From: Candidatus Omnitrophota bacterium
GTDB lineage: Bacteria > Omnitrophota > Gorgyraeia > Zapsychrales > Zapsychraceae
DNA: 51,808 nt
Direction: 5' to 3'
Assembly: GCA_020429915.1 (NCBI GenBank)
Contig: JAGQKV010000022.1
Coordinates: 116,219-168,026, forward strand
Shown here: positions 1-51,808 of the stretch, in pieces
Numbering within the stretch: the stretch's first letter is position 1
Layout: each line of letters begins with the position of its first letter
The notes under the pieces: model-generated
The model's database searches: none
Told to the model about the DNA's origin: nothing
What the model saw: the letters and a program-made list of their open reading frames with translations, nothing else
Program-made: the position numbers and the translations under genes

Positions 1-354
1 GTTTATCTCAGCATATTCGTGCTCGTGTCGCTGTTTTTCGCTCCGAACCGGGGCATGGTCTGGGATTTCATCCGCGCGTATCGCCACAAATCGCATTTGC
101 AGCGGGCCACCGTACTCAAGAACCTGCTGCTCTTTTCCGAGATCCAGACCGATCCGTACCACGCCCACGAACTCTCGGCCCTGGACGCCATCGGCCGCGG
201 TCCGCTGCGAAAGACGATGCGTGAATTGTTGCAAAAGGATCTAGTCCGGGAAGCGGAGCACAACAAGTGGGCCTTGACCGAGAAGGGGTTGCGCACCGCC
301 CGTAAACTCACCAAAGAAATCGAGGAGCAGCTCAATGTCCCCGCATCAGATTGA
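1..354 (+). CDS. Metal ABC transporter permease, C-terminal part (cut by window edge)
   Basis: This is the end of an ABC-3 family permease (zinc, manganese or iron uptake) whose start lies before the window; the frame is open from base 1. The first residues (YLSIFVLVSLFFAPNRG) are a last membrane segment followed by the FAPxRG motif that ends the membrane part of this family. About 95 cytoplasmic residues follow (LRKTMRELLQKDLVREAEHNKWALTEKG), which read as a DtxR-like winged helix. The next permease starts inside this gene (20-base overlap), so the two are co-translated and probably form a heterodimeric channel. The metal cannot be told from the sequence. A plain cytoplasmic tail is the alternative to a DNA-binding domain. 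Confidence 0.75.
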   Translation, partial: VYLSIFVLVSLFFAPNRGMVWDFIRAYRHKSHLQRATVLKNLLLFSEIQTDPYHAHELSALDAIGRGPLRKTMRELLQKDLVREAEHNKWALTEKGLRTARKLTKEIEEQLNVPASD

Positions 355-1447
355 TGTCCTGGTTCTGGCCAGTCTGGTCAGTTTGGCCTGCGCCTTGCCC
401 GGCGTTTTTCTGGTCCTGCGCAAAGTGGCGCTGATGAGCGACGCGATCAGCCACGCGATTCTGTTCGGGATCGTGATTGCGTTCTTTGTCGTCAAGAATC
501 TGAATTCACCGCTGCTGGTGTTCGGTGCCGCCATAACGGGCGTGCTGACCGTGGTCCTCACCGAACTGTTGATCAACTCCGGGAAACTCAAGAAGGACGC
601 CGCGATCGGGCTGGTCTTTCCGTTATTGTTTTCACTCGGTGTCATTCTGTTGACCCGTTACGCGGGCGACGTGCATCTGGACACGCAATGCGTGTTGTTC
701 GGTGAGATCGCCTTCGCGCCGTTCTCGCGACTCATCGCGGGGGGGCGGGATTGGGGCCCGCTGGCGACGTGGGTGATCGCGGGCGTGTTGGTCATGAACA
801 TCGTTTTTATCGCGGCATTTTACAAGGAACTGAAGCTGACCACTTTTGATCCGGGCCTGGCGGCGGCGCTCGGGTTTTATCCGGCGGTGATCAACTATAT
901 CTTCATGACGTTGATCAGTGTGACGGCGGTCGGGGCGTTTGAATTGGTGGGATCGATCTTGGTGGTAGCCTTGATGATCGCCCCGCCGGCAGCGGCGTAT
1001 TTGCTCACCGACCGGCTGGGTCATATGCTGTTTGTCAGTGCGGGGATGGGGGTGCTGTCGGCTATCAGCGGCTATTTTATGGCGCAGTGGCTCGACGCGA
1101 GTATCGCCGGATCGATGGCCACGATGAGCGGGGTGTTGTTTTTCCTGGCATTTATCTTCGCCCCCGAGCGGGGGATCGTCGCCCGCAGTGTGGTGCGCAA
1201 ATACGAGAAATGGAATTTCGCCAGCGAGACCCTGGCCGTCCACCTGCTGCAGGCGGAACAGGCGCATGCCGAAGAGAGTGAGAGCGTGGTCAAGCACATG
1301 AACGAGCACATGCTTTGGAACGACGAGTACACGTCCGAGGCCATCGCCCAGGGCCTCAAAGACGGCCTGCTGAAACGTGACGGCAACCGGCTCAGCCTGA
1401 CCAAATTGGGCCGTGAAAAGGCGAAAAACAGTCTGTCCCGGGACTGA
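335..1447 (+). CDS. Metal ABC transporter permease (ABC-3 family) with C-terminal winged helix
   Basis: This 370-residue inner-membrane permease belongs to the ZnuB/MntB/YtgC-D family and would move a divalent metal ion with an ATPase encoded before the window. Residues 1 to about 275 hold the hydrophobic segments and family signatures: SDAISHAILFGI near residue 35, LLTRYAGDVHLD near 105 and ELVGSILVVALMIAPPAAAYLLTD near 205-228. The membrane part ends with FAPERG. The last 80 residues (SVVKHMNEHMLWNDEYTSEAIAQGLKDGLLKRDGNRLSLTKLG) look like a winged helix, as in the preceding gene. Usual family members are about 280 residues, so the tail is extra. The ATG follows GAGGAG and lies within the previous gene. 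Confidence 0.85.
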   Translation: MSPHQIDVLVLASLVSLACALPGVFLVLRKVALMSDAISHAILFGIVIAFFVVKNLNSPLLVFGAAITGVLTVVLTELLINSGKLKKDAAIGLVFPLLFSLGVILLTRYAGDVHLDTQCVLFGEIAFAPFSRLIAGGRDWGPLATWVIAGVLVMNIVFIAAFYKELKLTTFDPGLAAALGFYPAVINYIFMTLISVTAVGAFELVGSILVVALMIAPPAAAYLLTDRLGHMLFVSAGMGVLSAISGYFMAQWLDASIAGSMATMSGVLFFLAFIFAPERGIVARSVVRKYEKWNFASETLAVHLLQAEQAHAEESESVVKHMNEHMLWNDEYTSEAIAQGLKDGLLKRDGNRLSLTKLGREKAKNSLSRD

Positions 1448-1892
1448 CGCGCGAACGGTTCCCTGCCTTGCTTCACGAGTTTCTCCGCCTTTCCGGCATT
1501 TTCGCATAAGGCCATGTAAATTCATATTTGTTAACTAGTTACAGTGTTGATGCCGCCACCTTTCGGTTGACTTCCCCGGTGTCCTATACTAAGCTGAATA
1601 GGTAAAACATCTTCAATATATTTGAATTCCCCAATCATTCTTCGCTCTACACAGCTTTAGTGTCGACTGTATTCCCGTGCAGATTTTCTGGATTTCCGTT
1701 TGTCCGTGTGTTCAAAGACCGCGGCGGCTTGGCCGGGATCCGTAAGCTGCGGTCGTCCATTCATCCGGCGGAATACATGCTTTTTTACCGTTGCCCGACG
1801 GTCCCGTCAGGGGCGTATGTCCCTGAGAGATCATCCTTTTCTGAGTCATAAACTGTTGTTTATGTTGAGTTTGGAATAAGGATGAGACGGGA

Positions 1893-1926
1893 GGCTCCCG
1901 GCCGCGTTTGAGGCCGTCCGGGAGCC
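1893..1926 (+). promoter_or_regulatory. Strong hairpin just upstream of the giant gene promoter
   Basis: A perfect 9-bp stem (GGCTCCCGG pairing with CCGGGAGCC) encloses a 16-base loop that is itself GC-rich. No T-tract follows, so it is not a standard intrinsic terminator on this strand. It ends 10 bases before a possible -35 box. It could end upstream transcription without a U-tract, or be part of a structured RNA. Confidence 0.45.
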
Positions 1927-1936
1927 CTGCCGGCAA

Positions 1937-1967
1937 TTGGGCAATAGTATTAATAATATGATACAAT
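1937..1967 (+). promoter_or_regulatory. Candidate promoter of the giant gene
   Basis: TTGGGC at 1937-1942 is followed after 16 bases by TGATAC (1959-1964), inside the AT-rich run TATGATACAATATA. The region stands out from the GC-rich surroundings. It would leave a 5' untranslated region of about 100 bases before the ATG at 2067. The match to consensus is only moderate. Confidence 0.4.
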
Positions 1968-2066
1968 ATACAGTCGCTCCGGCGGCTCCGTTGTACAATT
2001 TGTGATCTGAAAATAACCCTGATAACCCCATATCCACCCGCCCGCGGGATATACAAGGAGACAGGA

Positions 2067-5000
2067 ATGCATCGGCAAAGTTTTAGGCGTTTTTCCGGCA
2101 TCAGAAAAGTTATCACCTCGGTACTCATTCTTCCTTTCATCACCAGCTTTATCATTCCACCGCAATTAGCCAGCGCGCAGCAAATCATCAACCCCAACAA
2201 TCTGAATCTTCCGAAGCTTGGTGCCATGGTGCGTCCGACCGACGCCTATGAACCGGCCCAACTGTTGGGAATTATCGCGCATCCGGACAATCCGCTGGCC
2301 TTCGATTTCATCGTCGACCAGGGGGAAGAGCTGCTCGAGGGGCAGGCGTTCAACGAAGAGGCCCGGCGTTTGATCAAGTACTTCCTGGCCAGCCTGACCA
2401 CGCCGGAAGAAGAGATGTGGGTCAACCTGTCGCCGTATGAAGGCGAACGGGTCATCCCTTCCAATCTCGGCATCACCGAAATGGGCCGGGACATGCTTGC
2501 GCAGGACTACATTCTCAAGCAACTGACGGCTTCGTTGATGTACCCGGAAGAAGAACTCGGCGGGGAGTTCTGGCAACGGGTGCGCAAACGCGCGATGGAA
2601 AAATACGGCCACGCCGATATCCCGATGAACACCTACAACAAGATCTGGATCGTACCCAAACGCGCGACGGTGTACCAGAGCGGGGCCAGCGCCTTGATCC
2701 TCGAGAACGAGTTGCAGGTCATGATCGAGGAAGACTATGTGGCGCTGAACGCGAATCTCGACAACAAGTCGTTCGGGTTCGATCAGGTCGACAAGGAAGA
2801 GGCCGAGGAGATCAGCGGTGTGACTTCCGAGATTATCAAAGAGATCCTGATCCCGGAAATCGAGTATGAGGTCAACAACGGCCGGCACTTCGCCAAGCTG
2901 CGCCAGATCGCCAACGCGATGGTCCTGGCGACGTGGTACAAGAAGAATCTGAAAGATACCCTGCTCGGTTACGTGTATGTGGACCAGAACAAGACCCGCG
3001 GCATCGATCTTGACGACAAGACCGCGAAAGACCAGATTTACGACCGGTACATTCAGGCGTTTGAGCGCGGCGTGTACAATTATATCAAGGAGGAGTATGA
3101 TCCGCGGGAAGAGCAGATCATCCTTCGCAAGTATTTCTCCGGCGGGCTGGACTGGATCGATTACGATGACCGCACCTCGATACTGGTGCGCGAACAGGGG
3201 GCCACGATCCCGGGCCGGCTGGTCGACACGGCCACCGATACCGTCCAGAATAACGACGGTCGGCTGCGGCTGGTCGAAAATATCTTCCAGGATACCGGAC
3301 CGAATGCCGATATCGATACGATTAATGCCATCGAAAACCTGGCCAGCCGGCCGCTGGATGTCAGTCAAACCGGCTCGACCATATCCCTGAAGCCGAAAAT
3401 CACACCGTTCAATGTCCGGCGCGACGCCGCCGTTTTGGCCACGGACAAGTTCCGCGGCCTTGACCGGAATATCGCCGAGTCGATTCAGCGCACGCTGGTG
3501 CAGGGCGCGGCCGGATTGGCCGGATTGGCGACGGTGGTCACGCGTGACGATTATGAATTCCAGGCGAAATCCCAAGTTCCCGATCTGATCCGCAACCGCC
3601 TGGTCGAACTGTTCCGCGCCAACCCGCAGGTGGCGACCATTTACGTCGACGGGCAGCGGACCGATTTTCCCGATGCCGAGGGAGCCTTGGTCGTCCGGGC
3701 CACCAGCCTGGAGTCTCCGTTCAATTTGTCCACCGGGACAGCCAACGGGACCAGTTTCGAGGTGTACCAGCGCGACGGTCAACAGCTGAATGTCCGGCTC
3801 AGCGGACGGATTATGTGGGGTACGCGTCAGCGTGTGACCCTATCCGACGGGACGGTGACACAGGACTATCAGCTGACCGAAGACAATCAATTGGTTGAAG
3901 TTCCCAAGTTCCGGGAGACCGGGGGAAATGAACTGCGGATCAAGGAGGAAGGTTCTTACTATGCGTTCGGCGGCTTTTCCAAAAACCGTCCGGCCGGTGT
4001 TCAGGCCTTCATGCGGGATGTCCTGCCGACGCTCAGCGGCGTCAAGAACCGCAACGCCGAGGCCGTGACTCCGGACAGCTATCTTATCGCCAACAAGAAC
4101 GGTATGATGGCCAACTGGATGACATGGGGCGAAGCAGCCGGGCTGGCGCAGATCTACGAAGCCGCCGGGGCCGTCACTATGGTCATGACCCCGCAGGGGA
4201 TGCGCAATGTCTCGGAAATTCCGATGACGGAGGAACGGTTGTCCGGCAATGAAGAGGTGTACGTGTTTGCCGGCAGCCGGGAGACAGTCGGGCGGGTGCG
4301 TCAATTTCTGAACGCCCGGACCGACGAATATGCACAGAATTCCCGCCCGCGCCCGCGTCAACCGCGCAACGGAATCTCCGACGCGGTGTACCGCGAATCA
4401 TTTGAAACGTATCTCTCGAATGAAGTCAACGTCCCCACCGCGGCCAAGGTGAGTCAGGTGGCGGCATCGGACTTGAAAGGGCGGGCCATCGCCGCGGCCA
4501 CGGCGGTGACCGAGGCGTTCATCAGTCCGACTCCGATCGAGGAAGGACTGCTGGATGATAACCAGCGTCAGATTGTCCGGGAGTTGAAGGAAAAATATCC
4601 GGATGCGCTGACCCCCGACGGGGAACAGCTGGCCAGCCTGCGCGACGTCTTACGCGGTTACCGCAAGAATCCGGACCGGCCGAAGATCCGCAACGCCTCC
4701 GGAGACATGCAGCATCCGCTCGACTTTGCCTTCAACAACATCATTAACTACGTGCTGCGTCAAAACGGCATCACCGCGATTATCTCGGAAGAAGACGCGA
4801 CCATCGTACGCGGCATGGGCCAGGAAAACCTCGACAGCTACCGGCTGGTGGCTTTTACCGATCCGATCGACGGCTCGAGCCAAATTGAGGACGGCGGGGC
4901 CTTCGGCAGCATTATCGGCATCGGATTCCTCAAACCCAACGAAACCTTGGAGGCCGGAGAATTCAATCCCCGGGAACGCTTCCTGCTGGGATTTGACCTC

Positions 5001-8000
5001 GGCTATTCGACGGGAACGACCATCGGCATGTTCAATCTGGCCAACAATGAAGGTCGGCCCGAAGTCGTTCAGTTCGGTTTGACGCGCACCGAGGACGATC
5101 GTCTGGAGTTCCGCCGTGAATTCACCTTTCAAAATCTGATCGACGCGGAGATGGCGCAGCCGTTCGTACGCGAAAGTCTCGTTCCGGCGGTCAACCGGGA
5201 ACGGCCCGAGGACAGCGCGCTGCATTTGGCCTTGGGCGGCGCCTTTGCCGACAGCTCCCCGCAGTACCGGATTTTTATGGAATCCCTGATCGACCGTTAC
5301 GGTATGGTGCCGCAGTATACCGGGGCACTGCAGATCGACGAGAAGCGGTTGTCCACCGTGCCGAAAGTGACCCGCGCCGCCGGGGTCGGTTATATCTATC
5401 CCACACAATACACACGTGACCGTGAGACCCAGGAACTTAAGGCCTCCAAGAAACTGCGGCTCTTTTTTGAAGGTTACTATTACGCCATGAAGCGCCGCGC
5501 CATGGGGGCTGAGGTCCTCGACACCGACAAGGTGGAACCGATCCTGAACGACCGTGCCCGCGGCAACAGCCCGAGCGGGGCCAAGGCGTCGTTTATGTCC
5601 GGCAGTTCCTGGATGACGAAGATGTATATGTCCTGGAACGATTATCTCGAACGCAACACCAACCGTGTGCCCGACGTTTGGCGGCTCTCGGAAACCGAAC
5701 TGCGCGATGAGTTCGGCCGCTTCCTTGATGACTATATTGAAAGTTCCCGCCGTTTGATTCAGGACCTGGTGACCCTGTCCCGCGAGGACGGGCGGCAGAC
5801 TAAGACGCCGGAACAGGTAAGACGGGCCCTGCTGACCTACGACAGCGTGGACAAGGGCCGCAATTATTTTCCGGATTTGTTCCGCCAGACCAGGGAATCC
5901 GCGTATGACCGGCTGTTCCCCAATGACCGGCCCGGCGTGGAAGTGGTCAGTGATTTTGTTCCCACACCGTTGCCGCGACGGGATCAGGCCATCTTGGCTG
6001 ACGTGACGAAGACAGCAGATGTAGTCGGAACCGAACCGGTCATTGTTTCCCGGGCCGTGGCCCAAAGTCTTAACCGACGTAAGATTCTCGATGATTTTGC
6101 TGAAGCCGGTGGAATTTCTCCCCAGGTAACAATCGAAAATATGGTCCGCATCGGCATGGCCACCCGTGCCGAGGGTGCCGATATCTACGATTTTCAACTG
6201 ACCGATGATTTTTATGCCGATGAGAAGCTGGCCGCATTACGTGACGCGCAGGTGCAGTCTTCCCAGAATCCGGAAGCCACAGATTTGAGCGTCGTCAGGT
6301 TGCAACGGATCCTGTACAGCGGTATCAATCAGATGACCTTGTTCGATACGCTGTCCAATGACACGGACACACGCCAGTTTGTCCAAAATCTGGAAAGGAG
6401 AGACGCCTTTCCTTTATTAACCTCGGCATGGGTCCTTGACCGGGCCAAAGAGCAGGTGCAGCTCGGACGGACTGGGCCGCAGGAACGGCTGGCGTTGCGA
6501 CGTCTGATCGATCTCAGTGCGCCGGCCGCATTTCGGTCGGCCAGCGGGATTGATGTCTCATTCAGCACGCCGTCGGATTTGCTGGTCAGCTCACCTCTTT
6601 TAAAGGCGCTGGAAGAATATCAGCGATCCTATCAGTCGGACATCGCTCGGGGACAGTTCAACTACCGGGGGACAGGGACCCGACAGACGGTCGGTGAGTA
6701 TTTCCGTCAAGATTTTCAGCCCAACCACTACGACCGAATTCGGCAGTATGTCGCCGAGCAGTTCGACGGCGGACGGAACCTGAAGACCATCGTCTCCAAC
6801 GGGATTGGTGCCAACGATCAGTTTATGTGGGCTTTAGTCGAGATGTATAACCGCAACCGTGGTGAAAACGATCCGGTCTGGCGGCATGTTACGACCATGC
6901 GGGATCTGGAAGGCCTCGATATGGACCCGGCGACCACGCTGTTTATCGACATTTCCCGATCGGGCAGCACGTGGGAGGGGGTTCAGGTCGCTAACCAGAC
7001 ACTGGCCCAGGGATTTAACAAACGCATCGTGCTGGCCAACGGCGGGGCCCTCAAGGCGATTTCCGATCAAGCTAACGCTCAACAGGAAGGCGTTTCGCTG
7101 CAGGTGGGCATGCAGCCGGACATCGGCGGACGGAACATGCATCGCAAGACGCCGATCTTTTATACCGCGCAAACCGTTGTCGGGATGTTTGTCCCTGAGA
7201 TGGACGCGCCGAATTTCGCACGTCTGCACGATGAGTTCGATCAGCTCAACGATTTTTCCAATCCGCGCAGTATCGCGGTCAACGCGGCCAAGCTTCTGCA
7301 CGGTATGATCGAATTGAAGGGGACGGATCACGTCACTTTCATAAGCAATACGGAGCAAACCCGAATACTCGGGACGGAGCTGGGGCAATATTTTATGGAA
7401 GGTGCCAACAAGGACCACGTCATATCCTTCAGCGAGCACGATCTTTCCGATCAGGCCCTGGAACCGCCCGAACTGCTAACCGCCCTGGCTTCATCCCCGG
7501 CGGGAGAGCGTTCTTTTGCGATTGCGGTTTTGGATCTTGCTTCGCCGAGTTATGCGGAAGAAAACGCCCGCGTCGAAGCTCTTAAGCCGCGTATGCCGGT
7601 GGTCAGGTTCGTTGTGGACAGCCGCGAGGGGCCGATGGAGGGACTAAGTCTGACGCAACAGGCGGCCTTTGATATCTTTACTACAGACTTCATTACCGCT
7701 TTGACGTCGTTGCTGAGGGTCGACGCCAACTCCAACCCGAACGTGAAAGTCGTGCGCACACTCACCGCGGATTACGTGGCACAGTGGGAGGAAACAGCCC
7801 GGCGTTACCGGACCGATCCTATCGGCTCCGGACAGACTGATTTGTTATTCAGTTTCGGCCGTCCGGGGACAGAGGAACAGAGCAGCGTCGGTACGCCGCA
7901 GAAGCAAACTCCGATCAACTCCCAAGAGGATGCACGGGCCCAAGGCATTGCGCTGGCCGATCAGATGTTCGCGGATGAAGTTGCCCGCGGACGCGACCGG

Positions 8001-9881
8001 ATCAACTTCTTTGCCGGAACGGATCAGTTGGATGATTTTGCAAAGGAACTTCGTCTGGCGGCGTACTTGTCACCGCTGGGGACCCGGTACGGATACATCG
8101 CCGAAACCGGCGTTTATCCGCTGCGTGCGCATAAAGGGCACGAAGCCACGCTGGCTTACCGCACTCCCGAAGAAATAGCGGCCGGGCAGACACCGTTGCT
8201 TGCCAACCGTTCAGTCAATTTCTTCCTAAACCAGCGGTTGTTAGAAGGGGATCAAGAATTTTACAATCAAACGTTTCAGAATGTAACCGGTCTTGACCGA
8301 TATGACAATGTGAACGGTGCGAATATTCATCAGACGAATGACTCAATGACCTTCCCGAATATTCAGCGCGCGGCGCAGGTGGCGCCCACCGTACTTTTTG
8401 AGTTCGAACGTATGACACCGGCTGTCGAGCGGAAGCTGCGGGCCTTTAACCAAGCCTTCCTGGAACGTATGGGCGAACTGTACCAAACCCGTCCGGACTT
8501 TGCTTTGCTGGCCGATCAAGCCCGTGATCAGAACACCCGTGCCGACGCGGCCCGGCTGGCGATCAGCCGGCTGGCTGATGAGGCCGAGGACACCTTGAGC
8601 GCTTTGCGCGAACTCCTGCAAGAACGGTTCGGCCGCCTGGCCAGTCTCTTTGAAGGGGTCCGTTACGAGTTTACGGCTGAGGAGATCGCTTTGATGACCG
8701 TCGAGATTGAAGGGCTTCTGCAGGATCGTCTGCGCACCCCGGGCGTCGGTTATGTCGACGTTGTCGTTCAGGCTTTTGAACTCTCAAGCAGCCGCGACGA
8801 TGACGGCAATTTTCTGGTGCGGCCGATTGAGTTCGTCGCCTTCCTCAGCGGCACCGACAGCATTCCTCTCACGCCGGTCGAAGTGGTAGAAACGCTGCGG
8901 AATTCACAGCTGCTTTCGGTGCGGATGATCGCCGCAGCTGCCGCGCGCGGACAACTGATCGTTCGGGCGGACAGTTATGCCTTGGCCGTGCGGTCCCCCG
9001 ATAATATCAGCGCTGCCGAAATCCGCAGCATTGAGCAGGCGACGATGACGCGTCTGCGGGAGTCCGAGGTCAGTACCCTCGCCGACATCCTGTTGACCCA
9101 GGACCAGCTGCGGCAACGGTATGCCGTTGAAGAAGCGGATGAATTGCAGCAAATCAGCGCAGCGGCAGCCGAGTACAATTTTGCCCTGCCGGGAACGCCG
9201 GGCAGCACCTTGTTGGTAACCAACGGTGAGGTCCTTAACCTGCTCATCGACGAGATGAACCTGGTGTTGATGGCGTTGAACCAGGATTCGGTGAGCCGCT
9301 ACGCGGAAATCCGTCGGGCCCTGGACGAAGCGACCGGAGGACGGACCGCCGATGTAATCCGTTCGGGAGAAAATTACGAGATGGACGTGGTGGAACTGGT
9401 CCGCAACCTGAGTACATTGACGGGCAGCTCGGTGGACAATATTAACCTCGCGTTTTCGATCCCGTCCGCGTCCGACTTCCTGAAACACATCGCCAATGTT
9501 TCGGAAGTCAACCGGCGGGCCCAGGAACCGGCTGAAACGGTCACCGTAGCCGCGGCGGACGCCGCCGTCACCGCGGAGGTCAAGCCGGATACCACCGGGG
9601 GTATCGATCTCAACCCGCGTATGCTCGACCTGCAAATCAAGCGTGACAGTGAAGGCGTCCCGTTGCCGGTCAATCAGCAGCCGCTGGAAAACATGAACGT
9701 CACAGGTTTCGTACCCCTTATCATCAATGTGACCCCCATGACCAATCTCCCGCTGCTGTTCGGAATGAACGAATCCGACCAGCCGCCGCAGCAGGAATTC
9801 GGATTGGGCACGGCCGCTTCCCCTGAAGAATCGGCCGGGATCGTCATTCCGCAGGAGGCAGAACTGGGCCTTTTGCGGTAA
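2067..9881 (+). CDS. Giant exported protein with tandem FBPase-like and phosphoglucose isomerase-like domains
   Basis: 2604 residues. The start has AAGGAG at 2055-2060. Residues 14-38 form a signal peptide (basic start, hydrophobic core, ASA before QQ). Residues about 40-450 are a region I recall from Omnitrophota giant proteins (begins INPNNLNLPKLGAMVRP). About 500-750 reads as a degenerate class I fructose-1,6-bisphosphatase: the DPLDGSS position is TSLESPF (546-552), and the family's C-terminal motif survives as FAGSRE (734-739). About 850-1190 is a second FBPase domain with expected metal ligands: SEED (907-910), DPIDGSS (932-938) and KLRLFFE ending at E1135. About 1500-1960 matches phosphoglucose isomerase: NGIG (1578-1581), ISRSGSTWEG (1629-1638), PDIGGR (1684-1689) and possible catalytic E1778. 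The remainder is unassigned, with a hydrophobic stretch near residue 2550. FBPase and PGI are consecutive gluconeogenic steps, so an exported fusion is very odd. Activity and location are inference. Confidence 0.85.
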   Translation: MHRQSFRRFSGIRKVITSVLILPFITSFIIPPQLASAQQIINPNNLNLPKLGAMVRPTDAYEPAQLLGIIAHPDNPLAFDFIVDQGEELLEGQAFNEEARRLIKYFLASLTTPEEEMWVNLSPYEGERVIPSNLGITEMGRDMLAQDYILKQLTASLMYPEEELGGEFWQRVRKRAMEKYGHADIPMNTYNKIWIVPKRATVYQSGASALILENELQVMIEEDYVALNANLDNKSFGFDQVDKEEAEEISGVTSEIIKEILIPEIEYEVNNGRHFAKLRQIANAMVLATWYKKNLKDTLLGYVYVDQNKTRGIDLDDKTAKDQIYDRYIQAFERGVYNYIKEEYDPREEQIILRKYFSGGLDWIDYDDRTSILVREQGATIPGRLVDTATDTVQNNDGRLRLVENIFQDTGPNADIDTINAIENLASRPLDVSQTGSTISLKPKITPFNVRRDAAVLATDKFRGLDRNIAESIQRTLVQGAAGLAGLATVVTRDDYEFQAKSQVPDLIRNRLVELFRANPQVATIYVDGQRTDFPDAEGALVVRATSLESPFNLSTGTANGTSFEVYQRDGQQLNVRLSGRIMWGTRQRVTLSDGTVTQDYQLTEDNQLVEVPKFRETGGNELRIKEEGSYYAFGGFSKNRPAGVQAFMRDVLPTLSGVKNRNAEAVTPDSYLIANKNGMMANWMTWGEAAGLAQIYEAAGAVTMVMTPQGMRNVSEIPMTEERLSGNEEVYVFAGSRETVGRVRQFLNARTDEYAQNSRPRPRQPRNGISDAVYRESFETYLSNEVNVPTAAKVSQVAASDLKGRAIAAATAVTEAFISPTPIEEGLLDDNQRQIVRELKEKYPDALTPDGEQLASLRDVLRGYRKNPDRPKIRNASGDMQHPLDFAFNNIINYVLRQNGITAIISEEDATIVRGMGQENLDSYRLVAFTDPIDGSSQIEDGGAFGSIIGIGFLKPNETLEAGEFNPRERFLLGFDLGYSTGTTIGMFNLANNEGRPEVVQFGLTRTEDDRLEFRREFTFQNLIDAEMAQPFVRESLVPAVNRERPEDSALHLALGGAFADSSPQYRIFMESLIDRYGMVPQYTGALQIDEKRLSTVPKVTRAAGVGYIYPTQYTRDRETQELKASKKLRLFFEGYYYAMKRRAMGAEVLDTDKVEPILNDRARGNSPSGAKASFMSGSSWMTKMYMSWNDYLERNTNRVPDVWRLSETELRDEFGRFLDDYIESSRRLIQDLVTLSREDGRQTKTPEQVRRALLTYDSVDKGRNYFPDLFRQTRESAYDRLFPNDRPGVEVVSDFVPTPLPRRDQAILADVTKTADVVGTEPVIVSRAVAQSLNRRKILDDFAEAGGISPQVTIENMVRIGMATRAEGADIYDFQLTDDFYADEKLAALRDAQVQSSQNPEATDLSVVRLQRILYSGINQMTLFDTLSNDTDTRQFVQNLERRDAFPLLTSAWVLDRAKEQVQLGRTGPQERLALRRLIDLSAPAAFRSASGIDVSFSTPSDLLVSSPLLKALEEYQRSYQSDIARGQFNYRGTGTRQTVGEYFRQDFQPNHYDRIRQYVAEQFDGGRNLKTIVSNGIGANDQFMWALVEMYNRNRGENDPVWRHVTTMRDLEGLDMDPATTLFIDISRSGSTWEGVQVANQTLAQGFNKRIVLANGGALKAISDQANAQQEGVSLQVGMQPDIGGRNMHRKTPIFYTAQTVVGMFVPEMDAPNFARLHDEFDQLNDFSNPRSIAVNAAKLLHGMIELKGTDHVTFISNTEQTRILGTELGQYFMEGANKDHVISFSEHDLSDQALEPPELLTALASSPAGERSFAIAVLDLASPSYAEENARVEALKPRMPVVRFVVDSREGPMEGLSLTQQAAFDIFTTDFITALTSLLRVDANSNPNVKVVRTLTADYVAQWEETARRYRTDPIGSGQTDLLFSFGRPGTEEQSSVGTPQKQTPINSQEDARAQGIALADQMFADEVARGRDRINFFAGTDQLDDFAKELRLAAYLSPLGTRYGYIAETGVYPLRAHKGHEATLAYRTPEEIAAGQTPLLANRSVNFFLNQRLLEGDQEFYNQTFQNVTGLDRYDNVNGANIHQTNDSMTFPNIQRAAQVAPTVLFEFERMTPAVERKLRAFNQAFLERMGELYQTRPDFALLADQARDQNTRADAARLAISRLADEAEDTLSALRELLQERFGRLASLFEGVRYEFTAEEIALMTVEIEGLLQDRLRTPGVGYVDVVVQAFELSSSRDDDGNFLVRPIEFVAFLSGTDSIPLTPVEVVETLRNSQLLSVRMIAAAAARGQLIVRADSYALAVRSPDNISAAEIRSIEQATMTRLRESEVSTLADILLTQDQLRQRYAVEEADELQQISAAAAEYNFALPGTPGSTLLVTNGEVLNLLIDEMNLVLMALNQDSVSRYAEIRRALDEATGGRTADVIRSGENYEMDVVELVRNLSTLTGSSVDNINLAFSIPSASDFLKHIANVSEVNRRAQEPAETVTVAAADAAVTAEVKPDTTGGIDLNPRMLDLQIKRDSEGVPLPVNQQPLENMNVTGFVPLIINVTPMTNLPLLFGMNESDQPPQQEFGLGTAASPEESAGIVIPQEAELGLLR

Positions 9882-9908
9882 TCCATCGGGGATAGTTCCA
9901 TCGAGAGA

Positions 9909-9952
9909 CCCTGTCCCGGTCCGCTCCGGCGGAACAGCGGACAGGGTTTTTT
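9909..9952 (+). terminator. Intrinsic terminator after the giant gene
   Basis: CCCTGTCC (9909-9916) pairs with GGACAGGG (9939-9946), followed directly by six T bases (9947-9952). It lies 28 bases after the stop codon and closes the giant gene as a single transcription unit. Confidence 0.9.
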
Positions 9953-10086
9953 GTCGGTCGCCGGAGCCGAAGAGCGGGGGGCATCCTATTTGGGAGAGAT
10001 TTCGCTGGCCAGCCCCGGGCATTCGTATATAATAATATCTATTAAATCCTAACCCGTTTACCATCAGGTACATTTCCACCGGCATC

Positions 10087-11148
10087 ATGATTAATATCGG
10101 ACTTATCGGCTGCGGATATTGGGGACCCAATCTGTTGCGCAATTTTATGGATTGCCCCGAAAGTCAGGTGTTTGCCGTGGCCGATCTGGACGAGTCCCGC
10201 CTCGCCTACGTTCGCGAAAAATATCCTTCCATTCATACTACCTCGGATTATACGGCCTTGTTCAATCCGGGGGTCGACGCGGTGGTCATTGCCACGCAAC
10301 CGCGGACCCACTACCGGTTGGCCAAAGAGGCCTTGCTGCAGGGCAAACATGTGCTGGTCGAGAAGCCGCTGGCCAAATCGGTGGCCGAGGCAGAAGAATT
10401 GGTCGCGCTGGCCGCCGAACGCGGGTTGAAGCTGATGGTCGGCCATACGTTTGAATACAACGCGGCGGTCCGTGAGCTTAAGAAACAAATCAAAGCGGGG
10501 ACCGTGGGCAAACCGTATTATCTCTATTCTCAACGGTTGAACTTCGGGGTTGTCCGCCAGGACGTCAATGCGCTGTGGAATCTCGCGCCGCATGATGTGT
10601 CGATTTTGATTTATCTTCTGGAGGCCATGCCGTTATCGGTGTCGTGCCGGGGTTTTGACTTTATCCAGCCGGGTATTCAGGACATCGTTTTCATGGTACT
10701 CAAGTTTCCCGATAATGTAGTAGCCCATGTGCAGGTCAGTTGGCTCGATCCCAGCAAAGTCCGTAAAATGACCGTGGTCGGCAGCGAGAAGATGATTATC
10801 TACAATGACATGGACGAGAACAAGATTCAGGTTTTCGACAAGGGAATCAAGGTTGAAAACAAGGGGGAATCGCTCGGTCCCTATGACGACTTTGAGAAGT
10901 ACAAACTGATCAAGCGGGCGGGGGATGTCCATTACCCGCCGCTGGAATTTTCCGAGCCGCTCAAGGATGAATGTCTGGACTTCGTCCGGAGTATTATCGA
11001 TGACCGCGCGCCGCTGGCGGACGGCCAAAACGGTTTGCGTGTCGTGCGCGTATTGGAAACGGCGCAGGACTCGATGGATCTGCACGGCGTGGCGCTGGAC
11101 GTCCGCCGGACCTCACCTAACAGAAAGCAACCTTCACTGACACCCTAA
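10087..11148 (+). CDS. Gfo/Idh/MocA family sugar dehydrogenase
   Basis: This 353-residue NAD(P)-dependent oxidoreductase probably acts on a nucleotide sugar. The N-terminal Rossmann fold opens with IGLIGCGYWGPN. The family motif EKPLAKS is at 92-98 (K93), and H169 in WNLAPHD fits the usual catalytic histidine. It is followed 14 bases later by a DegT-type aminotransferase, the common pair that oxidises and then aminates a UDP-sugar for surface polysaccharide (as in WbpB/WbpE), so a 3-keto sugar product is a reasonable inference. A TATAAT at 10028-10033 could be its -10 box, but no good -35 box is seen. Exact substrate unknown. Confidence 0.9.
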   Translation: MINIGLIGCGYWGPNLLRNFMDCPESQVFAVADLDESRLAYVREKYPSIHTTSDYTALFNPGVDAVVIATQPRTHYRLAKEALLQGKHVLVEKPLAKSVAEAEELVALAAERGLKLMVGHTFEYNAAVRELKKQIKAGTVGKPYYLYSQRLNFGVVRQDVNALWNLAPHDVSILIYLLEAMPLSVSCRGFDFIQPGIQDIVFMVLKFPDNVVAHVQVSWLDPSKVRKMTVVGSEKMIIYNDMDENKIQVFDKGIKVENKGESLGPYDDFEKYKLIKRAGDVHYPPLEFSEPLKDECLDFVRSIIDDRAPLADGQNGLRVVRVLETAQDSMDLHGVALDVRRTSPNRKQPSLTP

Positions 11149-11162
11149 ACACACCGGAACCC

Positions 11163-12293
11163 ATGACCATGATTCCTCTTGTCGATTTGAAAAGGCAGTA
11201 TGCCTTAATCAAGGACGAAATCAAACAGACCGTCGATCAAACGATCGACAGCATGCAGTTTATCAACGGACCGCAGATCAAGGCCTTCGAGGCCGAATTC
11301 GCGCGTCTCTCGGGAGCGCAGCACGGCGTCGGCGCCAGCTCCGGGACCACGGCCCTTCAGCTGGCCTTAAAGGCGCTCGATATCGGGCCGGGTGACGAAG
11401 TAATCACCGTACCGAATACATTCATCGCCACAACCGAGGCGATCACCCACAGCGGAGCGCGGGTGATCTTCGCGGACGTCGATGAGCGCACCTATAATAT
11501 CGATCCCGCTGCAGTGGAGGCCGCGATTACACCCAAAACAAAGGCCGTGATCGGTGTGCACCTTTACGGACAGCCGTGTGATATCATGGCCGTCACCGCG
11601 GTGGCCGACCGGCACGGGTTGAAAGTAATCTTTGATTCGGCCCAGGCACATTTGGCGGAATTCGGGGGAGAGCCCATCGGCCGTTACGGCGACGTGATTT
11701 GCTACAGTTTTTATCCGGGCAAGAATCTCGGCGCCTACGGGGATGGCGGGATCGCCTTAACCAATGACGAAGAATTGGGCCGGAAGATGTTCATGCTGGC
11801 CGATCACGGCCGGCTGGATAAATACGAGCATCTCATGGAAGGCTTCAACTTCCGCCTGTCGGAAGTGCAGGCCGCGATCCTCAACGTGAAGCTTAAGTAT
11901 CTGCCGGAGTGGACCCGCAGCCGTCAGCAGTGCGCCGCGCGTTACGATAAAATGCTCACCGAATTGTCCATCACGCCGCCCTATCGCGATGAACGTTGCA
12001 CGCATGTTTATCACCTGTATGTGATCCGTGTTCCCAATCGGGACGCGGTGAAGTCCTATCTCAACGAACGTGGCATCGGTGCCGGTGTTCACTATCCGAT
12101 CTGCCTGCATCTTCAGCAGGCCTACGCGCATTTCGGGCACAAGCCCGGAGACTTTCCGGTGGCGGAAAGGTGTGCTTCCGAGATCCTGTCTCTGCCGATG
12201 TTTCCGGAATTGACGCCCGACGATCAGCTCACCGTGATTTCGACGCTCAAAGAGGCCCTCGCCGCTTGCGGAGGAAGCGCGCAGCATGTATAG
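11163..12293 (+). CDS. DegT/DnrJ/EryC1/StrS family PLP-dependent sugar aminotransferase
   Basis: This 376-residue enzyme transfers an amino group to a keto sugar nucleotide using pyridoxal phosphate. The family's N-terminal signature (IPLVDLKRQYALI) and GTTALQLALKALDIGPGDEVI are clear. K187 in SFYPGKNLGAYGDGG is the expected PLP-binding lysine. The C-terminal motif YHLYVIRVPNRD and GVHYPICLH also fit. The length is normal. The gene before it is a sugar dehydrogenase and the next gene, a glycosyltransferase, overlaps its last 8 bases, so the three form one operon for an amino-sugar-containing glycan. The ATG at 11163 is used; an in-frame ATG three codons later is the alternative. Confidence 0.92.
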   Translation: MTMIPLVDLKRQYALIKDEIKQTVDQTIDSMQFINGPQIKAFEAEFARLSGAQHGVGASSGTTALQLALKALDIGPGDEVITVPNTFIATTEAITHSGARVIFADVDERTYNIDPAAVEAAITPKTKAVIGVHLYGQPCDIMAVTAVADRHGLKVIFDSAQAHLAEFGGEPIGRYGDVICYSFYPGKNLGAYGDGGIALTNDEELGRKMFMLADHGRLDKYEHLMEGFNFRLSEVQAAILNVKLKYLPEWTRSRQQCAARYDKMLTELSITPPYRDERCTHVYHLYVIRVPNRDAVKSYLNERGIGAGVHYPICLHLQQAYAHFGHKPGDFPVAERCASEILSLPMFPELTPDDQLTVISTLKEALAACGGSAQHV

Positions 12294-13230
12294 AGATAAA
12301 AAAATCTCACTGGTGATTCCCGCCTACAACGAAGAAAAACTTATCAAACCGACCCTGGAGAACGTCCCGCAACTCATCGACCGGATTTACGTGGTCAATG
12401 ACTGCAGTCCGGACAGGCTCGCCGACGTGGTCAACGAATTGGCCAAAAAGGACAAGCGCGTCACGCTGATCAATCATGAAGAAAATCAGGGGCCGGGCGG
12501 GGCGATCATCACCGGTTACCTGCAGTCCAATAAGGACGGTTATGATATCGCAGTTGTGGTCGGCGGTGACTATCAAATGCCGCTTGATGAGGTCGAGCAT
12601 TTCCTCGACCCGTTGATCGACAAGGAAGCGGATTATACGAAGGGCAACCGGTTTTTCGTGTGGGACAAGACCCGGGAGAAGATGCCGAAGATCCGCATTT
12701 TCGGAAATATCGTGATCACCGCCATGACCAAGATCGCCTCCGGTTATTACAAGATTATGGATGTGGTCGACGGATACACCGCGATCACCAAAGAGGCGAT
12801 CGACAAGGTCGACTGGAAGATCGCTTGGAAACGGTACGGTTATCCGATGGATTTTCTCATCCGGTTGAACGCCTACGGCATCCGGGTCAAGGATGTGCCG
12901 CGCACGCCGATTTATCTGGAAGGCGAACGCCAGTCGCAAATTAAGGGGCCGCGCTACGCGCTGCGTGTGTCGCCGATGCTGATCCGCGGGTTTTTCTGGC
13001 GGATGTATTTCAAGTACATCTATCTCGATTTTCACCCCCTGGTGTTCTTTTTTTTCTGCGGGATCATCTTGTTTCCCTTCGGATTGGTCCTGGGATTCGA
13101 ACAAATCTATCGCGAACTATTCGGCGGCGGCGCCACCGGGCCCAAGGCCATCCTCTGCGCGATGTCGATCATCACCGGACTGCAATTTTTGTTGTTCGGC
13201 ATGTGGTTCGACATGGAAATGAGCAAATAG
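12286..13230 (+). CDS. Family 2 glycosyltransferase with C-terminal membrane segments
   Basis: 314 residues. The N-terminal 230 residues are a GT-A fold like polyprenyl-phosphate sugar synthases: VIPAYNEEKLIKPTLENV at 8-25, INHEENQGPGGAIITGY near 65 and GGDYQMP near 92 in place of the usual DxD loop. VDGYTAITKEAIDKVDW matches the acceptor-loop region of this group. Two hydrophobic segments at about 245-265 and 285-305 anchor it in the membrane. It probably charges undecaprenyl phosphate or extends a lipid-linked glycan; the sugar is unknown. The start overlaps the aminotransferase stop by 8 bases, showing translational coupling. It is followed 13 bases later by a DUF354 protein. Confidence 0.88.
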   Translation: MYRDKKISLVIPAYNEEKLIKPTLENVPQLIDRIYVVNDCSPDRLADVVNELAKKDKRVTLINHEENQGPGGAIITGYLQSNKDGYDIAVVVGGDYQMPLDEVEHFLDPLIDKEADYTKGNRFFVWDKTREKMPKIRIFGNIVITAMTKIASGYYKIMDVVDGYTAITKEAIDKVDWKIAWKRYGYPMDFLIRLNAYGIRVKDVPRTPIYLEGERQSQIKGPRYALRVSPMLIRGFFWRMYFKYIYLDFHPLVFFFFCGIILFPFGLVLGFEQIYRELFGGGATGPKAILCAMSIITGLQFLLFGMWFDMEMSK

Positions 13231-13243
13231 AAGGGAGGCGCAC

Positions 13244-14290
13244 GTGCGCATCGTCGTCGATATCGGCCATCCCGCCCACGTACATTTCTTCAAACATTTT
13301 ATCCATGAATCCCGCCGGCAGGGGCACAAAATCCTTATTACGGCTGCGGATAAAGACATCGCCTTCGATCTGCTCGACGATTACAAATTCGAGTACATCA
13401 AACTCGGGACGACCGGCCGGTCGCTGATCCGCAAGGTCATGAGCGTTCCGGTGCTGGACTGGAAACTGTTCCGGGCGGTCAAAAAGTTCGATCCCGACCT
13501 GTTCTTGGGGTTGGGTTCCATCCGCGCCACTCACGTGGCCAAGATGCTCGGCAAGCATTCCATCATTTTCAATGATACGGAAGCCACGATAAAGGAACAC
13601 ATCCTTTATTACCCGTTCGCCGACCGCGTGGTCTCTCCGCGCTGCTTCGGGCGTGATTTCGGCGCCAAGCATATCCGTTACGACGGCTATCACGAACTTG
13701 CCTATCTTCACCCCGACCGCTTCCGGCCCGATCCGACGGTCCTGGAGGAATTGGGAATCGGTCCGCACGAGAACATCTACATTGTGCGCTTTATCGCCTG
13801 GGAAGCCACGCATGACATCGGTCAAAAAGGGTTCGACACCGAGGGCAAACGCGCCATTATCAAGCGGCTCAGCAAGGAGGGGCGGGTCATCATCACCTCC
13901 GAGGGGGAGTTGCCGGACGATCTTTACCAGTACCACATGTCGATCAGTCCGACCAAAATGCACGACTTACTGGCCTTTGCCAGCATGTATGTCGGAGAAG
14001 GCGCGACCATGGCTTCGGAGGCGGCGGTGCTGGGTGTGCCGGTCGTCTTTTTGAGCACTTTGGTGCACAATTACCTGCATGAACAGGCTGACGAGTATCA
14101 GTTGATCCATGTCTTCAATCAGCAGCGTCCGGCCATCGTCAAGATGCGCGAGCTGTTGGCACAACCGGACCTGAAGGAAGAATACCAACGCCGCCGTCAG
14201 CGCATGCTGGCCGACAAAGTGGATGTCACGGCGTTTATGCTCGATCTCGTCGACACCTACGCGCGGGATTATATTCTGAGTCATAGATGA
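13244..14290 (+). CDS. DUF354 family protein (GT-B-like, probable glycan enzyme)
   Basis: 348 residues of the DUF354 family, whose fold resembles UDP-GlcNAc 2-epimerase and GT-B glycosyltransferases. The opening VVDIGHPAHVHFFKHFIHE is the hallmark of the family. Further matches are FNDTEATIKEHILYYPFADRV near 110, the YDGYHELAYLHPDRF segment near 145-160, and a C-terminal nucleotide-sugar-like motif GEGATMASEAAVLGVPVVF near 245. The ATG follows AAGGGAGG at 13230-13237. Family members occur in surface polysaccharide and archaeal glycan clusters; the reaction is not established. It ends the four-gene operon that starts at 10087, and a palindromic repeat element follows. Confidence 0.88.
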   Translation: MRIVVDIGHPAHVHFFKHFIHESRRQGHKILITAADKDIAFDLLDDYKFEYIKLGTTGRSLIRKVMSVPVLDWKLFRAVKKFDPDLFLGLGSIRATHVAKMLGKHSIIFNDTEATIKEHILYYPFADRVVSPRCFGRDFGAKHIRYDGYHELAYLHPDRFRPDPTVLEELGIGPHENIYIVRFIAWEATHDIGQKGFDTEGKRAIIKRLSKEGRVIITSEGELPDDLYQYHMSISPTKMHDLLAFASMYVGEGATMASEAAVLGVPVVFLSTLVHNYLHEQADEYQLIHVFNQQRPAIVKMRELLAQPDLKEEYQRRRQRMLADKVDVTAFMLDLVDTYARDYILSHR

Positions 14291-14439
14291 TTCCGTATAT
14301 GCGTAAAAGCGTCTATGCGTGAATGCGGGGTTGAGTGGACGATATGTAGATCGCGGCAAGTTTTAGCCGACTTGTACAAAGAATGGCAGATTAATATCAA
14401 CGCGTATACACATAGACTCATACACGCATAGACGTCAGG
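14291..14439. repeat. Intergenic palindromic repeat element A
   Basis: Two imperfect inverted arms of about 40 bases flank a centre of about 65 bases. The arms are built of the word TATGCGT or variants, with a perfect 11-bp inverted pair GTCTATGCGTG (14311-14321) and CACGCATAGAC (14423-14433). On the minus strand the centre (14374-14401) reads GTTGAT-N8-GCCATT-N2-TTGTAC, the same pattern as the element at 45725-45832. The element fills the gap between the DUF354 gene and the next glycosyltransferase. Confidence 0.7.
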
Positions 14440-14442
14440 CCG

Positions 14443-15504
14443 ATGAATATACTAGTAGCCGCCCGGCTAAATTCCGAATACAAACTCAAGACCACGCTGC
14501 GGCCGCTGGTCGAGATGGAGTCGGTGGAACATATTTACCTGGTCCGCCGTACGCCTGTCGATATTCCCAAAACCACCTGCTATTGCCCGCCCGGCATCCT
14601 TGCCCGGTTCACCCTGACGGCTGAACTCTACCGGTTGCTGACGATTTTCACCCTGTGCGTGGTCAAAAAGGTCCACGTGTTGATGGGTATCCATTTTGTG
14701 CTGCATTGCGTGTACACGGCGCTGGCCGGGATGCTCTTCCGTATTCCGCTGGTGATGTTGATCATCGAAAGCCCCGACAAATACCGCGCACATTTCCTCT
14801 TTAATTTCTTTCTGCGGCGGGCCGATCTGATCGGCGTGCGCGGCAATCATTCCCGGGAGTACATCGCGGAAACAGCCGGCATCGACGCCGGGAAAATATT
14901 CATCACGCCGGATGTCCATGACTTTGACAAGGCCCGGCCGTCTGCCGATACGGTCAAGAAGTACGATCTGATTTTCATCGGTTACTACACCGTGGCCAAG
15001 CGCATCGATATCCTGTTGGAGGTGATGCAGCGGTTGCGCGAACGGATGCCCCATGTGCGCCTGGCTCTGGTCGGCGACGGGCCTTTGCGTGAAATGGTTT
15101 GTGACACCATCCGCCGGTTCGGACTGGAAGATACCGTCGACCGGCTCGGTTTTGTCGACAGCATCTACCCGTATCTGCATCAGTCCCGGGTGTTTCTGAT
15201 GACATCGCAGACCGAAGGATTGCCGACCGTCCTATTGGAGGCCCTGGGCTGCGGACTGCCGTTTATCGTCCCGGACGTCGGAGACATGCGGGACTTTGCC
15301 GTCCATGAGGAAAATGCCTTGTTGTATGAGCCGCTGAATGTGGAGCAGTGTGTGGAGGCGTGCGAGCGGCTGCTCGGCGACCCGGCCCTTTACCGACGGT
15401 TGGCCTTGGGTGCGCGGGAGATGCTTGCCGTCAAACGTCAGCAGCATACCCCGGATGCCGTACGCTGTTTGTGGCAGGAACGCCTGGAGGAGATGGTCGG
15501 ATGA
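14443..15504 (+). CDS. Family 4 (GT-B) glycosyltransferase
   Basis: 353 residues, retaining GT4-type. The N-terminal half is divergent, with a hydrophobic stretch at about 65-110 that suggests membrane attachment. The C-terminal nucleotide-sugar domain is typical: YDLIFIGYYTVAKRIDILLEVMQRL near 175-200, LALVGDGPLREMV near 208-220, DRLGFVDSIYPYLHQSRVFLMTSQTEGLPTVLLEALGCGLP near 228-270 with the EGLPTVLLEA motif containing the catalytic-type glutamate. It would add a sugar to a growing surface glycan. The stop overlaps the start of the next gene as ATGA, so they are coupled. There is no good ribosome site before the ATG; the upstream sequence is the repeat element. Confidence 0.9.
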   Translation: MNILVAARLNSEYKLKTTLRPLVEMESVEHIYLVRRTPVDIPKTTCYCPPGILARFTLTAELYRLLTIFTLCVVKKVHVLMGIHFVLHCVYTALAGMLFRIPLVMLIIESPDKYRAHFLFNFFLRRADLIGVRGNHSREYIAETAGIDAGKIFITPDVHDFDKARPSADTVKKYDLIFIGYYTVAKRIDILLEVMQRLRERMPHVRLALVGDGPLREMVCDTIRRFGLEDTVDRLGFVDSIYPYLHQSRVFLMTSQTEGLPTVLLEALGCGLPFIVPDVGDMRDFAVHEENALLYEPLNVEQCVEACERLLGDPALYRRLALGAREMLAVKRQQHTPDAVRCLWQERLEEMVG

Positions 15505-17630
15505 CCGGGCAGGGCCGTGAACGTGTGTGGGTTTACGCCATCATGGTCGCGGCCGCTTTGCTTTGGGTGGTGATGTTCCGCCCGTTTTATAGCGGCGATA
15601 TCCGGCTATTTCCGGATGGGTATTCATACTTTCACTGGACCAAGTTTTACTTCGACTCTATCAGCGCGGGCAGTTATCCGCTGTGGGATCCGTTCGTCAA
15701 TTGGGGATTTCCGGTCGGTTTTAAGATCCGTTTTCTCGGTGAGTTCAATCCGCTGCTGCTGATTGCTTTTTTGCCTTACAAACTCGGGGTCCCGTACCCG
15801 ACGGCGTATTTCCTCTACGCGGTGGCCTACTTTTTTGTGGGGATGTTCGGGTTTTATCTGATCTGCCGGCGGCTGCTCCCGGGCCGGTGGTGGGCGTGTT
15901 TCGGCTTTATCCTGTTGTTGTTTTCCAATCTCGGCATCGCGATCTTTTTCAACTATTGTGAGGTCGTACTTTTGGTGCCCGGGATCTGGTTTTTTTATTT
16001 CTGGCTGCGCTTTCACGAACGTCCGGCGCGGGCGCCGTTCCTGGGAATTATCTTCAGCCTGATGCTCATCCTGGTGTCGTATATGCCGTTTTACTTCATA
16101 ACTGTCTTCGGGGCGTTCGCGGCGGCGGCATTGGTGTTGTACGCAACGCGGTTGCGGGAGATCTTCGCCGGCTACGGCCAATTCATCGCGCGGCACCCGG
16201 TCCTGATCGCGACCGGCGCGGCGTTGCTGATCGCGGCGGCGGCCCCGGGGTACATCACCTACCGAGAAACTTCCTCGACGGAGTTCAGTTACGTCCACCG
16301 TCAGGCCGACTCCGAGGACAGCGCGGTGACGACCGGCATCAGCATGGTCAACGCCGGCAGCATCCTCGGCCCGCTGACCCCGCGCAAACTTTTCGACGGC
16401 CTTCGTTATACCGACAACTATCTTTCGTATTATTTTTTGTCGATCATCATCTATCCCATGTTGTTGATGGGCCTGTTTCAACCGTTGTCCCGGCGGCTGG
16501 TGATCTGTTTCTTCGTGCCCGCGGTGATGATGTTGATCACGTTGACCGACGCCGCGCCGGTCCTGGAGTTCTTATACGAGCGTGTGTTTTACTTCCGGCT
16601 GATCCGTAATATCTTTTATCTGTTTTACCTCGCGGTTCCGTTTGTCGTGCTGTTTGTCTTATTGCAATGGCAAGTCTGGTGGACGGATATCGCCCGCCGC
16701 CGGACCGCTGCGATCTGGGTTACGGGCTGCTGTCTGGCGACCGGCGGGATGTTGTTGGGTTGCGATGAAGTGTTGCCCAGCCAATACATTGCGCTCGGCT
16801 TATTCTGGGCCACGGTGATGCTCAGGGTGAGCGGCCGGCTTGACGGGCGCGACGAGATTTTCTGGACCGGATTGATCGTGATCACGTTGATCCAACCGGT
16901 CAGTGTGTATCGGCACTACTTGAGTAACGTGAAGGACGATCGCGCTACGGTTTATCCGCGGGGGACACAGACCCCGGTGTTCTTTTATCAACGGCCGCGT
17001 GCCGGTCAGGATCCGGATTTTACCGACGATGTCATGCCCGAAAACTCGGGTTTCCTGGAAGAAAAATTCGCCGGAACGGCACCGGCCGCGTTGCTTCAGC
17101 AACAACTGCCGGCCGACCGACTCAGCGCCTACACGCAGTATAAGATCATGCTCTATACCAATGCCGCGGTGATGGATCCCAAACGCATTGCCTGGCCGGC
17201 CGTGGGGGCGCGTTTGTTCGAGATCCTGCCGCCGGCGATCGTCTTTGAACAAGACGCGGCGGCCGGATCGCTGTCCGGACAGCGCCCGTATGTCGCGCGC
17301 GGTGAAAGTCCCCGGATGACCGTCACCGGGTTCGGAGTGAATCACATCACTCTGCATACGGATTTTCCGGACCGCCGATTCCTCGTTTACAACGACAGTT
17401 ACCATAGCGGCTGGCGGGCCAAAGTCAACGGTCGGGTGGCGCCGGTTTATCAGGCGAATATCGCCTTTAAGGGATTGTGGTTGGAGCCCGGGGAAAATAC
17501 GGTGCATATGCGTTACGGGTCACGCTGGCTGGAGATCTGTTACTTTTTGCTGACCGCGGTCTTTGCCGCGGTTATGGTGCTGATTGCCGTTTGGTTTCGA
17601 CGCGACAGGGGGAGCGCGGCCTGTGGATAA
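15501..17630 (+). CDS. YfhO-like multi-pass membrane protein
   Basis: 709 residues from the ATG that overlaps the previous stop (ATGA); an open frame continues further upstream but only as an overlap. About a dozen hydrophobic segments fill residues 10-510. An extracytoplasmic C-terminal domain follows, with the family's typical segment: NDSYHSGWRAKVNGRVAPVY near 630-650 and ANIAFKGLWLEPGENTVHMRY, which matches the YfhO end. One more membrane segment closes the protein near 680-705. YfhO-type proteins are thought to be GT-C-like glycosyltransferases that decorate teichoic acid or other envelope glycans with lipid-linked sugars. The neighbouring glycosyltransferase supports that role here. Substrate unknown. 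Confidence 0.82.
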   Translation: MTGQGRERVWVYAIMVAAALLWVVMFRPFYSGDIRLFPDGYSYFHWTKFYFDSISAGSYPLWDPFVNWGFPVGFKIRFLGEFNPLLLIAFLPYKLGVPYPTAYFLYAVAYFFVGMFGFYLICRRLLPGRWWACFGFILLLFSNLGIAIFFNYCEVVLLVPGIWFFYFWLRFHERPARAPFLGIIFSLMLILVSYMPFYFITVFGAFAAAALVLYATRLREIFAGYGQFIARHPVLIATGAALLIAAAAPGYITYRETSSTEFSYVHRQADSEDSAVTTGISMVNAGSILGPLTPRKLFDGLRYTDNYLSYYFLSIIIYPMLLMGLFQPLSRRLVICFFVPAVMMLITLTDAAPVLEFLYERVFYFRLIRNIFYLFYLAVPFVVLFVLLQWQVWWTDIARRRTAAIWVTGCCLATGGMLLGCDEVLPSQYIALGLFWATVMLRVSGRLDGRDEIFWTGLIVITLIQPVSVYRHYLSNVKDDRATVYPRGTQTPVFFYQRPRAGQDPDFTDDVMPENSGFLEEKFAGTAPAALLQQQLPADRLSAYTQYKIMLYTNAAVMDPKRIAWPAVGARLFEILPPAIVFEQDAAAGSLSGQRPYVARGESPRMTVTGFGVNHITLHTDFPDRRFLVYNDSYHSGWRAKVNGRVAPVYQANIAFKGLWLEPGENTVHMRYGSRWLEICYFLLTAVFAAVMVLIAVWFRRDRGSAACG

Positions 17631-18309
17631 AGTTCTCGGTCTGCTCAATCGTACCGTGACTTTGTACGTCGGCTTTGTTGCGGTGTGCGCGATGTTGATC
17701 GACCCGGCGGCGGCGCGTATCAAGATCCTGAATTTCGACCGTAATGCTGCCCGCGAGGTCAATCGCTTTGCGCTGCGGCCGGATGTGCCTTTCGATGACG
17801 AAGTGTTCTATCAGGCGGCCGCCTATCATCGCGGGTTGGTGCGGCTGTTGCCGGACCAGACGCTCAGCTACGGCGCGTTGGGATACATTCAGGCCCAGCG
17901 TCAACGATTTAGGAAGGCGGCGCGGGCCTTTGAAAAGGCGGCGGCCCATCATCCCGATCTCTTCGGGTTTCACTTTAACCGCGGTTTGGTGTATTATCAG
18001 CTAGGCGACACGGCGCGAGCCCGGGCGGCTTTGCGCCAGGCAATCAACACCCCACCGGCACCGTCCGTGGCCCATGACCGTTTGATTGCCGGACGCATGT
18101 TTCGCGATCCCAAACTGCGTGAAGCCTGGCTCGCTGAGCGGGTGTACCGGCTGAAAAGCGCTCATGAATTCGCGGGACGGTTATTGTCGGCGATTGATTC
18201 CGGGCAGCGCGTGGTCGTCAACAGCGGGCAATATTTCTACTACGTCCCGCCGGTGGAAACCGGCGTGATCCCGCTGCAAAGCCTGGTCGGGGGAACAAAC
18301 AGTCCCTGA
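17623..18309 (+). CDS. Small TPR-containing envelope protein, function unknown
   Basis: 228 residues from a GTG (17623) that overlaps the YfhO stop and has AGGGGGAG at 17606-17613; an ATG at 17584 would extend it by 13 residues with a longer overlap. Residues 8-28 form a hydrophobic segment (TVTLYVGFVAVCAMLI), a signal anchor or uncleaved signal. A tetratricopeptide-like pair follows at about 75-140: ALGYIQAQRQRFRKAARAFEKAAAHHPDLFGFHFNRGLVYYQLGDTARARAALRQAI. TPR repeats bind proteins, so it may scaffold the polysaccharide machinery encoded beside it. The last 60 residues match nothing I know. Confidence 0.75.
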   Translation: MDKVLGLLNRTVTLYVGFVAVCAMLIDPAAARIKILNFDRNAAREVNRFALRPDVPFDDEVFYQAAAYHRGLVRLLPDQTLSYGALGYIQAQRQRFRKAARAFEKAAAHHPDLFGFHFNRGLVYYQLGDTARARAALRQAINTPPAPSVAHDRLIAGRMFRDPKLREAWLAERVYRLKSAHEFAGRLLSAIDSGQRVVVNSGQYFYYVPPVETGVIPLQSLVGGTNSP

Positions 18310-18325
18310 CCTTTAAGGAGGAGGC

Positions 18326-18919
18326 ATGGCCAAACGACAGATCGGAATATTTCTCGCCATGATCGTTGTGCTGGGGTTTGTTTTTGCCCGTGTCGCGTAT
18401 CTTAAAGAACATGTCCGACCGCTGCGTGAAATCCTCAAAGAACGGGAAAAGCAGGAAGACCTGATCCGGCACCGCGCGACCGAGCCGATCATCCGGTCCG
18501 TACACATGCAGCTGATGGCCCTTCGCGACGACTTTCCGGAGCTTTCCGGGTACGGTCCCGGGAATCTCTTTGTCCAAGCCGAATATGCCGTCGGCTGGCA
18601 ACATCAGCGGCGGATCTTTTTTAACAGTCTGCTGCAAAACAATGACCGCCCGGCTCCGGACGGCATTAAGCTTCACGTTTCTTTTTGTTCCCGTAACGGT
18701 CCGCTGTACTATTGTAGCCACGGCCAAATCTTCGGCAGGTACTACATTTGGCAGGAAAACAAGATCCGGAACCTGGGCATTTCACTGACCTGTTCCATTG
18801 ATTCCAGCAATCCGGACCTGCTGCGCGAAATCAGCCGCATTTGCGACGAAACCGCCGGCGGCACGATGGAGATCGTTCAACAACAAAATATCGATCACTT
18901 AAGAACGGAGAGACCATGA
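18326..18919 (+). CDS. Membrane-anchored protein of unknown function
   Basis: 197 residues with a strong ribosome site (AAGGAGGAG). Residues 5-24 are one membrane anchor (IGIFLAMIVVLGFVFARVAY), followed by a charged, probably coiled-coil helix (KEHVRPLREILKEREKQEDLIRHRA) and an extracytoplasmic domain with cysteines at CSRNGPLYYCSH and two more near the C-terminus (CSIDSS, ICDE). I do not recognise the family. Its stop overlaps the start of the next gene, a lipoprotein, as ATGA, so the two are translated together and may work together in the envelope. Confidence 0.7.
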   Translation: MAKRQIGIFLAMIVVLGFVFARVAYLKEHVRPLREILKEREKQEDLIRHRATEPIIRSVHMQLMALRDDFPELSGYGPGNLFVQAEYAVGWQHQRRIFFNSLLQNNDRPAPDGIKLHVSFCSRNGPLYYCSHGQIFGRYYIWQENKIRNLGISLTCSIDSSNPDLLREISRICDETAGGTMEIVQQQNIDHLRTERP

Positions 18920-19581
18920 ATCTGACACGCTCACTCAAGGTTGGTTTATTGTTCGTCCTGACGGCATGTATGCAGGGATGCTTCCCTTCCTTTGATCATC
19001 CGGTCGTCGAGCTGAGTTCCGCCGCACGGGACGACCGGTTGCTCGGATTATGGGAGGCGGATATGGACTACTTCAAAGATATGGAAAAGGGAGATTGCGG
19101 ATTCCTGCTTTTTCTTCCCTGTGATGCCGGATATTGTATTACGATGTACACCGTAGAGAAGGGCCGGGGAGACGCTATCCACCTCACCGGTTATGCCCAG
19201 GTGATCGATGCCACCGGGTATCTCAACTACCAATATTACGAAGTAGATTCGCAGGAGGAAGGTCATCACCTTCTTCGGTACCAGTTGCCGGCCGATGGGA
19301 GCCTGGTGCTCAATCTGGTCGACAATAAGAAATTGGAAGAGGCCATCGCTGCCGGGACAATTGAAGGGACGGTGAGCGAGGAGCCGGACGCATTCTGGTC
19401 CGTTAAGGACGTTCGCGTCTCATCCAGCCGTGAAGAACTCCTCAAGTTCTTAAAAGAGCACGATATCTTTACCAGCCAACCCTTTGGGGTATTTCGGCAG
19501 ACGCCGGATGCCATGGTCGAAAAGGTCAAAAAGGCCCTGTGGGAGACGTCCGCCGGGCCGGCGGCGGAGCCGGCAAAATAA
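18916..19581 (+). CDS. Putative lipoprotein of unknown function
   Basis: 221 residues from the ATG that overlaps the preceding stop; a longer frame from 18841 only overlaps the previous gene. The N-terminus is a lipoprotein signal: MNLTRSLKVGLLFVLTACMQGC, with a lipobox cysteine at position 18 (LTAC) or 22 (MQGC). The mature part is small and mixed, with segments DDRLLGLWEADMDYF and FWSVKDVRVSSSREELLKFLKEHDIF. LLGLWEAD resembles the start of lipocalin-like or DUF-type small envelope domains, but I cannot assign it. It precedes the RND transporter by 129 bases, so a link to the pump is possible but unproven. Confidence 0.75.
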   Translation: MNLTRSLKVGLLFVLTACMQGCFPSFDHPVVELSSAARDDRLLGLWEADMDYFKDMEKGDCGFLLFLPCDAGYCITMYTVEKGRGDAIHLTGYAQVIDATGYLNYQYYEVDSQEEGHHLLRYQLPADGSLVLNLVDNKKLEEAIAAGTIEGTVSEEPDAFWSVKDVRVSSSREELLKFLKEHDIFTSQPFGVFRQTPDAMVEKVKKALWETSAGPAAEPAK

Positions 19582-19710
19582 GGTGCAAATCATGCAACTT
19601 TTTGCGGGAGAGACCTGTCTAAGAAATATCGCATACGCCAGCCGTGTGCGGCCTGACAAATTTCGGTAAGTCGACCGTAACCCGCAAGCCCCCAATGACA
19701 TGATGAATTT

Positions 19711-22700
19711 ATGATCAAAAACCTCCTCACCTACTTTGTCGACCGCCATTTGCTGACCAATATGATCTTTATCGGTGTTCTGGTCGGGGGCGTGGTCAGC
19801 TGGCAGAATATCAAAAAAGAAGAGCTTCCTGACGTCACCTTCGATCGGGTCCGCATATCCGCCAGCTATCCCGGAGCCACCGCCGAAGAAGTCGAACATT
19901 TTGTCACCAAGGAAATAGAAGAGGCCGTGGAAGGCCTGGACGGGGTCTACCGGGTCACCAGTTCCTCCAGCCAGGGCAGTTCCAGCGTGACCGTGGAACT
20001 CGAACAGGATTATCCCCGCCGGGACGAGGCCATCACGGAGATCCGCAACGCGGTGTCGGACGTTAACCTGCCCGAAGACATCCGCGACGACCCCTCGGTC
20101 CGCGTTTTTGAAACGTCCAAGAAAGCCATTTTGGATGTCGCGTTGATTTATACCGGGGCGCACCTGCTCGATTTGGAAAAAAGACAGCAGCTGCAAAAGT
20201 ACGCCAACGCGCTGGAGAATCAGCTGGTCAATCTCAAGGAAGTCAACAGCGTCAACCGTTCCGGCTACTTTCAGGAAGAGATCCAAATCAAGGTCGACCC
20301 CCAGCAGCTCATCCGCTATGACATTCCCCTCAGTCAGGTCAAACGCGAAATCACCAATAACCACGCCCGCCAGCCCGCCGGTCACATCGAGATCAAAAAC
20401 GAACCCAAGGTCACGATCAACGCCCAGCTCGATACCCCCGAAAAGCTCAAGGCCCTGTATGTCCAGGCCGGGTTCGAAGGCCAGGCGATTCCCCTGGATG
20501 ATATTGCCGAAGTCAAACGCGGGTTCGACCGCGGCAAGGAGATTACCAAGGTCAACGGTCACGAGTGCGTCATGTTCAATGTGGTCAAGAACAGCTCCGC
20601 GGGGATCCTCGAGGCCCTTGACGCGGTAAACGTAGGCGTGGATGAGTTCAAAAAGAATTATCTGAAGGACGTCCCGATCGACATCGTGCTGCTGGACGAC
20701 GAATCGATCGATGTGCGCAATCGGTTATCGATCATTTCGCTTAACGGGGCGATGGGATTTACCCTGATCCTGTTCGCACTATTTCTGTTTCTTAATAAAC
20801 GTTCCGGATTTTGGGTGGCGATGGGGATTCCGTTTACCATCTGCTTCACCCTGATGTGCGGGTGGCTGATGGGTTATACCATCAACAACACCACGCTGGC
20901 CGCCGTGATCATCGTGATGGGGATCGTGGTGGACGACGCCATTGTTGTGGCCGAGTATATCGGCCGGCTGCGTGCGTCGGGGATGTCTTCACGGGATGCC
21001 GCCGTCGAGGGGACGTCGCAGGTCTTTTTGCCGATACTGGCCAGCATCGTCACCACCTGTGTCGCTTTCATCCCGTTATTTTATTTCGAAGGGCGGCACG
21101 CGCAGATGAACAAATTCATTCCGCCGATTATTTTTCTGATGCTCGGCGCGAGTCTGTTCGAGTCGTTGTTTATCCTGCCGGGACACATGCATTTCGAACT
21201 TCCTAAAATGGGTCGGCGAAGCAACGGCACCCCTGTTCCGCTGGCGAAGAAAAAGGGACACTGGTTCGACAAAGTGGAAAACTGGTACGGAAATATATTG
21301 CGGCGGTTGCTGCCGTTCAAGTACCTGATTTTTATCATATTCGTCGGTATGCTGGTTTTTTCCGGCTGGATCTGGAACAGTAAAATGAAGTTCGTCATGT
21401 TTCCCAATGAAGAAACCCGGGACATCGTCCTTTCGGGATATGCGGACAAGACCGCCGACCGTTTCGACACGGCGGAACTGACACGCAAGATCGAAGATGT
21501 TTTCAAGCCGTACATCGGCCAGGAGGTGGTCGGTTACCGCACGGAAATCGCCCGCAGCCGGCGGGGCGGCTCGGTGGAGGAGAACAGGTTCCGGATGATT
21601 GTCGAGATCGTTCCCAAAGAAAAGCGTCAAAAGTCCGCCGATGATCTTATTGCCGTCTGGAAACCGAAAATCGAGGCGGTCGAAGGGCTGAACAAGCTCG
21701 TGTTCCAAAAAAGCCGGTGGGGCCAGGACAGCGGCAGTCCGGTCGAGGTGCTGATACAGGAGAATAATGATGCCCTGCGCGACACCGCGGCCAAGCGGTT
21801 GGCCGAACTGATGAAACAGAATCCGAACCTGATCAATGTGGAAATCGACGAGCCGATCCGTGTCGCCGAGCATAAGGTGGATTTTAAACGCGAAAAAGTT
21901 AAACGCCTCGGGGTTAATCCGGCGGACATTGCCGCCACATTCCGTTCGGCATTGGAGGGCTCGGTGCTGTACGAGTTCCCCAGCGGCGATGAGGAGGTGG
22001 ATGTCCGCTTGACGGTCAAGGACGACGCCAAGCAGGACTTGCAGTCCATTCTGGATATCCCCGTTGAGAATCAACGGAATTATTTGGTGCCGTTACGGGA
22101 TTTGGTCAATATCGAAGATACCCAGACACCGAATTCCATTTCCCGGCGTGACGGCAAACGGACCACCACGGTATTCGCCGACATCAAGGCGAAGAAGAAA
22201 AAGATTACACCGCTGGAGATCGCCGACCAGCTGGAACATGAGGTGTTTCCGCAGGTCATCAAAGATCAACCCTCGACGACACTTTCCTTTACCGGTGAAA
22301 TCTACGATTCACGTGAGGCAACGCGCGGATTTGCCAATGCAACGATTATGGTCGTTTTTCTCATTTTCACGATCCTGGCGGTTTTGTACAATTCTTTAAC
22401 CCGGCCGCTGATCATCATGCTTGCCATCCCGTTCGGACTGGTCGGCGTCATCATGGCCTTTTGGCTGCATGGGAAGGTCTTGTTCGGATTCTTCGCGGCG
22501 GTGGGAACGCTCGGTCTGGCGGGTGTCGTTATCAATGACTCGATCATTATGTTGGCGAAACTCGATAAGGATTTTTGCGCCGCCACCCGGGCGCAGATCA
22601 ACGGACAGATCGCGGATATCGCAAAGACCCGTCTGCGCGCGGTGATCCTCACGACAATTACGACCGTGGCCGGCGTGCTGCCCACGGCGTACGGTCTGGC

Positions 22701-22899
22701 CGGATACGATGCCATGCTGGCGGAAATGATGCTGGCACTGGCGTGGGGCCTGATTTTCGGCACCCTGATTACGTTAATCCTTATCCCGTGCCTGTACGCG
22801 GCCCTGCAGAGTATCGGATTGAGGTTCAAATCTATGGTCAACGGGGACGACGAACGAAAAGAAGAGAAGGATACATGCGAAAAACCCGCTTATCACTAA
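19711..22899 (+). CDS. RND family efflux transporter (AcrB-like)
   Basis: 1062 residues, the normal length of an AcrB/MexB-type proton-driven pump of the inner membrane. The first membrane helix lies at about 15-33, followed by porter-domain signatures EELPDVTFDRVRISASYPGATAEEVE and VSSSSSQG-like VTSSSSQGSSSVTVEL. Membrane helix 4 carries the proton-relay pair as IVVDDAIVVAEYIGR with D408 and D409. The second half repeats the layout, with FGLVGVIMAFWLHG and GLAGVVINDSIIM near 905-945. The TolC-like partner overlaps its 3' end by 25 bases. No membrane fusion (adaptor) protein is encoded here. Substrate unknown; the sequence is distant from the classic drug pumps. There is no clear ribosome site at the ATG. 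Confidence 0.92.
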   Translation: MIKNLLTYFVDRHLLTNMIFIGVLVGGVVSWQNIKKEELPDVTFDRVRISASYPGATAEEVEHFVTKEIEEAVEGLDGVYRVTSSSSQGSSSVTVELEQDYPRRDEAITEIRNAVSDVNLPEDIRDDPSVRVFETSKKAILDVALIYTGAHLLDLEKRQQLQKYANALENQLVNLKEVNSVNRSGYFQEEIQIKVDPQQLIRYDIPLSQVKREITNNHARQPAGHIEIKNEPKVTINAQLDTPEKLKALYVQAGFEGQAIPLDDIAEVKRGFDRGKEITKVNGHECVMFNVVKNSSAGILEALDAVNVGVDEFKKNYLKDVPIDIVLLDDESIDVRNRLSIISLNGAMGFTLILFALFLFLNKRSGFWVAMGIPFTICFTLMCGWLMGYTINNTTLAAVIIVMGIVVDDAIVVAEYIGRLRASGMSSRDAAVEGTSQVFLPILASIVTTCVAFIPLFYFEGRHAQMNKFIPPIIFLMLGASLFESLFILPGHMHFELPKMGRRSNGTPVPLAKKKGHWFDKVENWYGNILRRLLPFKYLIFIIFVGMLVFSGWIWNSKMKFVMFPNEETRDIVLSGYADKTADRFDTAELTRKIEDVFKPYIGQEVVGYRTEIARSRRGGSVEENRFRMIVEIVPKEKRQKSADDLIAVWKPKIEAVEGLNKLVFQKSRWGQDSGSPVEVLIQENNDALRDTAAKRLAELMKQNPNLINVEIDEPIRVAEHKVDFKREKVKRLGVNPADIAATFRSALEGSVLYEFPSGDEEVDVRLTVKDDAKQDLQSILDIPVENQRNYLVPLRDLVNIEDTQTPNSISRRDGKRTTTVFADIKAKKKKITPLEIADQLEHEVFPQVIKDQPSTTLSFTGEIYDSREATRGFANATIMVVFLIFTILAVLYNSLTRPLIIMLAIPFGLVGVIMAFWLHGKVLFGFFAAVGTLGLAGVVINDSIIMLAKLDKDFCAATRAQINGQIADIAKTRLRAVILTTITTVAGVLPTAYGLAGYDAMLAEMMLALAWGLIFGTLITLILIPCLYAALQSIGLRFKSMVNGDDERKEEKDTCEKPAYH

Positions 22900-24401
22900 T
22901 CTTATTTGCGGCCTGCGTGTTGACGGCTGGCGCCGGACAGGCCGGCGCCGTGGACGACGGCCCTACCCTTTCGATGGACGAGTTCATCACACTGACCACC
23001 GCCCGCGACACGGAGTTTGAGGCGATCCTGATCGATGAGCTGACACTCAAATACCAGAAGGACCTGCGCCTGCCGGCGCGCGATCTGGTCCTGTCGGTCA
23101 AACAGCAGCACGAATTTTATCCGAACCAGGACCGCGATTCCCCGGACACCACCGTGGGTCTGAGCAAACTCTTTCCCTATACCGGCACCGAGGCGGAGGT
23201 GAGTTATGAAGCCGGCGCTTCGCTCGGTTCGGCCCGCGAGAGCGGAGAGCTTTCTTTCTCGATTGCCCAACCGATCGCCGAGAACGCGTTCGGCCGCTCG
23301 ACCCGCTTGCTCGACAAGATCGTCGGCCTGGAAGTGGAGGTGGCGCGGCATCAAATCACCGAGGCCTATGAAGACTACCTGGCCACGGTCATGCTCGCCT
23401 ATTACGACTGGTACGCGGACTATGAAAATTATCAGATCAGCCGCAGGTCTTATGAAGAAAATTTGAAGCTCCTGGACAATATGAACGAACGCGCCAACCA
23501 GAAGATCGCGTTGCCGATCGACGTCAACAAGGTCAAGCTGCAGGTCCTTTCCCGCCAGGAACGCATGATCGAATTTGAGGAACGGTACCGCAACAGCACC
23601 AATGTGATCGCACGAATGATCAGGCGCACCGACGATTTCGACTTTATTCCGGCCCGGCCGCCGGTCGCGGCCGACCTGCCGGGAGAATTCAAGCAGCGGT
23701 TTCAGACCTTTCATGACGACAGCCGGACGTTTTCCATACTGAATAAACTGGAAAACCTCAGTTCTCTGGAAGTCGCGCGCGAAGCCGATGATCTGTTGCC
23801 GTCTATCAATCTGATCGCCGGATATACCGTCTCCGGTGACGATTACGGGATCGACAATGAGGACAACTTCGTGTACGCGGGCATCGAACTGGAATGGCCG
23901 TTCGGTGATCAGGTGGATAAGGCGGAGTACGAGGTTTCCCAAATCGCGGACGACCGGCAAAAGCTGATCACCACCAATACTTATTACCGGATTTACACTC
24001 AACTGCAGAATCTGGACCTGCAGATCGAACGGGAAAAGAACCTGGGGAAAATCGCGGACGAACGCATTACATTAGCCGTGTCCATCCTGGAGGATGAAAC
24101 CGAAAACTACTCGTTCGGCAAAGTTACCCTCAATGACTACATTCAGGCCTTCAATGACCTGGACAGCAACCGATTCAACAAAATCGAGCGGGACGTCACC
24201 TACCGGAAACTGGTGGTGGAATGGCTGCGCCTCACCGACCAGCTGGTTACCCCGGCCGGCGTGGCGCGTCAAGACCGGTCCCCGCAGCTATTCGGGACCG
24301 CGCTGGTCAATCCGGACGTATGGCAGCGGCTGCGGCGCGCGCTGGCGGCATTACCGGAACGGATCGGCGAAGTGTTCGGCCGCCCGCCTGCTCACCAGTA
24401 A
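22875..24401 (+). CDS. TolC-like outer membrane efflux protein
   Basis: 508 residues from the ATG at 22875, which begins a clear signal peptide (MRKTRLSLILFAACVLTAGAGQAGA); the open frame extends 100 codons upstream but only inside the RND gene. The mature protein has the alternation of long helices and beta segments expected of outer membrane efflux proteins: LSMDEFITLTTARDTEFEAI, QISRRSYEENLKLLDNMNERANQKIALPIDVNKVKLQVLSRQERMIE near 195-240, and the second half with SLEVAREADDLLPSINLIAGY and YAGIELEWPFGDQVDKAEYE near 325-350. It would form the outer membrane exit duct of the pump encoded just before it, with which it overlaps by 25 bases. Confidence 0.85.
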   Translation: MRKTRLSLILFAACVLTAGAGQAGAVDDGPTLSMDEFITLTTARDTEFEAILIDELTLKYQKDLRLPARDLVLSVKQQHEFYPNQDRDSPDTTVGLSKLFPYTGTEAEVSYEAGASLGSARESGELSFSIAQPIAENAFGRSTRLLDKIVGLEVEVARHQITEAYEDYLATVMLAYYDWYADYENYQISRRSYEENLKLLDNMNERANQKIALPIDVNKVKLQVLSRQERMIEFEERYRNSTNVIARMIRRTDDFDFIPARPPVAADLPGEFKQRFQTFHDDSRTFSILNKLENLSSLEVAREADDLLPSINLIAGYTVSGDDYGIDNEDNFVYAGIELEWPFGDQVDKAEYEVSQIADDRQKLITTNTYYRIYTQLQNLDLQIEREKNLGKIADERITLAVSILEDETENYSFGKVTLNDYIQAFNDLDSNRFNKIERDVTYRKLVVEWLRLTDQLVTPAGVARQDRSPQLFGTALVNPDVWQRLRRALAALPERIGEVFGRPPAHQ

Positions 24402-24451
24402 CCCAAGATAATTAATTTCAAAGATTTATGGAAATGCGATCGCACCGGCCT

Positions 24452-24484
24452 GCGGCCGGAAAACCGTTCGGGGGCCGCCTTTTT
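24452..24484 (+). terminator. Probable intrinsic terminator after the efflux genes
   Basis: GCGGCC (24452-24457) pairs with GGCCGC (24473-24478), with a short inner hairpin possible in the loop. One C and then five T bases (24480-24484) follow. It separates the efflux operon from the trxA promoter. Confidence 0.65.
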
Positions 24485-24507
24485 GCCATCCGGGGACAAA
24501 ATAAGGT

Positions 24508-24536
24508 TTGCTATCACCAGACGGTCTATATATAAT
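24508..24536 (+). promoter_or_regulatory. Sigma-70-type promoter of trxA
   Basis: TTGCTA at 24508-24513 and a perfect TATAAT at 24531-24536 are separated by 17 bases. The trxA ATG lies about 45 bases downstream, with AAGGAG in between at 24571-24576. Confidence 0.8.
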
Positions 24537-24581
24537 ACACTTCTTATCTGCACATGTAATAGTAGTAATAAAGGAGTTCTC

Positions 24582-24905
24582 ATGGGAGCAACACACGTAA
24601 CCCAACAAAATTTCGAGGGCGAAGTCCTCAAATCCTCCGTGCCGGTCCTGGTCGATTTCTGGGCCGAATGGTGCGGACCCTGTAAAATGATCGCGCCGAT
24701 CGTGGACGAGCTGGCCGATGAGCTGTCCGACAAGCTCAAGGTGACCAAACTCAACGTCGACGATGCCCAGGAAATTGCCGCCAAGTACAACATCATGTCG
24801 ATTCCCACATTGCTCATCTTCAAGGGCGGCGAGCCGGTCGAACAGATCGTCGGCGCCATGTCCAAGGATCAGCTGCTCGAAAAAATCAATCCGCAGCTGA
24901 GCTAA
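24582..24905 (+). CDS. trxA: Thioredoxin
   Basis: 107 residues, the usual thioredoxin length, from the ATG at 24582 preceded by AAGGAG; a 33-codon upstream extension would include the promoter and is rejected. The active site is FWAEWCGPCKM with the redox cysteines C31 and C34. The cis-proline loop MSIPTLLIFKGGEPV is near residues 72-86. The protein is a cytoplasmic disulfide reductant acting with thioredoxin reductase on ribonucleotide reductase, peroxiredoxins and others. It has its own strong promoter and begins the long housekeeping block. Confidence 0.97.
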   Translation: MGATHVTQQNFEGEVLKSSVPVLVDFWAEWCGPCKMIAPIVDELADELSDKLKVTKLNVDDAQEIAAKYNIMSIPTLLIFKGGEPVEQIVGAMSKDQLLEKINPQLS

Positions 24906-24931
24906 ACCATCCGATTGTCCCAGTATGCCCT

Positions 24932-25279
24932 ATGTTGATTGAGTTTTGTCACGCCAAGATTACGTATGCCACGATCACCCAGGCCGAGCTGTTTTACGAG
25001 GGCAGCATCACCCTGGACCGCGATATCCTTGAGGCGGCCGATATCGTTCCGGGTCAGAAGGTCCAGATCGTCAACCTGAACAACGGCCAGCGGTTTGATA
25101 CGTACACGATCGCCGGAGAGGCCGGCAGCGGTACGGTTTGCCTGAACGGACCGGCCGCGCGGCTGGGGGTGGTGGGTGACCGGATCCATATTCTCAGTTA
25201 CGCGCTGATTGAACGTCACAAGGCCCGCGACATGAGTACCCGGGTGGTCGCGCTGGACGCGAACAACAAGATTTCATGA
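24932..25279 (+). CDS. panD: Aspartate 1-decarboxylase
   Basis: 115 residues. PanD makes beta-alanine from aspartate for pantothenate and coenzyme A synthesis. The proenzyme cleaves itself between G24 and S25 in the motif FYEGSITLD, turning S25 into the pyruvoyl group. Other conserved segments are AADIVPGQKVQIVNLNNGQRFDTY near 36-59 and SGTVCLNGPAARLGVVGDRIHI near 66-87. Length and motif positions are normal. The stop overlaps the start of the deformylase gene (ATGATG), so the two are translationally coupled. Confidence 0.97.
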   Translation: MLIEFCHAKITYATITQAELFYEGSITLDRDILEAADIVPGQKVQIVNLNNGQRFDTYTIAGEAGSGTVCLNGPAARLGVVGDRIHILSYALIERHKARDMSTRVVALDANNKIS

Positions 25280-25797
25280 TGAACCTGCCGATTCCTCAGT
25301 TGACGATCCGTTTATACGGCGATCCCTGCTTGCGAGCAAAATGCGAGCCGGTGGAGGAGATTGGCATCGTTGAGAAACTGCTGGTCGAGGCCATGATCGA
25401 TACCATGGACCGTCATAAGGGCATCGGTCTGGCCGCCCCCCAGGTCGGAGTCAACAAAAGGATTTTGGTGGCCGATATCGGCGACGGCCCGGTGGCCATG
25501 ATCAATCCGGTCATCAAGGAGATCAAGGGAGAGGCGGTGATGGAGGAGGGGTGTCTGAGTATCCCCGAGGTCAACGTGAATGTGACCCGTCCCGCAGTCA
25601 TCAGGGTCAGCTATACCGATTTGAACAACAGGCCCCGTGAACGCAAGTTCAAGGAGCTGATGGCCCGGGTGATCCTGCATGAAAATGATCACCTGGACGG
25701 CAAACTGATTACCGACTATGCCACCGCCGAAGAATTAAAGAAGTACGCCGAAGTGCTGAAGAAACTCGAAGATCTGCAGCAAAAGAAATCCGGTTAA
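25276..25797 (+). CDS. def: Peptide deformylase
   Basis: 173 residues. The enzyme removes the formyl group from new proteins using a bound iron or other divalent metal. All three family motifs are present: GIGLAAPQVG (49-58), EEGCLSIP with the metal ligand C93, and HENDHLDG with ligands H135 and H139 and catalytic E136. The start ATGATG overlaps the panD stop; either ATG is possible. It is followed by lipA after 36 bases. The pairing with panD and lipA looks like simple operon packing of housekeeping genes. Confidence 0.97.
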   Translation: MMNLPIPQLTIRLYGDPCLRAKCEPVEEIGIVEKLLVEAMIDTMDRHKGIGLAAPQVGVNKRILVADIGDGPVAMINPVIKEIKGEAVMEEGCLSIPEVNVNVTRPAVIRVSYTDLNNRPRERKFKELMARVILHENDHLDGKLITDYATAEELKKYAEVLKKLEDLQQKKSG

Positions 25798-25833
25798 TCG
25801 TAATTTTCAGCATGTTGTGAGCAGGAGCCCAGT

Positions 25834-26739
25834 GTGAATCCATCCGCGCAAACCAAACCCGGACGCATTTCGCCGTTGCCCGAGTGGTTTCGTCAGCCGC
25901 TTCCGGACATGGACAAGATCCGCCGCATGAAACAGGACTTCCGTGCCGCGGGCCTGCATACTGTATGCGAGAGTGCGCGCTGCCCGAATATCGGACAGTG
26001 TTGGGGACAGGGCGTGGCGACCTTTATGATCCTGGGTGAGATCTGCACACGGGCGTGCCGGTTCTGCGCGGTCAAAGCCGGTCGGCCGATGGAAGTCGAC
26101 ACCGGGGAGCCGCGCAAGGTCGCCGAGGCCGTCCGTGATCTGCGGTTGCGCTATGTTGTAATTACCTCCGTCGCCCGTGACGACATTCCGGACGAGGGGG
26201 CGGAACATTTTTATCAAACTATCGGCACGATCCGTGAACTCAGCCCGCAAACCAGGATCGAAGTCCTGATACCGGATTTTTCCAACAAGACCGCCAGTAT
26301 CCGCCGCCTCATCGAGGCCCGGCCCGAGGTGGTCAGCCACAATATCGAAAGCGTGCGCCGTGTTTCGCAAAAGATCCGTCCCCAGGCCCAGTACGACCGA
26401 TCGCTGGCCGTGTTGCGGAATTTCAAGGACATGGACGCGGCGTTGTTCACCAAGTCGAGTTTTATGGTCGGTTTCGGAGAAACGCATGACGAAATTGAAG
26501 AGGTCATGCGCGACCTGCTTACGGCCGGAGTCGATATCCTCACCATCGGACAGTACCTGCAACCCACGCAGCTAAAGCGCCATCTTCCCGTTGAGAAATT
26601 CTACGCCCCGCAGGAGTTCGACTTTTACAAGCAACTCGGATTGCAGATGGGCTTCAAACACGTCATGAGCGGACCACTGGTCCGCAGTTCCTATATCGCC
26701 GAAGAAGGCTATAAGGAGTGTTTTGCCAAATCCGGTTAA
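25834..26739 (+). CDS. lipA: Lipoyl synthase
   Basis: 301 residues from a GTG start with CAGGAG upstream. LipA is a radical SAM enzyme that inserts two sulfurs into octanoyl groups bound to lipoyl domains. Both iron-sulfur clusters are visible: the auxiliary cluster cysteines C45, C50 and C56 in CESARCPNIGQC, and the SAM cluster C71, C75, C78 in CTRACRFC. The C-terminal RSSYIAEE contains the conserved serine (RSSY) that binds the auxiliary cluster. HNIESVRRVSQKIRP and MVGFGETHDEI are also typical. No lipB or lipoate ligase is in the window. Confidence 0.97.
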   Translation: MNPSAQTKPGRISPLPEWFRQPLPDMDKIRRMKQDFRAAGLHTVCESARCPNIGQCWGQGVATFMILGEICTRACRFCAVKAGRPMEVDTGEPRKVAEAVRDLRLRYVVITSVARDDIPDEGAEHFYQTIGTIRELSPQTRIEVLIPDFSNKTASIRRLIEARPEVVSHNIESVRRVSQKIRPQAQYDRSLAVLRNFKDMDAALFTKSSFMVGFGETHDEIEEVMRDLLTAGVDILTIGQYLQPTQLKRHLPVEKFYAPQEFDFYKQLGLQMGFKHVMSGPLVRSSYIAEEGYKECFAKSG

Positions 26740-26745
26740 GCGCCC

Positions 26746-27726
26746 ATGAAGAATGTTCTCAATTATATCCTGCGTATCGGCATCAGTCTGCTTTTACTGT
26801 GGTGGATCTTCAAGCATATCGACACCGAGCAGACCCTGACCGTGGTCAAGTCCGCGGATATGCGCTATCTCGCGGTTGCCTTTCTGTTTTTCTTTACCAC
26901 TTACGTCCTGACGTTTTACCGCTGGACCCTGTTCATCAAGGGCATGGACCTGCAGGCGCCGGAACGTGAGATCTTCCGGTATTTTTGCATCGGCACGTTC
27001 GGAAATCTTTTTTTGCCCAGCGCGATCGGCGGGGACGCCATCAAGATCGTCGGCCTGTGCCGTATCGTGCATCACAAGGCCAAAGTGGTGGGTTCGATTC
27101 TGCTGGACCGGTTGAGCGGTTATGCCGGACTGGTGATCGTGATGATCATCGCCTGCATCTTCGGTTGGGAGCATATCCAGGAACCGGGCATCCTGATCCC
27201 GATCCTCTTCGTCATACCGGGGACCATTGTCGTGGCCCTGGTTCTGTTCAACGAGAAGATCTACGAGTTTTGCTGCCGGATCTTTGACCGTATCCCCAAA
27301 ATCAAGAACGCGCTGATGCAGATGCACTATGATATCGCGCTGATGAAGAATCATCCCGGGCACGGTTACGGCGGGATCTTCCTGTCGTGCCTGTCCCACG
27401 TCTGTCTGGCATTACTGTCCTATTTTATCGCGGTGGGGTTGCATCAGGAGGTGAGCGTGATCCACTTCCTGATCTTTTTTCCGCTGATCAGTGTGGCTTC
27501 GGCGCTGCCGTCACTGGGCGGGCTCGGTGTCCGCGAGGTAGCCGCGGTGTATTTCTTCGGCAAGATCGGGATCGAATCGGGAACGGCCGCGAGCATCACG
27601 CTGATGACCTATGTCTTTATGGTGGTGGTGGGGCTGATCGGCGGAGCGATTTATGTCACTACATTATCTGCTGGACGGGTACAACATCCTGCACCAGATC
27701 CCGGGGCTCCTGCATCAGGAGGTTGA
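26746..27726 (+). CDS. Flippase-like membrane protein (LPG synthase transmembrane-domain family)
   Basis: 326 residues with about eight membrane segments, of the UPF0104 family related to the membrane part of lysylphosphatidylglycerol synthase. Typical motifs are YRWTLFIKGMDL near 60, GTFGNLFLPSAIGGDAIKIV near 85-104, LLDRLSGYAGLVIVM near 123-137 and the late LPSLGGLGVREVAAVYFF near 255-272. Related proteins are annotated as lipid flippases, but direct evidence is limited. The gene overlaps the 5' end of the NYN-domain gene by 74 bases, an unusually long but credible overlap, since both reading frames carry clear family motifs. Confidence 0.85.
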   Translation: MKNVLNYILRIGISLLLLWWIFKHIDTEQTLTVVKSADMRYLAVAFLFFFTTYVLTFYRWTLFIKGMDLQAPEREIFRYFCIGTFGNLFLPSAIGGDAIKIVGLCRIVHHKAKVVGSILLDRLSGYAGLVIVMIIACIFGWEHIQEPGILIPILFVIPGTIVVALVLFNEKIYEFCCRIFDRIPKIKNALMQMHYDIALMKNHPGHGYGGIFLSCLSHVCLALLSYFIAVGLHQEVSVIHFLIFFPLISVASALPSLGGLGVREVAAVYFFGKIGIESGTAASITLMTYVFMVVVGLIGGAIYVTTLSAGRVQHPAPDPGAPASGG

Positions 27727-28150
27727 CCAGCAGCGGCTGGTCTTGGTGCGGGAAATCGAACGCGCCAGTCCGCACGGCAGCGGACGCAACCGGGTGACGT
27801 TAATCTTTGACGGCCGGCCGGGTCCGGTCCCGGCGATCCAGTCTGCGGCGGTAAAGGTCATCTTCAGCATGGACCGCAGCGCGGATGACAGGATCCGCGA
27901 GGCGGTGTTGGCGTCCAAGAACGCCCGGCAGCTCATTGTCGTTACCGATGATCGCGCCCTGCAGTACGCGGTGCGGGCCGAAGGCGCCCAAGTGCTGGGG
28001 GTGAATGAGTTCTTGGCCCGGCTACGGTCACCGGGAGGAGGGAAACAGCCGCGTGCCGGGAAAACCCTGACCCAGGCGGAAGTCGAGCGTATCAACAAGG
28101 AGCTCGAGGAGCGCTGGCTGAAGGGAGACGAATCCGGAGGCAACGCATAA
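27653..28150 (+). CDS. YacP-like NYN domain ribonuclease
   Basis: 165 residues. The NYN/PIN-like fold is shown by HYLLDGYNILHQIPG at the start (acidic D8), VTLIFDGRPGP near 48-58 and the later acidic cluster LIVVTDDRALQYAVRAEGA near 92-110. This matches YacP, called Rae1 in Bacillus subtilis, where it cleaves mRNA on the ribosome. The C-terminal 40 residues are charged and probably flexible or helical. The start lies inside the previous gene; an internal start would lose the first acidic motif, so the overlap is kept. Confidence 0.85.
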   Translation: MSLHYLLDGYNILHQIPGLLHQEVDQQRLVLVREIERASPHGSGRNRVTLIFDGRPGPVPAIQSAAVKVIFSMDRSADDRIREAVLASKNARQLIVVTDDRALQYAVRAEGAQVLGVNEFLARLRSPGGGKQPRAGKTLTQAEVERINKELEERWLKGDESGGNA

Positions 28151-28191
28151 CTTGTTCCCATAAAAATATTTATCAACGGTCAATCTTTGGT

Positions 28192-28197
28192 TATAAT
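28192..28197 (+). promoter_or_regulatory. Possible -10 box directly before mlaE
   Basis: A perfect TATAAT lies 10 bases before the mlaE ATG, in an AT-rich gap. The best -35 candidate at the right distance is TTTATC (28169-28174), which is poor. If used, the mRNA would be nearly leaderless. It may be chance. Confidence 0.3.
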
Positions 28198-28207
28198 ACG
28201 GGATCGC

Positions 28208-28981
28208 ATGAAAACACTGATTCATTCGCTGACTGGATTTATCAAGGGAACCGGTGATGCTCTTTGGTTTTTGGGGGATGTTGTTTTGGGCAACATCCTG
28301 TGTTTTCGCGTCCGCATCGGTGAAGTGCTGAAACAGATTTATGAGCAGGGCGTGCAGTCGGTGGTGATTATCTCGCTGACCGCGCTGGCTTCCGGTGTGG
28401 TGCTGGCCCTGCAGGGGTATGCGGCCATCAGCCGTTTCGGCGCCAAGGAAGTGGTTCCGTTGATGGTCGGGCTGACCCTGGTCCGTGAGTTGGGACCGGT
28501 CTTTGCCGCGCTGGTATTTTCCGGCAAAGCCGGGGCGCGGATTACCGCGGAACTCGGTACGATGAACGTCAACGACCAGATCGTGGCCACGCGGACGATG
28601 GGGGTGGACCCGGTCGAATTTCTGGTCGTTCCCCGGTTTCTGGCGACCGTACTCGTATTGCCTATACTGACTATTCTGGCCGAGATTATCGGGATCGCCG
28701 GCGGCTATTTTATCGGGGTATATGAGGCGCATGTGCCCGGACAGTTTTATCTCAATCTGACCTTCGAAGCGATCCGCTGGGTCGATTTCTTCAGCGGCTT
28801 CATCAAAGTCTTTTTCTTCTCGTTTTTTATCGCTTGGATTTGTTGCTATCAGGGCTACACGACCCGTGGGGGATCGCTTGGCGTGGGACGGTTTACGACC
28901 AAAGCGGTGGCCTATTCGTACATAACGATTATCATTTCGAACGCGTTTTTGACCAAGTTTATCTTAACCCTCTGGGGTTAG
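28208..28981 (+). CDS. mlaE: MlaE-type ABC permease (phospholipid or lipid transport)
   Basis: 257 residues from the ATG at 28208; a TTG seven codons upstream would include the possible -10 box and is rejected. The family's permease signatures are clear: SVVIISLTALASGVVLALQGY near 55-75, LVRELGPVFAALVFSGKAGARITAELGTMNVNDQIVA near 98-135, and the late IKVFFFSFFIAWICCYQGYTTRGGSLGVGRFTTKAVAYS near 200-240. MlaE pairs with the MlaF ATPase and the MCE protein MlaD to move phospholipids between the membranes. Here the order is mlaE, a lipoprotein, mlaF, mlaD, all within a few bases. Confidence 0.93.
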   Translation: MKTLIHSLTGFIKGTGDALWFLGDVVLGNILCFRVRIGEVLKQIYEQGVQSVVIISLTALASGVVLALQGYAAISRFGAKEVVPLMVGLTLVRELGPVFAALVFSGKAGARITAELGTMNVNDQIVATRTMGVDPVEFLVVPRFLATVLVLPILTILAEIIGIAGGYFIGVYEAHVPGQFYLNLTFEAIRWVDFFSGFIKVFFFSFFIAWICCYQGYTTRGGSLGVGRFTTKAVAYSYITIIISNAFLTKFILTLWG

Positions 28982-28991
28982 AAAGGACTGC

Positions 28992-29345
28992 ATGCGTACG
29001 ATCCGTAGCCGTTGGCTCGTATTCCTAATCCTTACTGTTCCGCTGACGGGATGTGTCTCCACCGCTCCCGGCGGTAACAAGGGGCATTTGCCGACGTATC
29101 CGTTCACGAATATCGAACCCGAATGGATCCGCAACGGGGAGCCGGTGGACTTTGAAGGCGAGCTATGGTTTCCCCAGGACGGTATCGAAAGCCTGACGGA
29201 CCAGGAGGTCCTGCCCGTGGGAAATTACCGCGACGTGCAGCTGTTTGTCGATAAAGTCGACGTTCGTCCCTTTGACCGGGTATATACCAAATTCGGCGTC
29301 AACAAATACCGGTATTTTGAAAGAACCAAGACCGGCGCCAAATGA
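28992..29345 (+). CDS. Small lipoprotein inside the mla operon
   Basis: 117 residues. The signal ends in the lipobox LTGC, so C21 would carry the lipid. The mature part has no family I know: segments EPEWIRNGEPVDFEGELWFPQDG and YRDVQLFVDKVDVRPFDRVYTKFGVNKYRYF suggest a small beta-rich domain. The ribosome site is AAAGGA just upstream, and the stop overlaps the mlaF start (ATGA), so it is made together with the transporter. Its place between permease and ATPase suggests a periplasmic or outer membrane partner of the Mla system; that is inference. Confidence 0.8.
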   Translation: MRTIRSRWLVFLILTVPLTGCVSTAPGGNKGHLPTYPFTNIEPEWIRNGEPVDFEGELWFPQDGIESLTDQEVLPVGNYRDVQLFVDKVDVRPFDRVYTKFGVNKYRYFERTKTGAK

Positions 29346-30058
29346 TCGAGTTGACCGGCGTCAGCAAGAGCTTCAACGGACAGGTGATCCTGGATAATGT
29401 CAACCTGAAGGTCGCTGCCGGAGAAATCCTGGTCATCCTCGGTGAAAGCGGGACGGGCAAGAGCGTTCTTTTAAAACACATGATCGGACTGATCCGGCCG
29501 GACGCGGGCGAGGTGAAGATCGAGGGGAAGAACATCGCGCACCATACGGAACGACAGCTGCTCAAGCTGCGCAAAGATATCGGGTTCGTGTTCCAGGAAG
29601 GCGCGCTTTACGATTTCATGAACTGTTACGACAATATCGCCTTTCCGCTTCGTGAACATACGAAATTGAAAGAAAAGGAAATTTCCGATAAAATCGGTAA
29701 GGTGTTGACGCTTTTGGATCTGAAGAAGGTGGAAGCCAAGATGCCCGCGGAGTTGAGCGGGGGGATGAAAAAGCGGGTAGCCTTGGCGCGGGCGATCGTA
29801 CTGGATTCCAAGATTTTATTTTGTGACGAGCCGACGTCGGGGCTGGATCCCATCCGCAGCCGCGACATTTCAAATTTGATCCGGGACATTTCCCGGCAGC
29901 TGCATTGTACGACCGTGATTACGTCGCATAACGTACGCAACGCGTTGCGCGTGGCGGACCGCATCATCCTCATCGCCAAAGGCCGCATCGTCTTTGACGG
30001 CAAGGGTGATGAATTCCGGGGTTCGGACAAAGAGGAAATCCAGGAGTTTTTGGTCTAG
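29342..30058 (+). CDS. mlaF: MlaF-type ABC transporter ATPase
   Basis: 238 residues, a complete ABC ATPase. Walker A is GESGTGKS (34-41), the signature is LSGGMKKRVALARAI near 138-152 and Walker B with the catalytic glutamate is ILFCDEPTSGLDP near 158-170; the switch histidine is in TVITSHNVRNALRVADRI. The LSGGMKKRVALARA form is typical of MlaF and related MCE-system ATPases. It powers MlaE-mediated lipid movement. The start overlaps the lipoprotein stop and mlaD begins 8 bases after its end. Confidence 0.95.
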   Translation: MIELTGVSKSFNGQVILDNVNLKVAAGEILVILGESGTGKSVLLKHMIGLIRPDAGEVKIEGKNIAHHTERQLLKLRKDIGFVFQEGALYDFMNCYDNIAFPLREHTKLKEKEISDKIGKVLTLLDLKKVEAKMPAELSGGMKKRVALARAIVLDSKILFCDEPTSGLDPIRSRDISNLIRDISRQLHCTTVITSHNVRNALRVADRIILIAKGRIVFDGKGDEFRGSDKEEIQEFLV

Positions 30059-30066
30059 GGAGACAC

Positions 30067-30738
30067 ATGGACAGTAAAGATTTCGCGAAAAGTTTTCTGG
30101 CGGGATTATTTTTTATTCTCGGGATCGGGCTGATTGCCGCCTTTATCATCACGTTGGGAAAGGATAAGGGCCTGGCCCAGGAAAAATTCCAGATTCAGGT
30201 GGTGTTTAAGGAAATCGGCGGCCTCACCGAAGGCGCGCCCGTCCGTTTGTCGGGTGTCAATGTGGGGACGGTGGGCAATATTGATTTTCTGGAGCAGCCG
30301 CTGCAGGGACGTAACGTGATCGTGACCGTGAATATCCTCCAGCGGTTCCGCAAGCAGTTCGACAACGGCATCCATTTCAAGATCATAACGGACGGTGTGC
30401 TGGGTGAGAAGCTGATCGTCATCAACATTGTCGAGAACAAGCCGCCCACCGATATCACCAAGCCGTTGATCGGAGAGGACCCGCTGGAAGTGGGGGACCT
30501 GGCCGAGACGTTTTCTTCAAGCGCCGAGGCATTTACCCTGGCCGCGGAAGAGATCAGTCAGGCGGATTTGCAGGGTGTCACACAGGGATTGACCGAGGCC
30601 TCGCAGTCGCTGGTGGGGACATCCGAAGGGCTGAATCAGGTGTTGGAGGAACTCTACGATATCACCCGCAAATCGAAGCGGATTTTCGACCGGATCGAGC
30701 AAAAAGTCATTGACGGTGAGCTGTTTAAGGTCTTCTAA
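30067..30738 (+). CDS. mlaD: MlaD-type MCE domain protein
   Basis: 223 residues. An N-terminal membrane anchor (about 10-31) is followed by one MCE domain: FQIQVVFKEIGGLTEGAPVRLSGVNVGTVGNIDF near 41-74 is the classic MCE core, then VIVTVNILQRFRKQFDNGIHFKIITDGVLGEKLIVI. MCE proteins form hexameric rings in the periplasm that bind lipid. The C-terminal 75 residues form a helical tail (LAETFSSSAEAFTLAAEEISQADLQGVTQGLTEASQSLVGTSEG), as in longer MCE proteins. It ends the mla operon and is followed by a 52-base gap. Confidence 0.93.
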   Translation: MDSKDFAKSFLAGLFFILGIGLIAAFIITLGKDKGLAQEKFQIQVVFKEIGGLTEGAPVRLSGVNVGTVGNIDFLEQPLQGRNVIVTVNILQRFRKQFDNGIHFKIITDGVLGEKLIVINIVENKPPTDITKPLIGEDPLEVGDLAETFSSSAEAFTLAAEEISQADLQGVTQGLTEASQSLVGTSEGLNQVLEELYDITRKSKRIFDRIEQKVIDGELFKVF

Positions 30739-30790
30739 CCGCGTCCCGGACGCGTTCCGGGTCGTCAAATAAACGCCGGAAAGGGTAAAC

Positions 30791-31168
30791 ATGTTTATCG
30801 TGGGAAATTTTTTAATTGCTGTGGCGACAATAATTGGTATAATCCTTTGGCTATTAACATGGTTGATTGTCATTCGCGCCCTGATCAGTTGGGTCAATCC
30901 CGATCCCTATAACCCGATCGTGGTCTTTTTGCAGCGGTCCACCGATCCCCTGTTGGAACCGATCCGCCGCCAGATGCCGCGGATGCCGGTCGACTTTTCG
31001 CCGTTTATCGCGATTTTGGTGATTATTTTTATTCGGGTATTCCTTGTTGCGTCTCTTACCGATTTAGGCCTGCGCTTAAAGAGCGAGGCGCGTCAGTCCC
31101 GGATTATCAACGCCGGCGTCATGCCGTTGGACCAGGGCGGCACGGCGGATGACATGATGTATCGATAA
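30791..31168 (+). CDS. YggT family membrane protein
   Basis: 125 residues with two membrane segments. The family motif is complete: LTWLIVIRALISWVNPDPYNPIVVFLQRSTDPLLEPIRRQMP near 21-62, then VDFSPFIAILVIIFIRVFLV. YggT proteins are linked to cell division and osmotic tolerance in some bacteria and plastids, but their molecular role is unclear. The C-terminal 25 residues (LRLKSEARQSRIINAGVMPLDQGG) are a short extension. It is followed within 25 bases by ybaB. Confidence 0.88.
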   Translation: MFIVGNFLIAVATIIGIILWLLTWLIVIRALISWVNPDPYNPIVVFLQRSTDPLLEPIRRQMPRMPVDFSPFIAILVIIFIRVFLVASLTDLGLRLKSEARQSRIINAGVMPLDQGGTADDMMYR

Positions 31169-31191
31169 ACAGCTTAGTGAAGGAGTACGTG

Positions 31192-31485
31192 ATGTTCGAT
31201 AAAGTGAAGCAAATGATGGAAATGAAGCGGCAGGCCGATACCATTAAGAAAGAATTGGAATCGACCTTTGTGGAAGTCGAAGAGATCAACGGGTTACGCA
31301 TCCGTATCAGCGGAGCCCAGAAATTCAAGGGCATTCAATTCGACGAGAAGTTTTTGGAAGGCCGTGACAATGCCCGTTTGGAAAAGGACCTGCTGCGCTG
31401 CCTCAACGCCGCTATTAAGAAATCGCAGCAAGTGGCCGCCGAAAAAATGAAATCAGTTATGCCGGGTGGCTTTCCCGGTATGTAA
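31192..31485 (+). CDS. ybaB: YbaB/EbfC family nucleoid-associated protein
   Basis: 97 residues from the ATG at 31192, six bases after AAGGAG (31180-31185); a GTG start at 31177 would put the ribosome site inside the gene. The family pattern is visible: an N-terminal helix KVKQMMEMKRQADTIKKELE, the beta part STFVEVEEINGLRIRISGAQKFKGIQFDEKF, and a C-terminal helix KDLLRCLNAAIKKSQQVAAEKMKS ending in the GGFPGM tail typical of YbaB. It binds DNA as a dimer. In many genomes it neighbours dnaX and recR; here it is with yggT and greA. Confidence 0.85.
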   Translation: MFDKVKQMMEMKRQADTIKKELESTFVEVEEINGLRIRISGAQKFKGIQFDEKFLEGRDNARLEKDLLRCLNAAIKKSQQVAAEKMKSVMPGGFPGM

Positions 31486-31509
31486 TCCGTCTTCGGAAAG
31501 GAGCAAGGG

Positions 31510-31743
31510 ATGCCTTACGATCAGTCACTCGACGTGGCCAAATTCAAGGAAACCAAAGATTTCGGAGAGACCCGCATCACGGTGGGGGTGTACTCCTACA
31601 ATGAGGGAGCGGTTAAGCTGCAACTCTCGCGGGAAAACATGAACGCGAACGAAGAATGGCGGTTTGCCAAGCTCGGACGGATGACCAAGGAAGAGGCCCA
31701 GGAGATCATTCCGATCATGACCAAGGCCGTGGAACAGATGTAA
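31510..31743 (+). CDS. Small conserved-looking protein of unknown function
   Basis: 77 residues with an AAGGAG ribosome site. The sequence (MPYDQSLDVAKFKETKDFG, then ITVGVYSYNEGAVKLQLSRE and FAKLGRMTKEEAQEIIPIM) suggests a compact alpha/beta domain of about 60 residues. I do not recognise the family. It sits between ybaB and greA in a tightly spaced run, so it is probably a real, expressed housekeeping accessory gene. Confidence 0.75.
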   Translation: MPYDQSLDVAKFKETKDFGETRITVGVYSYNEGAVKLQLSRENMNANEEWRFAKLGRMTKEEAQEIIPIMTKAVEQM

Positions 31744-31771
31744 CAACGCTCAACTCAGGAAGGGGAATCAC

Positions 31772-32248
31772 ATGTCGGATGACGTATACCTGACGCGTGC
31801 CTGCTATCAAAAATTTTGTGACGAACTGGAGCGGCTCAAGAAAGATTCACTGAAGATCGCCACTCAGATCGATGAAGCCCGTCAACTGGGCGACCTGAAG
31901 GAGAACGCGGAGTATCACGCGGCCAAAGAGGCGCAAGCCCACAACGCCGCGCGTCAGCGCGATCTAAAGGGCAAGATCAGTATGGCGAAGATCATCGAGG
32001 ACCAGGATATCCCCGGTGACAAGATTTATATCGGCGCGATTGTCACTCTGAAGGATCTGGAAACGGATGAGGAAATGACCTATCAGATGGTGTCGCCCGA
32101 GGAGGCCAGCTACGAAGATAATAAGTTATCCATATTCGCGCCGATCGGGAAGGGCCTGATGGGCCAGCCGGAAGGCGCTGAGGTGAATATCAACGTCCCG
32201 GCCGGTACGCTGCAATATAAAATTCTTAAGATCGCAAGACCGAAGTAG
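31772..32248 (+). CDS. greA: Transcription elongation factor GreA
   Basis: 158 residues. GreA enters the RNA polymerase secondary channel and stimulates cleavage of backtracked RNA. The N-terminal coiled coil contains the conserved GDLKENAEYHAAKEAQ near 49-64, whose tip acidic residues act at the polymerase active site. The C-terminal FKBP-like domain includes GAIVTLKDLETDEEMTYQMVSPEEASYEDNKLSIFAPIGKGLMGQPEGAEV. The ATG follows GGAAGGGGA. An intrinsic terminator follows. Confidence 0.95.
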   Translation: MSDDVYLTRACYQKFCDELERLKKDSLKIATQIDEARQLGDLKENAEYHAAKEAQAHNAARQRDLKGKISMAKIIEDQDIPGDKIYIGAIVTLKDLETDEEMTYQMVSPEEASYEDNKLSIFAPIGKGLMGQPEGAEVNINVPAGTLQYKILKIARPK

Positions 32249-32271
32249 CAAGATTAATTCAGCGCAATTAG

Positions 32272-32308
32272 AAAAACCCTCACCCGCATGGCGGATGAGG
32301 GTTTTTTT
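32272..32308 (+). terminator. Intrinsic terminator after greA
   Basis: AAAAACCCTCACCCGC pairs with GCGGATGAGGGTTTTT around a 3-base ATG loop, with one A/C-type mismatch in the stem. The run of seven T bases on + and five A bases on the other side means it could work in both directions. Confidence 0.92.
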
Positions 32309-32376
32309 ATAAATGACGGGCCAACTTTTGTTTGAATTTCATTGTTCCGGTCCCGGCTTTATGTTACCTTTGGATC

Positions 32377-33411
32377 ATGGACATAAAGGCCATCCTGTAT
32401 GAAGCTGTTCGGAAAGGCGCATCGGATTTGCACATCACCGTCGGACTTCCCCCGACCCTGCGCTGGATGGGCAAGCTTGTCTGTTTGGGGCAGACGCCTT
32501 TATCGGCCAACGACACCGAGACACTCGCCGCCGGCCTGATGACGCAGGACCAAGAAACCAAACTTTATCAAACCCGCGAACTGGATTTTACCTACGCCCT
32601 GGAGGACTCGCACCGTTTCCGGGTGAACATCTATTTTCAGCGCGGGCACATCGGGATCGCCGTGCGGATGATCCCGCAGGAAATTCCCAGTCCGCAGGAA
32701 ATCGAACTCACCCCTGAGGTCGTGGCGTTGACTCACCTGAAAAACGGACTGGTCCTGGTGACCGGCCCGACCGGCAGCGGCAAGTCCACCACGCTGGCGG
32801 CACTGATCAATCACATCAACAAGAATTACAACAAGCACATTATTACGATCGAGGATCCGATCGAGTTCGTTTATAAAAACGAAAAATCGATGATTAATCA
32901 GCGGGAGGTGGGCTCCGATACCCACAGTTTCGGCAACGCCCTGAAATCCGTTTTGCGTGAGGACCCGGACGTCATTCTGGTAGGGGAGATGCGGGATCTG
33001 GAAACCATTACCGCCACGTTGACTATTGCCGAGACCGGTCACCTCGCCTTTGCCACCTTACACACCAATGATGTGTCCCAGACTATCGACCGAATTATCG
33101 ACGTCTTTCCGCCGCATCAGCAGTCGCAGATCCGCATGGTGCTTAGTGTGGTCTTGAAAGGCATCATATGTCAGCAATTACTGCCTACCGCCGACGGCTC
33201 CGGACGTGTGGCGGCCCGCGAAATTTTGTTCTGCGACACGGCTATCGGCAATATTATCAGAGAAGGCAAGACCCAGCAGATCGCCTCACGTATCCAGACC
33301 GGCGGCGGTTTGGGGATGCGGACATTGGACGCGGACATCCAGCGCCTGCTGGAGGCCAACCTCATTTCCTACGAAACGGCACAAGAGTATTCCACACACA
33401 AGAATTTCTGA
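32377..33411 (+). CDS. pilT: Type IV pilus retraction ATPase PilT
   Basis: 344 residues from ATG 32377; an ATG 15 codons earlier adds residues that do not match the family. PilT is a hexameric ATPase that disassembles pili for twitching motility. N-terminal motif: GASDLHITVGLPPTLRWMGKL. Walker A: GPTGSGKST. Asp box: IITIEDPIEFVY. Walker B: LREDPDVILVGEMRD. His box: GHLAFATLHTND. The C-terminal part keeps the LLP and ILFCD segments. No other pilus genes are nearby, which is common for pilT. It lies between two terminator-like structures, so it is probably transcribed alone. Confidence 0.95.
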   Translation: MDIKAILYEAVRKGASDLHITVGLPPTLRWMGKLVCLGQTPLSANDTETLAAGLMTQDQETKLYQTRELDFTYALEDSHRFRVNIYFQRGHIGIAVRMIPQEIPSPQEIELTPEVVALTHLKNGLVLVTGPTGSGKSTTLAALINHINKNYNKHIITIEDPIEFVYKNEKSMINQREVGSDTHSFGNALKSVLREDPDVILVGEMRDLETITATLTIAETGHLAFATLHTNDVSQTIDRIIDVFPPHQQSQIRMVLSVVLKGIICQQLLPTADGSGRVAAREILFCDTAIGNIIREGKTQQIASRIQTGGGLGMRTLDADIQRLLEANLISYETAQEYSTHKNF

Positions 33412-33432
33412 TCCGACGACGACAGAATCCGC

Positions 33433-33452
33433 CGCCGCCGATAATGGCGGCG
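33433..33452 (+). terminator. GC hairpin after pilT (weak terminator candidate)
   Basis: CGCCGCC (33433-33439) pairs perfectly with GGCGGCG (33446-33452) around a 6-base loop. It lies 21 bases after the pilT stop and just before the MarR promoter. There is no T-tract, so termination efficiency is uncertain. Confidence 0.45.
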
Positions 33453-33459
33453 ATGATTG

Positions 33460-33488
33460 TTGACAGGTTAACAGTTGAATAGTATACT
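33460..33488 (+). promoter_or_regulatory. Strong sigma-70 promoter of the MarR/radical SAM operon
   Basis: Perfect TTGACA at 33460-33465 and TATACT at 33483-33488, exactly 17 bases apart. This is the best promoter in the window. The MarR ATG follows about 22 bases after the -10 box, with AAGGAAAGGA in between. Confidence 0.92.
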
Positions 33489-33490
33489 AT
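33479..33490. promoter_or_regulatory. Candidate MarR operator overlapping the -10 box
   Basis: ATAGTATACTAT is a perfect 12-bp palindrome that contains the whole -10 box. It is extended by TTGA on the left (33475-33478) and TCAA on the right (33493-33496), close to a longer dyad. MarR proteins bind such dyads and usually repress their own promoter, so autoregulation is the natural inference. Confidence 0.6.
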
Positions 33491-33510
33491 CGTCAAGGAA
33501 AGGATAGCCA

Positions 33511-33996
33511 ATGGCCGTTGACCTCGCACAGTACGGGATCGACCGCGATCCCGACAAAATCCACGAGCAACTGATTTATACCACCGCGCTCATCTACAAT
33601 GTCCTGAACAGTGACATCTCCACCTATCTCGCGCAGTTCGATATGACACCCGGAAAGCTCAATGTCCTGGTGGCCATTCAACATCACGGCGGCGAAGAGG
33701 GTCTTCCCCAGGTCCAGATTAGCCGGCATCTGATCGTCACCAAATCCAACATGACCAAACACCTGGACAAGCTCGAACGCGAGGGACTGATCACGCGGTC
33801 TTCCCGTCCGGGGGACCGGCGGGTCAAAATCGTGCGCATAACGCCCAAGGCCCAAAAGTTGCTGGACGGGTTGTGGGACCGCTACAATCAGCGTTTGCAG
33901 GAACTCACCAGGAAGCTCAGCCCGGTAAAACAGAAACAGCTGGCCGGTTTGCTCATGGAGTGGTTCGGCGGTCTGGTGGAAGGGGTTAACCCATGA
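33511..33996 (+). CDS. MarR family transcriptional regulator
   Basis: 161 residues. The winged-helix core is LNVLVAIQHHGGEEGLPQVQISRHLIVTKSNMTKHLDKLEREGLITRSSRPGDRRVKIVRITPKAQKLLDGL, about residues 51-125, with the recognition helix around SNMTKHLDKLE and the wing at RPGDRRVKIV. MarR proteins are dimeric repressors released by small, often phenolic or lipid-like, ligands. It is the first gene of a long operon: its stop overlaps the first radical SAM gene (ATGA). A palindrome sits on its own promoter, so it probably controls the whole operon in response to a substrate or product. Confidence 0.93.
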   Translation: MAVDLAQYGIDRDPDKIHEQLIYTTALIYNVLNSDISTYLAQFDMTPGKLNVLVAIQHHGGEEGLPQVQISRHLIVTKSNMTKHLDKLEREGLITRSSRPGDRRVKIVRITPKAQKLLDGLWDRYNQRLQELTRKLSPVKQKQLAGLLMEWFGGLVEGVNP

Positions 33997-35357
33997 GAAT
34001 CGCGCTGATGGCCCCGGCCGGGGCCATGCATCGCTTTAATGGAAGTTTTTCCAAGGCGCTGCACTACGCGCCCCTCACACTGACGACCTTGGCCGGACTG
34101 GTCCCGGCCGAACTTCACGCCGACATTCAAATCTTTGATGAGACCGTGGAATACCTCCCGTTGGCCCCACATGCGGACATCATCGGACTGACGGTGATCA
34201 CCGGGACCAGCCGGCGCGCCTATTGCTGGGCCGATTACTACCGGAGTCTGGGGATTACCGTTGTTCTCGGTGGACCGCATGTCTCGCTGATGCCGGCTGA
34301 GGCCAAGGAGCACGCCGACGCGGTGGTCATCGGCTACGCGGAACAGACCTGGCCCCAGCTTTTACGTGATTTTAAATCCAAGGCATTGCGCCCGTATTAT
34401 CAACCCGGTCCCGGCTATACGCTGGCCGGCCGGCCGCGACCGCGGCGTGATTTGCTGAAGGCCGAACGGTATATCACCGCCAATTCGGTGGAGACCAGCC
34501 GCGGCTGCGTGCATTCCTGCCGCTTTTGCGTGACCCCCGCGATGACCGGACAGAACCTGACGACCCGGCCGCTCAAAGAAGTCATCGCAGAAATCGAAGC
34601 CCTGCCCGGACGCGAGGTGGTCTTTGTCGACGTGAATCTCATTGCCAATCCCCGTCACGCCAAGGAATTGTTTCGCGAACTGATCCCTTTAAAAAAGAAA
34701 TGGTTCGGTCTGATGACGGTCAATATCGGTCGCCACAAAGAACTGTTTGACCTCATGGTCAAGAGCGGATGCAAAGGCGTTCTCATCGGTTTTGAGACCT
34801 TCGATCCCCCGTCGCTGAAGAGCATCGACAAGGGATTCAACCGGGTGGAGGAATACGAAACTCTGGTCCGCCGTCTGCATGATGCCGGGATCATCATCAA
34901 CGGGACCTTTTGTTTGGGCACGGACGGCGACGACAAGACCGTCTTCACGCGGACCCACGAGACGATTCAGCGTTTGAAAATCGATCTGCCGCGTTTCTCG
35001 GTGATGACGCCGTTTCCCGGTACGCCTTTGTTTCGGACGCTGGAGGCGCAGGGACGTATCATCGACCGGAATTGGGCCAACTATGATGTCGAACACTGTG
35101 TGATCCGTCCCAAGAATATGACGCCGCGCGAACTGGAAGCGGGGCTGGAGTGGACGTGGAAACAGACGTATTCGCTTCCGGCAATCGCCAATCGTATCGC
35201 GGGTTTCAACTCACGCTTGGCGCTGAATATTCCCGTCAATCTCGGTTACCGTCGCTACGCAGCGCGGTTGACCGATTTTCCCAAGCGCGTGATGATGGAT
35301 ACGTCGGATATTCCCACTCATGAAGAAAATTACCTTTATCTATCCGGCCATAGGTAA
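33993..35357 (+). CDS. Cobalamin-binding-type radical SAM protein 1
   Basis: 454 residues. Residues 1-140 look like a B12-binding Rossmann domain (ADIIGLTVITGTSRRAY, VVLGGPHVSLMPAEAKEHADAVVIGYAE) without the DxHxxG histidine motif, as in BchE-like relatives. The radical SAM cluster is C172, C176, C179 in SRGCVHSCRFC, followed by VFVDVNLIANP and GVLIGFETFDP. Enzymes of this class methylate unactivated carbons or make unusual C-C or ring bonds; the reaction here is unknown. It differs from the other three copies in the operon (ITGTSRRAY in place of the shared ETYTARRAY). Its 3' end overlaps the next gene by 38 bases. Confidence 0.9.
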   Translation: MRIALMAPAGAMHRFNGSFSKALHYAPLTLTTLAGLVPAELHADIQIFDETVEYLPLAPHADIIGLTVITGTSRRAYCWADYYRSLGITVVLGGPHVSLMPAEAKEHADAVVIGYAEQTWPQLLRDFKSKALRPYYQPGPGYTLAGRPRPRRDLLKAERYITANSVETSRGCVHSCRFCVTPAMTGQNLTTRPLKEVIAEIEALPGREVVFVDVNLIANPRHAKELFRELIPLKKKWFGLMTVNIGRHKELFDLMVKSGCKGVLIGFETFDPPSLKSIDKGFNRVEEYETLVRRLHDAGIIINGTFCLGTDGDDKTVFTRTHETIQRLKIDLPRFSVMTPFPGTPLFRTLEAQGRIIDRNWANYDVEHCVIRPKNMTPRELEAGLEWTWKQTYSLPAIANRIAGFNSRLALNIPVNLGYRRYAARLTDFPKRVMMDTSDIPTHEENYLYLSGHR

Positions 35358-36657
35358 GAAACCGGGGCAAAAGTACATCCGCACCTGGAAAATGGAGCCG
35401 CTGCCCATCGCAACCCTGGCCGCGTTGACCCCTGAGCATATCGAGAAGGAATTGTTCGACGACCGACTGGAGCTCATCAATTACGGCACGGCCACCGACT
35501 TGGTGGCTATTACCGTCGAGACTTACACGGCGCGGCGGGCGTACCATATCGCCGATCGGTTTCGCGAACGGGGGGTGAGAGTCGTCCTGGGCGGATACCA
35601 TCCGACGCATCTTCCCGACGAAGCCGCCGAGCACGCCGACGCCGTGGTCGTCGGCAACGCCGAAAGCGTTTGGGAGCAGGTCCTCAAGGACGCGGGGAAC
35701 GGCGGGATGAAGAGACGCTATCACGGCCGCAGTGGAGAGTTCCGGGTCCTGCCGGACCGGCGTATTTTTCGGGGAAAGAAATATCTTAAACTCGGGCTGG
35801 TGGAAACCGGCCGCGGCTGTCCGTTTCAGTGCGAGTTTTGTCATATCACGACTTATTACGGCGCCCGCTATTATAATCGGCCGGTCGCGGATGTGGTGGC
35901 CGATGTCAAACGGTCCGGACGCCGGCTGTTCTTCTTTTGCGACGATAATTTTGTCGCCAATCCGCAGTATACCATCGAACTCTGCAGGGAGTTGCGCAAG
36001 CTTAACATCCGGTTCGCCGGTCAGGGGACGTTGACGATGGCCAAGAATCCGGAACTATTGCGCGAACTGCGCCGGGCGGGTTGTGTGCTGCTGCTGATCG
36101 GCTTTGAGTCGATGGCCGACGAGAACCTGCAGGGTGTGGGGAAGGCGTGGATGAACACCATCGGCGAGCGCGGCGAACTGGTGGACCGCATCCATGCCGA
36201 GGGCATCAGCATTTACGCGAGCTTTATTTTCGGTCTCGATCACGACACTCACGCGACGTTCGACCAGGCGGTCGTCTTTGCACTCGAAAAAGATTTTTAT
36301 TACGCGGCGTTCAATCATCTCCTGCCGTTTCCGGAAACACCGTTGTACCGACGGCTGCAGGAACAAAACCGGCTGTTGAATCCGCGTTGGTGGTTGGACG
36401 GCGAATATCGCTACGGAGACATCGCCTTTCAGCCGGGGCATATGTCCCCGCAGGAACTCACCGAGGGCTGCCTGCGGGCGCGGCGCCGGTTTTTTTCCTA
36501 TCCGTCGATCACCAAACGGGCCGTGCGTCTGTTGCGGCGTTATCCGTCGCTGTCATTTTTGTGGGTCTACCTGCATTCGAATCTGAATCTGAAGGATGAA
36601 GTCGAAGGTAAATTTAACTTGCCGTTGGGAAAGGGGCTGGATGAGCTCCCGAAGTGA
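35320..36657 (+). CDS. Cobalamin-binding-type radical SAM protein 2
   Basis: 445 residues. B12-type N-terminal domain with LVAITVETYTARRAYHIADRFRERG and VVLGGYHPTHLPDEAAEHADAVVVGNAESVWEQ, then the SAM cluster C167, C171, C174 in RGCPFQCEFC, then RLFFFCDDNFVANPQY and LLLIGFESMADENLQ. The C-terminal segment MSPQELTEGCLRARRRFF is shared in style with the other copies. It starts inside the previous gene by 38 bases, and the next gene starts 17 bases before its stop. It is one of three close paralogues in the operon, so it probably arose by duplication and acts on a related intermediate. Confidence 0.9.
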   Translation: MKKITFIYPAIGKKPGQKYIRTWKMEPLPIATLAALTPEHIEKELFDDRLELINYGTATDLVAITVETYTARRAYHIADRFRERGVRVVLGGYHPTHLPDEAAEHADAVVVGNAESVWEQVLKDAGNGGMKRRYHGRSGEFRVLPDRRIFRGKKYLKLGLVETGRGCPFQCEFCHITTYYGARYYNRPVADVVADVKRSGRRLFFFCDDNFVANPQYTIELCRELRKLNIRFAGQGTLTMAKNPELLRELRRAGCVLLLIGFESMADENLQGVGKAWMNTIGERGELVDRIHAEGISIYASFIFGLDHDTHATFDQAVVFALEKDFYYAAFNHLLPFPETPLYRRLQEQNRLLNPRWWLDGEYRYGDIAFQPGHMSPQELTEGCLRARRRFFSYPSITKRAVRLLRRYPSLSFLWVYLHSNLNLKDEVEGKFNLPLGKGLDELPK

Positions 36658-37747
36658 TAAATACGTGATCGAACCGGCGCGGCCGGAGGACGGGCAAGAG
36701 TTACTGCGCATCCTCGAGCAAATGCCGTATCCGGGCCGGGTGTCACTGACTTATACCCGCCGGCCCGACGCCTACCGTTCGTTTTACAAGGAAGGCGAGG
36801 AGGTACGGCTGTTCGTCTGCCGTGATCGCCGGGCCGGCCGGATCGCCGGGCTGGGCGCGACGGCGATCCGGGACGTGTACATCAACGGTGATCCGCGCCG
36901 CGTGGCGTACTTGTTCGGACTGAAAGTCGCTCCGGACTATCAGGGTCGCTTCCCGTTGTTGCCCGACTGCTATGCATATCTGTACGACTATCTGCAAAAG
37001 AAAGACGTCGAGGTGACCTTTACCACGATCCTGTCCGGTAATGATGACGCGCGTCAACTGCTCGAAAAGAAAAGGAGCGTGATGCCGGCTTATGAAGCCT
37101 TCGGTCGTTATGAAACCTACGCGCTGCGCAACAGGCCGGCCGCGGACGCGGCCTCCGGACGGCGCATCCGGGCGGCGGGCAAAGACGACATTCCGGCACT
37201 GGTCCGCTTTCTGAACCGGGAGGCGCAAAAGCACAATTTCTTTCCGGTCAGCCGAGCGCGTGACTGGACCGGTATCCTCGACAACGGGTTGACTATCGCT
37301 GACGTGTTCGTGATGGAGGAGGGCGAGGAGATCATTGCCGCCGGAGCCGTGTGGGATCAGTCCGCGTATAAGCAGTACGTGGTGAACAGCTACAGCGGGG
37401 GACTGAAGCTGCTGGCGGCACTGCCGTGGGTGAGCCGGTTATGCGGTCTGCCGCCGCTGCCCGCGCCCGGTGAGACGGTGCGCTTCTATACACTCGGCCG
37501 GTGGGCGGTCCGCGATAACGATGTGCGGATCTTCGACAGTTTTCTCGATCAGGTCATGCAGGCCGCCGCCGACTACCCGCTGTGTCTGGTGGGTGTCCAC
37601 GAAGGGCACCCGTTGCGTGAACGCCTGCAGCGCCGGCGGCACGTGCGTTATGACAGTGAAGTGTATTTGGTCAACTGGGAATCAAAGACCAGTCCGGTCA
37701 ACGATCTCAAACCGCTGACGGTTTATCTGGAGTGCGGGGCGTTATGA
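36641..37747 (+). CDS. Tandem GNAT-fold acyltransferase-like protein
   Basis: 368 residues from ATG 36641, which has AAGGGG upstream and overlaps the previous gene by 17 bases. Residues 5-160 resemble a GNAT domain (YVIEPARPEDGQELLRILEQM, then RVAYLFGLKVAPDYQGRF, the acetyl-CoA loop region), and 170-360 a second, more divergent one (RRIRAAGKDDIPALVRFLNREAQ, then EGEEIIAAGAVWDQSAYKQYVV). GNAT proteins move acyl groups from CoA or a carrier to amines. Here it may acylate an amine intermediate made by the operon. The stop overlaps the next start as ATGA. Confidence 0.8.
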   Translation: MSSRSDKYVIEPARPEDGQELLRILEQMPYPGRVSLTYTRRPDAYRSFYKEGEEVRLFVCRDRRAGRIAGLGATAIRDVYINGDPRRVAYLFGLKVAPDYQGRFPLLPDCYAYLYDYLQKKDVEVTFTTILSGNDDARQLLEKKRSVMPAYEAFGRYETYALRNRPAADAASGRRIRAAGKDDIPALVRFLNREAQKHNFFPVSRARDWTGILDNGLTIADVFVMEEGEEIIAAGAVWDQSAYKQYVVNSYSGGLKLLAALPWVSRLCGLPPLPAPGETVRFYTLGRWAVRDNDVRIFDSFLDQVMQAAADYPLCLVGVHEGHPLRERLQRRRHVRYDSEVYLVNWESKTSPVNDLKPLTVYLECGAL

Positions 37748-38481
37748 TACTTACCCATAAGATTTTGTCGGTCGATCTTTTAACCGCGGACGCGGTCGAG
37801 CGGATGTTCGGTCTGATGGATAAATACTACGGAAACATGCAGCGGGACAATTTTGTACGCGACCTCGCGCGTAAGGACGGTGCCTTGCTGGTCTTCGACG
37901 CCGGCGGAGAGATTTGCGGTTTTACCACCTACGCGATGTTTCATACCGAGTTCGCTTCGGGGCCGCTGTCGGTACTCTATTCGGGCGATACCGTGATCGA
38001 TGAACGCTATTGGGGATCAATGGCCACCACGCGCCTGTTCACCGCGCTGCTCGGCGATTGCCTGCGGAGCGCACCGCACGAACTGTACTGGTTCCTGCTG
38101 TCGAGAGGCGTACGCACCTATCAACTGTTGCCGCTTTATTTCCGTAAGTTTTATCCGTGCAGCGGCGAGGCCACGCCGCCGCTTGAGGCGGGTATGATCG
38201 ACTACCTGGCCGAGCTGCAGTTCGCCGATCAATACCGGCCACATTCCGGTGTGGTCCGCTTCGGTGCCGGCGGAGATTACCTGCGGGACAACTTTGACCG
38301 CCGGCTCAAGAGCGGCGACCAGCGGCATGCCGAGTATTTTTGTAAGATCAATCCCGGTTACCGGCACGGCGATAATCTGCCGTGTATCGCCCGGATCAGT
38401 CCGGATAATTTTCAACCCATCGTCAGCCGCTGGCTGCAAACCATCACCCGCTATGAATTTTCCCAAACATTTACTGAATGA
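37744..38481 (+). CDS. GNAT-like protein, divergent
   Basis: 245 residues from ATG 37744 (overlapping the previous stop). It opens with LLTADAVERMFGLMDKYYGN and has GALLVFDAGGEICGFTTYAMFHTEF, then LSVLYSGDTVIDERYWGSMATTRLFTALLGDCL near 80-115, which is in the place of the GNAT beta4-alpha3 region. The family resemblance is weak, and no classic acetyl-CoA loop is certain. It overlaps the GH3 gene by 29 bases. It is clearly part of the operon; I infer an acyl-transfer or acyl-binding role from the fold hints and context only. Confidence 0.65.
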   Translation: MILTHKILSVDLLTADAVERMFGLMDKYYGNMQRDNFVRDLARKDGALLVFDAGGEICGFTTYAMFHTEFASGPLSVLYSGDTVIDERYWGSMATTRLFTALLGDCLRSAPHELYWFLLSRGVRTYQLLPLYFRKFYPCSGEATPPLEAGMIDYLAELQFADQYRPHSGVVRFGAGGDYLRDNFDRRLKSGDQRHAEYFCKINPGYRHGDNLPCIARISPDNFQPIVSRWLQTITRYEFSQTFTE

Positions 38482-40150
38482 AGTGTGCTTCGCCGCGACG
38501 GTCGGGGCGCATCGCCATTTTCGCGACAATTTAAACCGCATAAGGGAAACGCAATGGCGTATTCTCAAAGACCTGCTGGCGGCCAACCGCTCGTCGGACT
38601 TCGGACGCCGGTTCGGATTTGACCGGATCCACGACGTCAATGCTTACCGGTCTGCCGTGCCCGTAATGACCTATGAGGAGTACCGTCCCTGGATCGAGCG
38701 GATCGCCGCCGGGGAACACGGTGTACTCACCCGTGAAAAGGTCCGGCTGCTTCAGCCTACCGGAGGGAGCAGCGGCGGATCAAAATTAATTCCCTACACG
38801 TCGGCCCTGCAGCGCGAGTTCCGGGCGGGTATTCTCCCGTGGTGGCATGACTTGTACCGGCAATTTCCCGACTTGCGTCGGACGCGGGCTTATTGGTCGA
38901 TTACACCCGCGGTCCAAACTCCGCCGGCAACCGGGCCGGTGCGGATCGGATTCGACCAGGACGCGGAATATTTCGGCTGGCGCGGGGCTTTGCTCGGCGG
39001 GACCTTCGCAGTGCCCGTGGCCGTGTCCGGCCTGCGGCATCTGGAGAACTACAAATATCTCACCGCGTACCATTTGCTGAAGTGTACCGACCTCGGGTTG
39101 ATCTCCGTATGGAACCCGACATTCCTGACCCTGTTGTTGCGTGACATTGAGCAGTATTATGATCAAATCGTCGAAGATCTCGTCAACGGGGAAATCAGTC
39201 TTCCGGTGGGAGAAGACATCAGCCGGCTGCGGTGCCATATGCGGCCGGACCCTGAACGGGCTGCCGAACTCAAGTCAGTACGTACCACCGACGGGAGGCA
39301 GGGTTTCGGCGCGGTCTGGAAAAAACTCAAGGTGATTTCATGCTGGACAGACGCCGCGGCCGCGGACTATGCGCGGCCGTTGCGCAAGGCATTTCCCCGC
39401 GTCAAGATCCAGGGAAAAGGGTTGTTGGCGACCGAGGCGGTAATATCGATCCCGTGGAGCGCCGCCCGCGGGAATGTGCCGGCGTATACGGGACACTTCC
39501 TGGAATTCATGGAAGAATCCACGCAACGGTCGTGTCTGACTCACGAGCTGCGCACCGGTGAAACGTACCGCGTGGTGGTGTCGACCGGAGGCGGGTTTTA
39601 CCGTTATGACATCGGCGACCGGGTCCGGGTGACCGGATTCGCGTCGGGAGTGCCGCTGCTGGTCTTTCTCGGGCGGGACAATGTGGTCGATCTGGTCGGG
39701 GAGAAACTGGAAGAGAGCCACGTTCACAAGGTGATCAGTGATATCCTCGCCCGTATGAACATTGATACGCGCTTTGTCATGCTGGCGCCGGAGCGCACCG
39801 ACGGCGGAGGATACTACGTCCTCTACATAGAAACCCAGGAGCCTGAAATCGACAGTCTGTTGCGGCAGGCCCGTGTCCTGATCGATACCGCGTTGAGGGA
39901 CAATATGCAATACGCGCACGCGCGCAACATCGGTCAGTTGCAGCCGCTCAAGGTTTTCCATATTCGCGCCACCGGCGACCGCAGTTACTATCAGCGTTGT
40001 CTGCAGGAGGGACAGCGGATGGGTGACATCAAACCCGCGATTCTCGACCGGCGCACCGGTTGGGAGGATTTCTTCCGGGGACGCATGCTGGAAAGCGAAT
40101 CCGCTCCGGTAGCCGAGCCGGGACATGCGGCCAAAGGGGGGAAGGGCTGA
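38453..40150 (+). CDS. GH3 family acyl-adenylating amide synthetase
   Basis: 565 residues from ATG 38453, a start near which the GH3 sequence begins; the frame is open further upstream only inside the preceding gene. ATP-binding motif TGGSSGGSKLIP starts at T103 and corresponds to the GH3 TSGTTSGxxKLIP. A later motif VVVSTGGGFYRYDIGDRVRVTGF near 380-400 matches the GH3 YxGLYRYRVGD segment, and FLGRDNVVDLVGEKLEESHV follows. Plant GH3 enzymes adenylate carboxylic acids and join them to amino acids. Bacterial members are known but mostly uncharacterised. In this operon it could activate a fatty or other acid for amide formation. The next gene starts on its stop codon (TGATG). Confidence 0.93.
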   Translation: MNFPKHLLNEVCFAATVGAHRHFRDNLNRIRETQWRILKDLLAANRSSDFGRRFGFDRIHDVNAYRSAVPVMTYEEYRPWIERIAAGEHGVLTREKVRLLQPTGGSSGGSKLIPYTSALQREFRAGILPWWHDLYRQFPDLRRTRAYWSITPAVQTPPATGPVRIGFDQDAEYFGWRGALLGGTFAVPVAVSGLRHLENYKYLTAYHLLKCTDLGLISVWNPTFLTLLLRDIEQYYDQIVEDLVNGEISLPVGEDISRLRCHMRPDPERAAELKSVRTTDGRQGFGAVWKKLKVISCWTDAAAADYARPLRKAFPRVKIQGKGLLATEAVISIPWSAARGNVPAYTGHFLEFMEESTQRSCLTHELRTGETYRVVVSTGGGFYRYDIGDRVRVTGFASGVPLLVFLGRDNVVDLVGEKLEESHVHKVISDILARMNIDTRFVMLAPERTDGGGYYVLYIETQEPEIDSLLRQARVLIDTALRDNMQYAHARNIGQLQPLKVFHIRATGDRSYYQRCLQEGQRMGDIKPAILDRRTGWEDFFRGRMLESESAPVAEPGHAAKGGKG

Positions 40151-41451
40151 TGCGCATCGCGTTCGTCCGTCCCAACATGACGGCCGCCCGTTCCACGGAT
40201 GCGATGCAGCCGCTCGCCTTCGCCATCCTGGCCGGCCTGACTCCGTCGGAATACGACATCCGACTTTATGACGAGCGGTTGGAGGAAATCGATTTCGATC
40301 AACCCGCGGATGTCGTTGCTATCACCGTGGAAACCTACACCGCGCGCCGGGCGTATCAGATTGCCGACCGGTTTCGCGAGCGCGGCGTACCGGTGGTGAT
40401 GGGCGGGTATCATCCGACCTTTCTGCCGGAAGAGGCGTTGCGGCACGCCGACGCTGTGATCATCGGCGACGCCGAAGGAGTGTGGGAGCGGATCCTGGAC
40501 GACCTGCGCGCGGGAGCATTGCGTCCGCAATACCGACAACGCTTTTTCCCGGACCTGTCCGGCTTGAAGTATGACCGCCGTCTCTTCGCGGGAAAAGATT
40601 ACGTGCAGGTCAAACCGGTGCAGTACAGCCGTGGCTGCCGGTTCGCCTGCGACTTTTGTTCCATCCACGCCTTTTACGGTGCCGACCTGCGGCAACGGCC
40701 CGTCGCTGAAGTCGCCGCCGAGATCGACGGGCTGGGCGGCGGGCATGTGTTTATCGTGGACGACAATATCTTTGTGGATCCGGTTAAGGCCGAAGAACTC
40801 TTCCGCGCGCTTATCCCGCTCAATATTAAATGGTCCTGCCAGGTCACCATCGATATCGTCCGCCATCCGCATCTGCTGAAGTTGATGCAGCAAAGCGGCT
40901 GTGAGGTCGTGCTGATCGGTTTTGAATCCCTCAACGAAGACAACCTCCGCCAGATGAAAAAGCACTGGAATGTGCGTCACGGCGGTTATGCCGAGGGCGT
41001 GCGCCGTTTGCAGGACCATGGTTTCATGATCTACGGTACGTTTGTCCTCGGCTACGACCATGATACGCGCGACACCTTCGATGTCACGCTCGAGTTCGCG
41101 TTGCGTGAGAATTTTTGTCTGGCCAATTTTAATCCGCTCACGCCGATGCCGGGCACGTCCCTGTACGAACGGTTGCGGGCCGAGGGGCGGTTGCTGCACG
41201 AACGCTGGTGGACCGATCCGGGATTCCGGTACGGCGAAGCCACCTACCGGCCGAAGAACATGACGCCCGACGAATTAACGCAGGGTTGTTACCGCGCGCG
41301 AACAGGTTTCAACCGGTATCGCTCGATTATCAAACGTTTATTCGATACGCCGGTGAATCACCGCAATTTCGATCGGTTGGGATTTTATCTCGCCAGCAAC
41401 TTCATCTCCCGTCGAGAGATCCACAAAAAGCAGGGAATGAGCCTGGGCTGA
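40150..41451 (+). CDS. Cobalamin-binding-type radical SAM protein 3
   Basis: 433 residues. The ATG shares a base with the GH3 stop (TGATG); a longer frame from 40060 only overlaps. The N-terminal B12-type domain has VVAITVETYTARRAYQIADRFRERG and PVVMGGYHPTFLPEEALRHADAVIIGDAEGVWE. The SAM cluster is C163, C167, C170 in SRGCRFACDFC; then HVFIVDDNIFVDP, VVLIGFESLNEDNLRQMKKH and YGTFVLGYDHDT. The C-terminus MTPDELTQGCYRARTGFNRYRSIIKRL has basic, amphipathic character. It is very like proteins 2 and 4. The stop again overlaps the next start. Confidence 0.92.
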   Translation: MRIAFVRPNMTAARSTDAMQPLAFAILAGLTPSEYDIRLYDERLEEIDFDQPADVVAITVETYTARRAYQIADRFRERGVPVVMGGYHPTFLPEEALRHADAVIIGDAEGVWERILDDLRAGALRPQYRQRFFPDLSGLKYDRRLFAGKDYVQVKPVQYSRGCRFACDFCSIHAFYGADLRQRPVAEVAAEIDGLGGGHVFIVDDNIFVDPVKAEELFRALIPLNIKWSCQVTIDIVRHPHLLKLMQQSGCEVVLIGFESLNEDNLRQMKKHWNVRHGGYAEGVRRLQDHGFMIYGTFVLGYDHDTRDTFDVTLEFALRENFCLANFNPLTPMPGTSLYERLRAEGRLLHERWWTDPGFRYGEATYRPKNMTPDELTQGCYRARTGFNRYRSIIKRLFDTPVNHRNFDRLGFYLASNFISRREIHKKQGMSLG

Positions 41452-42821
41452 TGAAGATCACATTGATCAAACCGAATATCGGACGACTTGCGCACAGCCT
41501 GTATGTGGATGAAGGGCGCATGGAACCGCTGCAGCTGGGCGTCATCGCCGGATTGACCCCGCCGGACGTGGAGGTGGTTTTATTCGATGACCGGATGGAG
41601 ACCATCGACTACGATGATCCCACCGACCTCGCGGCCATCACCGTCGAGACCTACACCGCCCGTCGGGCGTATGAAATCGCGGCGGTGTTCCAGGAGCGGG
41701 GCGTGCCGGTGGTCATGGGCGGCATGCACGCCACGTTGATCCCGGACGAAGTCCGGCAGCACTGCGACGCACTCTTTATCGGCGACGCGGAATTGATGTG
41801 GCATGAGGTTGTCGAGGACGCCCGCCGCGGCAAGTTGAAAAAGGAATACCGTGCCCGGCCCGGTCGACCGCAACCGGGAACGCTCACACGCCGCGACATT
41901 TTCAAGGGCAAGGGATACTTGCCGGTGTCCTTGATGCAGTTCAGCCGCGGCTGTCGCTTTGCCTGTCATTTCTGCGCGATTAGTGTTTTTTTCAACAAGA
42001 CGCATTTCATCCGCGACGTAAAAGAGGTCGTCAAGGAGATCGAGTCGCAGGAGCGTAAACTCGTCTTCTTCGTTGACGATAACATCTTGTCCAATCATGA
42101 AGCCGCCAAGATCCTGTGCCGCGAACTGATTCCGTTGAAGATCCGCTGGATCTCGCAGGCCTCGATCGACATGACACAGGATCGCGAGCTGATGCGGCTG
42201 CTGGTCAAGAGCGGCTGTCTGGGGAACGTCATCGGGTTTGAATCCATCGACCCCGACAACCTGCGGTCGATGAAAAAGTCCTCCAATTTTATCGGTGGCT
42301 TTGACGACTACCGGACGCCGCTGAAGATCATCCGTGAATACGGGCTGCAGACTTGGGCGGCATTCACGCTGGGGCATGATCATGACACGCTCGAGTCGGT
42401 CAAGGCCACGGCCCGCTTTGCCATTGAGAACAAATTCTGTTTCGGCGCTTTTAATATCCTGATGCCCTATCCGAACACGCCGCTGTACGGGAAATTGGAA
42501 CGGGAGGGACGGCTGCTTTATGACGGCAAGTGGTGGCTGCATCCGGAGTACCGTTTCAATTACTGCGCCTTCCGCCCGGCGCGCATGAGTCCGGCGGAGC
42601 TGACCTCGGCCTGCTTCCGGGCGCGCCGCGATTTCAACAGCCTGGGTTCGATTATCTCACGCGGTCTCGATCCGGCGACCAATATGCGCTCTTTATACCG
42701 ATTTTTGTTTTACATGACTTACAATCCGTTGTACCGTAAGGAGACGTTCAAGAAGCAGGGGATGCGGTTCGGTCTGAGCAATCACCGCGCGGCCGAGCGT
42801 ATGGACCTGTTGAACGTGTAA
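41451..42821 (+). CDS. Cobalamin-binding-type radical SAM protein 4
   Basis: 456 residues. The ATG overlaps the previous stop (TGATG), which decides against the longer upstream frame. It has the same plan as protein 3: LAAITVETYTARRAYEIAAVFQERG and PVVMGGMHATLIPDEV, the cluster C168, C172, C175 in SRGCRFACHFC, VFFVDDNILSNHEAAK and GNVIGFESIDPDNLRSMKKSS, then AAFTLGHDHDT. The C-terminal part again holds MSPAELTSACFRARRDFNSLGSII. Both 3 and 4 end with a KKQGMxxG-type segment (KKQGMSLG and KKQGMRFG), strong evidence of recent duplication. Reaction unknown. Confidence 0.92.
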   Translation: MKITLIKPNIGRLAHSLYVDEGRMEPLQLGVIAGLTPPDVEVVLFDDRMETIDYDDPTDLAAITVETYTARRAYEIAAVFQERGVPVVMGGMHATLIPDEVRQHCDALFIGDAELMWHEVVEDARRGKLKKEYRARPGRPQPGTLTRRDIFKGKGYLPVSLMQFSRGCRFACHFCAISVFFNKTHFIRDVKEVVKEIESQERKLVFFVDDNILSNHEAAKILCRELIPLKIRWISQASIDMTQDRELMRLLVKSGCLGNVIGFESIDPDNLRSMKKSSNFIGGFDDYRTPLKIIREYGLQTWAAFTLGHDHDTLESVKATARFAIENKFCFGAFNILMPYPNTPLYGKLEREGRLLYDGKWWLHPEYRFNYCAFRPARMSPAELTSACFRARRDFNSLGSIISRGLDPATNMRSLYRFLFYMTYNPLYRKETFKKQGMRFGLSNHRAAERMDLLNV

Positions 42822-42825
42822 CCCT

Positions 42826-43500
42826 ATGAACCGATTCTTCCAAATCTACCAGTACGCCGTGCCGGCGGTGCTGTTTCCCGCCGGATATGTCCTGTGGCTG
42901 CAGCGCTTCGGCGGCAACCACGCCCTGGCGTGTCTGGTCCTGTCGCTGCCGGTGGTCTTCGGGTACGTCATCCCGGGGATCGGCACAAACTGTCTCAAGC
43001 TGTGGGAGTTCAACACGTGCGTGCGCGTGGGTCGCTACCGGCCGCATCACGGTTTTGTTTTCGGCACGGCGGTGAGCCTGTTCGGGCTGTTGTGCCATGA
43101 TCCGGCGGCCAACACGGTCGGCTTTACCGGACTGCTGCGCGCCGGGTTTATCCTGGGCAGCGTGATGGCCTTTTGGAACTGGCTGTACGACACGATCGCG
43201 GTGAAAGCGGATTTCATCCGGATCCATAAACCGCCGCACTATCACGGTGTCAGCACCGAGGCGGTCATTATGGAATACGCGCCGATCCTGTTCGGTGTGT
43301 TCGGATTTTGTTACGGGATTTTTGTGAACCTGACTTACCATTATCTTTTTCAACTTAACCAGGGCCACCTTTACTGGCCGTTCCTGTTTTGGGGAAATCT
43401 CAGTGTCCTGGTGATGCCGGTGCTCGTCTTTTGTTGTTTCTCGCTGGGTAAGTACGGGAAGTTCGGGATCGAATCAATCTTAAAAGGAGGAGAGAGATGA
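42826..43500 (+). CDS. Multi-pass membrane protein, function unknown
   Basis: 224 residues with about six hydrophobic segments. I recognise no family. Notable are histidines and charged residues in loops between the helices: RPHHGF near 72, then DFIRIHKPPHYHGVSTEAVIMEYAP near 130-155. These could bind a metal or a polar lipid head. The gene begins 4 bases after the last radical SAM gene and its stop overlaps the next start (ATGA), so it belongs to the operon. It may be an integral membrane enzyme or transporter of the pathway product. Confidence 0.75.
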   Translation: MNRFFQIYQYAVPAVLFPAGYVLWLQRFGGNHALACLVLSLPVVFGYVIPGIGTNCLKLWEFNTCVRVGRYRPHHGFVFGTAVSLFGLLCHDPAANTVGFTGLLRAGFILGSVMAFWNWLYDTIAVKADFIRIHKPPHYHGVSTEAVIMEYAPILFGVFGFCYGIFVNLTYHYLFQLNQGHLYWPFLFWGNLSVLVMPVLVFCCFSLGKYGKFGIESILKGGER

Positions 43501-43928
43501 ATTCCAAGGCAGTGGGATTACTGAAGATTTTTCTATGGTTTATCTGTTTGTTCCATATCGTCGTCGGGATCGGTCTAAACGTGTGGCCGGAAATGGCATC
43601 GCACATGGCCAAACTGTACGGGGTCAAGGTCCCGTTGACGCCGCAGTTGGTCTATCTGCTGAAGCCGTTGGGCGCGTTTATGTTCGCGCTGGGATTGTTC
43701 GCCATGATGGCGGCCAAGGACCCGCGCAAACATATCTCGACCGTTTACATCTTTGCGACGCTGTTTACGATTCGTGGGATGCACCGGTTGATTTTTCAGG
43801 ATGATATTCAACGGCTTTTTATGATCCCGTCCCAAAAGCTGATGACCGGCATGGCGGTGTTTATTGCGATGGCGGTCTTGCTGTTGGTCCTGGGCATGGC
43901 GGTCGGTAACCGCGGTTCCGCCGACTAA
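43497..43928 (+). CDS. Small four-helix membrane protein, function unknown
   Basis: 143 residues with a strong ribosome site (AAAGGAGGAGAG). Four hydrophobic segments are seen at about 8-28, 48-68, 78-98 and 115-136. The layout resembles small DUF-type membrane proteins related to the DoxX/DUF4345 group, but I cannot name a family. It overlaps the previous gene by four bases (ATGA), and the next gene follows after 16 bases. Likely a membrane partner in the operon. Confidence 0.7.
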   Translation: MNSKAVGLLKIFLWFICLFHIVVGIGLNVWPEMASHMAKLYGVKVPLTPQLVYLLKPLGAFMFALGLFAMMAAKDPRKHISTVYIFATLFTIRGMHRLIFQDDIQRLFMIPSQKLMTGMAVFIAMAVLLLVLGMAVGNRGSAD

Positions 43929-43944
43929 ACGGAGGCCCGCCGTC

Positions 43945-44865
43945 GTGGATAAAGGTTTTTTTCTCATCCTGTCGCTCGGCTGCCAGTTCGTCTTTCTGGC
44001 CGCCGATCTCATTGAACGCCGGCTCACCCGCGACCGGCGCCACGGCGCAGAGCCGCTCAAGCCCACGTCGCTGATGTTTCTGATCGGCGTTATCTTTGTC
44101 TACGGCGTAATCCAGTTCGGCGGACTGGCATTGATTCCGAAAACCGAGATTCTCCTCGAGGCGATACGCCGGCACCTGACCCTGCCGGTCCTGTTTCCGT
44201 CCGCATCACAAACCCTGACCGTATTCCAGTGGACGTTGCTCGGCATCGCCGGATTCTACATCGCCGGTTTCTGGGATTACATTGTACATCGCTTCATGAG
44301 CCACAGCCAGCCGTTGTGGTTTACCCATGAATATCATCACCTGCCCAATGAACTTTGCCTCGGACTGCCCGGCTTGTGCGTGCGGCCGTTCGTGGTTGTG
44401 GCGGTGCTGCCGTCGACGATCGGGACGCTGGTGACGATGTGCGCGGGCCTGGCGCTGTTGGGTCTGAACCGGTTGCCGCTGATGCCGTTGGTCTACGCGG
44501 TGATCTTCGCGCAGATGCTGATCCTGCTGGCCACGCATTCATCCTTTTTTTTGCAATTCCCCCGGATCCATCATATATTGAAGTACACCGCGATCACCAC
44601 GCCGCAGGAGCACGAACTGCATCATACGGTGGACTTGAAAGGTAATTACGGAAATTTCACCGTGCTGTGGGACAGGGTTTTCGGTACGTACCTTGATCCC
44701 CTGAAGGCCGAAAACCAGGGCCATCAGCTCGGCCTGTCCTATGACCAGGACTTCCTCGGCGCGATCACCATGGGGAAGTGGAAACTCCCCGCGGACCTGC
44801 GTGAGCGGTTTCAGGTGGGACGCTACTGTAATATCAATCACAAACCGACGGGTAAAGCGAGCTGA
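43945..44865 (+). CDS. Fatty acid hydroxylase / sterol desaturase family membrane enzyme
   Basis: 306 residues from a GTG with CGGAGG upstream (43930-43935); the longer frame from 43864 overlaps the previous gene. The histidine boxes of the diiron family are all present: H115-x4-H120 in HRFMSH, HEYHH (H128, H131, H132), HH at 209-210 in FPRIHHIL, and HELHH (H223, H226, H227). WDRVFGTYLDP near 240 is also typical. Such enzymes use O2 and a diiron site to hydroxylate or desaturate lipids. It probably modifies the lipid product of this operon. Oxygen dependence is noteworthy if the host is an anaerobe. Confidence 0.9.
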   Translation: MDKGFFLILSLGCQFVFLAADLIERRLTRDRRHGAEPLKPTSLMFLIGVIFVYGVIQFGGLALIPKTEILLEAIRRHLTLPVLFPSASQTLTVFQWTLLGIAGFYIAGFWDYIVHRFMSHSQPLWFTHEYHHLPNELCLGLPGLCVRPFVVVAVLPSTIGTLVTMCAGLALLGLNRLPLMPLVYAVIFAQMLILLATHSSFFLQFPRIHHILKYTAITTPQEHELHHTVDLKGNYGNFTVLWDRVFGTYLDPLKAENQGHQLGLSYDQDFLGAITMGKWKLPADLRERFQVGRYCNINHKPTGKAS

Positions 44866-44866
44866 C

Positions 44867-45715
44867 ATGACAAAATCTCCAAGAAAACCCAAAGAACCGC
44901 TACTGGCCCTTCTGTTGTCCGTCTGGATAATGGGTTTGGGGCAAATTTACACCGGTCTTGTTCTTCGCGGTTTGGTGATAATGGTCGTTCCTGCGCTACT
45001 GGCGATAATTCTCCTAATCTACATATTCCAACCGGATACCACCATAAATCAATTTGGGATGATAGCCATAGCAATATCTTTTTTGAGTTTTGTTATTTGG
45101 GTTTATATCGATTCATATATTAGCGCCAAGCGGTTTAATTTACGGAATCACCTTGAACGGAATATTACCAAGAGTAAGAGGATCCTTTTGATATGCGGGA
45201 TAATTATTGCTTATCTTCTTCCGGGGCCGTCACTACTCATGGCCTTGTATATTCGGGCCAATTTTATACAAGCCTTTAAAATTCCCTCCGGTGCCATGCG
45301 CATGGCCCTCCGGGAAGGGGACAGACTAATGGCCGACAAACGTCAGCCCCTTTTGTCGCGACTTAAGAGAGGAGATGTGATTGTCTTTGACTACCCGAAA
45401 GATCCGCAAAGAAAGTTTGTTAAACGCCTGATCGCATTCGGAGGAGAGTCAGTCGAAATTATTAAGGGAGATGTGTACATCAATGGACGGTTAGTCACGG
45501 AAGCGGAAATTAAAAATAACTATTACTACAATCAGGGTGCTTTTGGAGAAAGTGGCCGGCCAGTGGAAGTTCCGCCGGGATACCTCTATGTACTGGGTGA
45601 TAATAGCGGTGCCAGCCACGACAGCCGAATGTGGGGCTTTGTCCCGGAAGATAATGTGATCGGCATCGCTTACAAGATTTACTGGCCGCCTGAGAGATCA
45701 GGGCCCTTGCACTAA
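44867..45715 (+). CDS. Signal peptidase I-like protein lacking the usual catalytic serine
   Basis: 282 residues. About 110 N-terminal residues hold several membrane segments beyond the usual type; the peptidase part follows. Boxes around the catalytic lysine (RGDVIVFDYPKDPQRKFVKRLIAFGGESVEI, K186) and the late GDNSGASHDSRMWGFV are intact. The serine box is IPSGAMRMAL: where most type I signal peptidases have IPSGSMxPTL, this one has A143, and PTL is lost. S141 could in theory take over. It starts 1 base after the hydroxylase gene but its base composition is clearly more AT-rich than its neighbours, so it may have a different history. It may be inactive or specialised. Confidence 0.85.
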   Translation: MTKSPRKPKEPLLALLLSVWIMGLGQIYTGLVLRGLVIMVVPALLAIILLIYIFQPDTTINQFGMIAIAISFLSFVIWVYIDSYISAKRFNLRNHLERNITKSKRILLICGIIIAYLLPGPSLLMALYIRANFIQAFKIPSGAMRMALREGDRLMADKRQPLLSRLKRGDVIVFDYPKDPQRKFVKRLIAFGGESVEIIKGDVYINGRLVTEAEIKNNYYYNQGAFGESGRPVEVPPGYLYVLGDNSGASHDSRMWGFVPEDNVIGIAYKIYWPPERSGPLH

Positions 45716-45724
45716 GATGCGGAA

Positions 45725-45832
45725 AGGGTGTATGGGTATAAGAGTACATGGGTTGAAGAGTTGATGTCACTGCGCCATTTCTTGTACTAAAGTAACGGTC
45801 CAACCACCCATATACCCATACATTCATAAACC
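45725..45832. repeat. Intergenic palindromic repeat element B
   Basis: The arms are made of TATGGGT-like words with a perfect 11-bp inverted pair GTATGGGTATA (45730-45740) and TATACCCATAC (45811-45821). The centre (45760-45787) reads GTTGAT-N8-GCCATT-N2-TTGTAC, matching element A (minus strand, 14374-14401) at 21 of 28 positions by hand count. It fills the gap before the next membrane protein gene. Confidence 0.7.
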
Positions 45833-45856
45833 TATCGAAGTACTTCAAATCTCCTC

Positions 45857-47353
45857 ATGAACACCAAGCGTGACATCTGGATCTGTTCGTTACTCGGCCT
45901 CGGCGCACTGATTGTGCGCATGTTGCTCGTCAGCAAGGGGCCGTTCAGTCCGGAGTCGTTGAACCTGGCACTGAAGGCCGAACAGACCGTCGATACCCTG
46001 CAGCTGCAGTACATGTTCGGCACAGGTTACCCGCTGACGATGATCATCACCGCGGCGGCGGTCTTTGCCGGACGGTTCCTCGGCATCGACGATCCGGTGC
46101 TGTCCGCGAACTTGATGAGCGTCTATGCCAGTGCGCTGTCCATTCCCGTATTTTATTTACTCGTGAAACGTTTAACCGGTGTGCCCGCGGCCGTGATCGC
46201 GGCGGTCCTGCTGGCGGTCAGTCCGATTTATTTGGGGATCTCGGTCTACGCCAAGGGTCACGCGCTGGAGCTGATTTTTGCCTGCGGCGGTTTGTTGGCG
46301 TTGCTTGATTACAGTGAACGGCACGGGGCCAATGCGCTGTTTGTGAGCGCGCTGCTGTTCGGCTGTCTGGGTGGCGTGCGCGTGCAGGACCTGGTCTTCA
46401 TCGCCCCGGCGGCCGCGTACCTGATGTTTTTCTGGAACGCGAATAAAGGGCAGCGGCTCAGAGACATCGCGGCCGATGCCTGTATTCTCGGTGTCGCGGT
46501 GGTCGCGATCACAGTTGCGTTTCATCTGCCGTACCTGCTGGGAGCGGAGCGCGTGGCGTACCTCGAGCAGCTGGGGATGTTCCGCGGTCTGTCCTTTACG
46601 GCGGCGCACAGTCAGAGCTGGTTCGCGTCGTGGCCGTATTACCGCGAGTGGTTTCTCACCAATTTTACCGGCTTCGGCCTGCTCGCCGCCGGCGTCGGGC
46701 TCATACTGGCATGGCGTGCCGAACGGAAGATGGCGCTGCTCGCGCTGATCTGGTTTCTGGTGCCGTTCGGATTTTATCTGGTGATCGACACCACTATCCC
46801 GCGGCTCTTCGTAATCTTGTTACCGCCGGTGATCATCTGCGCCGCGTACTTTTTGGCCTACGGTTACCGCCGGCAGGGGATGACCGCCGCTGTCCTGGGT
46901 ACGCTCATCGCGGTGCTGCTGGCGGGCAGAATGCTCTTCAACATCTATCCGGCGCTGAAATACCGGAATTATCATGCCGTGGTGCCCGAGTACGTGCGCT
47001 GGGTCCGCGCGCAGGTTCCGCCGGACGCGCGCATTATCTGCAAGGACGATTTTATCTTCTACGAACATTATGGGGGTTTCGTCACGCTCAAACGCCCCAA
47101 TCCGCGCGGCGGGGACACCACCTATTTGGAAGTGTACCGCCGGGAACTCGAAAGGCTGATTGCCGCCGGAGTACCGGTGTATGTCAGCGGTGTGGGTTTG
47201 TACAGCTATGACCCAGGCCGCGTGGTGTCGGGATACCTGAAACGCTACTTTGATTTCCACGAAGTCGGCCGGCATCCCTATGAAATTTGGCACACCGGAG
47301 AATTACAGACGAGGGTGTTTGAGGATCCGTTGTATCAGGTGGTGTTGAAATAG
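45857..47353 (+). CDS. GT39-like (ArnT/PMT-type) membrane glycosyltransferase
   Basis: 498 residues with about ten or more hydrophobic segments in residues 5-350 and a soluble C-terminal part. The pattern fits GT-C enzymes that use polyprenyl-phosphate sugars: an early extracytoplasmic loop after helix 1 with PFSPESLNLALKAEQ, GTGYPLTMIITAAA near 56-68, and AVSPIYLGISVYAKGHALELIFACGGLLAL near 115-145. The acidic D/E normally needed in loop 1 could be E37 or a neighbour. The acceptor is unknown. No ribosome site is obvious. It stands alone between a repeat element and a small gene cluster. Confidence 0.75.
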   Translation: MNTKRDIWICSLLGLGALIVRMLLVSKGPFSPESLNLALKAEQTVDTLQLQYMFGTGYPLTMIITAAAVFAGRFLGIDDPVLSANLMSVYASALSIPVFYLLVKRLTGVPAAVIAAVLLAVSPIYLGISVYAKGHALELIFACGGLLALLDYSERHGANALFVSALLFGCLGGVRVQDLVFIAPAAAYLMFFWNANKGQRLRDIAADACILGVAVVAITVAFHLPYLLGAERVAYLEQLGMFRGLSFTAAHSQSWFASWPYYREWFLTNFTGFGLLAAGVGLILAWRAERKMALLALIWFLVPFGFYLVIDTTIPRLFVILLPPVIICAAYFLAYGYRRQGMTAAVLGTLIAVLLAGRMLFNIYPALKYRNYHAVVPEYVRWVRAQVPPDARIICKDDFIFYEHYGGFVTLKRPNPRGGDTTYLEVYRRELERLIAAGVPVYVSGVGLYSYDPGRVVSGYLKRYFDFHEVGRHPYEIWHTGELQTRVFEDPLYQVVLK

Positions 47354-47406
47354 GTGTGTCCGGGGTTGAGTGGGCGGGATTAGGCGGAGTCTGATACAAT
47401 ATCGGC

Positions 47407-47610
47407 ATGAAACGGCTGGCGCAAATTTCCGGTTTTGTGATATCGGTCGGCATTCTGGGAGCGATATTCTATTTTTGGTCCCGGGAGCAATACGAAGCAG
47501 CAGGCTACATCATGGCTGGATTTCTTTTTGTCAGTTATCTCGGCCGTGTGATTTATGCCTTGGTTTATGAGAAAAGAACGGGAAGGACACCTATGCATGA
47601 AGAATCGTGA
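47407..47610 (+). CDS. Small membrane protein, unknown
   Basis: 67 residues with two membrane segments at about 7-25 and 33-51, then a basic cytoplasmic tail (YEKRTGRTPMHEES). No family is recognised. The start has only a weak ribosome site. Its 3' end overlaps the start of the Imm33-like gene by 14 bases, which supports it being real. Both lie between fragments of the palindromic element family. Confidence 0.5.
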   Translation: MKRLAQISGFVISVGILGAIFYFWSREQYEAAGYIMAGFLFVSYLGRVIYALVYEKRTGRTPMHEES

Positions 47611-47956
47611 GGACATCGGTAGGCAGCAGAGGGAAATATGTGAGAAGTACGGCACATTGAATTTTACCCCACCGGAACACATGCGCGTGGGAATTAATGA
47701 AAATGTCCGTACCAGTCTTCAACCGATCAATGGATTAAGGAATCCCGTGGAAGGGATCGCGTCGGGTTGGTTCATCTGGGCCGGAGAGGAATGGTCGGAT
47801 GCCGATGATTTTTTTAAGCCCATTTGCATTTCACACCTCGAAGATTGGTGTCCACAGGTCATCAAATATCTCGCCTTGCCACCCGGGTATCGATTCCTGA
47901 TTGACGATAAAGGCTATGAAGATGTCTGGTATGATGAAAAATTGTTGGATATATGA
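47597..47956 (+). CDS. Imm33-like immunity-type protein
   Basis: 119 residues from ATG 47597; the upstream codons to 47555 lie inside the previous gene. The segment GIASGWFIWAGEEWSDADDFFKPICISHLEDWCPQVIKYLALPPGYRFLIDDKGYEDVWYD (residues about 54-114) is the pattern I know from proteins annotated as Imm33 (DUF2185) immunity domain. Such proteins are predicted to protect against polymorphic toxins, but many occur alone, as here; no toxin gene is nearby. The assignment is from memory of the pattern and should be checked. Confidence 0.65.
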   Translation: MKNREDIGRQQREICEKYGTLNFTPPEHMRVGINENVRTSLQPINGLRNPVEGIASGWFIWAGEEWSDADDFFKPICISHLEDWCPQVIKYLALPPGYRFLIDDKGYEDVWYDEKLLDI

Positions 47957-47964
47957 TGAGACGA

Positions 47965-47990
47965 CAACTCATACCCCCATCTACCCATAC
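47965..47990 (+). repeat. Solo right-arm fragment of the palindromic element family
   Basis: CAAC followed by CATACCCCCATCTACCCATAC-type words matches the right arm of element B (CAAC, then CACCCATATACCCATAC, 45801-45821). There is no core or left arm next to it. Confidence 0.5.
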
Positions 47991-48010
47991 AAAAATAAGT
48001 GGATCCTTCG

Positions 48011-48472
48011 ATGAATGACCAACAATTCCGCGCATATATTGACGAGTCGTACGCCTGGTTTGAGCAGCGCCAAGCCGCGCTACAGGCGGCGTACCCGCTG
48101 GCGCAAAGCCGTTTCGGCGGCTTTGATCAGGCGTCGGGCACATTGCAGTTGATCACCTCCGGGCAGGAGGAACTCTTGTTCCGGTATATTCAGATCGCCT
48201 CGTGGTCCAAGGCCAAGCAGACCTTTATGTGGGGGTGGGGGAACCAAACGGTGGACAAAGAACGCCGCAACGATTCCGCCCGGCTGAAGGAACTGGCGGC
48301 CAAGACCGGGCTCGACCTCTTTGAGAAACCCGTGTTCGTCGCCGACCCCGAAATGGCCCGCGAGATGATCACCCTCGCCGCCCGCCACCTTGACGTGCTC
48401 GGGATATACCGAGTGGAACAGGGGGAGTTGAGGATATTTCTTGGATTAGTGCCAGAATTTGGCAAGAAATAA
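48011..48472 (+). CDS. DUF6882-like protein
   Basis: 153 residues from ATG 48011; a GTG four codons earlier is possible. The segment IASWSKAKQTFMWGWGNQTVDKERRNDSARLKELAAKTGLDLFEKPVFVADPEMAREMITLAARHLDVLGIYRV (about 58-132) follows the pattern of the DUF6882 family, small cytoplasmic proteins of unknown role often found beside immunity-type genes. Here the Imm33-like gene is 54 bases upstream. No catalytic motif is visible. The family name is from memory. Confidence 0.65.
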   Translation: MNDQQFRAYIDESYAWFEQRQAALQAAYPLAQSRFGGFDQASGTLQLITSGQEELLFRYIQIASWSKAKQTFMWGWGNQTVDKERRNDSARLKELAAKTGLDLFEKPVFVADPEMAREMITLAARHLDVLGIYRVEQGELRIFLGLVPEFGKK

Positions 48473-48715
48473 TTTATCTTCGTTCAGCCTCCTAGGAAAT
48501 CCTGAAGTAGTTACAGAATAGTTGTATTTCATTCCATAAGAAATTGACATATAATGAGTTAAGAACTATTCATGTGTTATAATTTATTGTGTAAACTGAT
48601 ATGAGAGCATTTTGCATAATTTGATCCTTTGGTAGAGTACGATTCGCGCGGAAAAGAATGCATTGTGAAATTGTAGTGTAATATGGTAGGGTAATGTTAA
48701 TTCAAGGAGTCAAAA
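48473..48715. other. AT-rich non-coding gap
   Basis: 243 bases of strongly AT-rich sequence, unlike the rest of the window; the GC drop begins here and continues to 50284. A TTGACA at 48544-48549 has no -10 box at the right distance. The extended -10 box at 48575-48583 is the best promoter sign. No gene or stable hairpin is evident. Confidence 0.5.
48575..48583 (+). promoter_or_regulatory. Extended -10 promoter of the small-ORF/dGTPase unit
   Basis: TGTTATAAT is a perfect extended -10 box (TGn followed by TATAAT). The -35 region is weak, which is normal for this promoter type. It lies 133 bases before the ATG of the 49-residue gene. Confidence 0.55.
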
Positions 48716-48865
48716 ATGAGTCCATCAAAAAGCAAAAGTCAGTATGTTAAGGCTGCAAATGCCCAAACAGTGCGGCAGGTGGTAATACCTAAGAATATTC
48801 CTGCTGGCTATCAGGCATCGAAAAGTGGTGGCAAGATCGTGATATCTATCAAAAAGTCTCAGTAA
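48716..48865 (+). CDS. 49-residue basic protein upstream of the dGTPase-like gene
   Basis: A short frame of 49 codons with an excellent ribosome site, AAGGAG, seven bases before the ATG. It begins MSPSKSKSQYVKAANAQTVR and ends with KSGGKIVISIKKSQ; the middle holds QVVIPKNIPAGYQ. It is rich in lysine and serine and has no acidic residues, so it may bind nucleic acid or the partner protein. I recognise no family. The dGTPase-like gene begins 30 bases after its stop, and both share the AT-rich composition, so they probably form a two-gene unit. Confidence 0.65.
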   Translation: MSPSKSKSQYVKAANAQTVRQVVIPKNIPAGYQASKSGGKIVISIKKSQ

Positions 48866-48895
48866 AAGATTAATCCCTCCCGAAAATCTTTCCTC

Positions 48896-50284
48896 ATGCA
48901 GTATACAAATGATGATCGAAAACGATTTGGTTTGCTGCCATCCTCAAATCTCCCTTCGGAGAAATATCGGAGTGAATTTAGGCGCGATTATGCGAGACTG
49001 ATTCATTCCCCCGCATTTAGGCGCCTTCAAGGTAAAACACAGTTATTTCCAGGAAAGGAAAGTGATTTTTTTCGCAATAGAATGTCACATTCATTGGAAG
49101 TTGCGCAGATTAGTAAATCAATAGCTCTCAAACTAAACGATGATCTTAGTAAGAAATATAAAAATAAGTACTATATCGATTTGGATCTCGCAGAGTTCGC
49201 GGGATTGGCGCATGATTTAGGTCACCCTCCTTTTGGCCACCTAGGGGAACAAGTATTGGACGAATTAATGTGTCGGTATGGAGGCTTTGAGGGAAATGCA
49301 CAAACTTTAAGGATTCTTGCAAGAATTGAAAAAAGACATCCGGAATTTGGTTTAAATTTAACCATGAGGAGTTTGGCTGCGGTTTTAAAGTACGATAGAA
49401 AAATTCCGTTAAAAAGGGCAAGAGGAAAAATAAGTAGACCCGTAAAAGGTTTTTATTCGGAAGATCAGGAATTGGTAAATAGGTTGAAGAATAGTGTGCT
49501 TCAGGTGCCAACGAAATCAGAGTTTAAAACTATCGAATGTAAAATTATGGACATAGCAGATGATATCGCATACTCCACATATGATTTAGAGGACACTTTG
49601 AAAGCAGGTTTTATTGGTCCTATGGATATAATCTTCGCGGAAGAAGACTTGAGAAAGCGTGTGCGATTAGAGGTAAATAAGTCTTTGAAAGTAAAACTAA
49701 CCGATGCAGATTTAATAGAGATAACTTGGCGAATATTTCAAAATTATGTTGATCTTATTGAGCTACCTAAAAAGGGTAGATTTAGTCCAGATTTTGTGAG
49801 GTTTATATCCAAAGTTTTTGCTCAAACGACCTTTCATGCTTCTCGCGTATTGGCCAAAGATGGATATGTGCGGTCAGACTTTACTTCTTATTTAATTGGA
49901 AAGTATATTAGATCTGTAAATATTACAGTTATTGATTCAAAGAATCCTGCACTATCAAGCGTTGAACCAGACCAACAAGAGCGAATAGAAATTGAAGTTC
50001 TAAAGCGACTGATTTACGAATCGCAAATAAATTCTACCAAACTTAGAACAGTTTGTTATCGTGGAAGACAGATAATTGAAACAATTTTTAAAGCGCTTAC
50101 AAGCAAAGAAGGACAACATCTATTGCCGGACGATTTTGGAGAAAGATACTCTAGGGCTCAGGGCATAAGAAATAAAAAAAGAGTTATTTGTGACTTTATC
50201 TGTGGAATGACAGATCGCTACGCGCTTGAATTCTATGGCAGGTTATTGTCCGAGAATCCACAAACGATCTTTAAGCCATTTTAG
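48896..50284 (+). CDS. dGTPase-like HD-domain deoxynucleotide triphosphohydrolase
   Basis: 462 residues. The N-terminal part has FRRDYARLIHSPAFRRLQGKTQLFP, the hallmark of the dGTPase group. HD-domain metal ligands are H65 (RMSHSLEVAQI), H106 and D107 (HDLGHPPFGHLGE, with H110) and a later D near 219-223 (KIMDIADDIAYSTYDLED). Members hydrolyse dGTP or other dNTPs to the nucleoside and triphosphate; some act in anti-phage defence by draining dNTPs. The gene is far more AT-rich than its surroundings, a sign of recent transfer, and lacks a clear ribosome site, which suggests coupling to the small gene upstream. It converges on the next gene with a 5-base gap. Confidence 0.9.
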   Translation: MQYTNDDRKRFGLLPSSNLPSEKYRSEFRRDYARLIHSPAFRRLQGKTQLFPGKESDFFRNRMSHSLEVAQISKSIALKLNDDLSKKYKNKYYIDLDLAEFAGLAHDLGHPPFGHLGEQVLDELMCRYGGFEGNAQTLRILARIEKRHPEFGLNLTMRSLAAVLKYDRKIPLKRARGKISRPVKGFYSEDQELVNRLKNSVLQVPTKSEFKTIECKIMDIADDIAYSTYDLEDTLKAGFIGPMDIIFAEEDLRKRVRLEVNKSLKVKLTDADLIEITWRIFQNYVDLIELPKKGRFSPDFVRFISKVFAQTTFHASRVLAKDGYVRSDFTSYLIGKYIRSVNITVIDSKNPALSSVEPDQQERIEIEVLKRLIYESQINSTKLRTVCYRGRQIIETIFKALTSKEGQHLLPDDFGERYSRAQGIRNKKRVICDFICGMTDRYALEFYGRLLSENPQTIFKPF

Positions 50285-50289
50285 CAGCG

Positions 50290-51648
50290 CTATAGTTCCG
50301 TACGCTTTGAGTACCACAACCCCACAAATACCCAAAACATCACCGACGGTAATGTCGCGTACATCAAACGGTGGAGGCTGACCTGTAGCCACCACAGGAT
50401 GCGGGTGTTGTCGAAGTAGGTGTTCACGAAGTAGTAGGCGCTGATTACGAGGATGTAGCCTAAGAGAAAGACGGGGATGATGACCAGGTGGCGGCGGAAG
50501 CAGCGGTTGGCGCCCAACAGGATTCCCAGCACCAGTAAAATCCACAGGCCGTTCCACGTCGGACTAACCAGCTCCACCAGAATGAAACTGAAGATCGCCC
50601 TCACCCGGAACCAGCTCACCGGGTTGGTGTCCGACACCAGCCCGTTGATAAACGTCGTGCTCTTGGGCGCGACAAATAAGGTAAAGACCACCGTCACGAT
50701 CCCGGCGGCCATCGCGGCCGTATACAGATTGATCAGCACGCGCTTATCCGGTTTGTTTTTATAGAAGAAATATCCCGCCGCGAGCACCCCGATGATCCCC
50801 GCCGCCATCAGCCCTTCGCCTTTGGAAAAACTCAGAAACCCCAGCGCGATCCCCGCGGCGACCGCGTATCCCGGATTGTTTTCAAGCTTCGCCAGCACCA
50901 CACACACCACCGCCGCCAACAAGTAGTAGGCGACGACGATGTCCGCGTACTGGCTGAGCGAGAGCTTGACGTACATCGTGGAGGTCAACAGGATGATCCC
51001 GCTCAGGATGGCAAAGGGCGAGCGCGTGACCCGCGCGATGGCCGCGTACATAAGGCCCACCGTGGCGAAGCTGAAGACAAACGCGGTGGTCACCGGTGTG
51101 ATAAATTCCGCGTCTTCTTTGAAGATCCAGCCCCAGCAATTGATCAGCGGCAGCTGCAACGGATAATGCGGGCTCGAGCGCCACAGCACCGGATCGAAGA
51201 TCGTGGTCCATCCGTGATCGGAGAGAAACAGGATCTTGGCCTTCAGATTCCATGTCGCCCACGCGTCCCATCCGCCGTAGACGTAAAAGTGGCCGTGCCG
51301 CCACAACGGATACGCGCCGGCGCACAGGATCAGGTAAGGAATGATCTGCGACCAGTGAAAGTCGCGCAGGTTGATCCATTTTCCTATCCGGCCGCGCACC
51401 CGCCACACCGCCCACGCCGACAGCCCGGCGAGTGCCAGCAAGTTTCCGCCGAGGATAAATCCCGGCGAGAATCTCTTGAATATCATGAATGCCCAAAAGG
51501 TGATCTGCGCGCTGACACCGAGTCCGATACCCGACGCCAAAAACACGTGCAAACCGGGAGGAAGCGGACGGTCGCGGTCCTGGAGGCAGGTGAGCAACAG
51601 ATAGCCGAGGGTGAATGATATAAGGTAAGGCAAGTATGTGGTGAACAT
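50290..51648 (-). CDS. Multi-pass membrane protein, GT39/GT-C-like
   Basis: 452 residues on the minus strand with about ten hydrophobic segments. A conserved-looking loop YPLWRHGHFYVYGGWDAWATWNLKAKILFLSDHGWTTIFDPVLWRSSPHYPLQLPLINC near 110-170 is what I would expect for the catalytic extracytoplasmic loop of a GT-C glycosyltransferase using a lipid-linked sugar; the W-DAW acidic residue D129 or a neighbour could be catalytic. Family naming is uncertain. It is the only clear minus-strand gene in the window. The region upstream of its start (51650-51808) is a repeat-rich palindromic element. Confidence 0.7.
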   Translation of the reverse strand: MFTTYLPYLISFTLGYLLLTCLQDRDRPLPPGLHVFLASGIGLGVSAQITFWAFMIFKRFSPGFILGGNLLALAGLSAWAVWRVRGRIGKWINLRDFHWSQIIPYLILCAGAYPLWRHGHFYVYGGWDAWATWNLKAKILFLSDHGWTTIFDPVLWRSSPHYPLQLPLINCWGWIFKEDAEFITPVTTAFVFSFATVGLMYAAIARVTRSPFAILSGIILLTSTMYVKLSLSQYADIVVAYYLLAAVVCVVLAKLENNPGYAVAAGIALGFLSFSKGEGLMAAGIIGVLAAGYFFYKNKPDKRVLINLYTAAMAAGIVTVVFTLFVAPKSTTFINGLVSDTNPVSWFRVRAIFSFILVELVSPTWNGLWILLVLGILLGANRCFRRHLVIIPVFLLGYILVISAYYFVNTYFDNTRILWWLQVSLHRLMYATLPSVMFWVFVGLWYSKRTEL

Positions 51649-51659
51649 GTTTAAGCGGG

Positions 51660-51808
51660 CAAGAAATTTCGAAATCCGGAATCCGAATATCGAAGGAATA
51701 TCGTAACTCGCATTACCGAATATTCAAACCGGTTATTTCGATATTCGGTCATTAGGTATTTCGAACTTCCTTCGGATTTCGATATCACGAGTTCAAGAAC
51801 GAAGTGCA
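51660..51808. repeat. Palindromic repeat built of TTTCGATATTCG-like words (continues beyond window)
   Basis: Short words such as TTTCGAAATCCG, CCGAATATCG and TTTCGATATTCG repeat in both orientations across the whole interval. A central hairpin pairs CCGAATAT (51716-51723) with ATATTCGG (51741-51748). The plan is like elements A and B (word-built inverted arms), but the core and word sequences differ. The right edge is outside the window. Confidence 0.55.

Follow-up and report, generated by a model that had tools for sequence, protein, structure and literature searches.

A family of large Omnitrophota proteins with constant ends, a predicted signal peptide and central-metabolic enzymes as variable cargo

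Omnitrophota harbor a large family of carrier proteins that share one architecture, consisting of a Sec signal peptide, a constant N-terminal module (N-module), a variable cargo and a constant C-terminal module (C-module). We describe this family from a single gene in the window, the 51,808 nucleotides of contig JAGQKV010000022.1 that were analyzed, and from its 35 members in the same genome (3.35 Mb on 33 contigs, 94% complete) and its relatives in other genomes. The recognized cargos are largely enzymes of central carbon and glucan metabolism. Judged from a nearly complete loss of cysteine that mostly spares catalytic positions, these cargo enzymes are probably exported and selected for catalysis.

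Results

The gene that led to the family encodes a protein of 2604 residues (Table 1). Its frame opens with an ATG and contains no internal stops in the open reading frame check. The signal peptide that had been read from the sequence in the initial annotation is borne out by a heuristic rule, which finds an n-region charge of +5, a hydrophobic core at residues 15-25 and an AxA site; in the AlphaFold2 model residues 10-26 form a helix. Downstream, at 10087-13230 of the window, translations resemble a sugar oxidoreductase, a DegT aminotransferase and a glycosyltransferase, as in a polysaccharide cluster.

Table 1. Parts of the giant gene in the window. Borders of FBPase copies A and B were set by eye.
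Feature	Residues	Position	Strand	Remarks
Whole gene		2067..9881	+	Giant protein, predicted to be exported, 2604 aa, zero cysteines
Sec-type signal peptide (ASA-Q)	1-37	2067..2177	+	Heuristic rule and model helix
Constant N-module	38-365	2178..3161	+	35 copies in own genome
FBPase-like copy A	~500-770	3564..4376	+	Active-site motifs lost, pseudo-copy; moderate assignment
FBPase copy B	~850-1190	4614..5636	+	SEED, DPIDGSS and KLRLFFE present
PGI-fold region	1297-2160	5955..8546	+	Conserved in genomes G009 and G014
Constant C-module	2505-2568	9579..9770	+	GGIDLNP...GFVPLIINVTP..NLPLLFG; 35 copies in own genome

The FBPase domain with SEED and DPIDGSS motifs proposed earlier is matched by profiles, and the motifs lie where they had been placed. 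Copy B matches Pfam PF00316 over residues 874-952 (E 6.7e-8), with 32.8 or 35.4 bits in two scans and a gathering score of 34.8. The assignment to the class I FBPase family by Pfam profile is borderline, because the NCBIfam class 1 models, with E values down to 6.7e-9, score only far below their equivalog cut-offs. FBPases in the PDB match copy B with E values down to 6.2e-6, and their alignment places SEED at residues 907-910 and DPIDGSS at 932-938. Comparison of the active site with E. coli Fbp finds these motifs kept together with the block KLRLFFE, which pairs with KLRLLYE of the E. coli enzyme. The metal-binding E/E, DPxDGSS and the C-terminal block of class I FBPases are all present in copy B, whereas copy A fails in this comparison; its best stretch is residues 525-682 (NF006786; E 9.1e-8 for the whole protein, in two stretches), and the SEED/DPLDGSS metal-site motifs are absent from it in the alignment with E. 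coli Fbp. Copy B thus shares SEED, DPIDGSS and KLRLFFE with class I FBPases, and differs from them in that it sits in tandem with a degenerate copy in a putatively exported protein.

The second proposed domain, a PGI-like one, stands in its motifs and, by a low-confidence model, in its fold, while its sequence evidence is weak. NGIG (1578-1581), ISRSGSTWEG (1629-1638) and PDIGGR (1684-1689) are invariant across the three genomes having the PGI region. Giant proteins in G009 and G014, two other genomes of the family Zapsychraceae, contain parts with 48-50% identity to residues 1297-2160. The AlphaFold2 model of these residues has a mean pLDDT of 57, that is low confidence, and its best Foldseek matches are solved phosphoglucose isomerases (E from 1.3e-8). 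An NCBIfam PGI/PMI model matches only at E 0.0024, far below its cut-off. A profile search of the genome for PF00342 gave 0 matches, a three-row profile of the region found nothing among PDB sequences at E<=10, and hhalign with E. coli Pgi gave a weak match only. We name the region a PGI-like fold and not a family member, because it stays below the PF00342 and NCBIfam cut-offs. It has fold and motif order in common with the PGI/SIS fold and, unlike canonical PGI, is distant in sequence and beneath recognition by PF00342. Canonical PGI is found as cargo in a relative (L124), and the cargo of another (L104) matches E. coli Pgi.

The two ends of the protein recur throughout the genome. Residues 1-478 as query find 35 places, in open frames of 865-5139 aa. 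A model of the C-module likewise gives 35 hits, and the lengths of their frames are the same 35; exactly 35 proteins, 821-5092 aa long, contain both modules. The C-module spans about 60 aa, occurs once per protein, lies 2-92 aa from the end and has the consensus GGIDLnP...I.Gf.PVIInitPvtnLPLLLG. The N-module (~330 aa) was aligned in 52 rows with 40-66% identity to the window copy, and its AlphaFold2 model has a mean pLDDT of 80 and a pTM of 0.77; it has no match in Pfam, and PDB searches gave none either, with a cut-off of E<=10 for the profile and of E<=0.001 for the fold. Between these ends the proteins differ, with near-zero mutual similarity of the middles among the matches listed in an all-against-all BLASTP. 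A hydrophobic N-terminus is present in 35/35, and 33/35 satisfy a simple signal-peptide rule. Behind the signal, 36 proteins (the 35 and L081 of a relative) have 0-3 windows resembling transmembrane segments, and 22 of the 36 have none. Among the Pfam matches listed for the 35 there are neither adhesion domains (discoidin, laminin G, dockerin) nor RTX, autotransporter or beta-barrel secretion domains; in 34 of these scans the N-module had been removed beforehand, and one list gives 25 of 31 families. The bracket of N- and C-module very probably serves export and placement.

The modules extend far beyond this genome. Matches to the whole protein occur in 83 of 93 genomes, counting its own, and among the matches listed the N-module is nearly always responsible. 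Of 193 genomes sampled across the phylum, 56 match a model of the N-module, and all 56 lie inside the class of the window; the class listing of this survey left out 117 genomes without a match. A scan of GTDB genomes confirmed 485 relatives. The best 80 of these 485, kept as 79 loci, carry titles of Omnitrophota or Omnitrophica such as Aceula lacicola, Zapsychrus exili and an Elulimicrobium, and also include bacterium 8_bin.41 and one labeled Planctomycetales. These loci hold 94 ORFs with an N-module, many of which end at locus borders; 63 are 3'-complete and the C-module is found in 59 of the 63. The FBPase and PGI-like part, for which a survey had been suggested, found matches in just 4 of the order's 82 genomes (own included, one of the four by a 69-residue hit). 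Cargo exchange between genomes is fast.

The cargos of the 35 proteins, as recognized by Pfam, contain many steps of one metabolic route. Often a cargo holds a single enzyme of cytosolic type or several of them, which in some cases catalyze consecutive steps. A single protein (L052) combines malate synthase, class I aldolase and isocitrate lyase (ICL). UDP-glucose pyrophosphorylase and PGM are found at L052/L053, a GTP-dependent PEPCK at L053, a PPDK-type enzyme at L065, a branching enzyme with two glycogen synthases and GH77 at L055, and a Glu/Leu dehydrogenase at L074; the window protein adds FBPase and the PGI-like domain. Further cargos are SIS, ROK, starch-synthase-like and PEP-utilizer pieces. 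Other members carry HTH, histidine-kinase ATPase, methyltransferase, response regulator, M48, ABC1 kinase, HEAT or WD40 domains, and several have no Pfam match at all. The cargo of L058 (contig C23, 2138 aa) holds an AprA-type methyltransferase, PALP, NUDIX and MaoC and resembles enzymes of secondary metabolism. On contig C1, six giant genes lie inside 58 kb (68-126 kb), encoding malate synthase-aldolase-ICL, UDP-glucose pyrophosphorylase-PGM, PEPCK, one unrecognized cargo, a cargo weakly matching BadF, and FBPase-PGI. The initial annotation had proposed a two-step system. The two enzymes are indeed consecutive, and sequence evidence supports a predicted exported protein carrying them in pathway order; the system itself is only a fragment of this larger set of 35 paralogues with many pathway steps.

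In the relatives, additional steps appear. In Zapsychrus exili one protein of 2991 aa (L170) carries GAPDH-GAPDH-PGK-enolase, and in Aceula lacicola L127 carries two GAPDH domains and an acyl-CoA dehydrogenase. Other cargos comprise PGK-enolase (L110), PGK (L108), PGM with canonical PGI (L124), PGI (L104), FBPase with GH77 (L166), aldolase in two BLASTP matches with TPI (L169), PPDK (L180), glycogen synthase (L167), transketolase (L115), a Glu/Leu-dehydrogenase-like domain with a PGI-like domain and PGM (L081), and adenylate kinase with a PGI-like domain in a protein whose start lies past the contig end (L082). Of the 86 cargos of at least 300 aa in relatives, 15 were scanned with Pfam, 14 of them taken by random order with a split by length; L167 replaced the next in order (L181:4750-7458) since it already matched glycogen synthase, and L124, L166 and L122 already matched own cargos when selected. 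Eight of the 15 are related to central carbon or glucan metabolism (L122 weakly; L107 as GH116), two are other (L121, L181), and five gave nothing or weak matches only. Searched with 107 E. coli references, the 131 giant ORFs match 13 of 32 core proteins and 9 of 75 others (Fisher p 0.0015), a p value that is indicative only, the references having been chosen by hand from the fetched regions. PFK and pyruvate kinase, which serve glycolysis alone, are not among the Pfam matches listed for the 35, and E. coli PfkA and PykF have no match at E<=1e-6 among the 131 giant ORFs. Enolase, PGK, GAPDH and TPI are found as cargo in relatives, and none was recognized among the own 35; the exported chain of this genome would therefore be incomplete unless its site of action supplies these steps.

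For several enzymes the giant form is the only one found. Ordinary copies of FBPase I, PEPCK, ICL, malate synthase, class I aldolase and GlgB were absent at E<=1e-3 from this 94%-complete genome, and GlpX and a PF00342 PGI have no match anywhere in it; a look for separate fbp and pgi genes, likewise suggested at the outset, thus came back empty. GAPDH, PGK, PFK, PK (over ~70% of length) and TPI match ordinary frames of 258-462 aa, the TPI match with one in-frame stop reported. Glycogen synthase and GH77 are present as ordinary ORFs as well. E. coli enolase and class II aldolase find no match in the genome at E<=1e-3.

Active sites of the cargos are mostly kept. The GlgB cargo is 46% identical to E. 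coli GlgB and retains RVDAV, AEEST and GHDE. In the aldolase cargo ADES, KWR, EPE and the Lys are kept and SFGR replaces SYGR, in the ICL cargo KKCGH and NLSPSFNW are kept, and the PGI of L124, with 52% identity to E. coli Pgi, keeps its active-site blocks. The PGM domain common to an own cargo and L124 has a dN of 0.17, with dS saturated. In the PEPCK cargo the P-loop Cys is changed to Gly and a conserved Arg is lost (FGGRR to FGGRQ), and the own PGM cargo reads TRSHVE where L081 reads SASHNP. Being altered at conserved places, the PEPCK and the own PGM may be weakened.

A further feature of the family is the distribution of cysteine. The mature parts of the 35 proteins (beyond residue 40) contain 13 cysteines in 71,522 residues, or 0.018%, whereas the 109 other ORFs on these stretches average 1.22% (per-protein Mann-Whitney p 7e-19). 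We considered that exported proteins might be poor in cysteine in general; this is countered by the 0.75% found in 17 exported-like ORFs, a rough control because the heuristic admits some cytosolic-looking ORFs. Residues 1-40 of the 35 still hold 36 cysteines in 1,400, hence the purge starts behind the signal peptide. Of the 13 mature cysteines, four lie in the active-site motifs of ICL and PPDK, four in internal lipobox-like segments (L063, L064) and five elsewhere. The catalytic cysteine is kept in 7/7 aligned copies, at positions equivalent to PpsA C751 (one copy), AceA C195 (two) and GapA C150 (four), which we take to be the catalytic ones. Other cysteines of the E. coli enzymes are kept in 0/47 aligned columns, and in 0/44 without gap columns; since these are not all conserved among homologues, we place the weight on the overall cysteine frequency and on the spared catalytic residues. 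One copy departs from the rule. The PEP-utilizer domain of the 1637-aa protein L056 covers profile positions 151-257 of 293, and with them the site of the catalytic Cys of L065, and L056 has zero Cys behind its signal, so that this catalytic Cys is lost and the tally becomes 7/8. In relatives the absence of cysteine is less strict than in the own 35: 91 cargos contain 89 cysteines in 127,061 residues, 52 have none, and L176 and L175 have 9 and 7. As cysteine is purged nearly everywhere and mostly spared at catalytic positions, the cargo enzymes have probably been exported and selected as enzymes.

Two further observations concern the remaining cysteines. Cysteine segments of L063 (residues 1391, 1394), L064 (435, 438), L107 and L157, which we assume to be lipobox-like, give the impression that complete lipoproteins, signals included, became part of the cargo by fusion. 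Residues 183-192 of the L132 passenger contain a CxxxxxR motif, another kept Cys at a possibly catalytic place, which presumably resembles the motif of low-molecular-weight tyrosine phosphatases.

Discussion

Loss of cysteine except where the chemistry needs it is what would be expected of exported enzymes in use. The proteins would then cross the inner membrane and fold there into active enzymes, at a site that would have to provide nucleotides, NAD and CoA. Malate synthase and isocitrate lyase, the enzymes of the glyoxylate shunt, could lead to oxaloacetate, and PEPCK and PPDK to PEP. Enolase, PGK, GAPDH, TPI and aldolase would come next, the first four recognized only in relatives. FBPase and PGI of the 2604-aa protein would deliver glucose 6-phosphate. 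PGM and UDP-glucose pyrophosphorylase would follow, and the route might end with glycogen synthase, branching enzyme and glucanotransferase. PEPCK, PPDK, UDP-glucose pyrophosphorylase, GAPDH and acyl-CoA dehydrogenase need GTP or ATP, UTP, NAD or flavin-coupled acceptors. It seems natural to look for a cytoplasm-like site, since the exported set needs ATP/GTP, UTP, NAD and CoA compounds. Predation or parasitism, that is a lifestyle linked to a host or prey, has been proposed for Omnitrophota in the accessible part of PMC10066038 (Seymour et al. 2023). Because a cytoplasm-like site is needed and such lifestyles have been proposed for the phylum, we tentatively prefer delivery into a prey or host cell. 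Of the places where the enzymes may act, the likeliest, at a probability below one half, seems to us the cytoplasm of such a cell, attached or engulfed, or a compartment holding its contents; there the enzymes would convert the carbon of the victim into sugar phosphates and glucan, to the benefit of the Omnitrophota cell. In its full form the proposal is possible, though short of probable: the gluconeogenic and glycogen polyenzymes would enter this cytoplasm together with the methyltransferase, HTH and kinase cargos, and would there convert acyl-CoA and organic and amino acids of the prey into sugar and glucan, while glycolysis would stay in the own cytoplasm and gluconeogenesis would be placed in the exported space.

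The export signature and the cysteine purge would also fit an enlarged periplasm or coat of the own cell, where extracellular glucan might be made from sugar phosphates of dying neighbors without entry into any cell. The glycogen-making and GH77 cargos suit such a compartment. However, several cargos need nucleotides, NAD or flavin acceptors, which from general biochemistry are unexpected in a periplasm, and the HTH and methyltransferase cargos have no evident use there; we regard this as a lesser possibility. That the proteins stay inside, with the N-terminal helix as an uncleaved or unused anchor and the cargos as fused gluconeogenic enzymes of the own cytosol, appears unlikely to us. Since PEPCK, ICL, malate synthase and FBPase have no ordinary copy, the giant proteins could be the own cytosolic route of the cell, and the same holds for class I aldolase and GlgB as well as for the missing GlpX and PF00342 PGI. 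Yet glycogen synthase and GH77 do have ordinary ORFs, 33/35 proteins show signal-like features, cysteine is kept in the first 40 residues and purged from the mature parts, and the mature parts have less of it than the 17 exported-like ORFs of the same genome.

The initial annotation had also considered that enzyme folds are reused as adhesion modules. In this case the folds would be mere bulk for adhesins or surface layers and their activity irrelevant, in line with the degenerate FBPase copy A, the L056 PEP-utilizer copy without its catalytic Cys, the HEAT and WD40 cargos, and the adhesion proposed for giant ORFs of Omnitrophota in the accessible text of PMC10066038. For the enzyme cargos this reading is disfavored by GlgB, aldolase, ICL and PGI, whose active-site blocks are preserved; a purge that spares catalytic cysteines in 7/7 aligned copies and an enrichment for one pathway (indicative, as noted) also speak against it, and we hold it to be quite improbable. 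Degenerate copy A, HEAT, WD40 and unrecognized cargos could be structural. Random capture of domains is weakened by the pathway content and is possible for the HEAT, WD40, HTH and methyltransferase cargos. Draft genomes among the relatives and lipobox-like segments inside four cargos (L063, L064, L107, L157) might suggest that neighboring genes were fused by MAG errors or by pseudogenization and read-through. Such an artefact has a negligible chance and we consider it ruled out, because both ends stand in one frame in 35/35 and the same design is seen in many independent genomes; the cysteine purge moreover spans the whole length.

Several known systems share single features with the family. 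Polymorphic effectors are secreted families with a fixed trafficking end and quickly exchanged cargo. The 35-member family likewise combines fixed trafficking ends with exchanged cargo; in contrast to these effectors, both of its ends are fixed and the recognized cargo is largely central metabolism. Substrates of RTX/type I secretion and autotransporters are large exported proteins very low in cysteine, as are our proteins, which unlike them carry a predicted Sec signal peptide and have no RTX or beta-barrel match among those listed. Glycolytic enzymes moonlighting on bacterial surfaces are signal-less cytosolic copies. They are found outside the bacterium, as we propose for the present enzymes, whereas the 35-member set is dedicated, fused, cysteine-purged and putatively exported.

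Closest in origin are the Omnitrophota ORFs of more than 20 kb with few annotated domains, for which the accessible part of PMC10066038 proposes adhesion or a coat and whose Velamenicoccia members it describes as poorly conserved. They come from the same phylum and are large ORFs as in our family, which differs from that description by its size of 0.8-5.1 kaa in this genome, its fixed modules, its metabolic cargo and its cysteine purge. Glycogen synthesis of Aceula and Zapsychrus is given as ordinary metabolism in the accessible text of PMC8542988, and that of PMC12057145 cites the giant-gene preprint of West-Roberts et al. Neither the shared modules nor exported gluconeogenesis are described in the accessible parts of PMC10066038, PMC8542988, PMC12057145 and PMC11573180, and a literature search, with bioRxiv preprints outside it, found no description of such a system.

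Central carbon metabolism is the textbook mark of the cytoplasm. Here it takes a predicted exported multi-enzyme form, which in this genome comprises dozens of paralogues per cell and is met again in its class. Cysteine lost almost everywhere and kept at most catalytic positions offers a natural test of enzyme use, whatever the location. If our reading is true, it would reveal a novel means by which a cell affects other cells, or a new extracytoplasmic metabolism. It would further explain what some of the puzzling large Omnitrophota ORFs do, and would make the predicted predatory or parasitic life of these bacteria directly testable.
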